From: Desulfurobacterium pacificum
GTDB lineage: Bacteria; Aquificota; Aquificia; Desulfurobacteriales; Desulfurobacteriaceae
Reading direction: 5' to 3'
DNA length: 64,000 nucleotides
Assembly: GCF_900182835.1 (NCBI RefSeq)
Contig: NZ_FXUB01000003.1
Location: forward strand, 124,001-188,000
Both the position numbers and the translations under genes were made by a program. Shown here in pieces: positions 1 through 64,000 of this stretch (the first letter of the stretch is position 1; each line of letters starts with the position of its first letter). Under the pieces are notes generated by a model. That model saw nothing but the letters and a program-made list of their open reading frames with translations. It was not told the DNA's origin and made no database searches.

Positions 1-374
1 GGGAGAGAGTAGCGAGTATGTACAACGAAGCTTTCAGAGAATATGAAGAGTTAATTCCTTATAGAGTTAAGTCAGATAGAATAAGTTCTTGGCACCTCTA
101 TCCTTTAAAGTTGAACCTTGAATCTCTTAAGATTAATAGGAATCAGTTTATTGAGGAATTAAAGAGGAGAGGAATCGGCACGAGTGTTCACTTTATACCT
201 CTTTATAGATTCTCTTATTACAAAAACATAGGGCATGGAGCAGTTGATTTTCCTAAGAGTGAGTGGGTTTTTGAGAGAGTTGTTTCCTTGCCGATTTTTC
301 CGGGGATGAGAAAAGAAGAAGTTGAATACATTATTGAAAATATTATTGACATTGTTGAAAAAAACAGAAGGTAA
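1..374 (+). CDS. DegT/DnrJ/EryC1-type sugar aminotransferase, C-terminal part
   Basis: The gene is cut by the left edge. The frame opens at base 3, and the first visible Met (base 18) is internal. The roughly 124 residues seen match the C-terminal small domain of PLP-dependent nucleotide-sugar aminotransferases: SSWHLYPLKL, then RRGIGTSVHFIPLYR, then the closing VSLPIFPGM block. The catalytic lysine lies outside the window. Such enzymes aminate a 4-keto sugar nucleotide, which is the product of the dehydratase encoded two genes downstream. The next gene starts 2 bases after this stop, so an operon is very likely. A PglE-like role is inference from the neighbours. Confidence 0.85.
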   Translation, partial: ERVASMYNEAFREYEELIPYRVKSDRISSWHLYPLKLNLESLKINRNQFIEELKRRGIGTSVHFIPLYRFSYYKNIGHGAVDFPKSEWVFERVVSLPIFPGMRKEEVEYIIENIIDIVEKNRR

Positions 375-376
375 AA

Positions 377-982
377 ATGCTCTATGAAAAGTATTTCAAG
401 AGAGCTTTTGATTTTATAGCTTCTTTGTGTGGTCTTATAATTCTTTTCCCAATGTTTATTGTAATTGCTGTTTTGATTAAAATTGAAGATGGTGGGAGAG
501 TGTTTTTTAGACAAACGAGGGTAGGACAAAACGGAAAGCTGTTTAAAATCTATAAGTTCCGAACGATGGTTGAGAACGCGGAAAAAATGGGGGCTCAGGT
601 AACAAAAGGGGATGATCCGAGGATTACTAAGATAGGTAAAATTTTGAGAAAGTATAAACTTGATGAATTTCCTCAACTTATAAATGTTGTAAAAGGAGAG
701 ATGAGTCTTGTTGGTCCCCGTCCGGAAGTTCCCAAATATGTGAAATTTTTTGAGGAGGATTATAAAGAAATTTTAAGAGTAAAACCAGGAATAACCGATT
801 ATGCTTCCTTAGAATATAAAGATGAGAATGAGCTTCTTAGAGGAGTTGATGATCCTGAAAGAGTGTATCTGGAAAAAATACTTCCTGAAAAGATAAAGTA
901 CTATAAGAGGTATCTAAAAGAAATCAGTTTTTTAACTGACTTGAAACTTATATTGAAAACAATAATGGAGATTTTTAAATGA
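377..982 (+). CDS. Small initiating sugar-1-phosphate transferase (PglC-like)
   Basis: A 201-residue bacterial sugar transferase that should move a phospho-sugar from a UDP-sugar onto undecaprenyl phosphate at the inner membrane. One N-terminal hydrophobic re-entrant segment (about residues 10-34) is followed by the family blocks FKIYKFRTM, the catalytic Asp-Glu pair in KLDEFPQL, and MSLVGPRPEVPKY. The length is that of the minimal PglC form (about 200 residues); WcaJ/WbaP forms carry four extra membrane helices, which are absent here. It lies between an aminotransferase fragment and a PglF/CapD-like dehydratase and overlaps the latter by 4 bases. It could start either a capsule or O-antigen unit, or a protein-glycan. 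The family call is firm; the pathway is inferred. Confidence 0.92.
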   Translation: MLYEKYFKRAFDFIASLCGLIILFPMFIVIAVLIKIEDGGRVFFRQTRVGQNGKLFKIYKFRTMVENAEKMGAQVTKGDDPRITKIGKILRKYKLDEFPQLINVVKGEMSLVGPRPEVPKYVKFFEEDYKEILRVKPGITDYASLEYKDENELLRGVDDPERVYLEKILPEKIKYYKRYLKEISFLTDLKLILKTIMEIFK

Positions 983-2853
983 AAGGTTTGCTCAGGCCGA
1001 CAAAAAGAAAACGTTTTTTGTTTTTCTTTGTCAGTGATATCTTTCTATTTACTTTTAGTTTCTATATAGCATTTTTGTTAAGATTTAACTTTTTAATTCC
1101 CAGTAGCTATTTAAAAATTTTCCCCTATTGGCTTGTTGTTATTTTATTCTTGAAGATTTCAACTTTTTGGTTCTTGGGAGTATATAGAGCCAATTGGCGA
1201 TTTATTGGGTTGAGCGAGTTTAGCCGAATAGTTATTGGACTTGGAGCGGATGCGATACTTATGCTTTTGATTGATATAATTTTCCAAAGACAAGTTCCTT
1301 TGTTTTCCATTCCTCTTAGTGTGATTTTAATTGATTTTTTTGTTTCCTTATCTTTTGTTTCTGTACTTAGAATTTCTAAAAGAGTTTACGTAGAGATTAT
1401 TAGAAAAGGTAAGAACTCCAAAAGAACTGTAGTTATAGGAGCTGGAAATACTGGTGAGAGGATTGTTAGAGAACTTAGAAGAAATAGTAATGCTGAGTTT
1501 AATCCTGTGTTTTTTGTAGATGATGACCCGAATAAAATCGGAACTTGTATTCATAATGTACCGGTTCTTGGAAAAATTGAGGATTTACCTGGACTTTTGA
1601 AAGAAAATAAAATAGAAGCTGCAATAATTACTATTCCATCACTTTCTCATAGAAAAGTAAGAAAAATTTTTGCTCTTCTTAATACTGCTGGAATAAAGGA
1701 AGTGAAAATTGTTCCAAGTATATCTAAGCTTCCCTCTCAAGTCATTAGTGTAAAGGATATAAAAGAAATTTCTATAGAGGATTTGTTATGTAGAGAACCT
1801 GTTAATGTGAATTACGATTCTCTTCAGGAGTTTTTAAAAGATAAAAAAGTTCTTGTGACTGGTGCAGGAGGTTCGATAGGTTCCGAAATAATCAGACAGC
1901 TTCTGAAATTTAATCCAGCTAAGATAATAGCTTTAGAAATTGATGAAACGGAGCTTCACAATTTGTCTTTAGAGATAGCTAACGAGACAAACGAAAAGGG
2001 GATTACATTCAGACCTATAGTCGCAGATGTAAGAGATAAAGAAAAGATTGAAAGAATATTTTCTGAGGAAAAGCCTGAAATTGTTTTTCATGCAGCTGCT
2101 TACAAGCACGTACCATTAATGGAATATTTTCCTGAAGAAGCTGTTAAAACAAATATTTTGGGAACTTATAACGTGGCACTTGCTGCTGTCAAAAACAATG
2201 TTGAGAAATTTGTAAATATATCTACAGATAAAGCTGTTAATCCGACAAGTATTATGGGGGCTACAAAAAGAATGTCTGAAATGATATGTAAAGCTTTAAA
2301 TGACATAGGGAAAACAAAATTTATATCCGTCAGATTTGGAAACGTCTTGGGTAGTAGAGGGAGTGTTGTTCCTATATTCTTAGATCAAATAAAAAAAGGG
2401 GGGCCTGTTACTGTAACTCATCCTGAGATGAGGAGATACTTTATGACCATACCGGAAGCTGTACTCTTGGTATTTCAAGCTGCAGCCATGGGGGATGGAG
2501 GGGAAGTTTTTGTGCTTGACATGGGGGAACCAGTAAGAATAGTAAAGCTTGCAGAAGAACTAATAAAATTACAAGGGCTTGAACCTTATAAGGATATAGA
2601 TATTGTATTTATAGGGTTAAGACCTGGAGAGAAACTTTTTGAAGAACTTCTTACAGCTGAAGAAGGAACTGAGCAGACATACCACGAGAAAATTTATATT
2701 GCGAGAGTAAAATCAAATATTCCAGTGAGACAAATTAATGAGATAGTTAATGAATTGATAGAACTATCAAAGAAACTTGATAGAGAAGGGATAAAGCAGT
2801 TACTTCGGAAATATGTTCCTTTTTATAAAAATCAAGATAACACAACTATGTAA
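979..2853 (+). CDS. Membrane nucleoside-diphosphate-sugar 4,6-dehydratase (CapD/PglF/WbpM family)
   Basis: A 624-residue enzyme expected to make UDP-4-keto-6-deoxy-GlcNAc or a related sugar. Four hydrophobic helices lie in about the first 135 residues. A first Rossmann domain follows (VVIGAGNTGERIV, about residue 151), then the catalytic SDR domain with VLVTGAGGSIGSEI (about residue 290). STDKAVNPTSIMGATKRM carries the active-site Thr-Asp-Lys and the Met-x3-Lys that replaces Tyr-x3-Lys in this family. The length matches full-size PglF/WbpM. The start ATG overlaps the stop of the sugar transferase (ATGA). With the upstream aminotransferase it can supply an amino-sugar for the transferase. Confidence 0.93.
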   Translation: MKGLLRPTKRKRFLFFFVSDIFLFTFSFYIAFLLRFNFLIPSSYLKIFPYWLVVILFLKISTFWFLGVYRANWRFIGLSEFSRIVIGLGADAILMLLIDIIFQRQVPLFSIPLSVILIDFFVSLSFVSVLRISKRVYVEIIRKGKNSKRTVVIGAGNTGERIVRELRRNSNAEFNPVFFVDDDPNKIGTCIHNVPVLGKIEDLPGLLKENKIEAAIITIPSLSHRKVRKIFALLNTAGIKEVKIVPSISKLPSQVISVKDIKEISIEDLLCREPVNVNYDSLQEFLKDKKVLVTGAGGSIGSEIIRQLLKFNPAKIIALEIDETELHNLSLEIANETNEKGITFRPIVADVRDKEKIERIFSEEKPEIVFHAAAYKHVPLMEYFPEEAVKTNILGTYNVALAAVKNNVEKFVNISTDKAVNPTSIMGATKRMSEMICKALNDIGKTKFISVRFGNVLGSRGSVVPIFLDQIKKGGPVTVTHPEMRRYFMTIPEAVLLVFQAAAMGDGGEVFVLDMGEPVRIVKLAEELIKLQGLEPYKDIDIVFIGLRPGEKLFEELLTAEEGTEQTYHEKIYIARVKSNIPVRQINEIVNELIELSKKLDREGIKQLLRKYVPFYKNQDNTTM

Positions 2854-2915
2854 GTTGAGAAAAAAAGCGGGTTAGATAGGAAGAAATTAGCAGAAAGTAG
2901 TGCAGTTTTGAGGGT

Positions 2916-2921
2916 TATAAT
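2916..2921 (+). promoter_or_regulatory. Possible -10 box upstream of the Uma2 gene
   Basis: A TATAAT hexamer lies 46 bases before the ATG at 2968, in the 114-base gap after the sugar operon. A second TATAAA lies 8 bases further on. I find no convincing -35 hexamer at 16-18 bases, so this is weak. Nothing else is evident in the gap apart from a strong ribosome site (AGGAGG) just before the ATG. Confidence 0.3.
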
Positions 2922-2967
2922 GTTATAAATTTCATAAGCAAGAGCGAAAAATTTTAGGAGGATTACA

Positions 2968-3591
2968 ATGCCAGCAGTTTTGGAAAAAACTGAAACTAAG
3001 AAGAGAAAGGAACGTACAAAAGTACCTGATTATCTTGTTTATGAAGTACTTGGAAATAAAAAGATTTATTACAAAGATTATCAAAAAGTTTTGTCTGGAG
3101 AGTTACCGCCGGAGGCTATTATGGGAAGTAGTGATTTGCAAGCATGGATAATTGACTTAATAATTAGACTTTTACATTTTAAGCTTAATTACAAAAAATT
3201 TAAGATTCTGTCTAACGAGGTCGGATATTTTTACACACCTCAAAAAAGAAGTGAATGGCTGAACCTTGATATAGCTGTTGTGAGTAGAGAAAAGTTAAGG
3301 CAGCCTTCAGGAACTTACCTTAAAGTTCCTCCTGAGGTTGTTGTAGAGGTGGATACCAAGGCAGATTTGGCTAAAATAGGAGATAACTACTACATAGAAA
3401 AAACAAAAAAACTTTTAGAAAGTGGTGTCAAAAAGGTTGTATGGATATTTACAGAGCAGAAGAAAATACAGATAGCTGAAGAAGGAAAGCCTTGGCTTAT
3501 CGTTGATTTTGATTATGAGTTTGAACTGATTGATGGGATTAAGTTGAATTTGGAAAACCTTATAAAGGAAGAAGAGGTTGAAACAAAGTGA
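2968..3591 (+). CDS. Uma2-family (DUF820) PD-(D/E)XK endonuclease-like protein
   Basis: A 207-residue member of the Uma2 family, widely spread nuclease-fold proteins whose cellular role is mostly unknown. Visible family marks are an Asp in the core strand of NLDIAVVSREK (about residue 91), PPEVVVEVDTKAD (about residues 121-133) supplying the Glu-x-Asp/Lys part, a following Tyr-x2-Lys helix and GVKKVVWIFTEQKK. The N-terminus is charged and Lys-rich. A strong AGGAGG site sits before the ATG. The stop overlaps the start of mazG, suggesting co-translation. Such genes usually occur in many copies in a genome and may be mobile. Confidence 0.85.
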   Translation: MPAVLEKTETKKRKERTKVPDYLVYEVLGNKKIYYKDYQKVLSGELPPEAIMGSSDLQAWIIDLIIRLLHFKLNYKKFKILSNEVGYFYTPQKRSEWLNLDIAVVSREKLRQPSGTYLKVPPEVVVEVDTKADLAKIGDNYYIEKTKKLLESGVKKVVWIFTEQKKIQIAEEGKPWLIVDFDYEFELIDGIKLNLENLIKEEEVETK

Positions 3592-4376
3592 TGAGAAAGA
3601 AATTTTCGTTTGATGACCTTGTTGAAATAATGAAAAAACTTCGTTCGCCTGATGGGTGCCCGTGGGATAGGGAACAAACGCACGAGAGTCTTGTACCTTA
3701 TCTGATTGAAGAAACTTATGAAGTAGTAGATGCAATAGCTAAAGGGAATTGGGAGAATCTAAAAGAGGAATTGGGTGATTTGCTTTTACAAGTTGTTTTT
3801 CACTCTCAGATAGCTTCTGAAAGAGGGAAGTTTACGATAGATGATGTGATTGATGGGATATGTGGAAAATTGATTTTTAGGCATCCTCACGTTTTTGGTG
3901 ATAGGAGCGATATAAAAACTTCAGAGGATGTCCTTGAGAAATGGGAGGAGTTTAAAGAAAAGGAAGGAAAAAAGAGAAAATCTTTACTTGATGGAATTCC
4001 TGAATCGTTGCCGGCACTTGATTACGCTTTAAAGTTGCAGAAGAGGGCTGCAAAAGTTGGTTTTGACTGGAAAGACTTTGAAGGTATTAAGGAAAAGCTT
4101 TTGGAGGAAATTAGAGAAATAGAGGAAAGTTATAGAAAAGAAGATAAAAGGAAAATTGAGGAAGAGGTTGGAGACCTGCTTTTTATGGTGGTTAATTTAG
4201 CGAGAAAGTTAAATGTTAATCCTGAGATGGCTTTGAGAAAAGCGAATAAGAAGTTCGTTGATAGATTTTCTTACATTGAAGAGAAGGCTAAGGAAAAAAG
4301 AGAATCTCTTAAAGAGATGTCTTTAGAGGAGATGGAAAAGCTCTGGCAGGAAGCAAAACAGAAAGAACAAAAATAA
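3591..4376 (+). CDS. mazG: Nucleoside triphosphate pyrophosphohydrolase MazG
   Basis: Hydrolyses NTPs to NMP and pyrophosphate, cleaning the nucleotide pool and possibly affecting ppGpp levels. It carries the classic opening LRSPDGCPWDREQTHESL and two tandem MazG units: EETYEVVDAI...EELGDLLLQVV in the first and EEIREIEESY...EEVGDLLFMVV in the second, giving the E-x2-E / E-x2-D metal-binding sets. The 261-residue length fits full-length two-domain MazG. GTG at 3588 is an equally possible start; it would add one Met and make a GTGA overlap with the Uma2 stop. Confidence 0.95.
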   Translation: MRKKFSFDDLVEIMKKLRSPDGCPWDREQTHESLVPYLIEETYEVVDAIAKGNWENLKEELGDLLLQVVFHSQIASERGKFTIDDVIDGICGKLIFRHPHVFGDRSDIKTSEDVLEKWEEFKEKEGKKRKSLLDGIPESLPALDYALKLQKRAAKVGFDWKDFEGIKEKLLEEIREIEESYRKEDKRKIEEEVGDLLFMVVNLARKLNVNPEMALRKANKKFVDRFSYIEEKAKEKRESLKEMSLEEMEKLWQEAKQKEQK

Positions 4377-4424
4377 AAAGAATGATAAACTTATAACTGC
4401 CAAATTGATTGTGAGAGGTGAATT

Positions 4425-4910
4425 ATGCCGCTTTTCAAGAAGGTTCTTTATCCTACCGATTTCTCTGAGCTTGCCGAAGTTTCAAAAAACTACGTTATCA
4501 AATTGAGAGAAGCTGGAGCAGAAGAAGTTGTTCTTTTACACGTAATTCATCCTTTAGAGTTTAGTTTGCCTCAGTTTGACGACCCATTTGCGTTAGACGT
4601 TGCTACCATATATGCTCACTTGCCGGAAATAGAAAAAGAGATAATCAAAAGGCACGAAGAGCTAATGAATGAAATAGAAAGTGAGTTAAGAGAGAAAGGT
4701 TTTAAAGTTGATAAAGTATTGGTTGTAGGAGACCCGAAAGAAGAAATAGTTAGGGTGGCAGAAGAAAAGAACGTTAACGTAATAGTTATAGGTTATCACG
4801 GTAAAGGTCTTCTTGAAAGGATTCTTGAAATGGGAAGTACTGCAAAAGCTGTTATAAGAAAGGCTAAATGTCCGGTGTTGGTAGTTAAGAAAGAGTTTAG
4901 AGAGGAGTAG
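4425..4910 (+). CDS. Universal stress protein (UspA family)
   Basis: A 161-residue single Usp domain. It opens with [14 protein letters not shown] and closes with the ATP-binding signature: [27 protein letters not shown] carries the G-x2-G-x9-G-S/T pattern, followed by CPVLVVKK. An ATP-binding form is therefore expected. It lies one base before mtnA, so the two are probably co-transcribed. The direct role is unknown; the family is linked to stress survival. Confidence 0.92.
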
Positions 4911-4911
4911 G

Positions 4912-5970
4912 ATGGGCAGAATCAAAGATATAAGACCTTTAAAGTGGACAGAAGAGGTTCTTTTGCTTATTGACCAGAGAAAGTTGCCACTGCAAGAAGA
5001 ATGGGTAGAGTGTAAAAGTTATGAGGATGTGGCAAAAGCTATAGAGGATATGGTTGTAAGAGGTGCACCTGCTATAGGGGTTGTGGCTGCTTACGGAGTT
5101 GTTTTAGGTGCAAAAGAAGCAGCAAAATCTTCAGAGAACCTGATGGATTTTAAGGCAAGAGTGGAGCTGATAATAAACCGTCTTGCAGCGACGAGACCTA
5201 CTGCTGTTAACCTTTTCTGGGCTTTAAAAAGAATGAGAAGAATTTTGGAAGCTGGTGGAAATATAGAGGATGTTGTTGCAGCGCTGGAAACGGAAGCTAT
5301 AAACATAGAGAGACAAGACGTTGAAACGAACAAGAAAATAGGTTTCTTTGGAGCAGAACTACTTTCTTCTAAAGAAGTGATTCTAACGCACTGTAATACT
5401 GGAGCGTTAGCAACGGCTGGTTATGGAACAGCACTTGGAGTTATAAGAGCGGCAGTTGAGAATGGCAAAGATGTGACGGTTTACGTTGATGAAACGAGAC
5501 CTTATCTGCAGGGGGCGAGGTTAACGGCGTGGGAACTCCAGCAGGAAGGGATTCCTTATTACCTGATAACCGATAACATGGCTGGCTGGTTTATGTCCTT
5601 AGGAGAAATTACCTGCGTTATAGTTGGAGCTGATAGGATAGCAAGGAATGGCGATACTGCTAATAAAATAGGTACGTACTCTCTTTCTGTTTTGGCTAAA
5701 GAGCACGGAATACCTTTTTATATCGCTGCGCCTACTTCCACTTTTGACCTTTCAATATCTTCTGGTAAAGAGATTCCTATTGAAGAGCGTTCTGCAGATG
5801 AAGTGGTTTTCTGTCACTGTAAAGATTGCCGAATAGCTCCTTATGGAGCGAAGGTTAAAAATCCTGCTTTTGACGTTACTCCTCATGAAAATATTACAGG
5901 GATAATTACTGAAAAAGGAGTAATTCACTCACCTGATGAGAAGAAGATACTTGAGTTTTTCAGAGAATAG
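4912..5970 (+). CDS. mtnA: S-methyl-5-thioribose-1-phosphate isomerase
   Basis: Converts methylthioribose-1-phosphate to methylthioribulose-1-phosphate in methionine salvage. At 352 residues it fits the family. [14 protein letters not shown] forms the substrate pocket. [17 protein letters not shown] holds the catalytic Cys, and [19 protein letters not shown] holds the catalytic Asp. [12 protein letters not shown] is also typical. The 3' end overlaps gspK by 35 bases. No other methionine-salvage gene is in the window, so the enzyme may act in a short or alternative salvage route. Confidence 0.96.
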
Positions 5971-6823
5971 GAGAGCGTTTGTTCTCTTTTTTGTTCTTAT
6001 GATGATTGGGGCTTTAGCCCCTATTTTATTTTCTGTATACGTTCTTTCTTCTAAAAATTACGATAAGGGGAATTATCTAAAAGATTACGTTACTGCTTAT
6101 CACGGCGCAGTTTCGGCTTTGAAAGTTGCCCTTTATTTTCTGAAACAGGATAACAACGGTTATGATGGTGAGGGAGATGATTGGTATAAACCCATTCTTT
6201 ACAACTATAAAGGTATTGCTGTTTCAGTTGTAATCAGAGATGAGTGCGGTAAAGTTAGCGTTAATGAGATAACGTCGCCGCTTTACTTTTCTATTGTTAA
6301 AAGGCTGTTTGAAGAACTGGAAATAGATGATTCGGTAGCAGATTCTATTAAAGATTGGGTAGATAAAGATTCTGTAGTTACAGGAGATGGAGCCGAGTCT
6401 TACTATTATCAATCTTTGGGGTACCTTCCTTCTAATTCTCCTATGAAGTCAATCTACGAACTTTATTACGTGAAGGGCATTGATAAGAAAATATTTGACA
6501 AACTTGCTGATTACCTTACCGTTTACGGTGATGGGAAGATAAATGTTAATTCTGCTTCAAAAGATGTTCTTATGGCTCTGTCAAACGATATGACGGAAAC
6601 CGCTGTTGATAGTATAATTGAAAGCCGCCCTATAACGAAGATTGAGAAGTTGAAGGAGCTTCCCGGCATAGACCAGGAGCTTTATTTTAAGATACGTCCT
6701 TTGATAACAAACGTTTGCAACTACTTCAAAATAGATGTGACGGCGTCTTACGGGGATGCTACTGCAGAGATAGTTGCTTTTGCTGATAGAGATAGAGTTT
6801 ACGAGTGGAAGGTGGTTCAATGA
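5936..6823 (+). CDS. gspK: Type II secretion minor pseudopilin GspK
   Basis: A 295-residue protein with a short charged N-terminus, then a hydrophobic segment after [19 protein letters not shown], as in prepilin-like proteins. The large soluble part contains [19 protein letters not shown], the helical domain GINVNSAS-like sequence ([15 protein letters not shown]) and [11 protein letters not shown] of GspK. GspK caps the pseudopilus tip. The chosen start lies inside mtnA; a TTG at 5951 is an alternative, and no clear ribosome site decides. It heads a gspK-L-M-N run with overlapping ends. Processing would need the prepilin peptidase encoded at 19488-20252. Confidence 0.85.
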
Positions 6824-8064
6824 TAGCTGTTGACGTTGGAAGTAAGTTGGTTAAGTGGTTTGATGGTAGCTCTTTTGGAACAGGAATCCCTGCTAACTTG
6901 AAAAATGCTGTAGTTGGAGTGTCTTCTAAAAACGTTTTTGTAAAGGAATCTTTTTACCCTGTGTGTAAATCTGCAGCTTTAAAGAAGTTGATAGTTAACG
7001 ATGTTTGTTCCGATATGTTAGTTTCTCCTGATGATATTTCGGTTGCTTTTTGTGTTGTAGAAAAGTTAAATAAGGGCTGTAGAGTTTTAGTGTTTGTAGA
7101 GAAGAAAGGAAGTTTAGAAGAGAAGAAGCTTACCGATAACTACAAAATCCTTACTCTTGACTTAATAGGTGGTATTAATGCTGCTCATCTTCTTTACGAA
7201 GGAGATGAGTTTTCTCTTTTAGATATTGGCGCTTCAAAAGTAGCAGTTGTGAACTTCCGTGATGGTAATGTTGTAAATATGGAAGTTTTCAGGGTGGGTT
7301 TTGATTTTTTGAAGAAAAACAATTCTTACTTAACGGATAGGGTATTTCCGTTGATTGAAAGTAAAAGCGTAATTCTATGTGGTGGTGGAGCGTTAGATGA
7401 GCAATTGGTGGGTTTGGTTTCCACTCGTTTTGATGTTGAGATACCTGAGATTTCTCCTTTTGGAAAGGAAACACCTTTGTATTTTAACGCTTACGGTTTG
7501 TTTCATATTAAAAAATCCCCCTGCCCCGCCTTCTTCTCCCAATCTTCCTTTTTCAAAAGCGACTTTTTAGAAAAGCATAAAAAAGAGATTATCTTTGCAG
7601 GAACGTCAACTGCAGCAGGCGTCCTTCTCCTCCTTCTGTCTCAGGGCGTTCAACTTTTAGCCTGCAAGGATTTTCTAAAGAGAGAAGAAACTATTTTAAA
7701 AAGCAAATTAGAGAAAATTTTGGGCGAAAAAGTTGTTGCGCCGGATATTCAGCTATCTCAGGCTATATCTAATCTGAAAGAAGAAAAGAAATTTTTTGCT
7801 GTTGATAAACCTTCTGTGCTTACTGTCTTGAAAAAAATTTCCGATTCCGTTGTTTCAGGGATAAAGGTTTACAGGGTGGAAGGAAGCGTTGATGCCGATT
7901 CTTTTACCGTTAAAGGATACGCAGATACGGAAAACTCGTTCACTTCTTTTGTGAACAACCTAAAAGAACGTTTTGAGAACGTTTCAAACGTTTCAACAAC
8001 TTCTACTTCAAATAATTCCTTAAAATTTACACTCACCGTGTCAGGAGTAAAACGTGAAACTTGA
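6820..8064 (+). CDS. gspL: Type II secretion GspL-like protein (actin-fold, inner membrane)
   Basis: 414 residues. The N-terminal half opens with [15 protein letters not shown], as in the actin-like cytoplasmic domain of GspL/PilM, and has FSLLDIGASKVAVV near residue 130. One membrane helix lies at about residues 255-277, followed by a periplasmic part with a predicted ferredoxin-like end. GspL links the secretion ATPase to the pseudopilus base. The ATG at 6820 overlaps the gspK stop (ATGA) and is preferred over upstream in-frame starts. Bases 7511-7530 carry one of the dispersed CCCC-tract repeats, read here as a Ser-Pro-Cys-Pro stretch just before the helix. Confidence 0.8.
   Translation: MIAVDVGSKLVKWFDGSSFGTGIPANLKNAVVGVSSKNVFVKESFYPVCKSAALKKLIVNDVCSDMLVSPDDISVAFCVVEKLNKGCRVLVFVEKKGSLEEKKLTDNYKILTLDLIGGINAAHLLYEGDEFSLLDIGASKVAVVNFRDGNVVNMEVFRVGFDFLKKNNSYLTDRVFPLIESKSVILCGGGALDEQLVGLVSTRFDVEIPEISPFGKETPLYFNAYGLFHIKKSPCPAFFSQSSFFKSDFLEKHKKEIIFAGTSTAAGVLLLLLSQGVQLLACKDFLKREETILKSKLEKILGEKVVAPDIQLSQAISNLKEEKKFFAVDKPSVLTVLKKISDSVVSGIKVYRVEGSVDADSFTVKGYADTENSFTSFVNNLKERFENVSNVSTTSTSNNSLKFTLTVSGVKRET
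7511..7530 (-). repeat. Dispersed G-tract/GATTTT repeat, copy inside gspL
   Basis: On the minus strand this reads GGCGGGGCAGGGGGATTTTT. It falls in the linker before the gspL membrane helix. G+T on the plus strand falls from about 65% in the 130 bases to its left to about 47% in 7541-7720 (hand counts). Confidence 0.6.
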
Positions 8065-8608
8065 TGGTTTGAAGTTCTGGTTGGATGAGTACCTTTCCAA
8101 TTTAGATGAACGTCAGCGTCTTTTGATTTTGATTGCTGTGCCTTTTGCGGCTGTGCTGCTACTTTTCTTTTTAATTGATTATCCTATCGTTTCGGCAAAG
8201 AGCAGCTGTGAGAACAAGCAGTTGGCTTTCAAGAGAAAGGTAGAAAAGGTAAAGAAGTCTATTTTGGAGTATGAGACGTTGAAGAATCTTCTCACGCCTG
8301 TTGAAATCAAGGCTAAAGCAGCTTCTCAGGTTGACCCTTCTGTTTTCCTGAAACGGAAGTTTGAAAAGTTAGGCGTTAAGGTGAAAAACGTGAAAGTTGC
8401 AGATTCAAACAGCTGGGATGGATTCAGTAAGCTTACGTTGACTGTTAGTTTTGCTGAATCTCCACTGAACAGCGTTGCGAGGGCAATTTTTGAAGCCGAA
8501 AACTCAAGGTATTACGTGAAGGATTCTTCAATAGAGATATCCGATGAGGACGGCAACGGTCTTGTATCCGGTAAAGTTTCATTTAACTTCTACAGGAGTA
8601 AGGAATGA
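8054..8608 (+). CDS. gspM: Type II secretion GspM-like protein
   Basis: 184 residues with a short cytoplasmic N-terminus, one membrane helix (about residues 23-43, ILIAVPFAAVLLLFFLIDYP) and a periplasmic part with coiled-coil character followed by an alpha/beta fold. This is the size and layout of GspM, the partner of GspL. Sequence identity in the family is always low, so the call rests on layout and position between gspL (11-base overlap) and gspN (4-base overlap). Confidence 0.72.
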   Translation: MKLDGLKFWLDEYLSNLDERQRLLILIAVPFAAVLLLFFLIDYPIVSAKSSCENKQLAFKRKVEKVKKSILEYETLKNLLTPVEIKAKAASQVDPSVFLKRKFEKLGVKVKNVKVADSNSWDGFSKLTLTVSFAESPLNSVARAIFEAENSRYYVKDSSIEISDEDGNGLVSGKVSFNFYRSKE

Positions 8609-9360
8609 AGAAGGTTCTTTATGCTCTCGTTTTTCTAATAGCCTTAGCTGTTTCGCTTTATTTGACCTTTCCTTTTGAAAGGTTTATCGGGAACTATCTC
8701 TGTGAAAAGGGCGTGGAATATGAAAAAGTTGAGTTTCATAGATTCCCTCCTGCTGTTGTTATAGAAAAGTTTAAACATCCATCTTTTCCGTTAATTGTTG
8801 ATAAACTTGAGCTTCAACCTGTGCTTTCTACTTTGCCAAAATCTCAAAAAGAGTTTCATGTCGTTGCACGTTTGTGTAATGGAAAGGTGGTTTCTGATTT
8901 AACCTATCCTTTAAAAGAGCTGACGTTTAAAGTTGACGGCATTAACCTGCGCTGTCTTCTAAAAACAGAATTTAAGAACGTTGCTGGTAAGCTTTACGGG
9001 AAAGGGAATTTATCTTTCGGTGATAACGGTAGCTCGCTTATTGGAGGAAGAGGAAGCTTTTACACTAATGACCTGAAAATATCGGGATTGAAATTTGGAA
9101 TTTTTACGCTTCCTGACGTTAAAGTGGGGAAGGCAAAACTTGATTACGTTGTAAAGAGCAAGAACTACGTTGAATTGAAAGGAACTGCAGTAGGTAAGGT
9201 TGACGTTAAAGCTAACGGATTTATGCGTGTTAACCTGAAAGATTTCGGTAGAACGTATTTAAGTTTAAACGCAAGGGTGGTGCTAAAAGAAGGTCCTTTC
9301 AAAAACAAGCCATTTAAATTCAGGATTGCCGGATATTTATCTAACCTGAGTGTAAGATGA
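8605..9360 (+). CDS. gspN: Type II secretion GspN-like periplasmic protein
   Basis: 251 residues with an N-terminal signal anchor (about residues 4-20) followed by a beta-rich region with repeated strand patterns. It opens with FPFERFIGNYLCEKGVEYEKVEF, which fits the long GspN/AsmA-like family seen at the end of gspK-L-M operons in non-proteobacterial type II systems. The exact role of GspN is unclear even where it is studied. The start overlaps the gspM stop, and the end overlaps ruvA by 4 bases. Confidence 0.65.
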   Translation: MKKVLYALVFLIALAVSLYLTFPFERFIGNYLCEKGVEYEKVEFHRFPPAVVIEKFKHPSFPLIVDKLELQPVLSTLPKSQKEFHVVARLCNGKVVSDLTYPLKELTFKVDGINLRCLLKTEFKNVAGKLYGKGNLSFGDNGSSLIGGRGSFYTNDLKISGLKFGIFTLPDVKVGKAKLDYVVKSKNYVELKGTAVGKVDVKANGFMRVNLKDFGRTYLSLNARVVLKEGPFKNKPFKFRIAGYLSNLSVR

Positions 9361-9917
9361 TAGATTACCTTAAAGGAAAGGTCTGGGAGAACTACGGAGA
9401 TAGTATTTCTGTTCTATGCGGAAATATCGGTTATAAGGTTTACGTTCCGATTAAGTTGTTGACATCTGTAAAAAAAGGAGATGATGTTGAACTTTACGTT
9501 CACTTTACTATGCCTAAAGAAGGTTCACCTGTCTTATACGGTTTTCAAACCCTTGAAGAGAGAAATCTCTTTGAGACGCTTCTCAAGATTCACGGCGTTG
9601 GTGCGAAAGTAGCGTTGAACGTTATTTCTCACTTTTCAAAAGAGGAGTTTGAAAACGTAGTTGCTTCAGAAGATGTAGAAACGCTTTCTTCCGTTCCCGG
9701 CTTGGGTAAAAAGCTTTCTCAAAGAATAATAGTTGAAATGAAAAATAGGATAGAAAAATCCCCCCACATCCCCCCCGACCTCTTAGAAATCCTCACATCT
9801 TTGGGCTATAAAAAGAGTGAAATAGTGAAGTCTCTCAAGGGTATTGATTTCAGCAAACCGATAGAACAGCTTGTAAAAGAAGCAGTTGCTATACTTTCTA
9901 AGAGATTAGCAGAATAG
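9357..9917 (+). CDS. ruvA: Holliday junction branch-migration protein RuvA
   Basis: 186 residues. Domain I is an OB fold (MIDYLKGKVWENYGDSISVLCGNIGYKVYVP), domain II has two helix-hairpin-helix units (LLKIHGVGAKVALNVIS and LSSVPGLGKKLSQRIIVEMKNR), and a C-terminal three-helix domain III binds RuvB. It recognises four-way junctions with RuvB. The linker between domains II and III is encoded by a CCCC-tract repeat (9754-9777) and reads as KSPHIPPDLL, a plausible tolerated insertion. The gene rides at the end of the gsp operon with no link in function. Confidence 0.96.
   Translation: MIDYLKGKVWENYGDSISVLCGNIGYKVYVPIKLLTSVKKGDDVELYVHFTMPKEGSPVLYGFQTLEERNLFETLLKIHGVGAKVALNVISHFSKEEFENVVASEDVETLSSVPGLGKKLSQRIIVEMKNRIEKSPHIPPDLLEILTSLGYKKSEIVKSLKGIDFSKPIEQLVKEAVAILSKRLAE
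9754..9777 (-). repeat. Dispersed G-tract/GATTTT repeat, copy inside ruvA
   Basis: On the minus strand two G runs (GGGGGGATGTGGGGGG) are followed by ATTTTT. It sits exactly in the flexible linker between RuvA domains II and III, which could have accepted an insertion. Confidence 0.6.
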
Positions 9918-9939
9918 TTTTTACCTATTCAATTTAGAA

Positions 9940-9945
9940 TATAAT
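9940..9945 (+). promoter_or_regulatory. Possible -10 box for the inositol-phosphatase gene
   Basis: A TATAAT hexamer lies 35 bases before the ATG at 9981, in a 63-base gap after ruvA. No good -35 element is visible at normal distance. Confidence 0.35.
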
Positions 9946-9980
9946 TTTCTCGCGTTGTTAGAACAAATCCGGAGTTGATT

Positions 9981-10763
9981 ATGAAGATTTTAGACGTTGC
10001 CTTAAAGGCAGTTGAAGAAGCTTCTGAAATTTTGATGGAATACTTTGGAAAGCTTTCCTCTTTAGAGATTGAAGAAAAAAGCAAGAACGATTACGTCACG
10101 GAGGCTGACAAAAAATCAGAAATGATTATTATTAAGACTATACAGGGCTACTTCCCCCAACATACTATAATTGCAGAGGAAAGTGGCGGGAAAGAAGGAA
10201 ACGAGTGGAAGTGGTATATAGACCCGCTTGATGGAACGAAGAACTTTATTCACGGTTTGCCGGTTTTTTGCGTTTCCATTGGTGTAGAGAGAGGCGATGA
10301 AATGGTAGCTGCTGTAATAGGAGCGCCGGCGTTAGGGGAAATTTACGTGGCGGAGAAAGGTTCAGGCGCTTACTGTAACGATAAGAGAATAAAGGTCAGC
10401 AGTAGACCTTTTGATGAGGCGCTTGTAGCAACGGGATTCCCTTTTAGAGGTAAAGATTTGTTGGAAGATTATTTGGTGTGTTTTAAAGAGGTGTTTTTAA
10501 AAGTTTCAGGCGTCAGGAGATGTGGTTCTGCAGCTATGGATTTGGCTTACACTGCTAAGGGAGTGTTTGATGGCTTCTGGGAGATGTCCCTTCATCCATG
10601 GGATATAGCAGCTGGCGTTTTACTTGTTGAAGAAGCTGGCGGCGTTGTCAGTGATTTTAAAGGTGAAAAAGGATATTTAAAAAGCGGTAACATAATAGGA
10701 GCTTCTAAGAGCGCTTATGCCGGGCTTTACGAGATTGTAAACAGGCACTTAGGAGAGAAATAG
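9981..10763 (+). CDS. Inositol monophosphatase family protein
   Basis: 260 residues. Metal-site motifs are intact: IIAEESGG supplies the Glu, WYIDPLDGTKNFIHGLP is the central DPxDGT block, and HPWDIAAGVLLVEEAGG is the C-terminal WD-x-A block. It acts on inositol-1-phosphate or, in many thermophiles, also on fructose-1,6-bisphosphate or related sugar phosphates. The ATG at 9981 is preferred over TTG at 9975 because the GGAG ribosome site (9971-9974) would touch the TTG. A separate class I fructose bisphosphatase is encoded at 28335-29267. Confidence 0.93.
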   Translation: MKILDVALKAVEEASEILMEYFGKLSSLEIEEKSKNDYVTEADKKSEMIIIKTIQGYFPQHTIIAEESGGKEGNEWKWYIDPLDGTKNFIHGLPVFCVSIGVERGDEMVAAVIGAPALGEIYVAEKGSGAYCNDKRIKVSSRPFDEALVATGFPFRGKDLLEDYLVCFKEVFLKVSGVRRCGSAAMDLAYTAKGVFDGFWEMSLHPWDIAAGVLLVEEAGGVVSDFKGEKGYLKSGNIIGASKSAYAGLYEIVNRHLGEK

Positions 10764-10775
10764 GAGGATGTTGTG

Positions 10776-10976
10776 ATGGAAATTGAAGAGCTTGTTGCTG
10801 AATTACCGCCGGATTTACGTCAGGAAGTTATTGATTTCATAGAGTTTTTGCTTGAAAAAAGGAAACAAATGGAAAGAAAAACGGTTAATGAGTTATCTGC
10901 ATTTGCTGGTATTTTAGAGAGCTTACCTGTTGAGCCTTTAGAATATCAAGAAAAAGTTAGAAATGAATGGGAATAA
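10776..10976 (+). CDS. DUF2281-type antitoxin candidate
   Basis: A 66-residue acidic helical protein opening with MEIEELVAELPPDLRQEVIDFIEFLLEK, the usual DUF2281 start, with a C-terminal tail (VEPLEYQEKVRNEWE) of the sort that wraps a toxin. GTG at 10773 would add one residue; AGGAGG at 10762-10767 serves either start. The stop overlaps the start of the following PIN gene (TAATG), which fits a toxin-antitoxin pair in antitoxin-first order. Confidence 0.75.
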   Translation: MEIEELVAELPPDLRQEVIDFIEFLLEKRKQMERKTVNELSAFAGILESLPVEPLEYQEKVRNEWE

Positions 10977-11371
10977 TGAAAAGGAATAGGTTACTTTTAG
11001 ATACTAATGCTGTGCTTTACTTCCTTTCCGATAGGAGTATTTCTGCTTTAAAGGAGGCTTTTTCTATTTCTTTTGTGACAGAAATTGAGTTGCTATCATA
11101 TCCTTATATGAAAACTTCAGAAGAAATAAAAATAAAGGAATTCCTTGATATTGTAAAGATTGTTGATGTTAATAAATCTATCAAGGAGAAAACTATTTTT
11201 CTCAGAAGGAAATATAGATTAAAAGTGCCAGATGCCATAATCTGCGCTACTGCTTTCTTTTTGGAGGCTATTTTGGTAACAAATGATAGGCAATTACATA
11301 GAGTTGAAGAAATTCCGGTTATAGATTATGAAACCTTTAGGAGAAAATACACTGAGTTTAAGGAGGCGTAG
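10976..11371 (+). CDS. PIN-domain RNase toxin candidate
   Basis: 131 residues with the PIN layout: LLLDTNAVLYFLSD (first Asp), FVTEIELLSYPY (Glu), LKVPDAIICATAF (the PDAIIAATA-type Asp) and ILVTNDRQLHRV (last Asp). All four acidic positions look intact, so it should be an active metal-dependent RNase. The start at 10976 gives a TAATG overlap with the antitoxin; an in-frame ATG at 10967 is possible. The stop is immediately before the Mrp gene. Confidence 0.85.
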   Translation: MKRNRLLLDTNAVLYFLSDRSISALKEAFSISFVTEIELLSYPYMKTSEEIKIKEFLDIVKIVDVNKSIKEKTIFLRRKYRLKVPDAIICATAFFLEAILVTNDRQLHRVEEIPVIDYETFRRKYTEFKEA

Positions 11372-12241
11372 ATGGCTTACGATGAGAAAAAGTGTGAAGG
11401 ATGTGCTTTCAAGGATAAGTGCGAAACGGCAAAAGACCCTATGGATGTAAAACTCACCTGCAACCTTTCTAAAATAAAGCATCGTATAGGTATCTTGAGC
11501 GGTAAGGGCGGTGTTGGAAAGACTACCGTTGCTACTAACATCGCCAGTGAACTTGCAAATAGGGGCTATAAGGTTGGTTTACTTGATGCTGACCTTCATG
11601 GACCAAACGTTGCAAAAATGTTAGGCGCGGAAGGAGAGAGACTTTTTGCAGACCCTGAGACTCAAACTATAAAGCCGTTTATTCCGGAAGGTATGCCAAA
11701 CCTTAAGGTTGTTTCTATGGCTTTTATTCTTGAAAATCCCGACCAGCCGGTGGTATGGCGCGGACCTTTAAAGCATCAGGCTATAAAGCAGTTTTTGGCA
11801 GAAATTGATTGGGGTGACCTTGATTATTTAATCATAGACCTTCCTCCTGGAACGGGTGATGAGGCGTTGAGCGTTGCACAGCTCATTAAGCCAATGGATG
11901 GTTTTGTGGTTGTTACAACGCCGCAGGAAGTTTCTCTCCTTGATACTCGCAAATCTATCAGTTTCGCCAAAATGGTTGATGTTCCAGTGCTTGGAATAGT
12001 TGAAAATATGAGCGGATTTATCTGCCCTCACTGCGGTGAGAGAATAGATTTGTTTAAAGTTGGCGGTGGTGAAAAAGCAGCTAAGGAGCTTGGGATTCCG
12101 TTTTTAGGTAGAATACCAATAGAGCCTTCAATTGTGGAAGCAGGTGATGAAGGTAAACCTGTTGTGATTGCATATCCTGATAGCGTTTCTGCAAAGGCGT
12201 TTTCTGAAATAGTGGATAAGCTTTTAGAGGAAGTGAAATAA
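11372..12241 (+). CDS. Mrp/NBP35-family Fe-S carrier P-loop ATPase
   Basis: 289 residues. A Cys-bearing N-terminal segment ([24 protein letters not shown]) precedes the deviant Walker [47 protein letters not shown] and the C-terminal CPHCG pair are all typical of Mrp/ApbC scaffolds that load Fe-S clusters onto target proteins. The extra N-terminal Cys set resembles NBP35 or archaeal-type members. It lies between two toxin-antitoxin-like pairs with no gaps; these may have inserted around it, because nothing ties them in function. Confidence 0.93.
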
Positions 12242-12465
12242 TGAACTATAAAGGTAGGATAGTAAGAGACCCTAAAATTTTAGGTGGTAAACCGGTGATA
12301 AAGGGAACGAGAATTCCGGTGAATTTAATCTTAGAAAGGTTAAGTGAAGGCGTTTCCTGTGAGGAATTACTGAAGATGTATCCTACATTAGAAAAAGAAG
12401 ATATCATGGCAGCTATTGCTTGTTCTGCTGATGTTATAAAGAAAGAGGTTTTGGTTGAGTATTAG
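12241..12465 (+). CDS. DUF433-type antitoxin candidate
   Basis: A 74-residue protein with the DUF433 pattern: GRIVRDPKILGGKPVIKGTRIPV followed by VNLILERLSEG and a helix-turn-helix like YPTLEKEDIMAAIA. DUF433 proteins are usually found beside DUF5615 PIN-like proteins, as here. The ATG overlaps the Mrp stop. It ends 11 bases inside the next reading frame. Confidence 0.85.
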   Translation: MNYKGRIVRDPKILGGKPVIKGTRIPVNLILERLSEGVSCEELLKMYPTLEKEDIMAAIACSADVIKKEVLVEY

Positions 12466-12804
12466 AATTTTAGTCGATGAGAATGTTAACTATGAGATAA
12501 TAAAAGCTTTAAGAAAAGATGGGTTTGAAGTTATTTCTGTTGCCGGAGATGCACCTGGAATTACGGATTTTGAAGTTATTGAACTTGCAATGAAGTTAAA
12601 TGCTGTTGTTTTGACTGAAGATTCTGATTTTGGAAGGTTGGTATTTTCCTGTGGAAACAGAATTAATGGAGTTATTTACGTTACTCAGCAAGGGAAAGTA
12701 AAGAGGTTGCTAAAACTTTGATTGAATTTTTAAAGGTGCAAAGGGAACTATGTGGTAGGTTTGTGGTAGTTACTTTGAAAAAAGTAAGAATTAGGAGTAT
12801 TTAG
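12455..12804 (+). pseudogene. DUF5615 PIN-like toxin candidate, frameshifted near 12703
   Basis: The frame from TTG 12455 reads a clear DUF5615 N-terminus (IRILVDENVNYEIIKALRK, then LNAVVLTEDSDFGRL) but stops at 12719-12721 after 88 residues, short of the usual 110-120. Moving to the -1 frame at about 12703 gives 33 more codons ending at TAG 12802-12804: EVAKTLIEFLK, LCGRFVVVTLKKVRIR, the normal family ending. So one base has been lost in the AAAG run, by mutation or by sequencing error. A programmed slip on A-AAG is possible but there is no canonical heptamer in phase. The next gene's ribosome site lies inside this tail. Confidence 0.7.
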
Positions 12805-12957
12805 TTGCAGTTAAAAGCTCGTATTAAGAAGGTTGTGGCGGGGGGGATTTTCCTCCTCGCCGTTTTGCTTATAGTTGTTGGGATTATAAGGGGTGATGCC
12901 TGGACTGTGTGGAATAACGCCAAAATACTATGCCTTACGTGTATAGGGATTAAGTAA
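12805..12957 (+). CDS. CD1871A-like CXXC membrane peptide (50 aa)
   Basis: A small gene starting at TTG 12805, seven bases after AGGAG (12793-12797). The 50-residue product has a basic N-terminus, one membrane helix (GIFLLAVLLIVVGIIRG) and a C-terminal CLTCIGIK. This matches the CD1871A family of CXXC-motif peptides as I know it, which are commonly encoded next to NapH-type ferredoxins. Its stop overlaps the start of the NapH-like gene (TAATG), so the two are translated together. Part of its coding sequence is a GGGGGGGATTTT repeat copy. A redox or cluster-protecting role beside the ferredoxin is inference. Confidence 0.75.
   Translation: MQLKARIKKVVAGGIFLLAVLLIVVGIIRGDAWTVWNNAKILCLTCIGIK
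12840..12851 (+). repeat. Dispersed G-tract/GATTTT repeat, copy in the CXXC peptide gene
   Basis: GGGGGGGATTTT, read in frame as Gly-Gly-Ile-Phe at the start of the membrane helix. Confidence 0.5.
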
Positions 12958-13793
12958 TGCTTCAGATTAAGTGGTTTAAGAATAGGCGTTTATATCAGGT
13001 CTTGGCCGCTTTTTTAGCAAACTTTCAGCTTGTTAACTTTATTACAGCAAGGCTTTACACTGGAAAGCTGAAATTTATCCCTTTTCCTATAATGAACTGC
13101 TACGCCTGTCCTGCTTCTGTTTTTGCCTGTCCTATCGGAACGCTTTCGCATTTCTTAGTTATCTCTAAAATTCCCTTTTTAGTAATTGGGGTAATTTCCG
13201 CTGTTGCTTCTACTTTTGGTAGGTGGATATGCGGATGGGTATGTCCTTTTGGGTTACTTCAAGACTTACTTAACAAAATTCCATCTGCAGAAATTAAACC
13301 GCCTGAGTTTTTATCTTATTTTAAATATGTTTTCCTTGTCTCGTTCGTTATTTTTCTACCCTTTTTCTTTAAAGAACACTACTTCTGCATGGTTTGTCCT
13401 ACTGGAACGATAGAAGCTGGACTTTATTGGGTTGCTGTAAATAGCATGATACTCAACATGGCTGGTGCGTTCTTTCTGTTTAAAGTTGCGACAGCTTCTG
13501 CGTTTCTCTACTTTTCTGTTTTTATCAAAAGACCTTTCTGTCGTTACGTCTGTCCTTTGGGTGCTCTATTTTCTCTTTTCAATAAGTTGAGTATCGTTGA
13601 TTTCAGTGTTGATAGAGAAAACTGTATAGAGTGTGGATTATGCAAAAAGTCCTGTCCTGTTGACCTCTCTATTTATGAAGATGCTAATTCGTCTTCCTGT
13701 TTAAGATGTTTGAACTGCGTTAGAGTTTGTCCAGTTGTAAATATAGACTTTCCTTTGGTGAAGAATGAAACTGAAACCTTACACTCCAGATAA
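12957..13793 (+). CDS. NapH/MauN-type membrane ferredoxin
   Basis: 278 residues with about four to five membrane helices and the family's CP motifs: CGWVCPFGLLQDLL, FCMVCPTGTIEAGL and RYVCPLGALFSLF. Two C-terminal 4Fe-4S sites follow: CIECGLCKKSCPVDL and CLRCLNCVRVCPVV. Such proteins pass electrons between quinol and periplasmic or membrane partners, for example in nitrate reduction. No nap, nos or rnf gene lies nearby, so the partner is unknown. It is translationally coupled to the CXXC peptide just upstream. Confidence 0.88.
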   Translation: MLQIKWFKNRRLYQVLAAFLANFQLVNFITARLYTGKLKFIPFPIMNCYACPASVFACPIGTLSHFLVISKIPFLVIGVISAVASTFGRWICGWVCPFGLLQDLLNKIPSAEIKPPEFLSYFKYVFLVSFVIFLPFFFKEHYFCMVCPTGTIEAGLYWVAVNSMILNMAGAFFLFKVATASAFLYFSVFIKRPFCRYVCPLGALFSLFNKLSIVDFSVDRENCIECGLCKKSCPVDLSIYEDANSSSCLRCLNCVRVCPVVNIDFPLVKNETETLHSR

Positions 13794-13859
13794 TTATGTT
13801 TGCCTGATAGGTAAAATTATTAAAAACGTTTTGAGAAAGGACTGTTTAAGGGAGGAAGT

Positions 13860-15863
13860 ATGAATCTTAGAAAAATTTTTATTTTGTTTGTCCTGATATT
13901 AATTCCAATTTCTGTTGGTTTGTTTGCAAGGTTTAATGACCTTTCACAGTGGCAAAAATTTCACAGGTTTTTCTACTATGACAATAAACCGCTTTTTACT
14001 AGTTATGATGCGTATACCTTTGCAAGATACGCTAAGGAAAAGATAGAAGGAACTTACAGAGCTGGTGGGCTTGACCCATTAAAATCTGTTCCCGATAATT
14101 TTATTACGGGTAATGTTACATATCCTGCTCCCATTCCTATGGAAAGTTGGATAGGAGCAACTATTTCTGAGATTTTCCATGTTCCTTTAGAAGTTGTTGC
14201 TCTCTATTTAACGCCAATTTTGGCTGTTCTGTTTGTGATTCCTTTTGTTATCTATTTTTATCGTGAAGAATTGCCGTTAACTGGTTTTACAGGAGCGCTT
14301 TTAGGTGTTATCTCTCTTATCTACTTAGTTAGGACAAGCATTGTAAGGTTTGATACCGATTCTTTGAACTTATTTTTCCCGTTTGCAATAGCGTTGTTCC
14401 TTTACTTAACGTTTAGAGAAGATAATGAAAGGAAAAGATATTTTTATTTAGCAATTGCCGGTGTTTTATCCTATCTCTACTACTGGTGGTATGCTCATTC
14501 AGGTTTAATTTTAGTTATGTTTATTACTTTTGCCATTTTTGACTTTTTCTTTGTAAAAAGAAAAGGGAAGGAACTTTTGAAAGATTTGGGGGTTCTTCTC
14601 CTGTTTGCTAACCCGTTGGTTATAGTTAACGGTGTTTTTAACCTTGTTGGGCTTACGAGAACTTATATCTTAAATTTCTTTAAGCCTGCTGTTCATGGAG
14701 GATTCCCGAACATTTATATGTCTATTAGCGAGTTGAAACATTTTGATATAGCAAGGTTATCTGACCTAACTGCGGGTAGTTTCTTTATATTCTTGATGGG
14801 AATTGTAGGTCTTGTGCTGCTGATTATGAAGAAATTTAGGCAGATTTTTTTATTCCTTCCCGTTCTTTTAATTGGTTTGATGGCTCTTAAAGGGAGTAAC
14901 CGTTTTGCAATGTATCTGGCACCTTTTGTAGGAGCAGGAATAGGGTTCTTAGGTGATTATGTTGCTTCTTTAGTAAAAGATGAAAACAGAAAAAGACTGT
15001 ATTATGTGCTTATTTTTGCAGTTGCTTTTGCAGGAATATTTTACTTTAACAGGGCTGCCATTAAATTTTTCATAACTCCCAAAATAACGCCTGAACTTGC
15101 TGCTGACTTTTCGCGTCTTGAAACTTTAACTCCGGAAGATAGTTGGATATGGACCTGGTGGGATTACGGGTATGCAATTCAGTATTATGCTAGAAGAGGT
15201 GTTTTCCATGATGGAGGAGACCACAATCTTAAAACTTATTTTGTTGCAACCACTTATTCTACGTCTAATCCTAAAATAGCGTACAACGTTATAACTGGCA
15301 TTGCTAATGTCGGGAACTATGAGATAACAAAATTACTTAAAGAAGGGAGAAAGGCAGTTGAAATTAGAGATATGTTTTTTGAGGGTAAGTTTTCTAAACC
15401 TTTAAAACATCCGGTTTACTGGGCGTTTACCGGTGATGAGATAGGTAAGTTTGCTTGGATTAATTACTTTGGTACGTGGAACTTTGATGAAGAAAAGGGG
15501 ATTAAAGCCCCAATTTATGACTTAGGAATATGTATTCCTCAGAAAGGTGATGTCATTCAGTGTCAAAAAGCAGTCATGGACTTAAAAAAGGGAGAAGTTA
15601 TTCTTGGTAGAAAAGCAGTTCCTATTGCGTTGCTTGCTGTTAGAAACCTGGAAAAAGTGGAGGAAAAGACTTACAGAAGAGCCGGCATAATAGCCGAGCT
15701 TGTTGAGGATAAGCATAAAATTTTAAGAGCTTTTATTATGGGAGGTCAGCCTTTTAAATCTATGTTTAATCAAATGTATATTTTAAGGGTTTACGACCCG
15801 AAGTACTTTGAACTTATCTACGACGACTTTCCGACTATGGTTTTGTACAGAGTGAAGGGTTGA
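13860..15863 (+). CDS. STT3/PglB-type oligosaccharyltransferase
   Basis: 667 residues with about 11-13 membrane helices, then a soluble C-terminal domain. Key marks: SYDAYTFARYA (about residue 44), the first catalytic Asp loop; RFDTDSLN (about residue 164), the DxD-type loop; and WWDYG at residues 433-437, the sequon-binding signature of STT3, followed by RGVFHDGGDHN. The enzyme transfers a lipid-linked glycan to Asn in N-x-S/T sequons on the outer face of the inner membrane. A GGGAGG ribosome site precedes the ATG, and a strong hairpin follows. No glycosyltransferase gene is adjacent; the PglC/E/F-like genes are about 11 kb upstream. Confidence 0.9.
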   Translation: MNLRKIFILFVLILIPISVGLFARFNDLSQWQKFHRFFYYDNKPLFTSYDAYTFARYAKEKIEGTYRAGGLDPLKSVPDNFITGNVTYPAPIPMESWIGATISEIFHVPLEVVALYLTPILAVLFVIPFVIYFYREELPLTGFTGALLGVISLIYLVRTSIVRFDTDSLNLFFPFAIALFLYLTFREDNERKRYFYLAIAGVLSYLYYWWYAHSGLILVMFITFAIFDFFFVKRKGKELLKDLGVLLLFANPLVIVNGVFNLVGLTRTYILNFFKPAVHGGFPNIYMSISELKHFDIARLSDLTAGSFFIFLMGIVGLVLLIMKKFRQIFLFLPVLLIGLMALKGSNRFAMYLAPFVGAGIGFLGDYVASLVKDENRKRLYYVLIFAVAFAGIFYFNRAAIKFFITPKITPELAADFSRLETLTPEDSWIWTWWDYGYAIQYYARRGVFHDGGDHNLKTYFVATTYSTSNPKIAYNVITGIANVGNYEITKLLKEGRKAVEIRDMFFEGKFSKPLKHPVYWAFTGDEIGKFAWINYFGTWNFDEEKGIKAPIYDLGICIPQKGDVIQCQKAVMDLKKGEVILGRKAVPIALLAVRNLEKVEEKTYRRAGIIAELVEDKHKILRAFIMGGQPFKSMFNQMYILRVYDPKYFELIYDDFPTMVLYRVKG

Positions 15864-15868
15864 GAGGA

Positions 15869-15888
15869 AGCCTCCCGAAAGGGAGGCT
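15869..15888. terminator. Hairpin between STT3 and ilvD
   Basis: A perfect 8-bp stem (AGCCTCCC / GGGAGGCT) closed by GAAA begins 5 bases after the STT3 stop, followed by GTAATATTTT. It lies between convergent genes and could end both. Confidence 0.75.
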
Positions 15889-15896
15889 GTAATATT

Positions 15897-17549
15897 TTAC
15901 ACGTCTTGAATTGCTCCTTTAGAAGCAGAAGTTACTAACTTGGCGTATTTTCTTAAGAGTTTGGATTTTATCTCTTTCTGGATAGGCTTAAACTCCGCCA
16001 TTCTTTTGTTGAATTCTTCCTCAGATATTAAAAGTTCAAGCTTTCTTTCTGGTACGTTGATGTGGATTTTGTCACCGTCCTTAATGATTCCGATAGGACC
16101 ACCGGCGGCTGCTTCAGGTGAGATATGACCGATGCAGGGGCCGTGTGTTCCGCCGGAGAACCTTCCATCCGTTATGAGGGCTACTGATTCTCCAAGTCCC
16201 ATTCCCATAACTGCTGCTGTAACTGCCAGCATTTCTCTCATTCCAGGACCACCTTTTGGACCTTCGTAGCGGATAACTATTACGTCACCTTCTTTGATTT
16301 CGCCGTTCATTACCGCTTTCATGGCGTCTTCTTCGCAGTTGAATACTCTTGCCGTTCCTGTAAACACTTTCATCTTTTCTGAAACAGCGCCCTGCTTTAT
16401 TACGGCGCCTTCTGGTGCTAAGTTACCGTAGAGAATTGCTAAACCTCCTTCGGGGCTGTAAGGGTTGTCAACTGGTCTTATGACGTCTTCGTCCCATATT
16501 CTTGCAGACTCTCCAATTTCCTTTATATCCTTACCGGAAACTGTTGGGTTGCTTTCTATTATGTTTAATAGTCTTTTGATTACGCCTGGTATTCCGCCGG
16601 CGTAGTGAAGGTCTTCCATTAAATACTTTCCGCCGGGGCGCATTGAACATATCTTGGGCGTTTCTTTTCCTAAGTCGTCAAAGAGTTTTATGTCAAAAGG
16701 TATTCCTGCTTCGTGAGCAATGGCTGGAAGGTGGAGAACGGTGTTCGTTGAGCCGCCTAATGCCAGGTCAACTCTCACTGCGTTGCGGAAAGCAGCCGGG
16801 GTGAGAATATCTCTTGCCTTTATGCCTTTTTTTACCAATTCAACGATTTTTTCGCCTGAAGCTTCGGCAATTCTCTTCTTTTCAGCAAGCGGAGCAGGTG
16901 AAGTTCCGCAGTAAGGTAGAGAGAGTCCTAATGCTTCTGTTAAACAAGCCATTGTATTTGCCGTGAACATTCCTTGACATGCACCTGATGATGGACATGC
17001 AGCGCCTTCAAGTTCAAGAAGTTCTTCTAAAGTTATTTCGCCGGCTTTGTAGCGTCCTATCGCTTCAAATGTGTGGGTAACTAAGTCAAGCCTTTCTTTT
17101 CCTCTTCTGCCGGCAAGCATAGGTCCTGCCGTTACCACTATTGCGGGTATGTTAACTCTTGCTGCACCCATTAGCATTCCGGGAGTTATTTTGTCACAGG
17201 CAGTTAAGAGGACGATACCGTCAAGCTGGTGAGCCATAACAACGTCTTCTACGGCATCGGCAATGATTTCTCTTAAAGGAAGTGAAAAGCGCATGCCTTC
17301 GTGCCCCATGGCGATGCCGTCGCAGATTGCAGGAACTCTTACGATGAACGGCGTTCCGCCAGCTGCTGCAACTCCCCTTTCTATGAACCTTTCAAGGGAG
17401 AACATGTCGGCATGACCCGGGACTAAATCCGTCCAGCTTGAAATGATGCCGATTAGAGGTTTATCTATGTCTTTTCTTTGAATGCCCGTTGCCATCATGA
17501 GGGCGCGGGCTGGTAGCTTTTCAAATTCCCTTAGAACATCACTTCTCAT
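15897..17549 (-). CDS. ilvD: Dihydroxy-acid dehydratase
   Basis: Dehydrates dihydroxy-acids in valine and isoleucine synthesis with an Fe-S cluster. 550 residues from [18 protein letters not shown]. Cluster Cys sites are in [13 protein letters not shown] and [16 protein letters not shown]; the C-terminal part has [22 protein letters not shown]. The start at 17549 is chosen because AGGAGG lies a few bases before it and homologues begin here; the open frame extends to 17594 without support. It overlaps the YdcH-like gene by 11 bases. No other ilv gene is in the window. Confidence 0.96.
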
Positions 17550-17775
17550 TTTCTGCTTCCTCCTTGGCTTTTTGCATGAGGTAGAGCATTTCATCTCTTA
17601 GGCGCAGTCTCTCTGCTTTGAGTTTTTTGAGTTCCTCTTCTTCTTTCGGAGTAAGGACGGCTTTCTTCTCCATCTTGTCTATTATGTCATCTAACTCCTG
17701 ATGTTTCTTTTCAAGGGTTTTGAAGTGGTGAAACTTTTCCCTTGTTAGGGCTTTAAGGTTTTCGTCTCTTAGCAT
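17539..17775 (-). CDS. YdcH/DUF465-like small coiled-coil protein
   Basis: 78 residues, almost wholly helical and charged. [21 protein letters not shown], then [18 protein letters not shown], matches the DUF465 pattern of paired helices around an LTP-type turn. The function of the family is unknown. It has its own candidate extended -10 box overlapping the rimI stop and is translated into ilvD with an 11-base overlap. Confidence 0.8.
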
Positions 17776-17810
17776 TGGAGCCTCCTGAGAAAGTTTGGTG
17801 TTTTTAAAAC

Positions 17811-17819
17811 ATTATAGCA
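17811..17819 (-). promoter_or_regulatory. Extended -10 box (TGCTATAAT) before the YdcH-like gene
   Basis: On the minus strand TGC-TATAAT lies 36 bases before the ATG at 17775 and overlaps the rimI stop codon. The same nine bases occur before the lipoprotein gene at 44771. Confidence 0.5.
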
Positions 17820-18261
17820 GAGTTTCCATAAGGAGGGCGCTTTCTCCTTTCCCGTAATAGTTTTCTCTCCTGCCGATGACTTTGAATCCGCAGCTTTTGT
17901 ATAGGTTGATTGCAGGCATGTTTTTCTCGTTTACTTCAAGGAATACCCTTTTTACGTTTTTCTCTTTTAAAGTTCTCAGCACGGCTTTGAGTAATTGTTT
18001 GCCTATTCCTTTTCTTCTCTGTTCTGGCGCTACGGCTATTTTGTGGATTTCCGCCTCGTTACCTATTATCCAGAGGATACAGTATCCTGCAGTTTTTTCG
18101 TTCTCTTTTGCTACGAAAATGTGTGAGAAGGATAGGGAAAGTTCTCTTTTTAGTGATTCGAGAGAGTAACTGTCTTTGAAGGAAGCTTTTTCTATGGCAG
18201 CAACTTCTTTTAGTGTTTTTTCATCTAATTGGGTTAGGGGGAGGATTTTTAGGTTTTGCAT
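17812..18261 (-). CDS. rimI: Ribosomal-protein-alanine N-acetyltransferase (GNAT)
   Basis: 149 residues, single GNAT domain. The acetyl-CoA loop is IAVAPEQRRKGIGKQLLKAVL; VFLEVNEKNMPAINLYKSCGF and the Tyr-rich end are typical of RimI. It acetylates the N-terminus of ribosomal protein S18, and in some lineages other proteins. It overlaps the tsaB end by 41 bases; tsaB-rimI is a common pair. The overlap is partly made of a GGGGGAGGATTTTT repeat copy (18237-18250). Confidence 0.92.
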   Translation of the reverse strand: MQNLKILPLTQLDEKTLKEVAAIEKASFKDSYSLESLKRELSLSFSHIFVAKENEKTAGYCILWIIGNEAEIHKIAVAPEQRRKGIGKQLLKAVLRTLKEKNVKRVFLEVNEKNMPAINLYKSCGFKVIGRRENYYGKGESALLMETLL

Positions 18262-18844
18262 CGTGTTCTCTTAAGTAGAATATTTGAAGTTCCTGGAGGT
18301 CTGATTCTGGAAGGAATAGGAGTTTTTTTGCTAGAGGTGTTTTTTCTTCTAAGTGGGGGAACTCTTTTATAAGTAGTTCTGGAGGATTACCTTTGTAGAC
18401 AATGAGGGGATTTTTGAGCCTGGAAATTTTTTCTGCTATTTCTTCTTCTGTCGCATCTAAGTACGTGTTCTCTATCAGTGCGTAAAACCTTTTTCTTTTT
18501 GCGTAGATTACCGGGATGATTGTAGCGTTAATCTTTTCGTATCCTGAAGATAAAACTTTTAGCGTGTTAATTGAAAATACGGGAATACCGCAGCACTTAA
18601 AAGCTTTTCCAACGGTAACTGAAAGGCGAACGCCTGTAAAAGAGCCGGGACCTGATGTAACTATTACTTTACTAATGTCACTTCTTTTGTATCCTGCGAC
18701 TTCAAGACAGTGGTCTATTTCTACGTAAACTCTTTCTGCGTGAATTTTTGAAATTCCCCAGCTTGAGCAGGAGAGGAATTCACCGTTCTTTCCTACTGCA
18801 ACGCTTCCTTCTGTTAAACACAAGTCAACTGCTACCGTTACCAT
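18221..18844 (-). CDS. tsaB: tRNA t6A-modification protein TsaB
   Basis: 207 residues. It opens with VTVAVDLCLTEGSVAV, the ASKHA start, and has VIVTSGPGSFTGVRLSVTVGKAF, the TsaB signature. TsaB supports TsaD in making threonylcarbamoyladenosine at tRNA position 37. The last residues (PKNPPPNPIR) come from the CCCC-tract repeat and look like an unusual extension running into rimI. The start overlaps the PsiE-like stop (TAATG). Confidence 0.92.
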   Translation of the reverse strand: MVTVAVDLCLTEGSVAVGKNGEFLSCSSWGISKIHAERVYVEIDHCLEVAGYKRSDISKVIVTSGPGSFTGVRLSVTVGKAFKCCGIPVFSINTLKVLSSGYEKINATIIPVIYAKRKRFYALIENTYLDATEEEIAEKISRLKNPLIVYKGNPPELLIKEFPHLEEKTPLAKKLLFLPESDLQELQIFYLREHDAKPKNPPPNPIR

Positions 18845-19491
18845 TATGCTGTCTTCATTACCCTTACTAAAATTGGTCTTCCGTTTTCATCAAGGTCAAG
18901 TATTTCTATTTTGACGTTAGCAATGTCTATCGTTTTTCTCTTTTTGAGAACGATGCCTCTTTCTTTGGCTACTCTTTCTATTAGGTCTATTAGGTACTTT
19001 TCTTCTTCAAAGGGTATATGAACTCCCAACATTTCATTTAGGGCTTCAACGGTTATGTAGGGGTCTATGATTACTGCCGTTCCTGGAGGGACAGACTTAA
19101 GGGTGAGGAATTTTCTTATTAGGAAGAGAATAAATAGAGAAACTGTTCCTAACAGAACGTCTTTAAAGTTATGTCCAGAGATGATGATTTCTCTTGCAAT
19201 TGCTATTAAAAGAACGTCAAAAACGATTCTTGGCTGATGTTTTATGAGCATTATGATGAGCTCTACGACAATGACAAACATTAGAAGCGGGGAAATTATC
19301 TCTTTCAAGCTTTCTGTTGCATCTTTCATGTGACCTGAAAGGATTATCTCTTCAATGTGAAACATGTGAGGGGAGAGGAAAAGAAACTCCATGAATAGGA
19401 TGAAAGAGACCAATAAAAGGGTAAATGTGATTGCCACCAAGAAAGCTTCGGAGGCTTTCATAAGGAAGTGCTCAATTCTTTTCTGCGTCAT
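18844..19491 (-). CDS. PsiE-like membrane protein with soluble C-terminal domain
   Basis: 215 residues. Four hydrophobic segments fall in about the first 130 residues (FLVAITFTLLLVSFILFMEF; LLMFVIVVELIIMLI; IVFDVLLIAIAREIII; LLGTVSLFILFLIRKFL), in the layout of phosphate-starvation-inducible PsiE proteins. About 80 soluble residues follow (from VPPGTAVIIDPY), more than in plain PsiE. Its function is unknown. It is packed between the prepilin peptidase (4-base overlap) and tsaB. Confidence 0.7.
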   Translation of the reverse strand: MTQKRIEHFLMKASEAFLVAITFTLLLVSFILFMEFLFLSPHMFHIEEIILSGHMKDATESLKEIISPLLMFVIVVELIIMLIKHQPRIVFDVLLIAIAREIIISGHNFKDVLLGTVSLFILFLIRKFLTLKSVPPGTAVIIDPYITVEALNEMLGVHIPFEEEKYLIDLIERVAKERGIVLKKRKTIDIANVKIEILDLDENGRPILVRVMKTA

Positions 19492-20252
19492 TTAACTATG
19501 CCTCCTAAATACCAGTTGATTAACTGGTTGCCGAAAAACAGCGCTATTACGGCTCCTATGGAGATGAAAGGTCCAAAAGGTAGGGCGCTTTTAAAGTTTT
19601 TACCTTTTGTAGCCATGAGAACTATACCTATAACTGCACCTACTAAGGAGGCGAAGAATAGCGTTACTAAGATGTTTTTCCACCCTAAGAACGCACCTAC
19701 TACTGCCATAATGTTGGCGTCTCCGTAGCCCATTCCTTCTTTTCCAGTAATTACGTAGTAGGTTTCTATGATAAAAAGAATTATTCCAGCGCCGAAAGAA
19801 GCACCTAAAACGGAATCTTTAAAGGTTATTTGGGGGATGAAGGGGGAAAGGAGAATTCCGAAAAGCATCGTAAAGTAGCAGAGTTTTACGGGAACAAGCA
19901 TCGTTTTAATGTCTATAAGAGAAATTACGATTAAGCTCCATATAAAAACGGCGTAGTAAAGGGCAGTTAGGGTTAGTCCGAACTTGTAAACTACGGCTGC
20001 CGTTAAAAATCCTGTAAGGAGTTCAACCAAAGGGTATTGGATAGATATGGGACTACCGCAGTTTCTACACTTTCCCTTTAAAAATAGGTAGCTTATTACA
20101 GGGATGTTGTCGTACCATTTTATTCTTTCGCCGCAGTTGGGGCAGTGAGAAGGAGGATAAACGATAGATTTCCCTTCTGGAATTCTGTAAATGCATACGT
20201 TTAAAAAGCTTCCGATTACTAATCCTGTGATAAAAGCTGCTATTATTATCAA
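19488..20252 (-). CDS. pilD: Prepilin peptidase / N-methyltransferase
   Basis: Cleaves and N-methylates type IV prepilins and pseudopilins at the inner membrane. 254 residues. GSFLNVCIYRIPEG is followed by the cytoplasmic loop with two Cys pairs (CPNC and CRNC) that bind zinc, then SLIDIKTMLVP and GMGYGDANIM with the two catalytic Asp residues. I place the start at TTG 20252, after GGGAG with a 7-base gap, making a TTGA overlap with the upstream gene; the open frame to 20312 is longer than family members. Likely substrates are GspG, GspK and the pilin-like proteins at 51945-54664. Confidence 0.93.
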   Translation of the reverse strand: MIIIAAFITGLVIGSFLNVCIYRIPEGKSIVYPPSHCPNCGERIKWYDNIPVISYLFLKGKCRNCGSPISIQYPLVELLTGFLTAAVVYKFGLTLTALYYAVFIWSLIVISLIDIKTMLVPVKLCYFTMLFGILLSPFIPQITFKDSVLGASFGAGIILFIIETYYVITGKEGMGYGDANIMAVVGAFLGWKNILVTLFFASLVGAVIGIVLMATKGKNFKSALPFGPFISIGAVIALFFGNQLINWYLGGIVK

Positions 20253-20872
20253 TGGGTTTCTCCCGGAGCTGATTTGATAAATCTTACCATTCCTCTTAAG
20301 AAATCCTGCCATTCTTTAACGGCTTTTAGAAAATCCCCCTCCATCACCTTCAAAGCTTCAGCTTCCTTTCCTTCGTAGAGGAGGTCGTCTAACTGAAAAA
20401 CGGCGTCTTCTAACTTTGCTATCGCTTCATCTATGCCGTCGTAGATGGGGAGGATTTTTGCCCCGCTTTCCACAACCTTTACAGACCAGTCTAAAGAGTC
20501 CAGAATGTTGTTGAGGTGCAGCTTTGCAAGGTCTGTGTTGATTTTCCAGTCGGCAACTATTTTCGGTATTGAAGTAATCATTGCATCTAAAGCTAAAAGG
20601 GCGAGTTCTATCTGCTTTCTTACCATATCCGTTGAGGGCTCTGTAACGATGTTGAGGTTTGAGAGGTCGTCTATTTCGTCAATTCTTGAAGGGTGGAGAA
20701 CTTCTCCGTTCTTTTCAACGTGTTTTATTGAGCGCTGGGGGAAGAGATACTTGTATTCAATGAGTCTTAAAAGTGCCGAATTGCTGGGCGCGTTTTTGGG
20801 GTTCAACTCTATCTCTTTTAGCTTGCCGTCTATTCTAACTTTTATCTTTTTTCTGTCCCGTGACGTTCTCAA
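20249..20872 (-). CDS. Conserved-looking hypothetical protein (207 aa)
   Basis: Not recognised. Starts at TTG 20872 with GGAGGT five bases upstream, inside the helicase 3' end. The first 80 residues look like a small beta-rich domain (KIKVRIDGKLKEIELNP; SIKHVEKNGEVLHPSRIDEIDD). The remainder is a long helical region (from DMVRKQIELALLALDAMI) resembling four-helix-bundle spacing. There is no signal peptide or membrane helix. It is coupled by overlap to both the helicase and the prepilin peptidase, so a pilus-related role is conceivable but unsupported. Confidence 0.7.
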   Translation of the reverse strand: MRTSRDRKKIKVRIDGKLKEIELNPKNAPSNSALLRLIEYKYLFPQRSIKHVEKNGEVLHPSRIDEIDDLSNLNIVTEPSTDMVRKQIELALLALDAMITSIPKIVADWKINTDLAKLHLNNILDSLDWSVKVVESGAKILPIYDGIDEAIAKLEDAVFQLDDLLYEGKEAEALKVMEGDFLKAVKEWQDFLRGMVRFIKSAPGETH

Positions 20873-23111
20873 ACAGCACCTCCAGTGCTTCTTCTTTCGT
20901 TAGTTTAAGGGCTTTTTCTCTGCCGATGAAGGTTGACGCTAAAAATCTTAGCAGTTTGAGGTTGCCAAGAGGAAATTTAACCTTTTCTACTATCTTAACA
21001 ATCCTGTTGAGCTCTCTATTTACGGCGTCTGTTGAGGAAAGCCTTATGGATAGCGTTTCTTTCAGCGCTTCTAACGTTTCCTTTCGTTTTTCTTTCAGGC
21101 TGTTTATAAGTGCAGTTTCGTTTGAAAGTCCTGTCAGTTTAGCCGTTCTGACTAAAGCGTTTCCTCTCATGTAGCCCAATCCCTCAATAGCAGCTAAAAG
21201 AGAGTAGCTGAACGGAATCCCCTGCCTTACCATCATCGCAATTCTGTGAACGGCGTCAAAGTCTAATGCATTTATTCTGCACAGGAACGAAGCTAATAGA
21301 GAGCTTTCTGAAGACAGGTTTGAGAGTTCGCCGGGCGGTCTTGCAACGTTGCTGAAAGGATAGAGGTCACCTAAAGCGTAGAAAATCAGGACATCTGAGT
21401 TGTCTTTTATCGTTTCACCGACTTTTTTGTGAAGGTAGTGATTTATTTGAGTTGATGCGGCTTTGAAGCCGTCGCCTGTGAAGGTTATCAGCGTTCCGGG
21501 GAAAAACTCTCTTTTTATCAGGGGTCTGACGGCGAACGTGTAGAGTATGGTTTTCTCTTCTTCTGTTGCCGATTCTGCGTGCTTCAGCCTGTTTTTGAAT
21601 TCAAGGTAGCAGTAGGGGGAGATGTAGGATGCTGCCAGTGTAAGGCACAGGGGCGTTGGTTTTCCGTTTTCTATGAAGCCTAATTTGGTTAACTCTTCTT
21701 CTACCTGCTGGAGGTGGGAGAGGAGGAGGGGATTTTTCTTTACGCTGAAAGTTTCTTTTATGGAATCTTTCCAGTTTTTGCCGTAGCGAACCATTGGACC
21801 TAACATCATGAGGCTGAGTATGGATTTCGTTCTGTTCTGGCAGGCAGCCCTTTCTTTTAGTTCTAAACCTTCTGAAAGCGCCGTTTTAAACGGTGATTCT
21901 AACTCTTCCTTTAGCGCTTCTAACAGCGCCTCCTCTTTTGCACCGCTGACTATCAAGTAGGACTTTCCCTCTTTTGAAAATCCCCACCTCCCCGCTCTTC
22001 CCTCCATCTGCATTATCGTTAAAAGGTCTGGAAAGAAGGAATACCTGTATGTAAACCTGTCAAAGTAACCTCTTACGAACACCACAACGTTGTCTGCCGG
22101 CAGGTTCACGCCGTAGGCGAGGGTCTGCGTTGCGTAGAGCCTGTTTAAGTTACCTTTTTTGAATTCTCTTTCAATTGTTTCTCTCTCTTCCTGCGGGACG
22201 TCTGCGTTGTGGAAAGCCACAGGTTCGCCTTCTGTTTCTATCCTTTTAAAAGGCGTTGTTTTGTTTACCACTTTCTTTTTGTAGTTTACGTTTTCTACTT
22301 TAAGAGCTTCCCAGCCCAAGTCTTTCTTTGGCAGGAATACGAGGGTTTTCCCTTTGAGTTTTAAGTGTTCTATAACAGAAACGATTTTCTCTGCGTCGGA
22401 CAGCTTTTCCCCTTTGGCTTTCTTCAAGAGCTTTGAAAAGTTAAGCACCTCTCTTTTCAGCGGAACGGGTCGCCACTCAGATTCTATAAAAAGCTCTGCC
22501 TTTATCCACTCTGCTAATTCGGAAGCGCCCGGTATCGTTGCCGAAAGGCACAGAAGCGGTTTCTCTTCCTTCAGGCAGTAGGTTACGATTTCTTCTATTG
22601 CTGCGCCTCTCGTTCTGTCTCTGATTATGTGAACTTCGTCTATTATCACGGCGCCGGCTTCTTCAAACCACTTTGCCCTGTTCCTTGCTGCCGAGAGCAG
22701 GCTTTCGTAGGTTGAGACGACCGTTTGCTGGTTGAGTTCGTCTAACTCTTCAATCAGGTCGCCCGTTCTTATCCCCGTTCTGCCGAAGATTTTTCTAAAC
22801 TCTCTAAACTTTTCGTAAATTAGAGAACGGGTTGGCGCGGTGTAGATTAGTCTGCCTTCTTTGTTTTTTAAGCGAAACAGCAGTGAAATTAGCGTTTTTC
22901 CTGAGCTTGTAGGCGAAGATATGAGGGCGTTCCCGCCGTCGTAGTAGCGGTAAAAGACCGTTTGGACGGGGTTGAGGTAGGGAAAGGGGAAGTTGGGAAT
23001 GAAGGTGGAGGGGAGGGTGGGGATTTTGAGGAAATTACCGTCTTCTAAAAGTTCTATCGTTCCGCCGTTTTCAGAAAAAGTAGTTGTTTCTAAAATTTTT
23101 ATCATTTTCAT
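20835..23111 (-). CDS. Ski2/Hel308-like DEAD-box superfamily 2 helicase
   Basis: 758 residues. Motif I is SSPTSSGKTLIS, Ia TAPTRSLIYEKF, Ib VVSTYESL, II IIDEVHII, III LSATIPG, V TLAYGVNLPADNV, and VI MQMEGRAGRWG; all fit the Ski2-like branch better than RecQ or DEAD RNA helicases. The C-terminal part has the winged-helix and ratchet-like helical regions of that group (GLGYMRGNALVRTAKLTGLS). Such proteins are common in archaea, and transfer is possible. Three GGGGATTTT repeat copies fall in the gene; one lies in the N-terminal stretch KIPTLPSTFIPNFPFPYLNP. Confidence 0.88.
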   Translation of the reverse strand: MKMIKILETTTFSENGGTIELLEDGNFLKIPTLPSTFIPNFPFPYLNPVQTVFYRYYDGGNALISSPTSSGKTLISLLFRLKNKEGRLIYTAPTRSLIYEKFREFRKIFGRTGIRTGDLIEELDELNQQTVVSTYESLLSAARNRAKWFEEAGAVIIDEVHIIRDRTRGAAIEEIVTYCLKEEKPLLCLSATIPGASELAEWIKAELFIESEWRPVPLKREVLNFSKLLKKAKGEKLSDAEKIVSVIEHLKLKGKTLVFLPKKDLGWEALKVENVNYKKKVVNKTTPFKRIETEGEPVAFHNADVPQEERETIEREFKKGNLNRLYATQTLAYGVNLPADNVVVFVRGYFDRFTYRYSFFPDLLTIMQMEGRAGRWGFSKEGKSYLIVSGAKEEALLEALKEELESPFKTALSEGLELKERAACQNRTKSILSLMMLGPMVRYGKNWKDSIKETFSVKKNPLLLSHLQQVEEELTKLGFIENGKPTPLCLTLAASYISPYCYLEFKNRLKHAESATEEEKTILYTFAVRPLIKREFFPGTLITFTGDGFKAASTQINHYLHKKVGETIKDNSDVLIFYALGDLYPFSNVARPPGELSNLSSESSLLASFLCRINALDFDAVHRIAMMVRQGIPFSYSLLAAIEGLGYMRGNALVRTAKLTGLSNETALINSLKEKRKETLEALKETLSIRLSSTDAVNRELNRIVKIVEKVKFPLGNLKLLRFLASTFIGREKALKLTKEEALEVLFENVTGQKKDKS
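21728..21737 (+). repeat. Dispersed G-tract/GATTTT repeat, copy in the helicase gene
   Basis: GGGGATTTTT, preceded by a GGTGGGAGAGGAGGA purine run; antisense to the helicase. Confidence 0.5.
21977..21998 (-). repeat. Dispersed G-tract/GATTTT repeat, copy in the helicase gene
   Basis: On the minus strand GGGGATTTT is preceded by AGAGCGGGGAGGT; it is sense to the helicase, just after motif VI. Confidence 0.5.
23001..23027 (+). repeat. Dispersed G-tract/GATTTT repeat, copy in the helicase N-terminus
   Basis: GGGGATTTT follows a tract of four G runs (GGTGGAGGGGAGGGTGGGG) that could fold as a G-quadruplex. Antisense to the helicase, it encodes a Pro/Phe-rich N-terminal stretch. Confidence 0.6.
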
Positions 23112-23181
23112 TTTAACCTGTTGTAACTTTTTTGAGTTTGCATAATTTTAAAATTCCCCAATAAAGCTTCAGGAGGAATGT

Positions 23182-23337
23182 ATGCAGATTTACGTTTTTC
23201 GCTGTAACAACTGCAACGCTGAGTTTGAAGAAGTAATTTATACCCCTCTGCAGCTGATGGAAATTAAGTGTCCATACTGCGAGTCAGAAGACGTTGAAGT
23301 TATTGACATAGCCAACTACTGTTCACCTTTTGGCTGA
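23182..23337 (+). CDS. Small FmdB-like zinc-ribbon protein (51 aa)
   Basis: A short gene with AGGAGG (23171-23176) before the ATG. MQIYVFRCNNCNAEFEEV opens as FmdB-type zinc ribbons do, with CNNC near the start and CPYC about 25 residues later: the two halves of a zinc knuckle. The family is often annotated as a putative regulatory protein without firm function. It lies alone between the divergent helicase and tRNA-Pro. Confidence 0.75.
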   Translation: MQIYVFRCNNCNAEFEEVIYTPLQLMEIKCPYCESEDVEVIDIANYCSPFG

Positions 23338-23367
23338 GGTTAATTTAGGGAGGCGGTGCCTTCTTTC

Positions 23368-23395
23368 TTGATTTTTCCTTCTCTTAGGTTATTAT
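23368..23395 (+). promoter_or_regulatory. Promoter of tRNA-Pro
   Basis: TTGATT (23368-23373), a 16-base spacer and TATTAT (23390-23395) place transcription start about 5 bases before the tRNA 5' end. Confidence 0.6.
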
Positions 23396-23406
23396 TCTTT
23401 AACCAG

Positions 23407-23484
23407 CGGGGCGTGGCGCAGCCTGGTTAGCGCGCTTGGTTCGGGACCAAGAGGACGGGGGTTCAAATCCCCCCGCCCCGACCA
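23407..23484 (+). tRNA. tRNA-Pro(CGG)
   Basis: The cloverleaf is complete. The acceptor CGGGGCG (23407-23413) pairs with CGCCCCG (23474-23480), the anticodon stem CTTGG/CCAAG encloses the loop TTCGGGA with anticodon CGG, the T arm has GTTCAAATC, the discriminator is A, and CCA is encoded. CGG reads CCG proline codons. The GC-rich stems fit a thermophile. Confidence 0.95.
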
Positions 23485-23500
23485 TTCATAAGGAGAGGTT

Positions 23501-23893
23501 ATGGAGCGTTCGTTTCTAAAAGCCTTTATCGTTTACGCTTATTCTTTCGTTCTTCTTTTTATGTTCAACGGTCTTCTCATGAACTTTATGTTTAAAGCAG
23601 GTGCTTCTCCTTTAGTTGCAAAGCTTGTAACTTACGTAATATCTCCGGTTTTCCTTTTCTTTTCCTATCAGTTTTCTTTGAAAAGGTTTGCCGGTTTTAA
23701 AGATGAGAGATTGTTAGCTAAAGCTTGGGCTTATCACTTTGTTCCTTTTGTCGTTATCTCCTTCTTTCTCTCATGGCTGATTGTATTTTTTTTTAAAGGG
23801 TCACCATTAGGAATGTTTCTATTTATGAACCTTGAGATTGCCGTTATCTTTTTTACTTTTAAGCTCTCTTACGATAGGGTGCTGAAGCGATGA
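23501..23893 (+). CDS. Four-helix membrane protein, GtrA-like (first of a pair)
   Basis: 130 residues, nearly all hydrophobic, with four predicted helices and a short charged loop after the second (SLKRFAGFKDER). Size, topology and an Asn in helix 1 (MFNGLLMNF) recall GtrA proteins, thought to flip polyprenyl-phosphate sugars. The match is by layout only. The stop overlaps the start of the next gene, which has the same layout, so the two may form a heterodimer. Confidence 0.5.
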   Translation: MERSFLKAFIVYAYSFVLLFMFNGLLMNFMFKAGASPLVAKLVTYVISPVFLFFSYQFSLKRFAGFKDERLLAKAWAYHFVPFVVISFFLSWLIVFFFKGSPLGMFLFMNLEIAVIFFTFKLSYDRVLKR

Positions 23894-24312
23894 ACGTTAT
23901 ACCGTTTTTGAGGGGAGCAGCTTTTTATCTGTTTATTTATCTCTTTATGGGGATAGTCAATTACGGCGTGTTTTATTTGGCGTTTCTGCTTCACCTTTCC
24001 TATCCAATAACAATGGCGCTTGATACTGTAGTTTCTGCCCTACTACTCTACTTAGGTTTTTACTATTCGCTTCGTATTTTCGTTAGAGATGATGTCAGGT
24101 TGGTTGATTGGAAGGTGGGGGTGGGGTGGATTTTGCAGATGTTCGTGTTTTCTATAATAGCGTTTGGAGTAGAGCTTTCTCTATCCCGTTTCTTTTTCAA
24201 TCCGAAGTTATTTAGAATAATAACAGTGTTCTTGAACTACTTTTTCTTTTTCGTTACTTACGTTTTAATCGTCTGGTGGTTATTCGGGAAGGAGCAAAAT
24301 GAGATTAGATAA
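23890..24312 (+). CDS. Four-helix membrane protein, GtrA-like (second of a pair)
   Basis: 140 residues, four predicted helices. LFMGIVNYGVFYLAFLLHL with the helix 1 Asn, then YLGFYYSLRIFVRDD after helix 2, is closer to GtrA than its partner. The third helix is encoded across a G-rich tract (GGTGGGGGTGGGGTGG then ATTTT, 24114-24134) of the dispersed repeat kind. It overlaps rsuA by 14 bases. Confidence 0.5.
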   Translation: MNVIPFLRGAAFYLFIYLFMGIVNYGVFYLAFLLHLSYPITMALDTVVSALLLYLGFYYSLRIFVRDDVRLVDWKVGVGWILQMFVFSIIAFGVELSLSRFFFNPKLFRIITVFLNYFFFFVTYVLIVWWLFGKEQNEIR

Positions 24313-25024
24313 GTTGCTTGCAGAGAGCGGTTACGGAAGCCGTTCAGAAGTTAAAAAATTAATTAAGAAAGGCAAAGTTGCGGTTAACGGAGAAATTGTT
24401 AAGTCTCCTTCTATTAACGTTGACCCTGAAAGAGATGAAGTGACAGTTGACGGAGAACCTGTTTACTATCAGAAAGATTACTACCTTATTCTCAACAAGC
24501 CGGCAGGTTACGTTACTACCACTGCTGATAGAGATATGAGCGTTATGGAGCTTGTTTCTGATATCCCGAGGTTTGATGAGAAACTTTTTCCTGTAGGAAG
24601 GCTTGATAAAGATGCTGAAGGGCTTCTGTTTATAACTTCTGACGGTGAGCTTGCTCACAGGTTGACACACCCAAAGTGGAAAGTTCCCAAGGTTTACTAC
24701 GTTGAAGTGGAAGGGAAGTTAACTGAAGCGAAGATAGAACCTTTAAAGAAGGGCATAGATTTAGGAGATTTTGTTGCCCGTCCTGCTAAGGTGAAAATTC
24801 TTAAAGCAGAAGAAGGACGTTCTGCTGCAGAGATAGAGATAAATGAAGGTAAATATCATCAGGTAAAGAGAATGTTTGAAAAAATAGGGCACCCTGTTCT
24901 TTATCTTAAAAGGGTAAAGTTCGGTAACTTGGAGTTAGGGGAACTTCCTTTAGGTGAGTACAGGAATTTAACGGAAGAGGAGCTTAGAAAACTGAAAGAA
25001 TCAGTTGGTCTTTTGGTAAAATAG
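24299..25024 (+). CDS. rsuA: 16S rRNA pseudouridine synthase, RsuA family
   Basis: 241 residues. An N-terminal S4 RNA-binding domain (MRLDKLLAESGYGSRSEVKKL) precedes the synthase domain with catalytic Asp in GRLDKDAEGLLFITSDG. INEGKYHQVKRMFEKIGHPV is the RsuA form; RluB and RluE have a different motif here. The target is probably U516 of 16S rRNA, but related targets cannot be excluded. Confidence 0.85.
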   Translation: MRLDKLLAESGYGSRSEVKKLIKKGKVAVNGEIVKSPSINVDPERDEVTVDGEPVYYQKDYYLILNKPAGYVTTTADRDMSVMELVSDIPRFDEKLFPVGRLDKDAEGLLFITSDGELAHRLTHPKWKVPKVYYVEVEGKLTEAKIEPLKKGIDLGDFVARPAKVKILKAEEGRSAAEIEINEGKYHQVKRMFEKIGHPVLYLKRVKFGNLELGELPLGEYRNLTEEELRKLKESVGLLVK

Positions 25025-25053
25025 TTTCCGTAACCTGTAGGAGGGTGCCGAAG

Positions 25054-25890
25054 TTGAGAAGAATTCTGTTATGTTTATCAATATTCCTTTTGTTTCCTCA
25101 GGTGTCCCACGCTCAGCTTTACAGAGTGAAGAAAGGCGATTCTCTATATAAAATAGCCAAGAAGTTCCACACAACTGTTGCTAAACTCAAAAGAATTAAC
25201 GGTTTGCGTAGCAGTTTGCTTAGACCTGGTCAGCGACTTATCGTTCCTGGCAGACGTTATAAGCCCGTAAACAGCAGGAAGACTATAGCTTTTCTGGAAC
25301 AAAAAGCGGCAGAAGTTAAAGAGGATGTGAAGGAAGCTGGAGAGGACATTTATCCTATAACCAATGTGGTTTATGAAGAAGGAGAGAAGTTAGCCGACGT
25401 TCTTTCTACGCCTTTGAACGTTCCTTACGATAACTGGAATTTGTCAATACTTGAAAATCCGGAGTATAAGAGTGCCTTGTTGGAAATTTTGGCAAGGGTA
25501 TTTAAAAACCTAAAAAATACTCCTTACGTTTTCGGAGGAGCTAATCCAAAGAGAGGGCTTGATTGTTCCTCGTTTACTATGTACGTTTATAGAAAATTAG
25601 GTATAAACCTGCCGAGAACGGCGAGAGCGCAGTTTAACGTAGGTGTTCCTGTTAGCAAGAACGAGTTAAAGGTAGGAGATTTGGTCTTTTTTAGAACTTA
25701 CGCCAGCTTTCCTTCTCACGTGGGTATCTACATAGGTAACGGAAAGTTCGTACATTTTTCTTCCATGTACCACGGGCTTTCTATTTCTTCTCTTAGCAGT
25801 CCCTACTTTAGACGTAGGTTTATAGGTGCTAAAAGGGTATTGAGTGAGAAGTTGGTGAAAAAAATTCTTTACGCACAAAAGAATAACTAA
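25054..25890 (+). CDS. LysM + NlpC/P60 cell-wall hydrolase
   Basis: Exported peptidoglycan hydrolase. The start TTG 25054 is chosen because GGAGG (25040-25044) touches GTG 25045. The product then begins with a clean signal peptide (LRRILLCLSIFLLFPQVSHA). A LysM domain (YRVKKGDSLYKIAKKFHT through RPGQRLIVPG) is followed by a helical linker and an NlpC/P60 domain with catalytic Cys in GLDCSSFTMYVY and His in SHVGIYIGNGKFVHFSS. It probably cleaves stem peptides during growth or division. Confidence 0.92.
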   Translation: MRRILLCLSIFLLFPQVSHAQLYRVKKGDSLYKIAKKFHTTVAKLKRINGLRSSLLRPGQRLIVPGRRYKPVNSRKTIAFLEQKAAEVKEDVKEAGEDIYPITNVVYEEGEKLADVLSTPLNVPYDNWNLSILENPEYKSALLEILARVFKNLKNTPYVFGGANPKRGLDCSSFTMYVYRKLGINLPRTARAQFNVGVPVSKNELKVGDLVFFRTYASFPSHVGIYIGNGKFVHFSSMYHGLSISSLSSPYFRRRFIGAKRVLSEKLVKKILYAQKNN

Positions 25891-25905
25891 AAAGGAGGTA
25901 GTGCG

Positions 25906-27351
25906 ATGAACACAAGACAGCTTCTAAAGAGGGTGACTCTTACATTAGCTATGGTAGCGGTATCAACTGTATCGTCGTTTGCCGGCGTTACTGCAACGCC
26001 TCAGGATTACAGTGCTGTTGAGTCCCTACAGAGAGTATTTGAAACAGTTGCTGAAAAGGTGAAGCCTGCTGTTGTTAACATCAGTACAGTTTCAGAAATT
26101 AAATTCAAACACCCACCTATTCCACCTGAATTCAGAGACTTTTTCCAACAGTTTGGTGTTCCGTTTCCGTTTGATAACTTTCCTAAAGAGTTTAAAACGA
26201 GGTCTTTGGGTTCAGGGTTTATCGTAAAAGTCAAGGATGGTTGGGCTTACATACTCACAAACAACCACGTTATTGATAAGGCTACCAAAATAAAGGTTAA
26301 ATTAAGCGATGGCTCTGTTTACAGGGCTAAAGTCGTTGGTAAAGACCCTAAAACTGATGTTGCTCTTATCAAAATAAAGGTTGGGAACAAGAAGGTTCCT
26401 ACAGTTCAGCTTGGTGATTCCGATTCAATTAAAGTCGGTGAGTTCGTTATAGCGATAGGAAACCCTTACGGACTTAACTGGACCGTTACGCATGGTATCG
26501 TTTCTGCTAAGGGCAGACACGGTTTAGGACTAAATCCTATAGAGGATTTCATTCAAACTGATGCGGCAATTAACCCCGGTAACAGTGGGGGACCGCTCTG
26601 CGATATTCACGGCAGAGTAATAGGTATCAATACGGCTATTGTTAGAAATGCACAAGGGTTGGGATTCGCTGTTCCTATAAACATTGCCAAAAAGATAATG
26701 AATGACCTTCTTAAGTATGGAAAAGTAATTAGAGGTTGGCTTGGCGTTTATATTGAGGATATTTCTCCGGAAATTGCGCAGAAGTTTGGCGTTAAGCACG
26801 GTGTTTTAGTTACGAAGGTGATGAGCGGTAGTCCTGCTGAGAAAGGTGGATTGAAGAGCGGTGACGTCATCATTCGCTACAACGGAGAACCTGTTAAAAA
26901 CGTTACCGACTTGCAGCTTAAAGTGATTAATACAAGACCAGGAGAGAAAGTAAAAATTACTGTAGTTAGAGACGGTAAGGAAAAAGTATTGACCGTTAAA
27001 GTTGGACAGATGCCAGGAAGCGGTAAGGTGGCTCTTGAAAGCATGTTAGATAAGTACGGATTTGCCGTTCAGCCTCTCAATCCTGAGCTTAAGAAAAAGC
27101 TTGGTATTCCAAAGTGGATTAAGGGAGGTTTGTTGGTTACCGAAGTTAAACCTGGTTCTCCGGCTGATGATGCAGGTTTAAGGGAAGGAGATGTAATTAT
27201 AAAGGCGGGACTTACACCAAGAACGCTTAAAGAGGTAAAATCTGCTGACCAATTAGCCGAAGTGCTAAAGAAAGCAGGAACGTCTGGGGTTTTGGTTAAG
27301 GTGTTGAGGAATGGAGGAATTATTTATCTCGTTTTAAATCCGGAGGAGTGA
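25906..27351 (+). CDS. degP: Do-family periplasmic serine protease (HtrA/DegP)
   Basis: 481 residues with a signal peptide ending near SSFAGV. The catalytic triad is in YILTNNHVID (His, about 121), KTDVALIKI (Asp, about 150) and INPGNSGGPL (Ser, about 227). Two PDZ domains follow (RGWLGVYIEDISPE onward and GGLLVTEVKPGSPADDAG). It degrades or refolds damaged envelope proteins. A strong AAGGAGG site precedes the ATG; the sigma factor gene starts 1 base after the stop. Confidence 0.96.
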   Translation: MNTRQLLKRVTLTLAMVAVSTVSSFAGVTATPQDYSAVESLQRVFETVAEKVKPAVVNISTVSEIKFKHPPIPPEFRDFFQQFGVPFPFDNFPKEFKTRSLGSGFIVKVKDGWAYILTNNHVIDKATKIKVKLSDGSVYRAKVVGKDPKTDVALIKIKVGNKKVPTVQLGDSDSIKVGEFVIAIGNPYGLNWTVTHGIVSAKGRHGLGLNPIEDFIQTDAAINPGNSGGPLCDIHGRVIGINTAIVRNAQGLGFAVPINIAKKIMNDLLKYGKVIRGWLGVYIEDISPEIAQKFGVKHGVLVTKVMSGSPAEKGGLKSGDVIIRYNGEPVKNVTDLQLKVINTRPGEKVKITVVRDGKEKVLTVKVGQMPGSGKVALESMLDKYGFAVQPLNPELKKKLGIPKWIKGGLLVTEVKPGSPADDAGLREGDVIIKAGLTPRTLKEVKSADQLAEVLKKAGTSGVLVKVLRNGGIIYLVLNPEE

Positions 27352-27352
27352 A

Positions 27353-28321
27353 ATGGTTGAAGATAAAGATTTCTTTTTGGAAGATGAAGAAAATTTAGGA
27401 TTTGACGATGTTGAGTCCCTGGAGGGTGAGCTCTCCGGGGAACTTAACCTTTTTGACCAGCAGATAGACCCTTCACTGATTGAGAGTTTCGTTCCAGATA
27501 AGGATTCACTTGATGCGTTTTTAAAGTCTATTTCAAAGATTCCGCTTCTTACGAGAGAAGAGGAGATAGAGTTAGCGAAGAGGGCGAAAAAAGGCGACAA
27601 GGAAGCTTTGAAGAAGCTTGTAGAGTCTAACTTGCGTTTCGTTGTAAGCGTTGCCAAGAAATACTTAGGTTGCGGACTGCCGTTGCACGACCTCATTGCT
27701 GAAGGGATTTTGGGTCTTATTGAAGCAGCGAGGAGGTTTGACCCAGATAAAGGGGTTAAGTTTATCTCTTACGCTGTTTGGTGGATAAGGCAGTCTATAA
27801 TGCAGGCACTTGCGCAACAAACCGGTGCTGTGAAGATTCCTGTTAAGCAGGCTGTTCTTGTGAATAAAATTACCCGCTCTTACGGTGAGCTTTTGAAGAA
27901 GCTGGGGAGAGAACCAACAACTGAAGAGCTGGCAGAATATGTGGGAATGGAGCCAAAGGATATAGAAAGGCTTTTAACTGTTTGTCAGGTTCCTCTTTCC
28001 CTTGATACGCCGATAGGGGATGAAGAAGACACTACTTTTAAAGATTTTCTCAAGGGTGAAGGGACAGCAGAGGTAGAAGAAAAAGTTGTGAAAGAGGAGT
28101 TAAAGCAGAGTATTCAAGAGATGCTTGAACAGTTAACGCCTCAAGAAAAGAGAATTATTATTATGAGGTTTGGTTTAGACGGTAACGACCCAAAAACTCT
28201 CAGGGAAATCGGAGAAAAGCTTGGGATAAGTAGGGAAAGGGTTAGACAGCTTGAAGCGAGAGCGAAGAAAAAAATGAAAGAGTATGCTTTAAGGAAAAAA
28301 CTTAACGTATTCCTCAACTGA
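27353..28321 (+). CDS. RNA polymerase sigma-70 factor (short, RpoD/group 2 type)
   Basis: 322 residues. A short acidic N-terminus replaces region 1.1. Region 1.2/2 starts near SLDAFLKSISKIPLLTREEEIELA; 2.3-2.4 is FISYAVWWIRQSIMQAL; region 3 has REPTTEELAEYVGM; region 4 has TPQEKRIIIMRFGLDG and LGISRERVRQLEARA. The missing 1.1 and the small size point either to a compact housekeeping factor or to a group 2 factor; I cannot tell which. Placement behind htrA suggests an envelope-stress link, but the protein is not ECF type. Confidence 0.9.
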   Translation: MVEDKDFFLEDEENLGFDDVESLEGELSGELNLFDQQIDPSLIESFVPDKDSLDAFLKSISKIPLLTREEEIELAKRAKKGDKEALKKLVESNLRFVVSVAKKYLGCGLPLHDLIAEGILGLIEAARRFDPDKGVKFISYAVWWIRQSIMQALAQQTGAVKIPVKQAVLVNKITRSYGELLKKLGREPTTEELAEYVGMEPKDIERLLTVCQVPLSLDTPIGDEEDTTFKDFLKGEGTAEVEEKVVKEELKQSIQEMLEQLTPQEKRIIIMRFGLDGNDPKTLREIGEKLGISRERVRQLEARAKKKMKEYALRKKLNVFLN

Positions 28322-28334
28322 TATGGAGGGAGAA

Positions 28335-29267
28335 ATGGCTGTTACGTTGACATCTTATCTGTTTGATAAGAAAAAAGAGATTGGACACCTTGATGATGAC
28401 TTGATTATTCTGATAAACGAGATTGCATCTGCAACCAAAGAGATTTCTGCAAAGGTAAGGAAAGCTGCTCTTTTAAACGTTTTAGGAAGTGCGGGAAAGA
28501 CGAACGTTCAAGGAGAAGAGGTTCAAAAACTTGATGAGCTTGCTAACGAGATAATTCTTGATACGCTTAAAAAGTGCGGGAAGGTTTCTCAGATAGCTTC
28601 TGAGGAAATGGAAGATAAAGTTGTTTTGTCCAATAGCGGTTATGCTGTTGCTTATGACCCTCTTGATGGTTCTTCAAACATTGACGTTAACGTTAGTATT
28701 GGAACGATTTTCTCTATCCATAAGGACAACGTTTTAAAACCCGGTAGAGAGCAGCTTGCAGCAGGTTACGTTATATACGGTTCGGGAACGATAATGGTTT
28801 TGACGTTGGGTAGAGGGGTTGTTGGTTTTACTTTAGACCCTGAAAGTGGAAATTATCTGCTTTCCCATCCAGAGATAAGATTGAAGGAGAAAGGGAAAAT
28901 TTACTCAATCAATGAGGCTAACAGGGATAAGTGGGTACAGGAAGGGTTGAGAAAGTACGTGGATTTTCTCAAAGGAGAGAAGTATACGCTAAGGTACGTT
29001 GGTTCTATGGTTGCTGATGTTCATAGGACGCTACTAAAGGGAGGCGTATTTATCTATCCGGCAGATAAGAAGAATACGAGTGGAAAGTTGAGATTTCTTT
29101 ATGAAGCAAGTCCTATGGCGTTCTTGATTGAGCAGGCTGGTGGTTTGTCAACTACAGGTGAGAAAAGCATACTTGACGTTGTTCCTGAAAAACTTCATCA
29201 GAGAGTTCCTGTAATAATTGGTAGTAAGTGGGAAGTAGAGAAGTGCTTAGAGTTTTTAGCGGAGTAA
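28335..29267 (+). CDS. fbp: Class 1 fructose-1,6-bisphosphatase
   Basis: 310 residues. SEEMEDKVV, AYDPLDGSSNIDVNVSIGTIFSI and the sugar-binding RYVGSMVADVHRTL and LRFLYEASPMAFLIEQAGG blocks are all intact. It performs the last regulated step of gluconeogenesis. The start at 28335 is preferred over ATG 28323 because GGAGGG (28325-28330) lies between them at the right distance for the later ATG. The stop codon is directly next to that of the convergent LolC/E gene. Confidence 0.95.
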   Translation: MAVTLTSYLFDKKKEIGHLDDDLIILINEIASATKEISAKVRKAALLNVLGSAGKTNVQGEEVQKLDELANEIILDTLKKCGKVSQIASEEMEDKVVLSNSGYAVAYDPLDGSSNIDVNVSIGTIFSIHKDNVLKPGREQLAAGYVIYGSGTIMVLTLGRGVVGFTLDPESGNYLLSHPEIRLKEKGKIYSINEANRDKWVQEGLRKYVDFLKGEKYTLRYVGSMVADVHRTLLKGGVFIYPADKKNTSGKLRFLYEASPMAFLIEQAGGLSTTGEKSILDVVPEKLHQRVPVIIGSKWEVEKCLEFLAE

Positions 29268-29282
29268 CTACTGCTCTCCGCT
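29258..29282. terminator. Hairpin across the fbp / LolC-E stop codons
   Basis: AGCGGAG (29258-29264) and CTCCGCT (29276-29282) form a perfect 7-bp stem around an 11-base loop holding both stop codons. A TTTTT follows at some distance on the plus strand. It may end both convergent transcripts. Confidence 0.45.
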
Positions 29283-30494
29283 TCTCAGAATTTTTACCGG
29301 TTCTGTTTTGGCGGCTTTGAGGGAGGGGTATATAGTAGCAATTACGCTTATGATAATTGCTGCAACAGCTGCTGTTATACAATCAGAAGCGTGTAAGTTA
29401 AAGGGTAGATGATCTATATAGTAAACGTCAGGTGGTAGTGGAATAAGTTTGTATTTTTCGCCTAAAATGGAAATGCCTATTCCTATAACTTCCCCGATTA
29501 TCGTTCCTATTAAGCCTATTAAGAAGCCCTGAAAAATGAAGATTTTTAAAATTAAGGAGTTGTCGGCACCAACAGTTTTAAGGATTGCTATGTCTTTGGC
29601 TTTAGCGTTTATGTTCATCATCAATAGACTTGAAATGTTGAATGAGGCAACGATTACGATAAGCGTTAGAATTAAAAACATTGCTAATTTTTCCAATTTC
29701 AGCGCTGAAAAGAGGTTTTTGTTGAGGCTTATCCAGTCTTCTGCGTAGTAGCCTTGTCCTAACACTTTTTGTATCTCTTTTTCTACTATCTTTACGTTGT
29801 CTGGGTTGTCAACTTTTACCATTATTCCGGTTACCACGTTGCCAAATCCGAACTTTTTTCGCACCGTATCTATGTGGGCTAAAATGAGGGAAGAGTCAAA
29901 TTGATACATTCCTACTTCAAATATTCCGTCAACTCTGAACGTGGCGGTTCTCGGTATTATTCCAAAAGGTGTTTTTCTTCCAAGTGGAGATATTACTTTG
30001 ATTTTATCGCCAAGCGTTACTCCTAAGGTGTCGGCTAAAATTTTTCCTATTACAGCTCCGTCTTTGTCTCTTTTGAAAATTTCCCAGTCACCTAAAATAA
30101 TTTTTTCTGGCAGGTCTGTAACTCTCTTTTCTTTGTCGGGGTAACAACCTCTGATTGAAGCGCTTGCAGCAGAAGAAGCGTCTGAAGATACTGCCATTAC
30201 GGGAACGTAGAGAAAAGGTTCTGTGCCTGTTACGTGGGGGAGTTTTGCGATTCTTCTCTCAACGTAGTCGTAGTTGTCAAAGGGTTTACCGCCTTTCATC
30301 ACTATAATGTCGGCGTTGCTTGATAAAAGCCTTTGCTTTATTGCGTCCTGAAAGCCTGTCATTACTGCGTTGACTATTATGAGAGCTGCAACTCCGACGA
30401 TTACACCTAATATGGATATGATAAAGGCGAAAGATAGGTATCCTTTTTTGAACTTAAAGTTTCTTAAGGCAAGCCACTTAATCAGCGGATTCAC
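29268..30494 (-). CDS. LolC/LolE-type lipoprotein-releasing ABC permease
   Basis: 408 residues. One N-terminal membrane helix (FAFIISILGVIVGVAALIIV), a large periplasmic MacB-like domain, then three C-terminal helices of the FtsX type (MFLILTLIVIVASFNISSLL; ILKTVGADNSLILKIFIFQGFLIG; CITAAVAAIIISVIATIYP). It extracts lipoproteins from the inner membrane for outer-membrane transport, fitting a diderm cell that encodes several lipoproteins here. No lolD ATPase gene is adjacent. AAGGAG precedes the start. Confidence 0.9.
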   Translation of the reverse strand: MNPLIKWLALRNFKFKKGYLSFAFIISILGVIVGVAALIIVNAVMTGFQDAIKQRLLSSNADIIVMKGGKPFDNYDYVERRIAKLPHVTGTEPFLYVPVMAVSSDASSAASASIRGCYPDKEKRVTDLPEKIILGDWEIFKRDKDGAVIGKILADTLGVTLGDKIKVISPLGRKTPFGIIPRTATFRVDGIFEVGMYQFDSSLILAHIDTVRKKFGFGNVVTGIMVKVDNPDNVKIVEKEIQKVLGQGYYAEDWISLNKNLFSALKLEKLAMFLILTLIVIVASFNISSLLMMNINAKAKDIAILKTVGADNSLILKIFIFQGFLIGLIGTIIGEVIGIGISILGEKYKLIPLPPDVYYIDHLPFNLHASDCITAAVAAIIISVIATIYPSLKAAKTEPVKILRSGEQ

Positions 30495-30515
30495 TTTTTA
30501 TTGCTCCTTGTAAAG

Positions 30516-30536
30516 GGGAGAGCGTGAGGCTCTCCC
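30516..30536 (-). terminator. Hairpin after lysS
   Basis: On the minus strand GGGAGAGC and GCTCTCCC pair (8 bp, 5-base loop) immediately after the lysS stop, followed by a weak CCTTTACA run. It may reduce rather than abolish read-through into the LolC/E gene 21 bases on. Confidence 0.55.
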
Positions 30537-32071
30537 TACTTGCTTTCCTGCTTTTCTGGTCTTAACTGAGGGAATAAAAGTACCTCTCTAATTGAGTCCT
30601 TGTTGGTGAAAAGCATTACGAGTCTATCTATTCCGATACCTTCGCCGGCTGTCGGCGGCATTCCGTATTCAAGTGCTGTAACGAAGTCTTCGTCGTATTC
30701 CATCGCTTCGTCGTCGCCTTTCTTCCTCTCTTCAAGCTGCTGTAAGAAGCGCTTTTTCTGTTCTTCCGGGTTATTTAGCTCTGTGTAAGCGTTTGCAACT
30801 TCTCTGCCAAAAATTATAAGCTCAAATCTTTCTACCAATTCTGGGTTGTCTCTCTTTTCTTTTGCGAGGGGTGATATCGCTTTCGGAAAGTCTATTACGA
30901 ACGTTGGCTGAATGAGTTCTGGTTCTATGAGTTCTTCAAACAGTTCCTGAACTCTCTTAAAGTGGGATAGTTCTTCTGCCTTTTCTATGCCGACTTCTTT
31001 TGCTTTTTTAAGAACGGCTTCTTCATCGTGTAGTAACTGGTCTGGTGTAAGTCCTGTTTTCTTTGAGAGTTCTTCAAGGTAAGAGATTCTTCTGAAAGGT
31101 CTTTTGAAGGAAAGTTTTGTTCCCTGATATTCTATTTCTCTTACGCCTTTACCGAAAATTTCGTCTAACAGGTATTCAAAGAGTTTTTCGGTCATGTCCA
31201 TAAGGTCGTAGTAGTCGGCGTAAGCCATATACCATTCAATCATCGTAAATTCGGGATTGTGGCGCGTGCTTATACCTTCGTTTCTGAAGTTTTTACCTAA
31301 CTCGTAAACCCTTTCAAATCCGCCGACGATGAGCCTTTTTAAGTAAAGCTCTGGTGCGATTCTCAGGTAAACGTCTATGTCAAGGGCGTTGTAGTGGGTT
31401 ATGAAGGGTTTTGCAGCAGCGCCGGAGGCTACCGGCTGCAGGATAGGAGTTTCAACTTCCATGAAACCTCTGCTATCAAGGAATTCTCTGATTTTCTTAA
31501 TGATTTTTGTTCTCGTTCTGAAAACGTCTCTGACTTCCGGATTGACTATCAGGTCAAGGTATCTCTGTCTGTAACGCTTTTCAACGTCTTTTAAACCATG
31601 CCACTTTTCCGGTAGCGGGCGGAGGGATTTTGTGAGCAGTTCCATTTCTGTAACTTCTAACGTTAGTTCGCCTGTTCTTGTTCTGAAAAGTTTTCCTTTG
31701 ACGCCGACGATGTCTCCTATGTCAATTAGTTTTTTGAATACCTTGTTGTAAAACTCTTCTCCAACTACGTCCCTTCTTATGTAGCACTGTATCTTTTCGG
31801 TTTCGTCTTGAATGTGGAAGAAGGCAGCTTTACCCATTATTCTCATCGCCATTATTCTGCCGGCTAAAGAGAACGTTTCTTCTGGAAGTTGTTCTTTTTC
31901 TCTTTCTTCGCCTTCTTTGTGTCTTCCGAATTTGTCTAAGAGTTCCTTTGCGGAAACTGTTTTTTCAAACTTGTAAGCGTATGGTTGTATGCCTTTTTCT
32001 TTAAGTTTTTCTATCTTTTCTTTTCTCTGTTCAATGATTTTTTGCTCAAGGCTTTTTTCTTCTGCTGCCAT
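30536..32071 (-). CDS. lysS: Lysyl-tRNA synthetase, class II
   Basis: 511 residues. An N-terminal OB-fold anticodon domain ([23 protein letters not shown]) precedes the class II core: motif 1 around [20 protein letters not shown], motif 2 [20 protein letters not shown] and motif 3 [13 protein letters not shown]. It charges tRNA-Lys. The start is supported by AAGGAGAGGC upstream. Confidence 0.97.
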
Positions 32072-32122
32072 TTTGCCTCTCCTTGTAATTTTGTCTTGTA
32101 GAGTTTACGAAAAATTAGTCGT

Positions 32123-32147
32123 TTGTGGGGGAGATGGGGGGGATTTT
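32123..32147 (+). repeat. Dispersed G-tract/GATTTT repeat, intergenic copy before the Mla operon
   Basis: A GTGGGGGAGATGGGGGGG run is followed by ATTTT, in the 139-base gap between divergent lysS and the MlaE gene. Being outside any coding sequence, it shows that the motif is not just a peptide-level feature. Confidence 0.6.
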
Positions 32148-32210
32148 GTAGAATAGAGGAACAAAAATTAATCAGTTGTTCAGAATATTTTTATCTGGAG
32201 AGTGGATAGA

Positions 32211-32993
32211 TTGATAGGTGTTTTAGAAGCGATAGGTTCATGGGTTATAGGCTTTTTGGAGTTTTGGGGTAGGTGGTTTCTCCTTTCGGTAAAGGCAGTA
32301 CTTTTAGCCTTTAAAAAGCCAATTAGATTCAAGCGATATATCTATTACCTTGCATCTATAGGTGCAGACTCTTTACCTGTAATTGCCATTACTTCTTTCT
32401 TTACAGGTGGAGTTATAGCTCTTGAAACTTATACGGCGTTTCACCGCTTTAATGCTGAGTATATGATAGGTGCTGTTGTAGCTATTTCTATGGCGCGTGA
32501 ACTTGCACCGGTGTTGTCTGCCCTTTTGGTTACGGCTCGTTCTGGTTCTGCTATGGCTGCTGAAATAGGAACGATGAAGGTTACAGAGCAGATAGATGCT
32601 CTTGAAATGATGGCAGTAAATCCGATTAAGTATTTGATAACCCCCCGCCTTTATACTTCTGTTATTGCTGTAACTGTTCTTACACTTATCTCTGATATTG
32701 TTGGTTATATAGGCGGTTATGTTGTTAGCGTTTATCTGTTTCACGTGAATAAAACTCTTTATCTGAGATATACGCAAAACCTTGCAGAAATGAACGATGT
32801 TTACCACGGTCTTATTAAAGCTGCAGTTTTCGGATTTTTGATTGCTACGATAAGTTGCCTTTATGGATACTACACGAAAGGTGGCGCTAAAGGTGTTGGT
32901 GAATCTACAACGAAGGCAGTTGTAACTTCGTCTATAGCTATTTTGATTTTTGACTACTTGATTACATACATATTGAGGTTGTTTAACCTATGA
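32211..32993 (+). CDS. mlaE: MlaE-type phospholipid ABC transporter permease
   Basis: About 260 residues with five to six helices. The signature is VIAITSFFTGGVIALETYTAF and VAISMARELAPVLSALLVTARSGSAMAAEIGTMKVTEQIDAL, as in MlaE/TGD1 permeases that move lipids between membranes. I prefer TTG 32211, eight bases after GGAGAG; GTG 32202 lies too close to that site. The stop overlaps the ATPase gene (ATGA). Confidence 0.93.
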   Translation: MIGVLEAIGSWVIGFLEFWGRWFLLSVKAVLLAFKKPIRFKRYIYYLASIGADSLPVIAITSFFTGGVIALETYTAFHRFNAEYMIGAVVAISMARELAPVLSALLVTARSGSAMAAEIGTMKVTEQIDALEMMAVNPIKYLITPRLYTSVIAVTVLTLISDIVGYIGGYVVSVYLFHVNKTLYLRYTQNLAEMNDVYHGLIKAAVFGFLIATISCLYGYYTKGGAKGVGESTTKAVVTSSIAILIFDYLITYILRLFNL

Positions 32994-33775
32994 AAGAGGC
33001 GATTGTTGTTAAGCATCTGAAAAAATCCTTTGGAAGTAAGGTTGTTCACAGAGATGTAACTTTTACTGTTTACGATAGAGAGATATTCGTTATCATGGGT
33101 CCTTCGGGGACAGGCAAGAGCGTTCTTTTAAAGCAAATAGCTGGTTTAATAAAACCTGATGATGGTTATATAGAAGTTTACGGAATGGATATTTTGTCGT
33201 TGGATGAAGAGAAAGTTATTGAGTTCAGAGAAACGCTTACCTATGTGTTTCAAAGTGGAGCTTTATTTGATTCTTACCCTGTCTGGTACAACGTTGCTTT
33301 TTACTTGATAGAGAAGAAAGGAATAAGTGAAAGAGAAGCAAAGAAAGAGGCTTCCTATTATTTGTCTCTATTAGGACTTTCAGGAACAGAAGACCTTTAT
33401 CCTTCAGAGCTTTCTGGCGGTATGAGGAAACGGGTGGCAGTTGCCAGAGCGTTGTGTATGAATCCAAAGTGTATCCTTTTTGATGAGCCGACTTCTGGTC
33501 TTGACCCTGTTATGACGGCGATTTTTGATAATTTAATATTGAAGCTCCGAAAAGAACTTGGAAAGACTTGCGTTGTAGTTAGTCATGACGTTAACAGCGC
33601 TTTTAGGATAGCTGATAGGATAGCTATCCTTTGGAACGGAACGATAGTGGAAGTTGGTACGCCGGAGGAGATAAGAAATTCTTCCAACCCTGTGGTTAAG
33701 CAGTTTATCAATGGGGAACCGGAAGGTCCTATAACGGAAATGATGGAGAGGGAAAATGAGCAGATTAACGCTTGA
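32990..33775 (+). CDS. mlaF: MlaF-type ABC transporter ATP-binding protein
   Basis: 261 residues. Walker A GPSGTGKSVLLKQIAG, Q-loop FQSGALFDSYPVWYNVAF, signature LSGGMRKRVAVARAL, Walker B CILFDEPTSGLDP and H-loop VVVSHD are all intact. SGALFDSYPV is typical of MlaF/Ttg2A rather than other importers. It powers the MlaE permease and overlaps the MCE gene by 20 bases. Confidence 0.95.
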   Translation: MKEAIVVKHLKKSFGSKVVHRDVTFTVYDREIFVIMGPSGTGKSVLLKQIAGLIKPDDGYIEVYGMDILSLDEEKVIEFRETLTYVFQSGALFDSYPVWYNVAFYLIEKKGISEREAKKEASYYLSLLGLSGTEDLYPSELSGGMRKRVAVARALCMNPKCILFDEPTSGLDPVMTAIFDNLILKLRKELGKTCVVVSHDVNSAFRIADRIAILWNGTIVEVGTPEEIRNSSNPVVKQFINGEPEGPITEMMERENEQINA

Positions 33776-35339
33776 AGCTAAAGTCGGGCTGTTTGTCGTC
33801 CTGGCTTTTGCAGGACTCGGAGTTGTAGCTACTACTCTTGAACCTTTAAAGTTCAAAAAAGAGTTTAAAAACTTAAAGTATTCCATAGTGTTTTCTAATG
33901 TAGCTGGTCTTGAAAAGGATGCACCTGTTAGAGTTGCCGGCGTTACTGTAGGTAAGGTCGTTTCTGTAGATGTAAAAGGGGATAAAGCTGTTGTAGAGAT
34001 AGTTTTTTTAAAACCCATTAAAATATATAGAAATGCGAAGGCTTCCATTGAAACTATGGGATTGATGGGAGAAAAGTACGTAGAACTTGACCCCGGTCAC
34101 CCTCCGGCACCACTACTTCCCCCCAATTCCGTTATAGAAAATACTAAAGTTCCGGCTTCTATGGATGAAGTTATGACCAGCGTGAATGAACTGTTAGAGA
34201 AGTTTAATCAGTCTTTAACGACACCGGATGGAAAGAATAGGCTTGCCATTATAATGGATAATGTAGCTAAGCTGACAAAAGATATTGACACTACTATATC
34301 GCAGATAAATAGCGTTTTGGCTAACAATAAAGAAACTGTTTCTAAGATACTTAAGAATACTTTAGCTCTAACTTCTGTTTTAAAGGAAGAACTCCCGCAA
34401 GTTATGGATAACGTTAATACTTTAACTACTCAGCTTTCGCAAATGGCAGTGGAAAACAGAGATGATATAAGACAAACTGTGATTTCTCTGAAGAAGGCTG
34501 TTCAGAGAGCGCCTGAAATAGCGGACAGGTTAGATAACCTAACGGCTAAATTGCAAGAGCTCTTAAATGAAAATAATACGAAAAATATAGAAGAGACCTT
34601 GAAGAACGTTAAAGTTACGACGGAAGAGCTTAAGGAGTTACTTGCAAAAGTTAACGAAGGTAAAGGAACTGTTGGAAAGCTATTTAACGATGATAAGCTT
34701 TATGAGAGTCTTACAAAAACGGCAAAGACGTTGGGTAACCTTGCAGATAGGTTTGAAAAGACAAAGACGTTTATAGGGTTTAGAGGGGATGTTAATACAA
34801 GGACAGGCGATACTAGAGGGATTATGAGCTTGAAAATAGTGCCTTCAAAAGACCATTTCTACCTGTTGGAAGTTGTGGGTGATTCTCAGGGTAAGGTTGA
34901 CAGAAAGGATTATTACATTACTTACGGCTCAACAGTGGAGAAGAGAGAAGAGATAGAAACGAACTATAGGACAGAGTTTACGCTTCAGTACGCAAAGGTA
35001 TTTGATGATGACTTATTCCATAAAGGAGGTAAGTTTGTTCTTAGAGGCGGTTTGAAAGAGAGTACTGGTGGTATAGGTTTGGATTACATATTTAATGATA
35101 AGTGGATGTTGAGCTCAGACTTGTGGGATGGTGGTAGAAAGGATGCAGATGGAGATGATATTCCACCTCATTTAAGAATAGGTTTAAGGTATAACTTAAA
35201 TAAGAATTGGTTTATCTACGGTGGTGGTGATGAGTTACTTTACCACAAGTGGAGAGGAGTATATTTGGGAGCAGGTGTTATGTTTGGAGATAACGATATC
35301 AAGTATCTTTTGGGTTCGCTCCCTGGAGGTATAAAGTGA
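33756..35339 (+). CDS. mlaD: MlaD-type MCE protein with C-terminal beta-rich domain
   Basis: 527 residues, far longer than E. coli MlaD (about 180). A signal anchor (about residues 9-29) and one MCE domain (about 38-115, with [21 protein letters not shown]) are followed by a long helical region (about 130-320). The last 190 residues are beta-rich, with strand pairs such as [31 protein letters not shown] and [18 protein letters not shown]. Those strands resemble an outer-membrane barrel or porin-like domain. No mlaC gene is present, so the protein itself may span the periplasm. It overlaps hisH by 4 bases. Confidence 0.87.
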
Positions 35340-35953
35340 TAGCGGTTGTAGATTATGGAATGGGTAATTTGAGGAGCGTTAGTAAAGCCTTAGAGCACGT
35401 AGGAGCTGACGTTGTTGTTACTTCTAAACCCGAAAAAGTGAGAGATGCTGAAGCCATTGTACTGCCGGGTGTTGGAGCTTTCAAAGATGCTGTGAGGAAC
35501 TTAAAAGAGAGAGGGTTATGGGAAGTTTTGATAGATGAGGTTGAGAGGGGGAAACCGTTTTTGGGTATATGTCTTGGATTACAGCTTGTGTTTGAAAAGA
35601 GTTATGAGTTCGGTGAAGAGGAAGGTTTGGGGTTTATAAAAGGTGAGGTGGTTAGGTTTGATTTGCCGAAAGAGTACAAAATACCCCATATGGGTTGGAA
35701 TCAGATAGTTAAGAAGAAAGAATCGGTTTTACTTAAAGGTATTAAAGAAGGAGAGTTTTTCTACTTCGTTCATTCTTATTACGTTTGTCCTAAAGAGGAG
35801 AGCGTTAAATTGACAGAAACAGAGTACGGGCTTGTTTTCACATCTGCAATAGAGAAAGACAACGTCTTTGCTACACAGTTTCATCCAGAAAAGAGTCAGA
35901 AAGCTGGATTGAAACTGCTTGAAAACTTTCTCTATTTTGTGAGGAATGTGTAA
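35336..35953 (+). CDS. hisH: Imidazole glycerol phosphate synthase, glutaminase subunit
   Basis: 205 residues. [20 protein letters not shown] opens the protein, the nucleophile Cys is in [16 protein letters not shown], and His and Glu are in [13 protein letters not shown]. It releases ammonia for HisF in histidine synthesis. The GTG start overlaps the MCE gene stop. No other his gene is in the window. Confidence 0.96.
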
Positions 35954-35970
35954 TTCTGATTGGAGGAGTC

Positions 35971-36396
35971 ATGAAAAGGAGAGGATTTACGTTAATAGAG
36001 CTTATGATTGTTATAGTTATTTTGGGACTTTTGGCAGCTTTAGTCGCTCCGAAATTCTTAAAAAGAGGAGAAGAAGCGAAAGTTACAGTTACTCAAACTC
36101 AGATGAAAAGTATTGAACAGGCACTTAAGCTCTATAAGGCAGATAACTCTTTCTATCCTACTACATCTCAAGGGTTAAAGGCGCTTGTTGAGAAACCGGA
36201 AACGGAGCCTGTGCCTAAAAACTGGAAAGGTCCTTACATGGATGCTGTTCCTAAAGATGCTTGGGGCAACAATTTTATTTATGTTTCCGATGGTAAGACG
36301 TTTACACTTATTTCACCCGGTCCTGATGGAGAAGAGGGAACATCTGACGATATAAAGTGCGTTAATACGTGTATCTTTAATAATACTGGGAAGTAG
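35971..36396 (+). CDS. gspG: Type II secretion major pseudopilin GspG
   Basis: 141 residues. A short leader (MKRRG) precedes the methylated Phe of FTLIELMIVIVILGLLAALV, then comes the GspG body with YPTTSQGLKALVEKP, NWKGPYMDAVPKDAWGN and the calcium-site end SPGPDGEEGTSDDI. It builds the periplasmic pseudopilus. It is far from gspK-N and sits alone between hisH and rlmB with a strong GGAGGAG site. Leader cleavage would be by the peptidase at 19488-20252. Confidence 0.95.
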   Translation: MKRRGFTLIELMIVIVILGLLAALVAPKFLKRGEEAKVTVTQTQMKSIEQALKLYKADNSFYPTTSQGLKALVEKPETEPVPKNWKGPYMDAVPKDAWGNNFIYVSDGKTFTLISPGPDGEEGTSDDIKCVNTCIFNNTGK

Positions 36397-36397
36397 A

Positions 36398-37117
36398 ATG
36401 GTTATTTATGGCGTTAATCCTATTGCTGAAGCGGTTAGGTCTGGATACCCGATATTGAAGGTTTACGTGGAGCAATCTTTCAGGGATAGAGAAAAAATCC
36501 TCCCCCTCCTCTCCTCCTCCTACCCTTCCGCCAAAATCGTAAAAGTCCCGCGAAAAAAACTTGATGAAATAGCAAAAACAAAAAAGCATCAGGGCATAGT
36601 TGCAATCGTTTCCCCGGTAGAGCCGACAGATTTTGACGAACTCGTCCAGAGAACGATAGACACAAACGGCTATCTTCTCTTTTTAGACAGGATAGAAGAC
36701 CCTCACAATTTAGGAGCTATTTTCCGCTCAGCCGACGCCTTCGGCGCAACCGGCATAGTAATACCCAAAGACAGGAGCGCAACCATAACCGATACGGTTG
36801 TTAAAGCTTCCACGGGAGCAGTTTTCTACGTTCCTTACGCAGTTGTGAACAGCTTTTCTCAAGCAGTGAAAGAATTTAAAAAGGCGGGAGGTTGGCTTAT
36901 AGGACTTGAGACGGGAGGTAAGCCCATCTCTAAGTATTCTTTTCCCTTTCCCTTAGGGCTTGTTGTCGGTTCTGAGGGGCGCGGTATATCAAACCCTGTG
37001 AAAAAACAACTTGATGACGTTGTTACCATAGAGATGAAAGGTCACGTTAACTCTTTGAACGTTTCTAACGCCGTTGCTATAGGACTATATTTAATATCCC
37101 TACAAAACGAAACTTGA
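36398..37117 (+). CDS. rlmB: 23S rRNA (guanosine-2'-O-)-methyltransferase RlmB
   Basis: 239 residues, SpoU/TrmH knot fold. The N-terminal substrate domain starts MVIYGVNPIAEAVRSGYP. Knot motifs are NLGAIFRSADAFGATGIVIP, GLVVGSEGRGIS and LNVSNAVAIGLYL. A CCTCC-rich repeat copy (36492-36536) codes for ILPLLSSSYPSAK in the N-terminal domain. Base composition differs strongly on its two sides. Confidence 0.94.
   Translation: MVIYGVNPIAEAVRSGYPILKVYVEQSFRDREKILPLLSSSYPSAKIVKVPRKKLDEIAKTKKHQGIVAIVSPVEPTDFDELVQRTIDTNGYLLFLDRIEDPHNLGAIFRSADAFGATGIVIPKDRSATITDTVVKASTGAVFYVPYAVVNSFSQAVKEFKKAGGWLIGLETGGKPISKYSFPFPLGLVVGSEGRGISNPVKKQLDDVVTIEMKGHVNSLNVSNAVAIGLYLISLQNET
36492..36536 (-). repeat. Dispersed G-tract/GATTTT repeat, copy inside rlmB
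   Basis: On the minus strand a long GGA-rich run ends in GGGGGAGGATTTTTT. Plus-strand G+T is 57 of 93 in 36398-36490 but only 74 of 180 in 36541-36720 (hand counts). Confidence 0.6.
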
Positions 37118-37126
37118 GGAGGAGAA

Positions 37127-37528
37127 ATGGAATCTCTTAAAGGTAAATTGGTGTTCGTTCAAACAGCAGGAGGAGAAAGCGTTATACCATCTTCGGGTAT
37201 AATCGGCGTTGTGGAAGAGATAACTCCCGACTTTATCAGGCTCAAAGATGCGGGCGTTTTCGCTTTAGTTCCTACAACAAAAGGGGCGCAGGCTACAATT
37301 ATGCCTATGGACCCAACTGCAAACGAACCTGTAGAAGCTTACATTCTCAAAAGTCAGATTACTGCAATTGTTCCTGTTACTGATAAGTCAAGACTTAAAG
37401 AGTTTCACCAGCAGTTTAAGGCAGCAGCTGCAGGTATAGAACTTCCTTCACCTGGTTCTATTGACCTATCAAAGATTAAAGAGTTCCCCAAAGGGGGCGG
37501 AGATAAAGGAGGACTATCCATAACTTGA
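37127..37528 (+). CDS. Hypothetical protein (133 aa)
   Basis: Not recognised. Strand-rich first 100 residues (GKLVFVQTAGGESVIPSSGI; GVVEEITPDFIRLKDAGVFALVP) suggest a small beta barrel. A flexible Gly/Lys-rich tail (SKIKEFPKGGGDKGGLSIT) follows. It has no signal peptide or membrane helix. AGGAGG precedes the ATG. The stop overlaps the sensor kinase start (TTGA), so it may be co-translated with the NtrBC pair. Confidence 0.75.
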   Translation: MESLKGKLVFVQTAGGESVIPSSGIIGVVEEITPDFIRLKDAGVFALVPTTKGAQATIMPMDPTANEPVEAYILKSQITAIVPVTDKSRLKEFHQQFKAAAAGIELPSPGSIDLSKIKEFPKGGGDKGGLSIT

Positions 37529-38505
37529 GAGCGGAAGATATCCTCTTTTCTATACCCTTCCCCGTTGTTATTACCGACGGGGAGGGGAAAATCCTCCACG
37601 CCAACCAAAAGTTTGAAACGTTCGTTAACCGTTCCATAAAGTACCTTCAGGGTAAACCGCTATATTCCTTTTTCAAACATCAGGAAGACATAAAAAAGAA
37701 GATAGAGGAGTCTTACTCAAACTTAGTTGAAATCTTAGGATTTAAAACTGACGATTACTATCTGAACTTTGCACCTTTTTACGTTTCTTCCGTAGTAAAG
37801 GGAGTAATCGTTGTCGTTCAGCCCGTTGCGGAAAATCCGTTTGACGAGGATATTCTCCTTTTTCTGAAAGGGCTTTCTCACGAGATAAGGAATCCCCTCA
37901 GCGGCATTAAAGGAGCAGCTCGCCTCTTTCAAAAACTAAAGTGTTACGATGAAGAACTACTCAACGTTCTTATAGAAGAAACAGAGCGTATAGAAAGGCT
38001 CCTTAACAACGTAGTTAAAAGCTTTGACTTTTCTTCCTTAAACTACGAACCTACCAACGTTCACAAAATAATTCAGAACGTTGTGAACCTTTTCAGGGAG
38101 CGTATAGAAACGGAAGATATAGAAGTAGTTTACCTTTTTGACCCTTCCCTGCCTGAAATTTCTGTTGACCCCGACAGGATAACTCAGGTTCTTATAAACT
38201 TTTTTAAGAACGCCCTTGAAGCTGTAGAAACTTCGGAGATTAAAAAGATTACCGTTGAAACCGGCTACGCCATTCACCCTTCCGGCTTTATTTTTATAAG
38301 ATTAAAGGACACAGGCTGCGGTATGGATGAGCAGGAGTTAAAGCAGTTTTTCGTTCCGTTCTTTACGACCAAAGAGAAGGGAAGCGGTTTGGGAACGTTT
38401 ATCGCTTCGGAGATAGTGAAAAAACACGGCGGCGAAGTGAAAGTGAAAAGTGAGAAAGGTAAAGGGACGGAAGTAACAATCTACCTGCCGATGAAGGGGT
38501 ATTGA
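37525..38505 (+). CDS. NtrB-like PAS sensor histidine kinase
   Basis: 326 residues, soluble. An N-terminal PAS domain (FPVVITDGEGKILHANQKFE) is followed by the HisKA box GLSHEIRNPLSGIKGAARLF (His about 119), N box LINFFKNALEAVE, G1 DTGCGMDEQEL, F box FFVPFFTTKEKGSGLGTF and the G2 end. The lack of membrane helices and the HEIRNPL form point to the NtrB/GlnL group. It should phosphorylate the regulator whose gene overlaps its stop. The signal is unknown; no glnA or amtB is in the window. Confidence 0.93.
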   Translation: MRAEDILFSIPFPVVITDGEGKILHANQKFETFVNRSIKYLQGKPLYSFFKHQEDIKKKIEESYSNLVEILGFKTDDYYLNFAPFYVSSVVKGVIVVVQPVAENPFDEDILLFLKGLSHEIRNPLSGIKGAARLFQKLKCYDEELLNVLIEETERIERLLNNVVKSFDFSSLNYEPTNVHKIIQNVVNLFRERIETEDIEVVYLFDPSLPEISVDPDRITQVLINFFKNALEAVETSEIKKITVETGYAIHPSGFIFIRLKDTGCGMDEQELKQFFVPFFTTKEKGSGLGTFIASEIVKKHGGEVKVKSEKGKGTEVTIYLPMKGY

Positions 38506-39869
38506 TGGCAAAGATTTTGGTTGCAGACGATGAGAAGAGTATAAGGATTGTTCTGAGAAAATTCCTTACCTCTCAGGGACACGAAGTAGTTGAGGCTTCT
38601 AACGGTGAAGAAGCTCTTTCCATTTTAAAGTCCGGAAACGTTGACCTTGCGTTTGTTGACGTTAAGATGCCCGGAAAGAGCGGTATAGAGATTTTGGATG
38701 AGGTGAAAGACGTTCCAATCGTTATCGTTACGGCTTACGGAACGATGGACTTTACCATTTCCGCTATGGAAAAGGGAGCTGTTGATTACATAACGAAACC
38801 TTTTTCCTTTGAGGATATAGAGACGGTTCTCAAAAAGGTTCTCTCTGTGCCTTCTCAAGAGGTAGAGGAGGAAAAACCCATAGAGGATGAGATAGTTGGA
38901 ACAAGCAGAAAGATGCAGGAAGTTTTCAAACTTATAGGTAGGGTAGCCAAAAGCGATATAACCGTTTTAATAACCGGAGAGAGCGGAACGGGAAAAGAGC
39001 TTGTTGCTAAAGCGATTCACAGGTACTCCCACAGAAAGGATAAGCCATTTATTGCCGTTAACTGCGCAGCTTTGCCTCCAAACTTACTGGAAGCAGAACT
39101 GTTCGGTTATGAAAAAGGAGCTTTTACGGGAGCTACTTCCACAAAGAAAGGACTCTTTGAGCAGGCAGACGGCGGAACGCTGTTTTTAGACGAGATTGGA
39201 GAGCTTGCACCAGAACTCCAGGCAAAACTTTTAAGGGTTTTGCAGGAAAAGGAGATAAGAAGAGTAGGGGGAAGCAAAAACATAAAAGTTGACGTCAGGA
39301 TAGTCGCTGCTACGAACCGCAATTTAGAAGAAGAGGTAAAGAAGGGTAAGTTTAGAGAGGATTTGTTTTTCAGGCTTAACGTTGTTAACGTTGAAATCCC
39401 GCCGTTGAGAGAAAGGAGGGAGGATATTATTCCCCTTGCCCTTCACTTTATAAAGAAGTTTGCCAGAGAGTTCAAGCTTCCAGTAAAGGAACTTACGCCA
39501 GAAGCGGTAGAGTGGCTTGTTAACTACGATTTTCCGGGAAACGTAAGAGAACTTGAAAATATGATTTTGAGAGCTATGGTTGTCTCTCCCGTTGACGTTA
39601 TAGACGTTTCCGACCTGAAACCTTCTGCCGTTATGCCGTCTTCTCCTTCTTTTGAAGAGGCGATACGTAACTTTGTCGTTGATATCTTCACCGTTGAACA
39701 AAAGGAGAAGAACAACCTTTACGACCTTGTTGTTAAAGCTGCTGAAAGGATTTTAATCTCGGAAGTGTTAAAGTTCTGTAACTTCAATCAGGTTAAAGCG
39801 GCGAAAGTTTTAGGTATTCATAGGAACACTTTGAGAAAGAAGATAAAAGAGTTGGGGATAGGGAAGTAA
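38505..39869 (+). CDS. NtrC-like sigma-54-dependent response regulator
   Basis: 454 residues. A receiver domain (ILVADDEKSIR; acceptor Asp in LAFVDVKMPGKSG; Lys in YITKPFSFED) precedes the AAA+ domain with Walker A TGESGTGKELVAKAIH, the sigma-54 contact loop EKGAFTGATS and Walker B GGTLFLDEIGEL. A Fis-type helix-turn-helix closes (NQVKAAKVLGIHRNTLRKKI). It implies sigma-54 (rpoN) elsewhere in the genome. ATG 38505 is preferred over TTG 38502. Confidence 0.95.
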   Translation: MAKILVADDEKSIRIVLRKFLTSQGHEVVEASNGEEALSILKSGNVDLAFVDVKMPGKSGIEILDEVKDVPIVIVTAYGTMDFTISAMEKGAVDYITKPFSFEDIETVLKKVLSVPSQEVEEEKPIEDEIVGTSRKMQEVFKLIGRVAKSDITVLITGESGTGKELVAKAIHRYSHRKDKPFIAVNCAALPPNLLEAELFGYEKGAFTGATSTKKGLFEQADGGTLFLDEIGELAPELQAKLLRVLQEKEIRRVGGSKNIKVDVRIVAATNRNLEEEVKKGKFREDLFFRLNVVNVEIPPLRERREDIIPLALHFIKKFAREFKLPVKELTPEAVEWLVNYDFPGNVRELENMILRAMVVSPVDVIDVSDLKPSAVMPSSPSFEEAIRNFVVDIFTVEQKEKNNLYDLVVKAAERILISEVLKFCNFNQVKAAKVLGIHRNTLRKKIKELGIGK

Positions 39870-39888
39870 CAGTTTTTCTTATCTTCCC
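39861..39888 (+). terminator. Possible terminator hairpin after the NtrC-like gene
   Basis: GGGAAG-TAA pairs with TTA-CTTCCC apart from one bulged T, around a T-rich loop; the stem includes the stop codon. A T-rich stretch follows. Confidence 0.4.
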
Positions 39889-39892
39889 ATAA

Positions 39893-39906
39893 TTGATTTT
39901 TATCAA
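39893..39906. promoter_or_regulatory. FNR/CRP-family operator (TTGAT-N4-ATCAA)
   Basis: A perfect match to the FNR consensus, TTGAT-TTTT-ATCAA, lies 7 bases upstream of a good -35 box. Its centre is about 47 bases before the expected transcription start, near the usual activating position of -41.5. It would put the ferredoxin gene under redox or oxygen control. Confidence 0.65.
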
Positions 39907-39912
39907 TGCTAA

Positions 39913-39940
39913 TTGCCTAATCTTGTAGATATTGTAAAAT
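39913..39940 (+). promoter_or_regulatory. Promoter of the ferredoxin-like gene
   Basis: TTGCCT (39913-39918), a 16-base spacer and TAAAAT (39935-39940). The expected start near 39947 leaves a short leader before ATG 39984. Confidence 0.6.
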
Positions 39941-39983
39941 TGTTAATAAGGAAGTAGTTGAATTTGCTTAAATGGAAGGTGTT

Positions 39984-40661
39984 ATGAAGGAAGGGGATTT
40001 CGCAGAAAAGAAAAGTTTAATTCTCTGTCAGGACGGTTCTCCTTTTATTCCTTACTATCCTGCCGGAATCAATACCGATAAGTGTACAGGGTGCGGTGAG
40101 TGTGTGAAGGTCTGTCCGCAGAACTGCATTGAACTTAAAGAGCAGAACGGTAAGTTGGTAGCTGTCATCGTTGATATGGAGTCCTGTATAGGCGACGGTA
40201 TGTGCAGGCTTGTCTGCCCGGAAGATGCCTTTACCTGAGGCGTTTCCTGCTCCGGTTCGGGGAAGGTAGAGCTTTCAGAAGAGAATATCCTTTGCGATGA
40301 GAACGGCAACTACGCTTACCTTACTTTTGGCGGTAAACTTTACACCCCTGCTTATCTTCAGAATATTGATAGGAATTTGTGCGAGAACTGCGAGAAGTGT
40401 CTTGAAATGTGCGAAACGAGAGGACTTGATGAGGAGGGAAACGTAATTCCGGAGTTACCTGAGGTCTGCAACGGTTGTGGACATTGCGTTAACGTTTGCC
40501 CTGCAAAAGGTATAGAGGCTAAGCCCATAAGCATTAAAGAGATGATAGAACGGTTCAGACGCTGGAAAAAGTCTCAATCGCATATAGACAGCGTTATATT
40601 GAGCTTACTTGAAATTTCTTCAAGCGGTGCGCTTCTTTTCAGCATGTTCGCTGCTTCGTGA
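39984..40661 (+). CDS. Multi-cluster 4Fe-4S ferredoxin with in-frame TGA (possible selenoprotein)
   Basis: Read through TGA 40236-40238, one open frame gives about 225 residues. Before the TGA: CTGCGECVKVCPQNC and CIGDGMCRLVCPEDAFT, a 4Fe-4S pair with one altered motif. The TGA falls at residue 85 in T-(TGA)-GVSC. After it the frame continues with Cys-bearing sequence and another cluster pair, CENCEKCLEMC and CNGCGHCVNVCPAKG. A small hairpin with a GU-containing loop follows the TGA at the distance expected of a bacterial SECIS. The alternative is a simple nonsense mutation. The ATG at 39984 follows GGAAGG; ATG 39972 is also in frame. The 3' end overlaps the convergent gene by 88 bases. Confidence 0.6.
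40246..40266 (+). promoter_or_regulatory. Candidate bSECIS hairpin
   Basis: Counting the U of the TGA as 1, bases 11-31 fold as CCU-G-CUCCG, loop GUU, CGGGG-A-AGG: three pairs, a G-A mismatch, then five pairs. The GU in the loop lies at 20-21, near the SelB-contact bases at 23-24 in E. coli fdhF. Confidence 0.4.
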
Positions 40662-41398
40662 AGCGTTATTGGTCGTTTGGGGTTTAAGGATAGGTGGAGA
40701 CAACGGGGAGCTTCTATAAAGTTTGATAAGGGAATGAGTACTGAGGGCGGTAGTTTCCCCTGCAGTGAAGATATGAGCTGCTTTTTGAACGTTCTTACGT
40801 CTTCCCCTGCTAATTCGGCTTGCTTTCTTAAAAAGCCTTTTACTAATCCTTGGTCTCTATAGGTAAGTTCTAACTTTTTAAGTTTTAGGCGCGATGGTGT
40901 AGAAAGGTTCCCCTGTAGTTGAACGCCCAAGTTAATACTTCCTAAGTCTTTACCTTCTGCAGATAGGGATAGATTAACGTTATTTCCTGATATCAGGTAG
41001 ATAATCGCAGCGTTTATTTTTACTTTGTTTCTATGGTAATCGGTGAGTGAGAGCATTTCTTTCATATAGGGGAGGTTTGAGGAAAGAGTTGCATCAGCTA
41101 TAGATACGGAGAGTGAGGGGGGGATTTTGGAAACGCTGAAAGGTAGGTCAATTTTAATTTTTCCTATCTCTGCCGAGTAGTTCTGGTAGGAGAATTTAAG
41201 GTCGTCTATCGTAATTTCGTTCTTTATCAGTGAGTAATTGATTTTTTTGTAGGAAACGCTTCCGGGGAATTTGTCTAAGGCGTGGTTTACTTTGTTCTGG
41301 ATTTCGTACTTTATCAGCGTTTGGAGGGCGAAGTAGGAAGATATTAAAGCTCCTGCAAAGAGCAGGAGCGTGATTATTAGCCTTTCTTTTTTACTCAT
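40574..41398 (-). CDS. AsmA/DUF748-like inner-membrane-anchored periplasmic protein
   Basis: 274 residues with one N-terminal membrane helix (LIITLLLFAGALISSYFAL) and a periplasmic part. The first half is beta-rich (KINYSLIKNEITIDDLKFSY; GKIKIDLPFSV), as in AsmA-like lipid-transport proteins, and the second half is helical. The call is by pattern only. It overlaps the hemE end by 4 bases. A GGGGGGGATTTT repeat copy (41117-41128) codes for KIPPSLS within it. The 3' end overlaps the ferredoxin gene. Confidence 0.55.
   Translation of the reverse strand: MSKKERLIITLLLFAGALISSYFALQTLIKYEIQNKVNHALDKFPGSVSYKKINYSLIKNEITIDDLKFSYQNYSAEIGKIKIDLPFSVSKIPPSLSVSIADATLSSNLPYMKEMLSLTDYHRNKVKINAAIIYLISGNNVNLSLSAEGKDLGSINLGVQLQGNLSTPSRLKLKKLELTYRDQGLVKGFLRKQAELAGEDVRTFKKQLISSLQGKLPPSVLIPLSNFIEAPRCLHLSLNPKRPITLHEAANMLKRSAPLEEISSKLNITLSICD
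41111..41128 (+). repeat. Dispersed G-tract/GATTTT repeat, copy in the AsmA-like gene
   Basis: GAGTGAGGGGGGGATTTT, antisense to the gene. Confidence 0.55.
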
Positions 41399-42444
41399 TG
41401 TTCTCTTAGTTCTCTGCTGATTTTGTGGACTGTGTCAACTAAGAATTTAGCCTTTTTAGGGTCTGTTGGGGGCAGGATGCCGTGTCCTAAGTTGAAGATA
41501 TGTCCGCGCGCCTTTTGGGCGGAGGTGAGGATTTTTCTTACCTGCTTTTCAATTAATTCCTCACTGGCAAACAGCATTACCGGGTCAAGGTTGCCCTGTA
41601 TAGATTTATCAATTATCTGAAGAGCTTTGTCTATTTCTGTTTTCCAGTCAAGCCCTATTACATCAACGTTAAGCCTGTTGTTTACCTCTAACAGGTGTCC
41701 TGCGTTTACTCCAAAGTGAATTATCGGCGTCTCCGGGTGTCTTTTCTTTAGTTCGTTTACGATTTTTTCCGTATATGAAAAAACATATCTTTCGTAGTCG
41801 TCTCTGGACAGCACACCTATCCATGAGTCAAAAATCTGGACTAAGTCAACGCCTGCTTTTATCTGAGCGGATAAGTACTCTATCACTGTTTGAGTTAACT
41901 TTGTCATTAAAGTATTCCATAGCTTCTCATCGTTCCACATGGTTGATTTTGCAGCTATGTAGTTCTTTGAGCTTCCGCCTTCCAATATGTAGCTTGCCAG
42001 GGTGAACGGCGCGCCGGAAAAACCGATTAGCGGTCTGTCTGTTAACTTTTCTTTTATTAATTGAATGGTTTCTAATACGTAGGGTAGGTCTTTTTCAGGT
42101 TCGGGGATTTTTAGTCTTTGAGCGTCTTCTACAGTTTCTACTTTTGGTTCTAAAACTGGTCCTTTACCTTCAACGAAAGAAACGTTTATTCCCATCTTTT
42201 CGACGGGAACTAAGATATCGGAAAAGAGAATAGCAGCGTCAACGCCGATTTCATCTATCGGAATAAGCGTTACCTCGGCGGCTAACTCAGGATTTTTGCA
42301 CAAATCCATAAAGCTTCCTGCTTTCTCTCTGATTTTTCTATAACGTTCTGAGTACCTTCCAGCCTGCCTCATTATCCATATAGGCGTGTATTCAGTTTTT
42401 TCTCCTCTTGCAGCTTTTAGAATTGGGTGGTTTTTTAAATCCAT
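41395..42444 (-). CDS. hemE: Uroporphyrinogen decarboxylase
   Basis: 349 residues from [31 protein letters not shown], the family opening with the substrate-binding Arg pair. Other marks are DAAILFSDILVPVEKMG, GFSGAPFTLASYILEGG and the GHGILPPTDP end. It converts uroporphyrinogen III to coproporphyrinogen III. The start at 42444 overlaps the radical SAM stop (TAATG); the open frame to 42492 lies within that gene. Confidence 0.96.
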   Translation of the reverse strand: MDLKNHPILKAARGEKTEYTPIWIMRQAGRYSERYRKIREKAGSFMDLCKNPELAAEVTLIPIDEIGVDAAILFSDILVPVEKMGINVSFVEGKGPVLEPKVETVEDAQRLKIPEPEKDLPYVLETIQLIKEKLTDRPLIGFSGAPFTLASYILEGGSSKNYIAAKSTMWNDEKLWNTLMTKLTQTVIEYLSAQIKAGVDLVQIFDSWIGVLSRDDYERYVFSYTEKIVNELKKRHPETPIIHFGVNAGHLLEVNNRLNVDVIGLDWKTEIDKALQIIDKSIQGNLDPVMLFASEELIEKQVRKILTSAQKARGHIFNLGHGILPPTDPKKAKFLVDTVHKISRELREQ

Positions 42445-43541
42445 TACGCTTCTCCCTGCTGTTTTTTCATTCTTATTGGAACGTATCTGCATATGGGGTC
42501 TTCCTGCATATAATCACCGTATTCCCAGTATGCCCTTACTCTACAACCGTTGCATATCTTAACGTATTCGCAAACACCGCACCTTCCTTTGTATTCTTCA
42601 ATTTTTCTCATGTCCTGCATGATTTTTGATTCAAACCACGCTTTATCGAATGGCACGTCAAAAACGTTTATATCGGATATCGGGAAGTAGCTGCAGGGTC
42701 TTAACCAGCCGTGGCAATCTATGTAGGCGATGGACTGCCCTGCTACACAACCTTTACCACCGCCCGTTCCGAATACCAAGTTGCGCCTTTTTAGGTCAAG
42801 TCCATCTCTTTTGGCGTTCTGGTTAAAGATTCTGTAATAGTGAGGGGCGCACGTTGGACGGACTAAGATTGTATTGTCGCCTTTCAGAATTAGCTCTTTT
42901 TCCAACTCGTAGTGCCAGTTTAGCCAGTATTCTGCTTCTTCTGCATTTAAGAGTTCTGCGTTTGCTTCTTCTCCCCTTCCAACGGGAAGAACGATAAACA
43001 TATACCAGGCTTTAGCTCCTAACTCTCTTGCTTTTTTGTAAACGTTGGGGATGTCAAAGGCGTTTCGCTTTGTGAAAGAAGAGTTTATAAGAAACGGAAT
43101 GTCGTACTTTTTGAAGAGTTCAATGGCGTTCATTACGCCTTCAAACGCACCGGGTTGCTTCCTGAAATCATCGTGTATTTCGGGTGTTGAGCCATCAAGA
43201 GAAAGGGATACCATTCTTATTCCGGTTCTTTTCATCTCTTTGCAAACTTCGTCGTCAACTAACGTTCCGTTTGTTGCCATGCACATTCTAAAGCCTTTTT
43301 CCGTTCCGTAGGCTGCTAAATCCCATACATCGTCTCTTAAAAGGGGTTCGCCGCCTGTCAGGACGATTGTTGGTTTGGCGATTTTCTCTATGTCATCCAT
43401 CAACTTTTTTCCATCTTCAAGTGAAAAATCACCCTGTTCCGATTCCATCGTTGAAGCGGAACGGCAGTGGATGCAGTTTAAATTGCACCTTCTCGTTATC
43501 TCCCAGGCTATCCATTTGGGCAGAAATTCATTCTTTTCCAT
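42444..43541 (-). CDS. Radical SAM/SPASM protein, AhbD/NirJ-like (heme synthesis)
   Basis: 365 residues. The radical SAM cluster site is CNLNCIHC, with [12 protein letters not shown] after it. The C-terminal SPASM-type region has [20 protein letters not shown] and [19 protein letters not shown], giving seven or more Cys. AhbD/NirJ enzymes remodel porphyrin side chains (heme b from Fe-coproporphyrin, or heme d1). Coupling to hemE supports tetrapyrrole work, such as an oxygen-independent last step. Other SPASM peptide-modifying enzymes share the layout, so the exact reaction is not settled. Confidence 0.75.
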
Positions 43542-43572
43542 AATGTTTCTCCTCTTTAAGAAATAAACGAAA

Positions 43573-44661
43573 TTATAAACTTTCTTTTGCTAAAGCTTCT
43601 ACTTTCTTTTCCTGGTCGGCTGCTATCAGGGCGTCTACCATTTCGTCTATTTCTCCATCTAAGAATTCCTGCAGGTTATAGAGCGTGAGCTTTATTCGGT
43701 GGTCTGTTACCCTTCCTTCAGGGAAGTTGTAGGTTCTTATTTTCTCGCTTCTGTCTCCTGTTCCCACTTGAGAACGCCTTGCAGAGTCAAGTTTCTCTTT
43801 CTGTTCTTTTTCGTAAAGTTCTTTTAACCTTGCCCTTAAGATTTTCATGGCTTTTATTCTGTTTTGAATCTGTGAGCGTTCGTTTGAGCAGGTTACAACT
43901 ATTCCTGTTGGTATGTGTGTAATCCTTACGGCAGAGTCGGTTGTGTTAACGTGCTGTCCGCCGGCACCGGAGGAGCGGTATGTGTCTATCTTTAAATCCT
44001 TTTCATCTATTTTTATATCAACTTCTTCAGCTTCTGGTAAGACTGCTACTGTTGCTGTTGAAGTGTGAATTCTTCCGCCTGATTCTGTTACGGGAATTCT
44101 CTGAACTCTGTGAACGCCCGATTCGTATTTGAGACGGGAATACGCTCCCTTACCGGAAATCATTGCTATAACTTCTTTAATTCCGCCCAATCCTGTTTCA
44201 TTTAGTGAAAGGATTTCTACTTTCCAGCCTTTTTTTTCTGCGTACCTTGAGTACATTCTGAAAAGGTCTTGAGCAAAAAGGGCTGCTTCTTCTCCTCCAG
44301 CACCTGCCCTGATTTCAAGGATTACGTTCTTCTCATCGTTGGGGTCTTTGGGTATTAGCAGTTTTTTTAGTTTGTTTTCTAACTTTTCTACTTTTTCTTC
44401 TAACTCTTTCTTTTCTTCTTTGGCTAATTCGGCTAACTCTTCATCTCCGCTTTCTATGATTTCTATCGCTTCTTCTATCCCTTTTTTTGCTTTCTTATAT
44501 TCCATGTACGTTTCGTAAATCGGTTGAAGCTCGCTATGTTCTTTGGCTAAGGTCTGAAACTTTTTCTGGTCGGCAATTATTTCAGGTTTTCCTAAATTTT
44601 CTTCTATTTCTTTGAATTTTTCTGCTATTTTTTCTAAACGTTGTTCAATTCCTCTTTCCAT
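43573..44661 (-). CDS. prfA: Peptide chain release factor 1
   Basis: 362 residues. It has the GGQ loop [20 protein letters not shown], preceded by [20 protein letters not shown]. The tRNA-mimic end [13 protein letters not shown] and the codon-recognition region fit RF1, which reads UAA and UAG. Start 44661 is chosen because AAGGAG lies just before it; the open frame to 44691 has no ribosome site. Confidence 0.96.
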
Positions 44662-44731
44662 CCTTTTCTCCTTGGTGGATTTTTCTGTCAATATAGATAG
44701 TCAAATTTTATCTGTTAACAAGCGGGAATGT

Positions 44732-44740
44732 TGCTATAAT
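44732..44740 (+). promoter_or_regulatory. Extended -10 promoter before the Cys-rich lipoprotein gene
   Basis: TGC-TATAAT, 31 bases before the GTG at 44771. A TTAACA at 44715-44720 is close to a -35 but only 14 bases away, so the extended -10 probably carries the promoter. Confidence 0.55.
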
Positions 44741-44770
44741 CCTGTTTAGTTAGTTTTTAGGAGGTTTATA

Positions 44771-45361
44771 GTGAGAAAGTTGTTCGTTTTTGCGTTTGTT
44801 TTTCTTGCTTCCTGTGGAGGACCTGAGTTTGCCGTTAAGTATAAGTACGTTCCGCCTGCAGACAATAGAGTTTGCCTTGAAACTTGCGATAAAAAGTTTA
44901 ACGCTTGCGTTGAAAAGTGTAGTGAGAGAAGAGAAAGGTGTCTTGAGAAGGTCAGGAAAGAAGCAGAACAAATTTACAGAGAGCAGTTAAGAGAGTATTC
45001 TAAGCAGGTGGAGCTTTACAATAAGGAGATTAAAAACTATCAGAATGAGCTTTTGAGCTGGAACGATAAGTTTACAAAGCTTTACAAGGATTATAGATAC
45101 TTTGATGCCGTTTGCAGAAGAACGAAAGATTACGTTGCCTGTAACAGGAGAGATGAACTGAGAGAACTTTTAGAAGACTTAAACGATGAAAAACCGAAAA
45201 AGCCTGTAAAACCTGAAGCTCCTTCTTTTGAAAGGATACTTGCAAGGCTGCAGGCGTCATGTAACGTTGATTGCGGTTGCAAGGATATTTACGATGCTTG
45301 CTTTACTTCCTGCGGTGGCAAGTTGATTCCTTATAAGTTTTGTGTGAAAAACTGTAAATAG
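44771..45361 (+). CDS. Cys-rich coiled-coil lipoprotein
   Basis: 196 residues. The signal peptide ends in a lipobox (VFLASC, lipidated Cys about 15). Two Cys clusters (CLETCDKKFNACVEKCSERR and CNVDCGCKDIYDACFTSCGG plus CVKNC) flank a charged coiled coil (EQIYREQLREYSKQVELYNK). The repeated C-x3-C-x6-C-x3-C spacing suggests a disulfide-stapled helical hairpin at both ends, or metal binding. I do not recognise the family. GTG start after AGGAGG; it has its own promoter. Confidence 0.75.
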   Translation: MRKLFVFAFVFLASCGGPEFAVKYKYVPPADNRVCLETCDKKFNACVEKCSERRERCLEKVRKEAEQIYREQLREYSKQVELYNKEIKNYQNELLSWNDKFTKLYKDYRYFDAVCRRTKDYVACNRRDELRELLEDLNDEKPKKPVKPEAPSFERILARLQASCNVDCGCKDIYDACFTSCGGKLIPYKFCVKNCK

Positions 45362-45370
45362 GAGGTTAAT

Positions 45371-45757
45371 TTGGAAATAAAAACTCACGAGAAAATAGAC
45401 AAGCGTTTGTGCGGAGAACCTGTAAAGTTGGAGGAGGGGAGAGCAGAGGTTAAGCTGAAAACCGTTCCTGAAATGGCTGCCGATGAAAAGGGATTGGTTC
45501 ACGGCGGTTTTGTTTTCGGGCAGGCAGATTACGCTGCAATGCTTGCCGTTAACCATCCAAACGTTGTTTTAGGGGCAGCTAACGTCAAGTTCTTGAAACC
45601 TGTTAAGGTAGGTGACATTTTGCTGGCAAAAGCGCAGGTAGTAAAAGAAGAAGGCAAGAAAAGGATTGTTGACGTTGTTGTTGAAAGGGACGGGGAAGCG
45701 GTTTTTGAAGGAGAATTTACCTGCTTTGTTCTACCTGTTCACGTTTTGGAGAGATGA
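45371..45757 (+). CDS. PaaI-like hotdog-fold thioesterase
   Basis: 128 residues, TTG start after AGGAGGTTAAT. It carries the hotdog core: VPEMAADEKGLVHGGFVFGQADYAAMLAVN (the HGG turn and acidic helix), NVKFLKPVKVGDILLAKAQVV and the final strand GEFTCFVLP. It should hydrolyse an acyl-CoA or acyl-carrier thioester; the substrate is unknown. It overlaps the next gene by 4 bases. Confidence 0.85.
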   Translation: MEIKTHEKIDKRLCGEPVKLEEGRAEVKLKTVPEMAADEKGLVHGGFVFGQADYAAMLAVNHPNVVLGAANVKFLKPVKVGDILLAKAQVVKEEGKKRIVDVVVERDGEAVFEGEFTCFVLPVHVLER

Positions 45758-46701
45758 GATTTAAAGTTACCGAAAAGGTTTTTAAAGAGGCTGAAAAAGA
45801 GGGGAGCGCGAGGGAGTTTTTCTTTAAGCTGTGTGAACTGCTTTCTGACGGAGAGCTTAGCAGAAAAGTTTTGAAGAAGCTATCTAAGGAAGAACAAGAA
45901 AAAGTTGTCTTTTCTTTGGTTAAAGAGAATGGGTTAGAGAGGTATTTTAAGCTCTCTGATAATCTCTTTGCTTCCTTGAGAAAAGCGTTCAGGGCGAAAT
46001 ACAGGCTTAACGTTGAGAAGGAATGGGAAGAGAAACTCTCTAACTGGCGAAAGGAATTTGAGGAAGCGCTTGATAGGGCGGTTGTTAGTTATCTGCTAAA
46101 AGCAGAGGGTAGAGAAATTGTTTATCAGCTTTACCTAAAAGGCTGGATAGTCGCTTCAGACGTTGTGAATGAGTTTAAGGGTAGCGGTGAGGATTTTGGT
46201 AAATGGGTGATGGAGAGGGGGGATTTTTCTTTTCTTGCATTGCGAATTGAAAAGTGGCTTGAACTTAAGCCGTTTAAGCGAAGAGAAAAGATTTTAAGAG
46301 ATATTTTGAAAGCCTATGAACTTGGTTGCCTTGAGCTTGCCATTTACGGTTTGTTTCCCCAAACGGAAGGGGTTATCTGGGATACCTTTTTGAAGGAAAA
46401 CGTTGTTGAGGCGGATTTAGAAAGTCTTATAAGGAAGAGAAACAGGAAGTTCGTTACCATTCAGTATGCCGTTAAGTTAATTGTTGAGAAGCTTTTGGGG
46501 AAAGATGAGATTCCGGATTTTTTTGATTGGGTCAGGTTTGTTGATTACAAGGAAGGAACGCTTAACAGGCACGCGATACAGCACGGCGTTGCGGTGAATT
46601 TCGGGACGAAGGAGAACTTTTTAAGGTTGTTCCTGTTTTTAGATTTTTTAGCAGAAATCGTTTTTTACCTTACAAAATCACCATCTCGTCGCGGTGGATG
46701 A
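45754..46701 (+). CDS. Unknown helical protein with R-x4-H/HG tail (HEPN-like candidate)
   Basis: 315 residues, mostly helical and charged, not recognised as a whole. Near the C-terminus is LNRHAIQHGVAVNFGTKENF followed by a hydrophobic helix. The NRH-x3-HG then YGT/FGT-x-N-type pattern recalls C-terminal domains of uncharacterised, often abortive-infection-associated proteins and the R-x4-6-H site of HEPN RNases. It has no signal or membrane segment. A GGGGGGATTTTT repeat copy (46217-46228) codes for part of ERGDFSFLAL. It ends 32 bases inside the convergent proB. Confidence 0.6.
   Translation: MRFKVTEKVFKEAEKEGSAREFFFKLCELLSDGELSRKVLKKLSKEEQEKVVFSLVKENGLERYFKLSDNLFASLRKAFRAKYRLNVEKEWEEKLSNWRKEFEEALDRAVVSYLLKAEGREIVYQLYLKGWIVASDVVNEFKGSGEDFGKWVMERGDFSFLALRIEKWLELKPFKRREKILRDILKAYELGCLELAIYGLFPQTEGVIWDTFLKENVVEADLESLIRKRNRKFVTIQYAVKLIVEKLLGKDEIPDFFDWVRFVDYKEGTLNRHAIQHGVAVNFGTKENFLRLFLFLDFLAEIVFYLTKSPSRRGG
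46211..46228 (+). repeat. Dispersed G-tract/GATTTT repeat, copy in the unknown 315-aa gene
   Basis: TGGAGAGGGGGGATTTTT, in the sense direction of the gene. Confidence 0.5.
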
Positions 46702-47725
46702 AAGCTTTTTTAAAAGAGCAAAGCTGGTCAGGGTTACACCTGACAATTCCCTTTCCTATCAGTTTACCGTTAAGGTCAAATATTTCCACTGCATCGCCTT
46801 TTCTGAAGTCACCTTCCACTTTTTTTACGCCTTTTGAAAGGAGGCTTTTGCCACTTTCTGTAATGGCTTTTACCGCTCCATCGTCTATGAATACTTTTCC
46901 TTTCGGTTTCATCAAGTATAGGATTCTGTAGCTTTTCGCTTTTAGTTTCTTTGCAGGTAGGAACAACGTGCCGATTCTTTCGCCTTTTAAGATTCGTTCT
47001 ATAACGTTTTCTTCCCTTCCGCCTGCTATTATTACCGGGATTCCTTTCTGGGAGGCTTTGACGGCGGCTTCAACTTTAGTCCACATTCCTCCCGTTCCAA
47101 ACGTAGTTTTTCCTTTAAAGTCGCAAAAACTTTCTAACTCTTTCGGGTCTTCAACTACAGGTATGAGTTTTGCGTCTTTGTGCTTGTTGGGGTCTTTGTC
47201 GTATAAACCGTTTGTCACCGTTAACATTATGAGAATGTCTGCTTCAAACAGAACGGCAACGTGGGCTGAAAGGTTGTCGTTGTCTCCTATTTTTATCTCT
47301 TCTACCGAAACGGTGTCGTTTTCGTTAACGATGGGTATGGTTTTAAACTTCATGAGGGCGTCTAAAGTGTTCTTTGCGTTTATGAAACGTTCTTTTGAGC
47401 GTAAATCTTCTGCCGTTAGTAGAACCTGGGCGATTTCTCTGCCGTGTTTTTTGAAAGCTTTTCTATATTCTGCCATTAGGTAAGGTTGACCAATTGCTGA
47501 AAGTGCTTGCTTTTCCTGAAGTGAAAAGGGCTTTCTGTTGAGCTTAATGGCTTTTATGCCTGCTAAAACGGCACCTGAACTTACTAAGACAACTTCCTTT
47601 CCGGCGTTTGATACGTTCGCTATCTGTTTAGCCAGATTCTCAATAAAATCGCTGTTGAGTCCGTTTTCGCCGGATAGTAGCTGAGAGCCTACCTTTATTA
47701 CTATTCTTTTAGCCTTCTGAAGCAT
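46670..47725 (-). CDS. proB: Glutamate 5-kinase with PUA domain
   Basis: 351 residues. The kinase domain ([61 protein letters not shown]) is followed by a PUA domain ([20 protein letters not shown]). It phosphorylates glutamate in proline synthesis. The start overlaps the obgE end by 17 bases. Confidence 0.96.
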
Positions 47726-48731
47726 CTTCTTTCTCTAACTCCTTGAGCTTTTGAGCTACGAAATACATAAGTTCGTCAAGTCCTTCGCCGGTTACTGCCG
47801 AAATGGCAAAGAAAGGATAACCTTTTTTGTTGAAGTATTCCTTTAGTTTTTCTATTTTGCTTCTATCGGTAAGAGCGTCAATTTTCGTTCCTACAACTAT
47901 TTGCGGCTTTTGGGTGAGCTCTTCTGAGTAGAGTTTTAATTCTTCGTTGATTTTTTCAAAGGCTTCTTCCGGCGTTCTCGTCGGGTCTGTCAGGTCTATC
48001 AGATGGAGCAGCAGTTTTGTCCTTTCTACGTGCCTCAGGAATTCATGTCCTAAACCTTTGCCTGCGTGTGCACCTTCTATAAGACCGGGGATATCTGCAA
48101 CAACGAAAGAGTAGTCTCCAGCCTTTGCAACGCCTAAGATGGGGCGTAAGGTGGTGAAGGGGTAATCGGCGATTTCGGGTTTGGCTGCGGTGATGCGGGA
48201 GAGGAGGGTGGATTTTCCGGCATTTGGAAATCCTACAAGTCCTACGTCTGCTAAAAGTTTAAGTTCAAGTTCTATCCATCTTTCTTCGCCTGGCTCTCCC
48301 GGTTCTGCGAAGTCTGGCGCCTGGCGGGTTGGCGTTACGAACGCCGCGTTGCCTCTTCCGCCTCTTCCACCTTTTGCCACTACCAGTTTTTGTCCGTGTT
48401 CGGTTAAATCTCCTAAAACTTCGCCAGTTTCTGCATCTTTGACGACAGTTCCTACCGGGACTTTTATGATTAGGTCCTTTCCGCTTCTTCCCGTTTTCTT
48501 ACTTCCTTCTCCGTGCCTTCCTCTTTCTGCTTTGTATTGACGTTTGTATTTAAAGTCAAGTAGGGTGTGGACATTTCTGTCGGCTTCTAATATGACATCA
48601 CCGCCTTTTCCGCCGTCTCCGCCGGCAGGACCACCTTTGGGAACGAACTTTTCCCTTCTGAACGCTACGCAGCCGTTTCCGCCGCGTCCGCCTTGAACGA
48701 AGATTTTTGCTTTATCTATGAAAGTTGCCAC
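47709..48731 (-). CDS. obgE: Obg-family ribosome-associated GTPase
   Basis: 340 residues. The Gly-rich Obg fold ([20 protein letters not shown] onward) precedes the G domain: G1 [15 protein letters not shown]3 [10 protein letters not shown]4 GTKID. It assists large-subunit assembly. The GTG start at 48731 follows AAGGAGG by 5 bases. An 11-bp inverted repeat (48727-48737 and 48783-48793) has one arm over the start codon. Confidence 0.96.
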
Positions 48732-48793
48732 AGTTACCTCCTTAATGGTCGGGCAAAAGAATCTGCCTTAATTATAAGGTAAGTAACTGTGGC
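48727..48793 (-). promoter_or_regulatory. Inverted repeat covering the obgE start, with TATAAT in the loop
   Basis: GCCACAGTTAC and GTAACTGTGGC are perfect 11-bp complements separated by 45 bases. On the minus strand the second arm covers the end of the ribosome site and the GTG start. A TATAAT (48771-48776) lies between the arms. Transcripts entering from upstream could fold and hide the start; those from the inner promoter could not. Confidence 0.5.
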
Positions 48794-48801
48794 TATAAAT
48801 T

Positions 48802-50481
48802 TTATTTCCCGATAAATTCTGGTTCGTCATCGTAATAGTCATCTTTACTAACGACGGACTCTACCATCTGACGCAGGTTATCATAGGCGTCGCGGCTTCC
48901 CCATATTCCGTAAATAGTTTTGTTGTTTATTTCGTTAAGTAGGTTTTGTATCGTTTCGTTATCGCAGGATATCTGGAAGTATCCGCTTCCAGAAATGAAT
49001 AGAATGAAGTTACTATCTGCTTTGCATATTCCTGCATCTGCCATGTAACTTGAACAGGGAATCTGGAATGTCATATCAGGTGTAAAGGTGAAGTTTGCAG
49101 AACCGGAACCATAAGCGGTGGGATAAGTATCATAATATGTGAAATTTACATTGCTATAGCTGGAATAATACTTACTGTCATTTACCTGAATTTCACCCTG
49201 TCCCCTTGTGGAAATGGAATGATTGGCTATTCTCAGAACAATATCCTGAGCGACGCCTTCGTTTCCGCTGAATAATATGTCATCATCGGTGTAGTATGAA
49301 ACTTTGCCACCGCTGAAGGTGATTCCGTCATGGTAATCACTATCGCTGCCAATCAGCGTTAAGACGTTCAGAAGGTCATTTTCGCTGGCTTTTGTGTATG
49401 TTATGGATGAACCGTCAATGGATAGGGTAACTCTTTCCAGAGCTGGACTTTCTGAATAGAAAGGGTTATCGATAAGGATACCGGCAAATCCTTTTTCATT
49501 GATGGTATGGATTAGTATGGCTTTAAGACCTTCTTCACCACTGGGCTGGAGAACCAGTATTGGGTAATTTATGAAAGTAATGGTAGGTGAAGTATAAGGG
49601 GATATTACTTTGTAATGTTCCATATCTGAAAAAATGAATGGGAAAGAGATAATAAATGTCCCATTTCCAGAATTATCGGTGTAGGAACCAATGATCTGGT
49701 CGGCTCTTATCTCAATTGGTTTTAAAGATAAAGTGTAATTGTCATCTCCTGCTTTTCCTTTTAATTCTTTGCTGGTTTTGAAAAACGAAAGTTTTTCGGA
49801 TGATTCAATCAGAGTCTCAGGATTACTATTTTCCAGTTCTAACTTTTTTCTCAATCGGTAGAATTTAACCCTTGTTTCATCTACAACAGTTGAATTACTT
49901 TCCATACAGTTTGCAAAACTTTCGCTATCTCTGAGAGAAGTATCAAGACAATAAACTAATTTCTCTCTGTTCCTTTCCCAGAATCTGTAAAAGTTTTTCT
50001 CTGGAGGCAGGAAGTTTGCACATACTGAGGAATTAAAGGAGGAAAAATCCCACGTTGTTATGGAAGAGTTTGTTGTGCACGTCTGAGCTAAATTTTCCAG
50101 ATATATTGCCAGATCAAGACCGATAGTTTCATTTTCTGTTCCGTTAAAAATGAAGTCTGTAGGTTTGATAACTTTGTTGTTAACTTTGTTTGAAGGGATA
50201 GTTCCCAGGTATATCGGTCCATTTTCTGTGTTTAGATAGACGTTAAGATTTCCTCCACTGTAATTTTTTATTGTGTATTTCCCCAGTTCATTGGTTTGAT
50301 TGCATAGGGGGGAAGTAACGGAGCTGCCTTCCGGGCATACTGTTAGTCCTTTTATGAAGGCATCGTATATCGATCCGCTTGCTGTTGTTGATGTGTTGCT
50401 TGAGATGTTACCACTGCCACAACTTGCCAGGAAGATGATACATAAACTACTGAATGCCAGTTTTGTTCGTAGATTTCTCAT
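48802..50481 (-). CDS. Large sequon-rich outer-surface lipoprotein
   Basis: 559 residues. The signal peptide ends in a lipobox (IFLASC), followed by a Ser/Thr/Gly-rich linker. An early domain (GSIYDAFIKGLTVC...GKYTIKNYSGG) looks like a carboxypeptidase-regulatory-like fold; the rest is beta-rich. I count 17 N-x-S/T sequons, for example NIS, NQT, NYS, NSS, NYT, NFT and NKT, against one or two in cytosolic proteins such as GyrA. It contains about ten further Cys. The family is not recognised. It has its own promoter; obgE follows downstream. Confidence 0.75.
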   Translation of the reverse strand: MRNLRTKLAFSSLCIIFLASCGSGNISSNTSTTASGSIYDAFIKGLTVCPEGSSVTSPLCNQTNELGKYTIKNYSGGNLNVYLNTENGPIYLGTIPSNKVNNKVIKPTDFIFNGTENETIGLDLAIYLENLAQTCTTNSSITTWDFSSFNSSVCANFLPPEKNFYRFWERNREKLVYCLDTSLRDSESFANCMESNSTVVDETRVKFYRLRKKLELENSNPETLIESSEKLSFFKTSKELKGKAGDDNYTLSLKPIEIRADQIIGSYTDNSGNGTFIISFPFIFSDMEHYKVISPYTSPTITFINYPILVLQPSGEEGLKAILIHTINEKGFAGILIDNPFYSESPALERVTLSIDGSSITYTKASENDLLNVLTLIGSDSDYHDGITFSGGKVSYYTDDDILFSGNEGVAQDIVLRIANHSISTRGQGEIQVNDSKYYSSYSNVNFTYYDTYPTAYGSGSANFTFTPDMTFQIPCSSYMADAGICKADSNFILFISGSGYFQISCDNETIQNLLNEINNKTIYGIWGSRDAYDNLRQMVESVVSKDDYYDDEPEFIGK

Positions 50482-50509
50482 ATTCTCCTCCGAGATAGGT
50501 TCTGATTTA

Positions 50510-50537
50510 ATAATAACTTTTTTATTTGATTTTTCAA
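50510..50537 (-). promoter_or_regulatory. Promoter of the large lipoprotein gene
   Basis: On the minus strand TTGAAA, a 16-base spacer and TATTAT, 28 bases before the ATG at 50481, which also has a GGAGGAG site. Confidence 0.55.
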
Positions 50538-50575
50538 TGTGGAAAATAATTTTTTTATTTTCAAGAGAATGATGG

Positions 50576-50604
50576 TTAACTCTTAAGAGCTTGTCCTGTA
50601 TAAT
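50576..50604 (+). promoter_or_regulatory. Promoter of the 50646 operon
   Basis: TTAACT (50576-50581), a 17-base spacer and TATAAT (50599-50604). It may drive the unknown gene, the methyltransferase, the DUF4911 gene and the pilin-like genes that follow. Confidence 0.55.
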
Positions 50605-50645
50605 CCTATTTTCAATTAGATGTTTTGGTTGATGAGGAGGTTGTT

Positions 50646-50957
50646 GTGGATTTTGAAAAGGAAAAGTTTTTTGAAGAGACTTTTCCCAACTTTTACAGAT
50701 TGCTTACTGACGTTGCTATGGGAGTTGAGGAAGGAAGGTCGGAGTGGGACGTTGTAAGGGAAGTTGTTACCGATTGTGAAACTGCAGAAAGTTTGATTGA
50801 AGAGATTGAGAAGTTTTTGAAGGAAAATCCTGCTCAGTTTGAGCACGTTGTTGAGGACGTTGGAAACAATTACTTTGATGATACAGATGACTTTTTGAGA
50901 TGGGTTGAACAAATTAAGAGGTACGTTTTGTCTGTTAAGGGGAGGTTGTGCAAATAG
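50646..50957 (+). CDS. Small acidic hypothetical protein (103 aa)
   Basis: Not recognised. Strongly acidic and helical (FEKEKFFEETFPNFYRLL; SLIEEIEKFLKENPAQFEHV), with no signal peptide or metal motif. GTG 50646 is taken as the start because AGGAGG (50635-50640) precedes it by 5 bases; upstream in-frame TTG 50625 has no site. It abuts the methyltransferase gene directly. Confidence 0.65.
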   Translation: MDFEKEKFFEETFPNFYRLLTDVAMGVEEGRSEWDVVREVVTDCETAESLIEEIEKFLKENPAQFEHVVEDVGNNYFDDTDDFLRWVEQIKRYVLSVKGRLCK

Positions 50958-51701
50958 GTGCGAGAAGATTGGGATTTATCAAGCTTTTTGAATGAAAAGA
51001 TGTGGTTTTATCAGAAGAAGGATGGGTTTAGATTTGGAACTGATACGTTTCTGCTTGCCGATTTTGTTCGTTTGAAGGGTAATGAGTATATAGCCGATTT
51101 AGGAACGGGATGTGGGGTTATACCGATTCTTCTGTTAAAGAAATATAAAGACGTTAAAGCGTTGGCGATTGATGTTTTGGCTGAGAACGTTGAACTTACA
51201 AAAGAAAATGCCCGTCTTAACGGCGTTGAAGATAGATTGGATGTGAGGCTTTTGAATGTAAAGGATGTCAGGAGAGAAGTGAGGGGTGGGATTTTTGACG
51301 TTGTTGTATCTAATCCTCCTTTTATAGAAGCTGGAACAGGTAATGTGGCTTCCAACTACCATAGGGCTGTTGCGAGGCAGGAGTTAGAGGCAAGGTTAGA
51401 GGATTTTGTTTTTGCAGCTGCTTATTTGCTAAAGAATAAGGGAAGTTTTTACGTTCTTTTACCTGTTCAGAGGTTTGTTGATGTTTTATGTTTGATGAGG
51501 AGTTATAAGTTAGAGCCTAAAAGAGTTCGTTTTATTCAGCCAGATTATGAAAGTGGTGCAAATCTCTTTTTGCTGGAAGGTAGGAAGAACAGCGGGAAGG
51601 GTTTAGTTGTAGAGCCTCCACTTGTTGTGTATTGCGACAGTAAGAAAAGGGTATATACTAAAGAGGTGGAAGAGAAGTATGGGGGATTTTTTGAAGGGTA
51701 G
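50958..51701 (+). CDS. TrmN6-like tRNA/RNA adenine-N6 methyltransferase
   Basis: 247 residues, class I SAM fold. It has IADLGTGCGVIPILLLKKY (motif I), ALAIDVLAENVELTKENARL and the catalytic VVSNPPFIEAG, the NPPF form of TrmN6/YfiC enzymes that methylate A37 of tRNA-Val. The early FRFGTDTFLLADFV is also typical. The GTG start follows GGAGG at a rather long distance. It overlaps the next gene by 23 bases. Confidence 0.85.
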   Translation: MREDWDLSSFLNEKMWFYQKKDGFRFGTDTFLLADFVRLKGNEYIADLGTGCGVIPILLLKKYKDVKALAIDVLAENVELTKENARLNGVEDRLDVRLLNVKDVRREVRGGIFDVVVSNPPFIEAGTGNVASNYHRAVARQELEARLEDFVFAAAYLLKNKGSFYVLLPVQRFVDVLCLMRSYKLEPKRVRFIQPDYESGANLFLLEGRKNSGKGLVVEPPLVVYCDSKKRVYTKEVEEKYGGFFEG

Positions 51702-51939
51702 GAATTTAGTCTGTGAAGTTGATGTGAAAGATATTGCATTTATTAACGCCATATTTGAGTGGTATCACGAGATTGCTACTGTTAGAACGAGAGATAGAAA
51801 GAAAGGTTTGATTGAACTCTGGATAGCACCTGATTTTTATGATGAAGCAATGAAAGCTGTTGATTGGCTTGTAAATGGTGGTTTTGTGAAAAAGTTTAAG
51901 ATAATTGAAGAGGTTGGTGATGATTGGTGGCGGGAGTAA
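51679..51939 (+). CDS. DUF4911-like small protein
   Basis: 86 residues. CEVDVKDIAFINAIFEWYHE, then IATVRTRDRKKGLIELWIAPDFYDEA, fits the DUF4911 pattern, a small alpha/beta domain of unknown role. The ATG at 51679 lies inside the methyltransferase 3' end; longer in-frame starts fall deeper in that gene. A GGGGGATTTTTT run codes for its first residues. Confidence 0.65.
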   Translation: MGDFLKGRNLVCEVDVKDIAFINAIFEWYHEIATVRTRDRKKGLIELWIAPDFYDEAMKAVDWLVNGGFVKKFKIIEEVGDDWWRE

Positions 51940-51944
51940 TTTTT

Positions 51945-52388
51945 ATGTTGAAACGTAGGAATGGTGGATTTTCATTAATTGAATTGTTGTTAGTTTTAAT
52001 TGTCTTAATTATTATAACTTCAATATCTGCTTTTGGCGTTTATAAATTGATTTCATACTATAAAGTAAGGACTTTTAGTGAAAAACTTTATTCAGAATTA
52101 GAATATGCAAGGTCTTTGGCGTATCAAAAGGGTAGTAGTGAGTTTAGAATAGAAAATGGTTACTGTAATGTGTATGCTCCTGTGGGAAGTTCTATTCCTG
52201 TAGTGGCGTTGAAAATACCGGAAAACGTTAATGTTACTTTAAGTTTATCTTTTTCTTCAGTTAATCAAGTTTTTAAACGTAATGGTTTGCCATATTATAA
52301 TGGAACTATTAACGTTAGTGGGTATGGTTTCACCTTTAAAATAGTAATGGATAATATCAGCGGTAGAATTTATTTGGAAAAGGGATAA
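51945..52388 (+). CDS. Pilin-like protein, GspH/FimT type
   Basis: 147 residues. A short leader ends in Gly-Gly before FSLIELLLVLIVLIIITSI, with Glu5 present; then a Tyr-rich body with a YCNVYAP strand. Start 51945 gives the normal short leader after GGGAG. Four N-x-S/T sequons (NVT, NGT, NVS, NIS) fall in the last third. First of four consecutive pilin-like genes that probably form one assembly. Confidence 0.85.
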   Translation: MLKRRNGGFSLIELLLVLIVLIIITSISAFGVYKLISYYKVRTFSEKLYSELEYARSLAYQKGSSEFRIENGYCNVYAPVGSSIPVVALKIPENVNVTLSLSFSSVNQVFKRNGLPYYNGTINVSGYGFTFKIVMDNISGRIYLEKG

Positions 52389-52771
52389 TGAGAAGAAGAG
52401 GTTTTACAGTTATTGAGGTGTTAGTGGCTATGGTAATTATGATGATATCGGTACTTGCTTTAACTCTTGCGTTAATTTATGCAATCAAGTTTTCTAAATT
52501 GAATCTTCTTAGGGAACAAGCATTATATAAAGCAGAAAAATTGGTTAACTATTTGGTTTCTCTCCCTTATACGGATACCTGCTTGCAAGCTGGAACTTAT
52601 AACTGTTCGTCTGGAACTTCCTGTTGTGATGGTTTTGCAGGAGATAGGCAAGTATCTTATTCTGTTTCTGACAATGGTTCTGATTTAAAGAAGATAGAGG
52701 TTAATGTAGAGTTTAGTTATGGTTCATATAATGCAACTGTTCACCTTGAACGTTTGAAAGGAAACTGGTGA
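52388..52771 (+). CDS. Pilin-like protein, PilV/GspI type
   Basis: 127 residues. The leader MRRRG is followed by FTVIEVLVAMVIMMISVLALTLAL, where the IEVLVAM core is typical of PilV/GspI. It has two Cys clusters (DTCLQAGTYNCSSGTSCCDG) that could form disulfides, and sequons NCS, NGS and NAT. It overlaps the previous stop by one base and the next gene by one base. Confidence 0.85.
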   Translation: MRRRGFTVIEVLVAMVIMMISVLALTLALIYAIKFSKLNLLREQALYKAEKLVNYLVSLPYTDTCLQAGTYNCSSGTSCCDGFAGDRQVSYSVSDNGSDLKKIEVNVEFSYGSYNATVHLERLKGNW

Positions 52772-53310
52772 TGAGAAAAGCTTTTTCACTCATAGAACTT
52801 TTAGTGACGATAGCTGTTGCTCTTTTAATAATTGGAGGAGCAGTATATTTTTTTTCTAAGGCACTTACTAATAATATAGGAACTTTGTCATTTTCCAGGG
52901 GAAGTGTTTCTGTTTTTCAAGCTGTTAAAGTTATTGATAGCGACCTCTTGAAAGCTGGATATGGAATAAATGATACAAGTGTTTATCCTCCTGTTAGTTG
53001 GGATAATGTTAATAGGATACTAATTATTAGGTATGTAGATTATGAAAAACCTGGTTGTGAAAATGCGACCTTTTCTTCTAGTTCTACTTGTAGTTATGTA
53101 GTTCAATATAAGTTGATTGATGGGAACTTAGAAAGAAAGGTGAATGGTAGTTTGTTCATTCCTATGTTTGACAGTGGAGTTGTTGAAGTAAGTGATTTTA
53201 ATGTTTCTTTTAATTCCACATCGCATGTTGTTAATTATAAGCTTGAAGGAACTCTAAATGGGAAATACTTTTCAATAGGAGATATTGTAATTTGTAGAAA
53301 TTGGCGTTAA
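52771..53310 (+). CDS. Pilin-like protein, PilW/GspJ type
   Basis: 179 residues. MRKAFSLIELLVTIAVALLIIGGAVYFF: the leader is only MRKA, so cleavage would follow Ala rather than Gly, as in some minor pilins. The body has a Cys pair (CENATFSSSSTC) and the sequons NDT, NAT, NGS, NVS and NST. ATG 52771 is preferred over GTG 52768. It has the length of PilW/GspJ. Confidence 0.82.
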   Translation: MRKAFSLIELLVTIAVALLIIGGAVYFFSKALTNNIGTLSFSRGSVSVFQAVKVIDSDLLKAGYGINDTSVYPPVSWDNVNRILIIRYVDYEKPGCENATFSSSSTCSYVVQYKLIDGNLERKVNGSLFIPMFDSGVVEVSDFNVSFNSTSHVVNYKLEGTLNGKYFSIGDIVICRNWR

Positions 53311-53329
53311 CCACAATAAGAGGATAATT

Positions 53330-58358
<5,029 letters not shown>

Positions 58359-58373
58359 TAAGTTTCCTCCAGA

Positions 58374-59441
58374 TTAGAAAGTAAAGAAGTTCATTGCTTT
58401 TCTGACTTCTTCCATAGTTTCTTTAGCTATTTCCCTTGCTTTTTTAGAGCCTTCAACGAAAATTTGGGAAAGCGTTTCTTTGTCTGATAATAGTTTTTCT
58501 CTTTTTTCTCTAATCGGTGAGAGAAAGGTATTTAAGTTTTCAAAAAGTTGCTTTTTACATTGAACGCAGCCTATCTGTCCCTTTCTGCAGTTTTCTTCTA
58601 TCTCTTTCACCTGTTTTTTGTCAGTGAATATTTTATGGTAGGAGAATACAGAACATACTTCCGGATGTCCGGGGTCGGTTTTTCTCACTCTTGCCGGGTC
58701 TGTAACCATTGACATAACTTTTTTTCTGAGTTCTTCTTCTGTGTCTGAAAGATAAATACAGTTTCCATAGGATTTGCTCATTTTCCTTCCGTCAAGTCCG
58801 GGGAGTTTGGGCGCTTCTGAAAGATAAGGTCTTGGTTCAGGGAAAATATTACCGAAAAATCTATTGAACCTTCTTGTTATATCTCTTGACAGTTCAAGGT
58901 GTGGAAGCTGGTCAATGCCTACTGGAACGGTGTCTGCTTTGTATATGATAATGTCTGCAGTTTGAAGAACAGGGTAACCTAAGAATCCGTAAGTTGCCAG
59001 GTCTCTATCTTTTAAGTTTTCCATCATTTCCTTATAAGTGGGATTTCTTTCCAGCCATTTTACCGGTGTAATCATTGAAAGAAGCAGGTGGAGTTCTGCG
59101 TGTTCTTTTACCTGAGACTGAATAAAGAGAACGGACTTTTCCGGGTCAAGTCCTGCAGCTATCCAGTCTGCCATCATTTCCAAAGTATTTTGAGAAAGTT
59201 TGGAAGTGTCTTCATAAGACGTTGTTATGGCGTGCCAGTCTGCAATGAAGAAAAAGCATTCAGCTTTATCCTGCAGTTCAATCCACGTTTTAAGTGCTCC
59301 AAAGTAGTTACCTAAATGAATTTTGCCGGTTGGGCGCATTCCTGATAAAACGCGTTTAATATCTTTAGGTTCTTCGTATTTCTCAAGGGCAATTTTCATT
59401 TCTTTGTCAACGTTGCTGACTAATAACTCTTTCTGTGCCAT
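58374..59441 (-). CDS. trpS: Tryptophanyl-tRNA synthetase
   Basis: 355 residues, class I. The HIGH-like motif is in SGMRPTGKIHLGNYFGAL; KMSKSYGNCIYLSD is the KMSKS loop. The C-terminal part has an extra Cys set (CRKGQIGCVQCKKQL), as in TrpRS forms of thermophiles that bind an Fe-S cluster or zinc. The N-terminal 25 residues (LLVSNVDKEMKIALEKYEEP) extend beyond the usual start. Confidence 0.96.
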   Translation of the reverse strand: MAQKELLVSNVDKEMKIALEKYEEPKDIKRVLSGMRPTGKIHLGNYFGALKTWIELQDKAECFFFIADWHAITTSYEDTSKLSQNTLEMMADWIAAGLDPEKSVLFIQSQVKEHAELHLLLSMITPVKWLERNPTYKEMMENLKDRDLATYGFLGYPVLQTADIIIYKADTVPVGIDQLPHLELSRDITRRFNRFFGNIFPEPRPYLSEAPKLPGLDGRKMSKSYGNCIYLSDTEEELRKKVMSMVTDPARVRKTDPGHPEVCSVFSYHKIFTDKKQVKEIEENCRKGQIGCVQCKKQLFENLNTFLSPIREKREKLLSDKETLSQIFVEGSKKAREIAKETMEEVRKAMNFFTF

Positions 59442-59443
59442 TT

Positions 59444-60169
59444 TTACTCCTCTACTTTTTCGTATCTTTCCACTATTCTTCTATAAACTTCTTTATAGCT
59501 TTCTACTACTTTGCCCATATCTTTTCTAAATCTGTCTTTATCTAAAACTTCTCCTGAAGACTTATCCCATAGTCTGCAGGCGTCGGGTGTTATTTCATCT
59601 GCCAAGAGAATTTCGCCGTTGTGCCTGCCAAATTCAAGTTTGAAGTCAACTAACTGGATGTCTATTTCGTCAAAGAACTTTTTGAGAAGTTCGCTTACTT
59701 CAAGGGCTGTTTTTGTCATGAAACCCAGCTCTTCTCTTGTTGCCCATCCGAACATGTAAACGTGGTTTGGGCATACCATCGGGTCGTGAAGTTCGTCGTT
59801 TTTGTAGAAGTATTCTACTAACGGTTCTTTGAGGGGCGTTCCTTCTTTTACCCCGTATCTCCTTGAGAAACTACCGGCTGCTACGTTTCTGACTACTACT
59901 TCTACCGGTATTATTTCACATTTTTTGACGAGCATTTCTCTTGGTGAGAGTCTTTCAACGAAGTGGGTTTTGATTCCGTGTTTTTCAAGGTATTCAAAGA
60001 TTATGGTAGAAATAGAGCAGTTTATAACGCCTTTGTCTTCTAAAACTTCTTTTTTTGCACCGTCAAAAGCGGTTGTATCATCTTTGAAGTATTGTATTAC
60101 TAAGTTATCGCTGTCTGTTGTGTATATGATTTTTGCCTTTCCTTCGTATAGTTTTTCTCTTTTTTCCAT
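59444..60169 (-). CDS. purC: Phosphoribosylaminoimidazole-succinocarboxamide synthase (SAICAR synthetase)
   Basis: 241 residues. KREKLYEGKAKIIYTTD is the nucleotide loop; VEVVVRNVAAGSFSRRYG and LADEITPDACRLWDK are family signatures. It adds aspartate to CAIR in purine synthesis. Its divergent neighbour is purF of the same pathway, so the 281-base gap between them may hold shared control. A GGAGGAAAAA site precedes the ATG. Confidence 0.97.
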   Translation of the reverse strand: MEKREKLYEGKAKIIYTTDSDNLVIQYFKDDTTAFDGAKKEVLEDKGVINCSISTIIFEYLEKHGIKTHFVERLSPREMLVKKCEIIPVEVVVRNVAAGSFSRRYGVKEGTPLKEPLVEYFYKNDELHDPMVCPNHVYMFGWATREELGFMTKTALEVSELLKKFFDEIDIQLVDFKLEFGRHNGEILLADEITPDACRLWDKSSGEVLDKDRFRKDMGKVVESYKEVYRRIVERYEKVEE

Positions 60170-60352
60170 TTTTTCCTCCGTGATTAAGTTTCAGGTGAAA
60201 ATTAATGGTTTGTAAGCCAAATTATCTCATAAATTGTGCTGGTTTTTAGGCGGGAGTTTCTGTAAAAAAGTGCTTTTTGGGACAAATTTTGTCGGTTTTT
60301 TTGTTTACATTTTCAATAATGAAAAAATAATAGATTTGGGTTTTCGGTTGAG

Positions 60353-60374
60353 GTGAAGGGGGGAGGGGGATTTT
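60353..60374 (+). repeat. Dispersed G-tract/GATTTT repeat, intergenic copy between purC and purF
   Basis: GTGAAGGGGGGAGGGGGATTTT lies just upstream of the purF -35 box, outside any gene. Confidence 0.6.
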
Positions 60375-60383
60375 ACTTCGTGC

Positions 60384-60412
60384 TTGAATTTCTTTAATGG
60401 AAGTAGGATAAT
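60384..60412 (+). promoter_or_regulatory. Promoter of purF
   Basis: TTGAAT (60384-60389), a 17-base spacer and GATAAT (60407-60412); expected start near 60419, 32 bases before ATG 60451. No PurR-type palindrome is obvious in the gap. Confidence 0.65.
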
Positions 60413-60450
60413 CTTCTTTCCATTGGTATCAAAGTACCCGGGAGAGAATA

Positions 60451-61839
60451 ATGAAAGAGTATTGCGGCGTTTTTGGTATTTATAACAATCCTAACGCTGT
60501 TTACTATACTTATTTAGGACTTTATGCTTTGCAGCATAGAGGGCAGGAAAGCGCAGGTATAGCTGCTACAGATGGAAATAAAATTGGTTATTACAGAGAT
60601 TTTGGATTAGTTTCTTCTGTTTTTAAAAGTTCTGTACTTCGTGAATTGTCTGGTTTTATAGCCATTGGGCATAACAGGTATTCTACTTCAGGTGCTTCAG
60701 ATTCGCCAGATAACATTCAACCTATAGTTGTGTCTTATAAATATGGACAGATGGCTGTTGCTCATAACGGTAATTTGGTTAATGCGTTAGAACTTAGGGA
60801 AAAGTTGGAAGAGGAAGGTTCTATTTTTAGAGGGACTACTGATTCTGAAGTTATAGTTCATTTAATAGTTAAGTCTAAGAAAAAAAAGTTTTTGGATAAA
60901 CTTATAGATGCGCTTGTTAGGCTTAAAGGAGCTTATTCCCTTTTAGTTATGACCAATAAAAAGCTCATTGCGGTAAGAGACCCGTGGGGATTCCGTCCGT
61001 TATGTATGGGAGAACTTGACGGTAGTCCGGTTTTTGCTTCAGAGACTTGTGCTTTTGACCTTATTGGTGCGAAATACTTAAGGGATGTTGAACCGGGCGA
61101 AATTATTGTTGTTGAGAATGGTGCGATATCATCGTATAGGCTGCCTGAAACTGAAAACTGCCCCAGGTCACAATGTATATTTGAATTTGTTTATTTTGCC
61201 AGACCTGATAGTAAGATTTTTGGTAAAAGTGTTTATGACGTTAGGAAGGCTTTTGGTAGGAGATTGGCGAAGGAACATCCGGTAGAAGCGGATATTGTTA
61301 TACCTGTTCCCGATTCTGGTGTTGTGCCTGCTTTGGGGTACTCTCAGGAAAGTGGAATACCATTTGAAATGGGACTTATAAGGAATCATTATGTTGGTAG
61401 GACGTTTATAAAACCTGACCAAAAGTTGAGGGATATAGGTGTAAAGGTAAAGCTTAACCCAATTCCTGAGTTGCTTGAGGGTAAAAGGGTTATAGTGATA
61501 GATGATTCTATAGTGAGGGGAACTACCAGTAGGAAGATAATAAGAATGCTTAGAGAAGCAGGTGCTAAGGAAGTTCATATGAGGATAAGTTCTCCGCCGA
61601 CAAAGTTTCCCTGTTACTTCGGAATAGATACTCCGACCAAAGACCAGCTTATCGCTTCCAACCATTCTGTTGAGGAAATATGTAAATATATAGAGGCAGA
61701 TTCTTTGGGTTATCTTTCGTTAGAAGGAATGATAGAAGCAGCTGGAGGAAACTTTTCAGAGTACTGTACTGCATGCTTCAATGGGGAATATCCTTTTAAT
61801 ATTCCAGAGTCTGTGGAGAGACAAGCAGAGAAAAAGTAA
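60451..61839 (+). CDS. purF: Amidophosphoribosyltransferase (Fe-S type)
   Basis: 462 residues. The glutaminase nucleophile Cys is in [13 protein letters not shown] after a very short propeptide. The PRTase loop is [17 protein letters not shown], and [15 protein letters not shown] is also diagnostic. Cys in [23 protein letters not shown] and the final [11 protein letters not shown] match the 4Fe-4S ligands of the B. subtilis-type enzyme, so it is probably oxygen-sensitive. It commits PRPP to purine synthesis. The stop codon directly abuts the tRNA-Arg 3' end. Confidence 0.97.
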
Positions 61840-61916
61840 TGGTGCGCCTGGCGGGATTCGAACCCGCGACGCCAGGATCCGGAGTCCTGGGCTCTATCCA
61901 GCTGAGCTACAGGCGC
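61840..61916 (-). tRNA. tRNA-Arg(CCG)
   Basis: Minus strand. The acceptor GCGCCTG/CAGGCGC is perfect, the D stem is GCTC/GAGC, the anticodon stem CAGGA/TCCTG encloses CTCCGGA with anticodon CCG, the T arm has GGTTCGAATCC, the discriminator is A, and CCA is encoded. It reads CGG arginine codons. On the minus strand TACAAT lies 4 bases before the 5' end and may be its -10 box. Confidence 0.95.
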
Positions 61917-61957
61917 TTATATTGTAGAGATAAAATATATTCTGTTTAAGGAGTGGC

Positions 61958-62230
61958 GTGAAGGAGCTGAGAGAGAAAATATGTTTCCTCTCTTACATCG
62001 TTAGTGCTATTTTAGCTGCTTTTTTGAGCTTTAAAGTTATTAATGTCAGGTCAGCATGTACTCATGAAAAACTGAAGATAACATCTGTGGTTAATGAAAT
62101 AAGAAGATTAAAAGAGGAGAATGTTAGACTGTCTGTGGAATATTATTCTAATCTAAAACCGGAGAATGTTGATAAGGCTTCTAATGATTTAGATTTTTAC
62201 CAAGAGAATGAGGTTCAGTATATAAAATGA
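61958..62230 (+). CDS. ftsL: FtsL-like cell-division protein
   Basis: 90 residues. A short basic N-terminus, one membrane helix (ICFLSYIVSAILAAFLSFKVI) and a coiled-coil region (EKLKITSVVNEIRRLKEENVRL) give the FtsL/DivIC layout. The identification rests on this layout and on the directly overlapping ftsI-like gene (ATGA), the usual order. GTG start after AAGGAG. Confidence 0.72.
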   Translation: MKELREKICFLSYIVSAILAAFLSFKVINVRSACTHEKLKITSVVNEIRRLKEENVRLSVEYYSNLKPENVDKASNDLDFYQENEVQYIK

Positions 62231-64000
62231 AATGGTTTCTCTACAGGATAAAGGAGACTATTCTTAGGACTTACCATTTTATAAGTCCCTTTAAGGATGA
62301 CAGACTTAATCTTTTTATGTTAGCGTCTTTGGTAGTAATGGTTATCTATTTAATTAGGTTATTTTCGTTAGGAGTTTTTGACGGTAAGAAGTGGATATCT
62401 CTTGTAGAAAGGCAGTTCCAGGGATGTGTGAGGATATCTTCAGAAAAAGGAGAAATCTTAGATAGAAATTTTACACCTTTGGCAGTTAGTGAGAAGGTTG
62501 TTTCTATTTATGTTCGTCCGCCTGAAATAAAAGATTGGTTGTTGTTTGAAAAGATAGTTAGAGGAGATAATAAAGTTATTTCTGAATATGCTGAACGAAA
62601 AAAAAGCTCTCCGGAAAAGCTTCTTTCGCTTCTTTCTCCTCTTTCTTCTACAATTACTCTGTCTGACCTTGAAGCTGCCTTTAAAAAAAAATACATCGTC
62701 ATAAGAGTTGATAGAAAAGAGAAGAAAATCCCCTTCGTCTGGCTCAAAAAGGGCATAAACTGCAACGTTTCCGATATCTCAAAAGCAATTTCACTTGCAC
62801 TGCGCATTTATTACACGCTTTCAGGTGAAAACCGTTTTGATAAAAGATATCCTGACCTTATAGGCTATGTGACTGAATATAAAAGAGTTTATCCTTATGC
62901 TGTTGCATCGGAGGTTGTTGGAGTAACCAATGCTCAGGGAGATGGGCTTTCCGGACTTGAATATATCCTGGAAAAGAAAAAAATCATAGCCGGCAACACT
63001 ATCGTTCTTGAAGGAAGAAAAGATGCCAGAGGCAAGGTCTATCTTGGTGAAAACGCAGTAAAGTTTCTATCAAAGCAGAAAGGTAACAACGTAGTTACGA
63101 CAATAGACGGGAACCTTCAATATATTTTTGAGAGAATTATTAAAGAATACGGTGAAAAGTGGCATCCTAAATTCATAAATGCAGTTCTTATGGACATTCA
63201 TACCGGTGACGTTCTGGCAGCAGCGTCGTATCCTTTTTATATCTATGGTGAGAAAAAAACAAAAAATTTTCTGTCTCTTCTTAATCCCCGTTTTATAACT
63301 GAGCCTTATGAACCTGGTTCTGTAATGAAGCCGATAGTTCTGGCTGCTGCCCTTACCGAAGGAGTAATAAATGTTGATTCAGTTATATCCTGCCCTGCTG
63401 ACTATAAAGTTGGTGATAAGGTTTTCCATAACGAGTTCCACGGGAAGGACGTTAAGATTAGGGCTTGGGAAGTCATAGAATATTCAGATAACGTTGGAAT
63501 AGTTAGAATTGCGCAGAAACTTGGTAAAGAGAGACTCTATAAATATTTAAAGCTTTTTGGTTTTGGAAACAAAACTGGAATAATGCTTCCTGGTGAGAGT
63601 CCTGGCTTTTTAAAAGACTGGCATAAGTGGAGAGATGTTGAGTTTGCAACAATTGCTTTTGGGCATTTCATATCCACCACAACGCTTCAGTTAGCTGCTG
63701 CCTATGCGGCTCTGGTAAACGGTGGCTACTACGTCAAGCCGAGAATTCTGAAAGAAATCGTTGATGATAAGTGGAACGTAATAAAAAAGTTTCCGATTAA
63801 AAAGAAGCGAATTATCCCGGAGAAAGTTTCAAAAACGATGAGAAGAGTTCTTACCATGGTAGTTGAAGGTGGAACAGGTACGGCTACGAAAATGGAAAAC
63901 TTTTACATAGGCGGAAAGACTGGAACTGCGCTGGTTTACGACCCTAAGATAAAAGCCTACAACAAGAGTAAGATAACCGCCTCTTTTGTTGGTGCCTTTC
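62227..64000 (+). CDS. ftsI: FtsI/PBP2-type peptidoglycan transpeptidase, cut at right edge
   Basis: At least 591 residues; it runs off the window. One N-terminal membrane helix (about residues 30-48, NLFMLASLVVMVIYLIRLFS) is followed by a pedestal domain and the transpeptidase domain. The active Ser is at about 365 in PGSVMKPIV (S-x2-K), SDN at 420-422 and KTGT at about 564. YPDLIGYVTEYKRVYPY fits the FtsI class. It makes septal cross-links with FtsW. A CCCC-tract repeat copy (62725-62733) lies in the pedestal region. The frame is intact throughout. Confidence 0.93.
   Translation, partial: MKWFLYRIKETILRTYHFISPFKDDRLNLFMLASLVVMVIYLIRLFSLGVFDGKKWISLVERQFQGCVRISSEKGEILDRNFTPLAVSEKVVSIYVRPPEIKDWLLFEKIVRGDNKVISEYAERKKSSPEKLLSLLSPLSSTITLSDLEAAFKKKYIVIRVDRKEKKIPFVWLKKGINCNVSDISKAISLALRIYYTLSGENRFDKRYPDLIGYVTEYKRVYPYAVASEVVGVTNAQGDGLSGLEYILEKKKIIAGNTIVLEGRKDARGKVYLGENAVKFLSKQKGNNVVTTIDGNLQYIFERIIKEYGEKWHPKFINAVLMDIHTGDVLAAASYPFYIYGEKKTKNFLSLLNPRFITEPYEPGSVMKPIVLAAALTEGVINVDSVISCPADYKVGDKVFHNEFHGKDVKIRAWEVIEYSDNVGIVRIAQKLGKERLYKYLKLFGFGNKTGIMLPGESPGFLKDWHKWRDVEFATIAFGHFISTTTLQLAAAYAALVNGGYYVKPRILKEIVDDKWNVIKKFPIKKKRIIPEKVSKTMRRVLTMVVEGGTGTATKMENFYIGGKTGTALVYDPKIKAYNKSKITASFVGAF
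62725..62733 (-). repeat. Dispersed G-tract/GATTTT repeat, short copy in the ftsI-like gene
   Basis: On the minus strand GGGGATTTT; on the plus strand the sequence to its right turns C/A-rich. Confidence 0.4.

Follow-up and report, generated by a model that had tools for sequence, protein, structure and literature searches.

Iron-sulfur proteins are represented among known prokaryotic selenoproteins by HdrA, HgcB, a GlpC-like protein and NF005503, the Fe-S members of a 2026 inventory of 119 families (PMC13188914, Table 1). The nif-specific ferredoxin III, FdxB (TIGR02936), has a single module without selenocysteine (Sec) and requires two complete four-Cys motifs. Here we describe a gene of Desulfurobacterium pacificum, found in a 64,000-nucleotide stretch of DNA that we analysed as a whole and call the window. 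Its predicted product, which we term selenoferredoxin, resembles FdxB in the lead-in G..(W/F)xPxY..I(D/N) before the first cluster motif, and differs in having two tandem modules and a Sec/Cys linker. Its N-terminal module fails the FdxB requirement, with Asp71 in motif 2. TIGR02936 matches the window protein in two stretches that together reach 70.7 bits, under the curated cut-off of 80.55, and, in contrast to FdxB, no nif genes adjoin selenoferredoxin in the loci seen. The features of the gene and its product are as follows.

39984-40661, plus strand: selenoferredoxin gene, 225 amino acids plus stop, with the TGA at 40236-40238 read as Sec.
40017-40223, plus strand: N-terminal FdxB-like dicluster module, with DGxPFxPxY..IN, C34-x2-C37-x2-C40-x3-C44, C48, and C68-x2-D71-x2-C74-x3-C78; assigned from the TIGR02936 match at residues 15-84, the FdxB alignment and homology to the C-terminal module.
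40236-40238, plus strand: putative Sec codon UGA (U85).
40248-40250, plus strand: C89, invariant in the alignment, candidate resolving partner of U85 (UGxxC).
40302-40526, plus strand: second FdxB-like module, with (N)GNYAYLTxGGxLYTPxY..I, C133-x2-C136-x2-C139-x3-C143, and C162-x2-C165-x2-C168-x3-C172; assigned by hhalign to the N half.

We hold with high confidence that this locus encodes a selenoprotein built of tandem modules. That confidence covers Sec coding and architecture, and excludes the redox-pair and regulator steps proposed below; it derives from sequence, and Sec incorporation itself is inferred, without mass spectrometry or 75Se labelling. The TGA at 40236-40238 is the sole interruption of the frame from 39984 to 40658, which yields 225 residues, with U85, when TGA is translated as U. 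The terminal stop is also TGA (40659-40661). Translation commences probably at ATG 39984, directly after AAGG; ATG 39972 is an alternative in-frame start. An earlier note on this DNA had stated that the frame runs on past the TGA without a further internal stop, which our translation confirms, and had suggested a possible selenoprotein. The conserved TGA, a SECIS-type hairpin that the note had not included, and the Sec machinery of the genome all support that suggestion. The note's count of four Cys sets, two on each side of the TGA, also holds, but the second is not a full Cys set: it reads CxxDxxCxxxCP (CIGDGxCxxxCP), in which an invariant Asp71 replaces the second cluster Cys. Two further cysteines, C48 and C89, lie outside these sets and are, like U85 and D71, invariant in the orthologue alignment. 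U85 and C89 fall in the linker after the N-terminal module, as U85-G-x-x-C89.

The two halves of the protein align with each other at a probability of 97% (E 5e-10, hhalign). Part of this score comes from Cys motifs general to such ferredoxins, the lead-in being the more specific part. The N half retrieves genes annotated as fdxB in Bradyrhizobium and Rhizobium. Because the halves are mutually alignable and share with FdxB a common lead-in, we interpret selenoferredoxin as a tandemly duplicated FdxB-like (nif-ferredoxin-III) dicluster module. An AlphaFold model has a moderate pLDDT of 64, with values below 50 at residues 87-94, and Foldseek returned only generic ferredoxin matches to it (FwdF, HdrA, PsaC), with low TM over the whole protein. 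Given the low confidence at these residues and the generic matches, we make no structural claim about the contacts of U85.

When 61 genomes were searched at the protein level, 18 of them, all from the same family, yielded full-length orthologues, every one with an internal TGA; searching 136 Aquificota genomes with a profile recovered the same 18. The 19 orthologues come from these 18 genomes, all of the hot-vent family Desulfurobacteriaceae and including Thermovibrio ammonificans; they span six genera and are about 55-84% identical to the window protein. The TGA column is identical in all 19 aligned sequences, far more often than chance would give, with no other codon there and never Trp or Arg. 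The strength of purifying selection is the same before and after this codon (pN/pS 0.23 and 0.25, respectively), and amino-acid identities are likewise equal, at 0.68 and 0.67. One metagenome-assembled genome (G013) has two copies, on contigs 188 and 129 (L003, L031), both with the TGA; these could be either paralogues or two strains. No version with Cys at the Sec position was found in the profile search of 136 Aquificota genomes, and neither a Cys version nor any other true relative appeared in a pattern scan of 84,980 species, a scan that relies on a pair of conserved peptides and may overlook remote relatives. A match from Synechococcales (L093, 28%) was judged to be a generic ferredoxin. 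The family thus appears, as far as these searches reach, to be restricted to Desulfurobacteriaceae. Cys homologues are a common supporting feature of bacterial selenoproteins and not a defining one; the usual Sec/Cys pairing comparison is thus absent here. With no Cys version found, Sec would seem hard to replace in this protein.

Immediately 3' of the TGA lies a candidate recognition element.

40239-40266, plus strand: bSECIS-type hairpin, with a 15-nt spacer including the 5' arm, an inner stem of CTCC (40250-40253) and GGGG (40259-40262), and a loop GGTTC (40254-40258) with an invariant G at its second position.

A five-base-loop hairpin occurs 15 or 18 nt 3' of the TGA in all 19 orthologues, its inner four pairs formed and its second loop base G in every case; all 19 thereby satisfy the bSECIS criterion that a directly downstream hairpin carry G at the first or second position of its loop. 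The entire hairpin is shifted one codon closer to the TGA in three orthologues (L001, L002 and L004), moving as a unit, and pair 5 in L004 shows compensation, G-C having replaced C-G. Codons within the hairpin are frozen (Ser TCC in 19/19 and 16/17, Glu GAG in 17/17); mean codon diversity elsewhere in the gene is 0.64 for Ser columns and 0.44 for Glu columns. Across orthologues, folding is more stable than in protein-preserving codon shuffles (mean z -2.2). Taken alone, the window hairpin does not stand out from dinucleotide shuffles (z -0.7), and support for it therefore comes from the alignment. Comparing the region with Rfam yielded nothing beyond chance matches.

Comparable elements accompany other Sec codons in this bacterial family. 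In two relatives FdhA-Sec has a loop of AGTTT or GGTCT, placed equally far from the TGA, and the SelD-Sec loop in relatives is mostly GGTC. SelD-Sec and FdhA-Sec are unrelated to selenoferredoxin as proteins, and resemble it in SECIS loop type and distance. This likeness is what one shared SelB would require, and by analogy the three are presumably recognised by the same SelB.

The genome of the window encodes the machinery to use such an element. A tRNA-Sec (79.7 bits; C3:78891-78981) has the anticodon TCA, read in its sequence, and SelB (432 bits), SelA (618 bits) and SelD (369 bits) are present, the last itself with one in-frame TGA. The earlier note had proposed two sequence checks, namely Sec or Cys rather than Trp or Arg in orthologues, and selA, selB, selC and selD in the genome; the uniform TGA column and the complete gene set satisfy both. 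tRNA-Sec has been reported for T. ammonificans and D. thermolithotrophum (PMC4227106). No tRNA-Sec scored over the cut-off in G017 and no SelB in G018, absences that are perhaps assembly gaps. SelD with Sec (VRASGUGAKLS) occurs in all 13 Desulfurobacteriaceae genomes examined (L121-L133), including those of a genus, g7, that lacks selenoferredoxin. This genus keeps the Sec machinery as well, and the presence of selenoferredoxin therefore does not track that machinery; no Fdh match was found in this genus either.

These data bear directly on other ways to read the TGA. Had the lone TGA been seen in one genome only, a recent nonsense mutation or pseudogene would look alike, but the same codon in 19 orthologues of six genera, the lack of other internal stops and the purifying selection downstream of it are incompatible with such decay. 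With TGA, frame and selection persisting over six genera, this alternative fails, and we give it the least credence of any reading considered. The TGA could instead be a true stop, so that one mRNA would yield two ferredoxins, a dicluster one from the N-terminal half and another from the C-terminal half; in favour of this, the two modules are homologous and could fold independently of each other. This is highly improbable, since the first listed in-frame start beyond the TGA is TTG 40377, 46 codons on, yet the codons between the two, C89 and GNYAYLT among them, are also conserved, which a separate downstream protein does not account for. Moreover, no orthologue has TAA or TAG in place of this TGA, and a SECIS is present. 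Insertion of another amino acid, by Trp readthrough or a change of code, is more improbable still: it has no specific support, TGA also ends the gene (40659), and the complete Sec machinery and SECIS are present. We regard a pseudogene, Trp readthrough and two separate proteins as effectively excluded. Strong comparative evidence thus favours Sec coding, in which the UGA would be decoded by SelB and tRNA-Sec under the direction of the hairpin just 3' of it, a step that is unmeasured.

What the selenium does is less certain. The two tandem modules may hold up to four clusters and serve as an electron wire, cluster number and wire role both being inferred. By ferredoxin precedent, the cluster that includes Asp71 could be an Asp-type [4Fe-4S] or a [3Fe-4S] cluster. 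U85 and C89 may form a selenol/thiol redox pair in the linker, a chemistry that we infer and consider about evenly poised between right and wrong. Such a pair would take single electrons from the clusters and pass two to a substrate or partner of disulfide, sulfur/selenium or nitrogen-oxide type. Alternatively, the protein may be a selenoprotein in which the selenium of U85 is a ligand to an Fe-S cluster, occupying the site left open in the Asp71-type cluster, or binds substrate at that cluster. Asp-for-Cys clusters in known ferredoxins have a labile fourth iron, which favours this possibility, as do the invariance of Asp71 in place of Cys, the position of U85 only 7 residues past the cluster residue Cys78, and the additional invariant Cys48. 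On the other hand, C89 is just as invariant, as fits a U/C pair, and structural evidence for ligation is lacking, with pLDDT low at 87-94. We consider selenium ligation unlikely but worth keeping in view: if true, it would provide a biological Se-ligated Fe-S catalytic centre at a site-differentiated (Asp-type) cluster in anaerobic vent autotrophs.

Beyond the coding sequence, the conserved surroundings of selenoferredoxin offer a possible view of its regulation.

37525-38505, beside the NtrC-like regulator: PAS histidine kinase, present in 15/17 loci.
38502-39869, plus strand: NtrC-like sigma-54 response regulator, retained upstream of the gene in 16/17 loci.
39893-39906, plus strand: FNR/CRP-type palindrome TTGATTTTTATCAA, possible regulator site, a perfect 10/10 match to TTGAYN4RTCAA.

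In 11 of 18 orthologues, a perfect palindrome of the FNR type sits 84-119 bp upstream of the start (-84 to -119). Genome-wide, the pattern shows no enrichment, with 7 sites compared with 14 for its backward control, so that only its conserved position ahead of the gene supports an FNR-type site. A search of the genome turned up one CRP-type regulator, with ETVSR in its recognition helix, as in FNR, and no N-terminal Cys cluster was seen in its sequence. Expression of selenoferredoxin is probably under an FNR/DNR-type regulator, an inference from the conserved box, and its control by this CRP-type regulator is a hypothesis. In genus g7, the selenoferredoxin gene is absent and leuC (named from sequence) comes after the NtrC gene instead.

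Facing selenoferredoxin in most loci are a gene of unknown function, hemE and a radical-SAM gene, as named from the sequences read. A conserved minus-strand gene at 40574-41398 of the window encodes 274 amino acids with an N-terminal hydrophobic segment and overlaps the 3' end of selenoferredoxin. The conserved neighbourhood at 41395-43541 comprises hemE and the radical-SAM gene, AhbC/AhbD- or NirJ-like by eye. A link to haem synthesis is possible.

The earlier note knew of no described selenoprotein of this layout, a statement that remains valid within the open literature. Neither the architecture nor the motif occurs in the 119-family inventory (PMC13188914, Table 1); no cut-off of NCBIfam release 20 is reached by the window protein among its best matches; and the main text of the deep-Sep paper does not mention a ferredoxin. 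Judged by its sequence and within that literature, selenoferredoxin is very probably an undescribed family of selenium-containing iron-sulfur proteins. It probably accounts for a gene that automatic annotation would split in the Desulfurobacteriaceae genomes carrying it. T. ammonificans is cultured, which makes both Sec incorporation and selenium chemistry beside Fe-S clusters directly testable.

Comparison with individual families places selenoferredoxin apart from each of them. The Sec form of the mercury-methylation ferredoxin HgcB (NF040864, GVGU) is also dicluster and likewise places a chalcogen residue beyond its second cluster motif, but it has one module and another Sec motif, and its match to residues 29-90 is weak (45.7 bits against a cut-off of 99). 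NF005503, the Fe-S cluster domain-containing selenoprotein with a UxxC motif, is likewise a Sec-containing Fe-S family (PMC13188914, Table 1); it matches only residues 29-58 (36 bits against a cut-off of 252), and the motif of selenoferredoxin is UxxxC. The nearest solved structures by sequence are the selenoprotein HdrA (CxxU) and the methanogen polyferredoxins MvhB/FwdF, which are chains of ferredoxin domains. Their Fer4 similarity to selenoferredoxin is local only, HdrA is far larger, and there is no common Sec site. Selenoferredoxin would add to the current inventory an architecture that it lacks, in which tandem ferredoxin modules are combined with a Sec/Cys linker.
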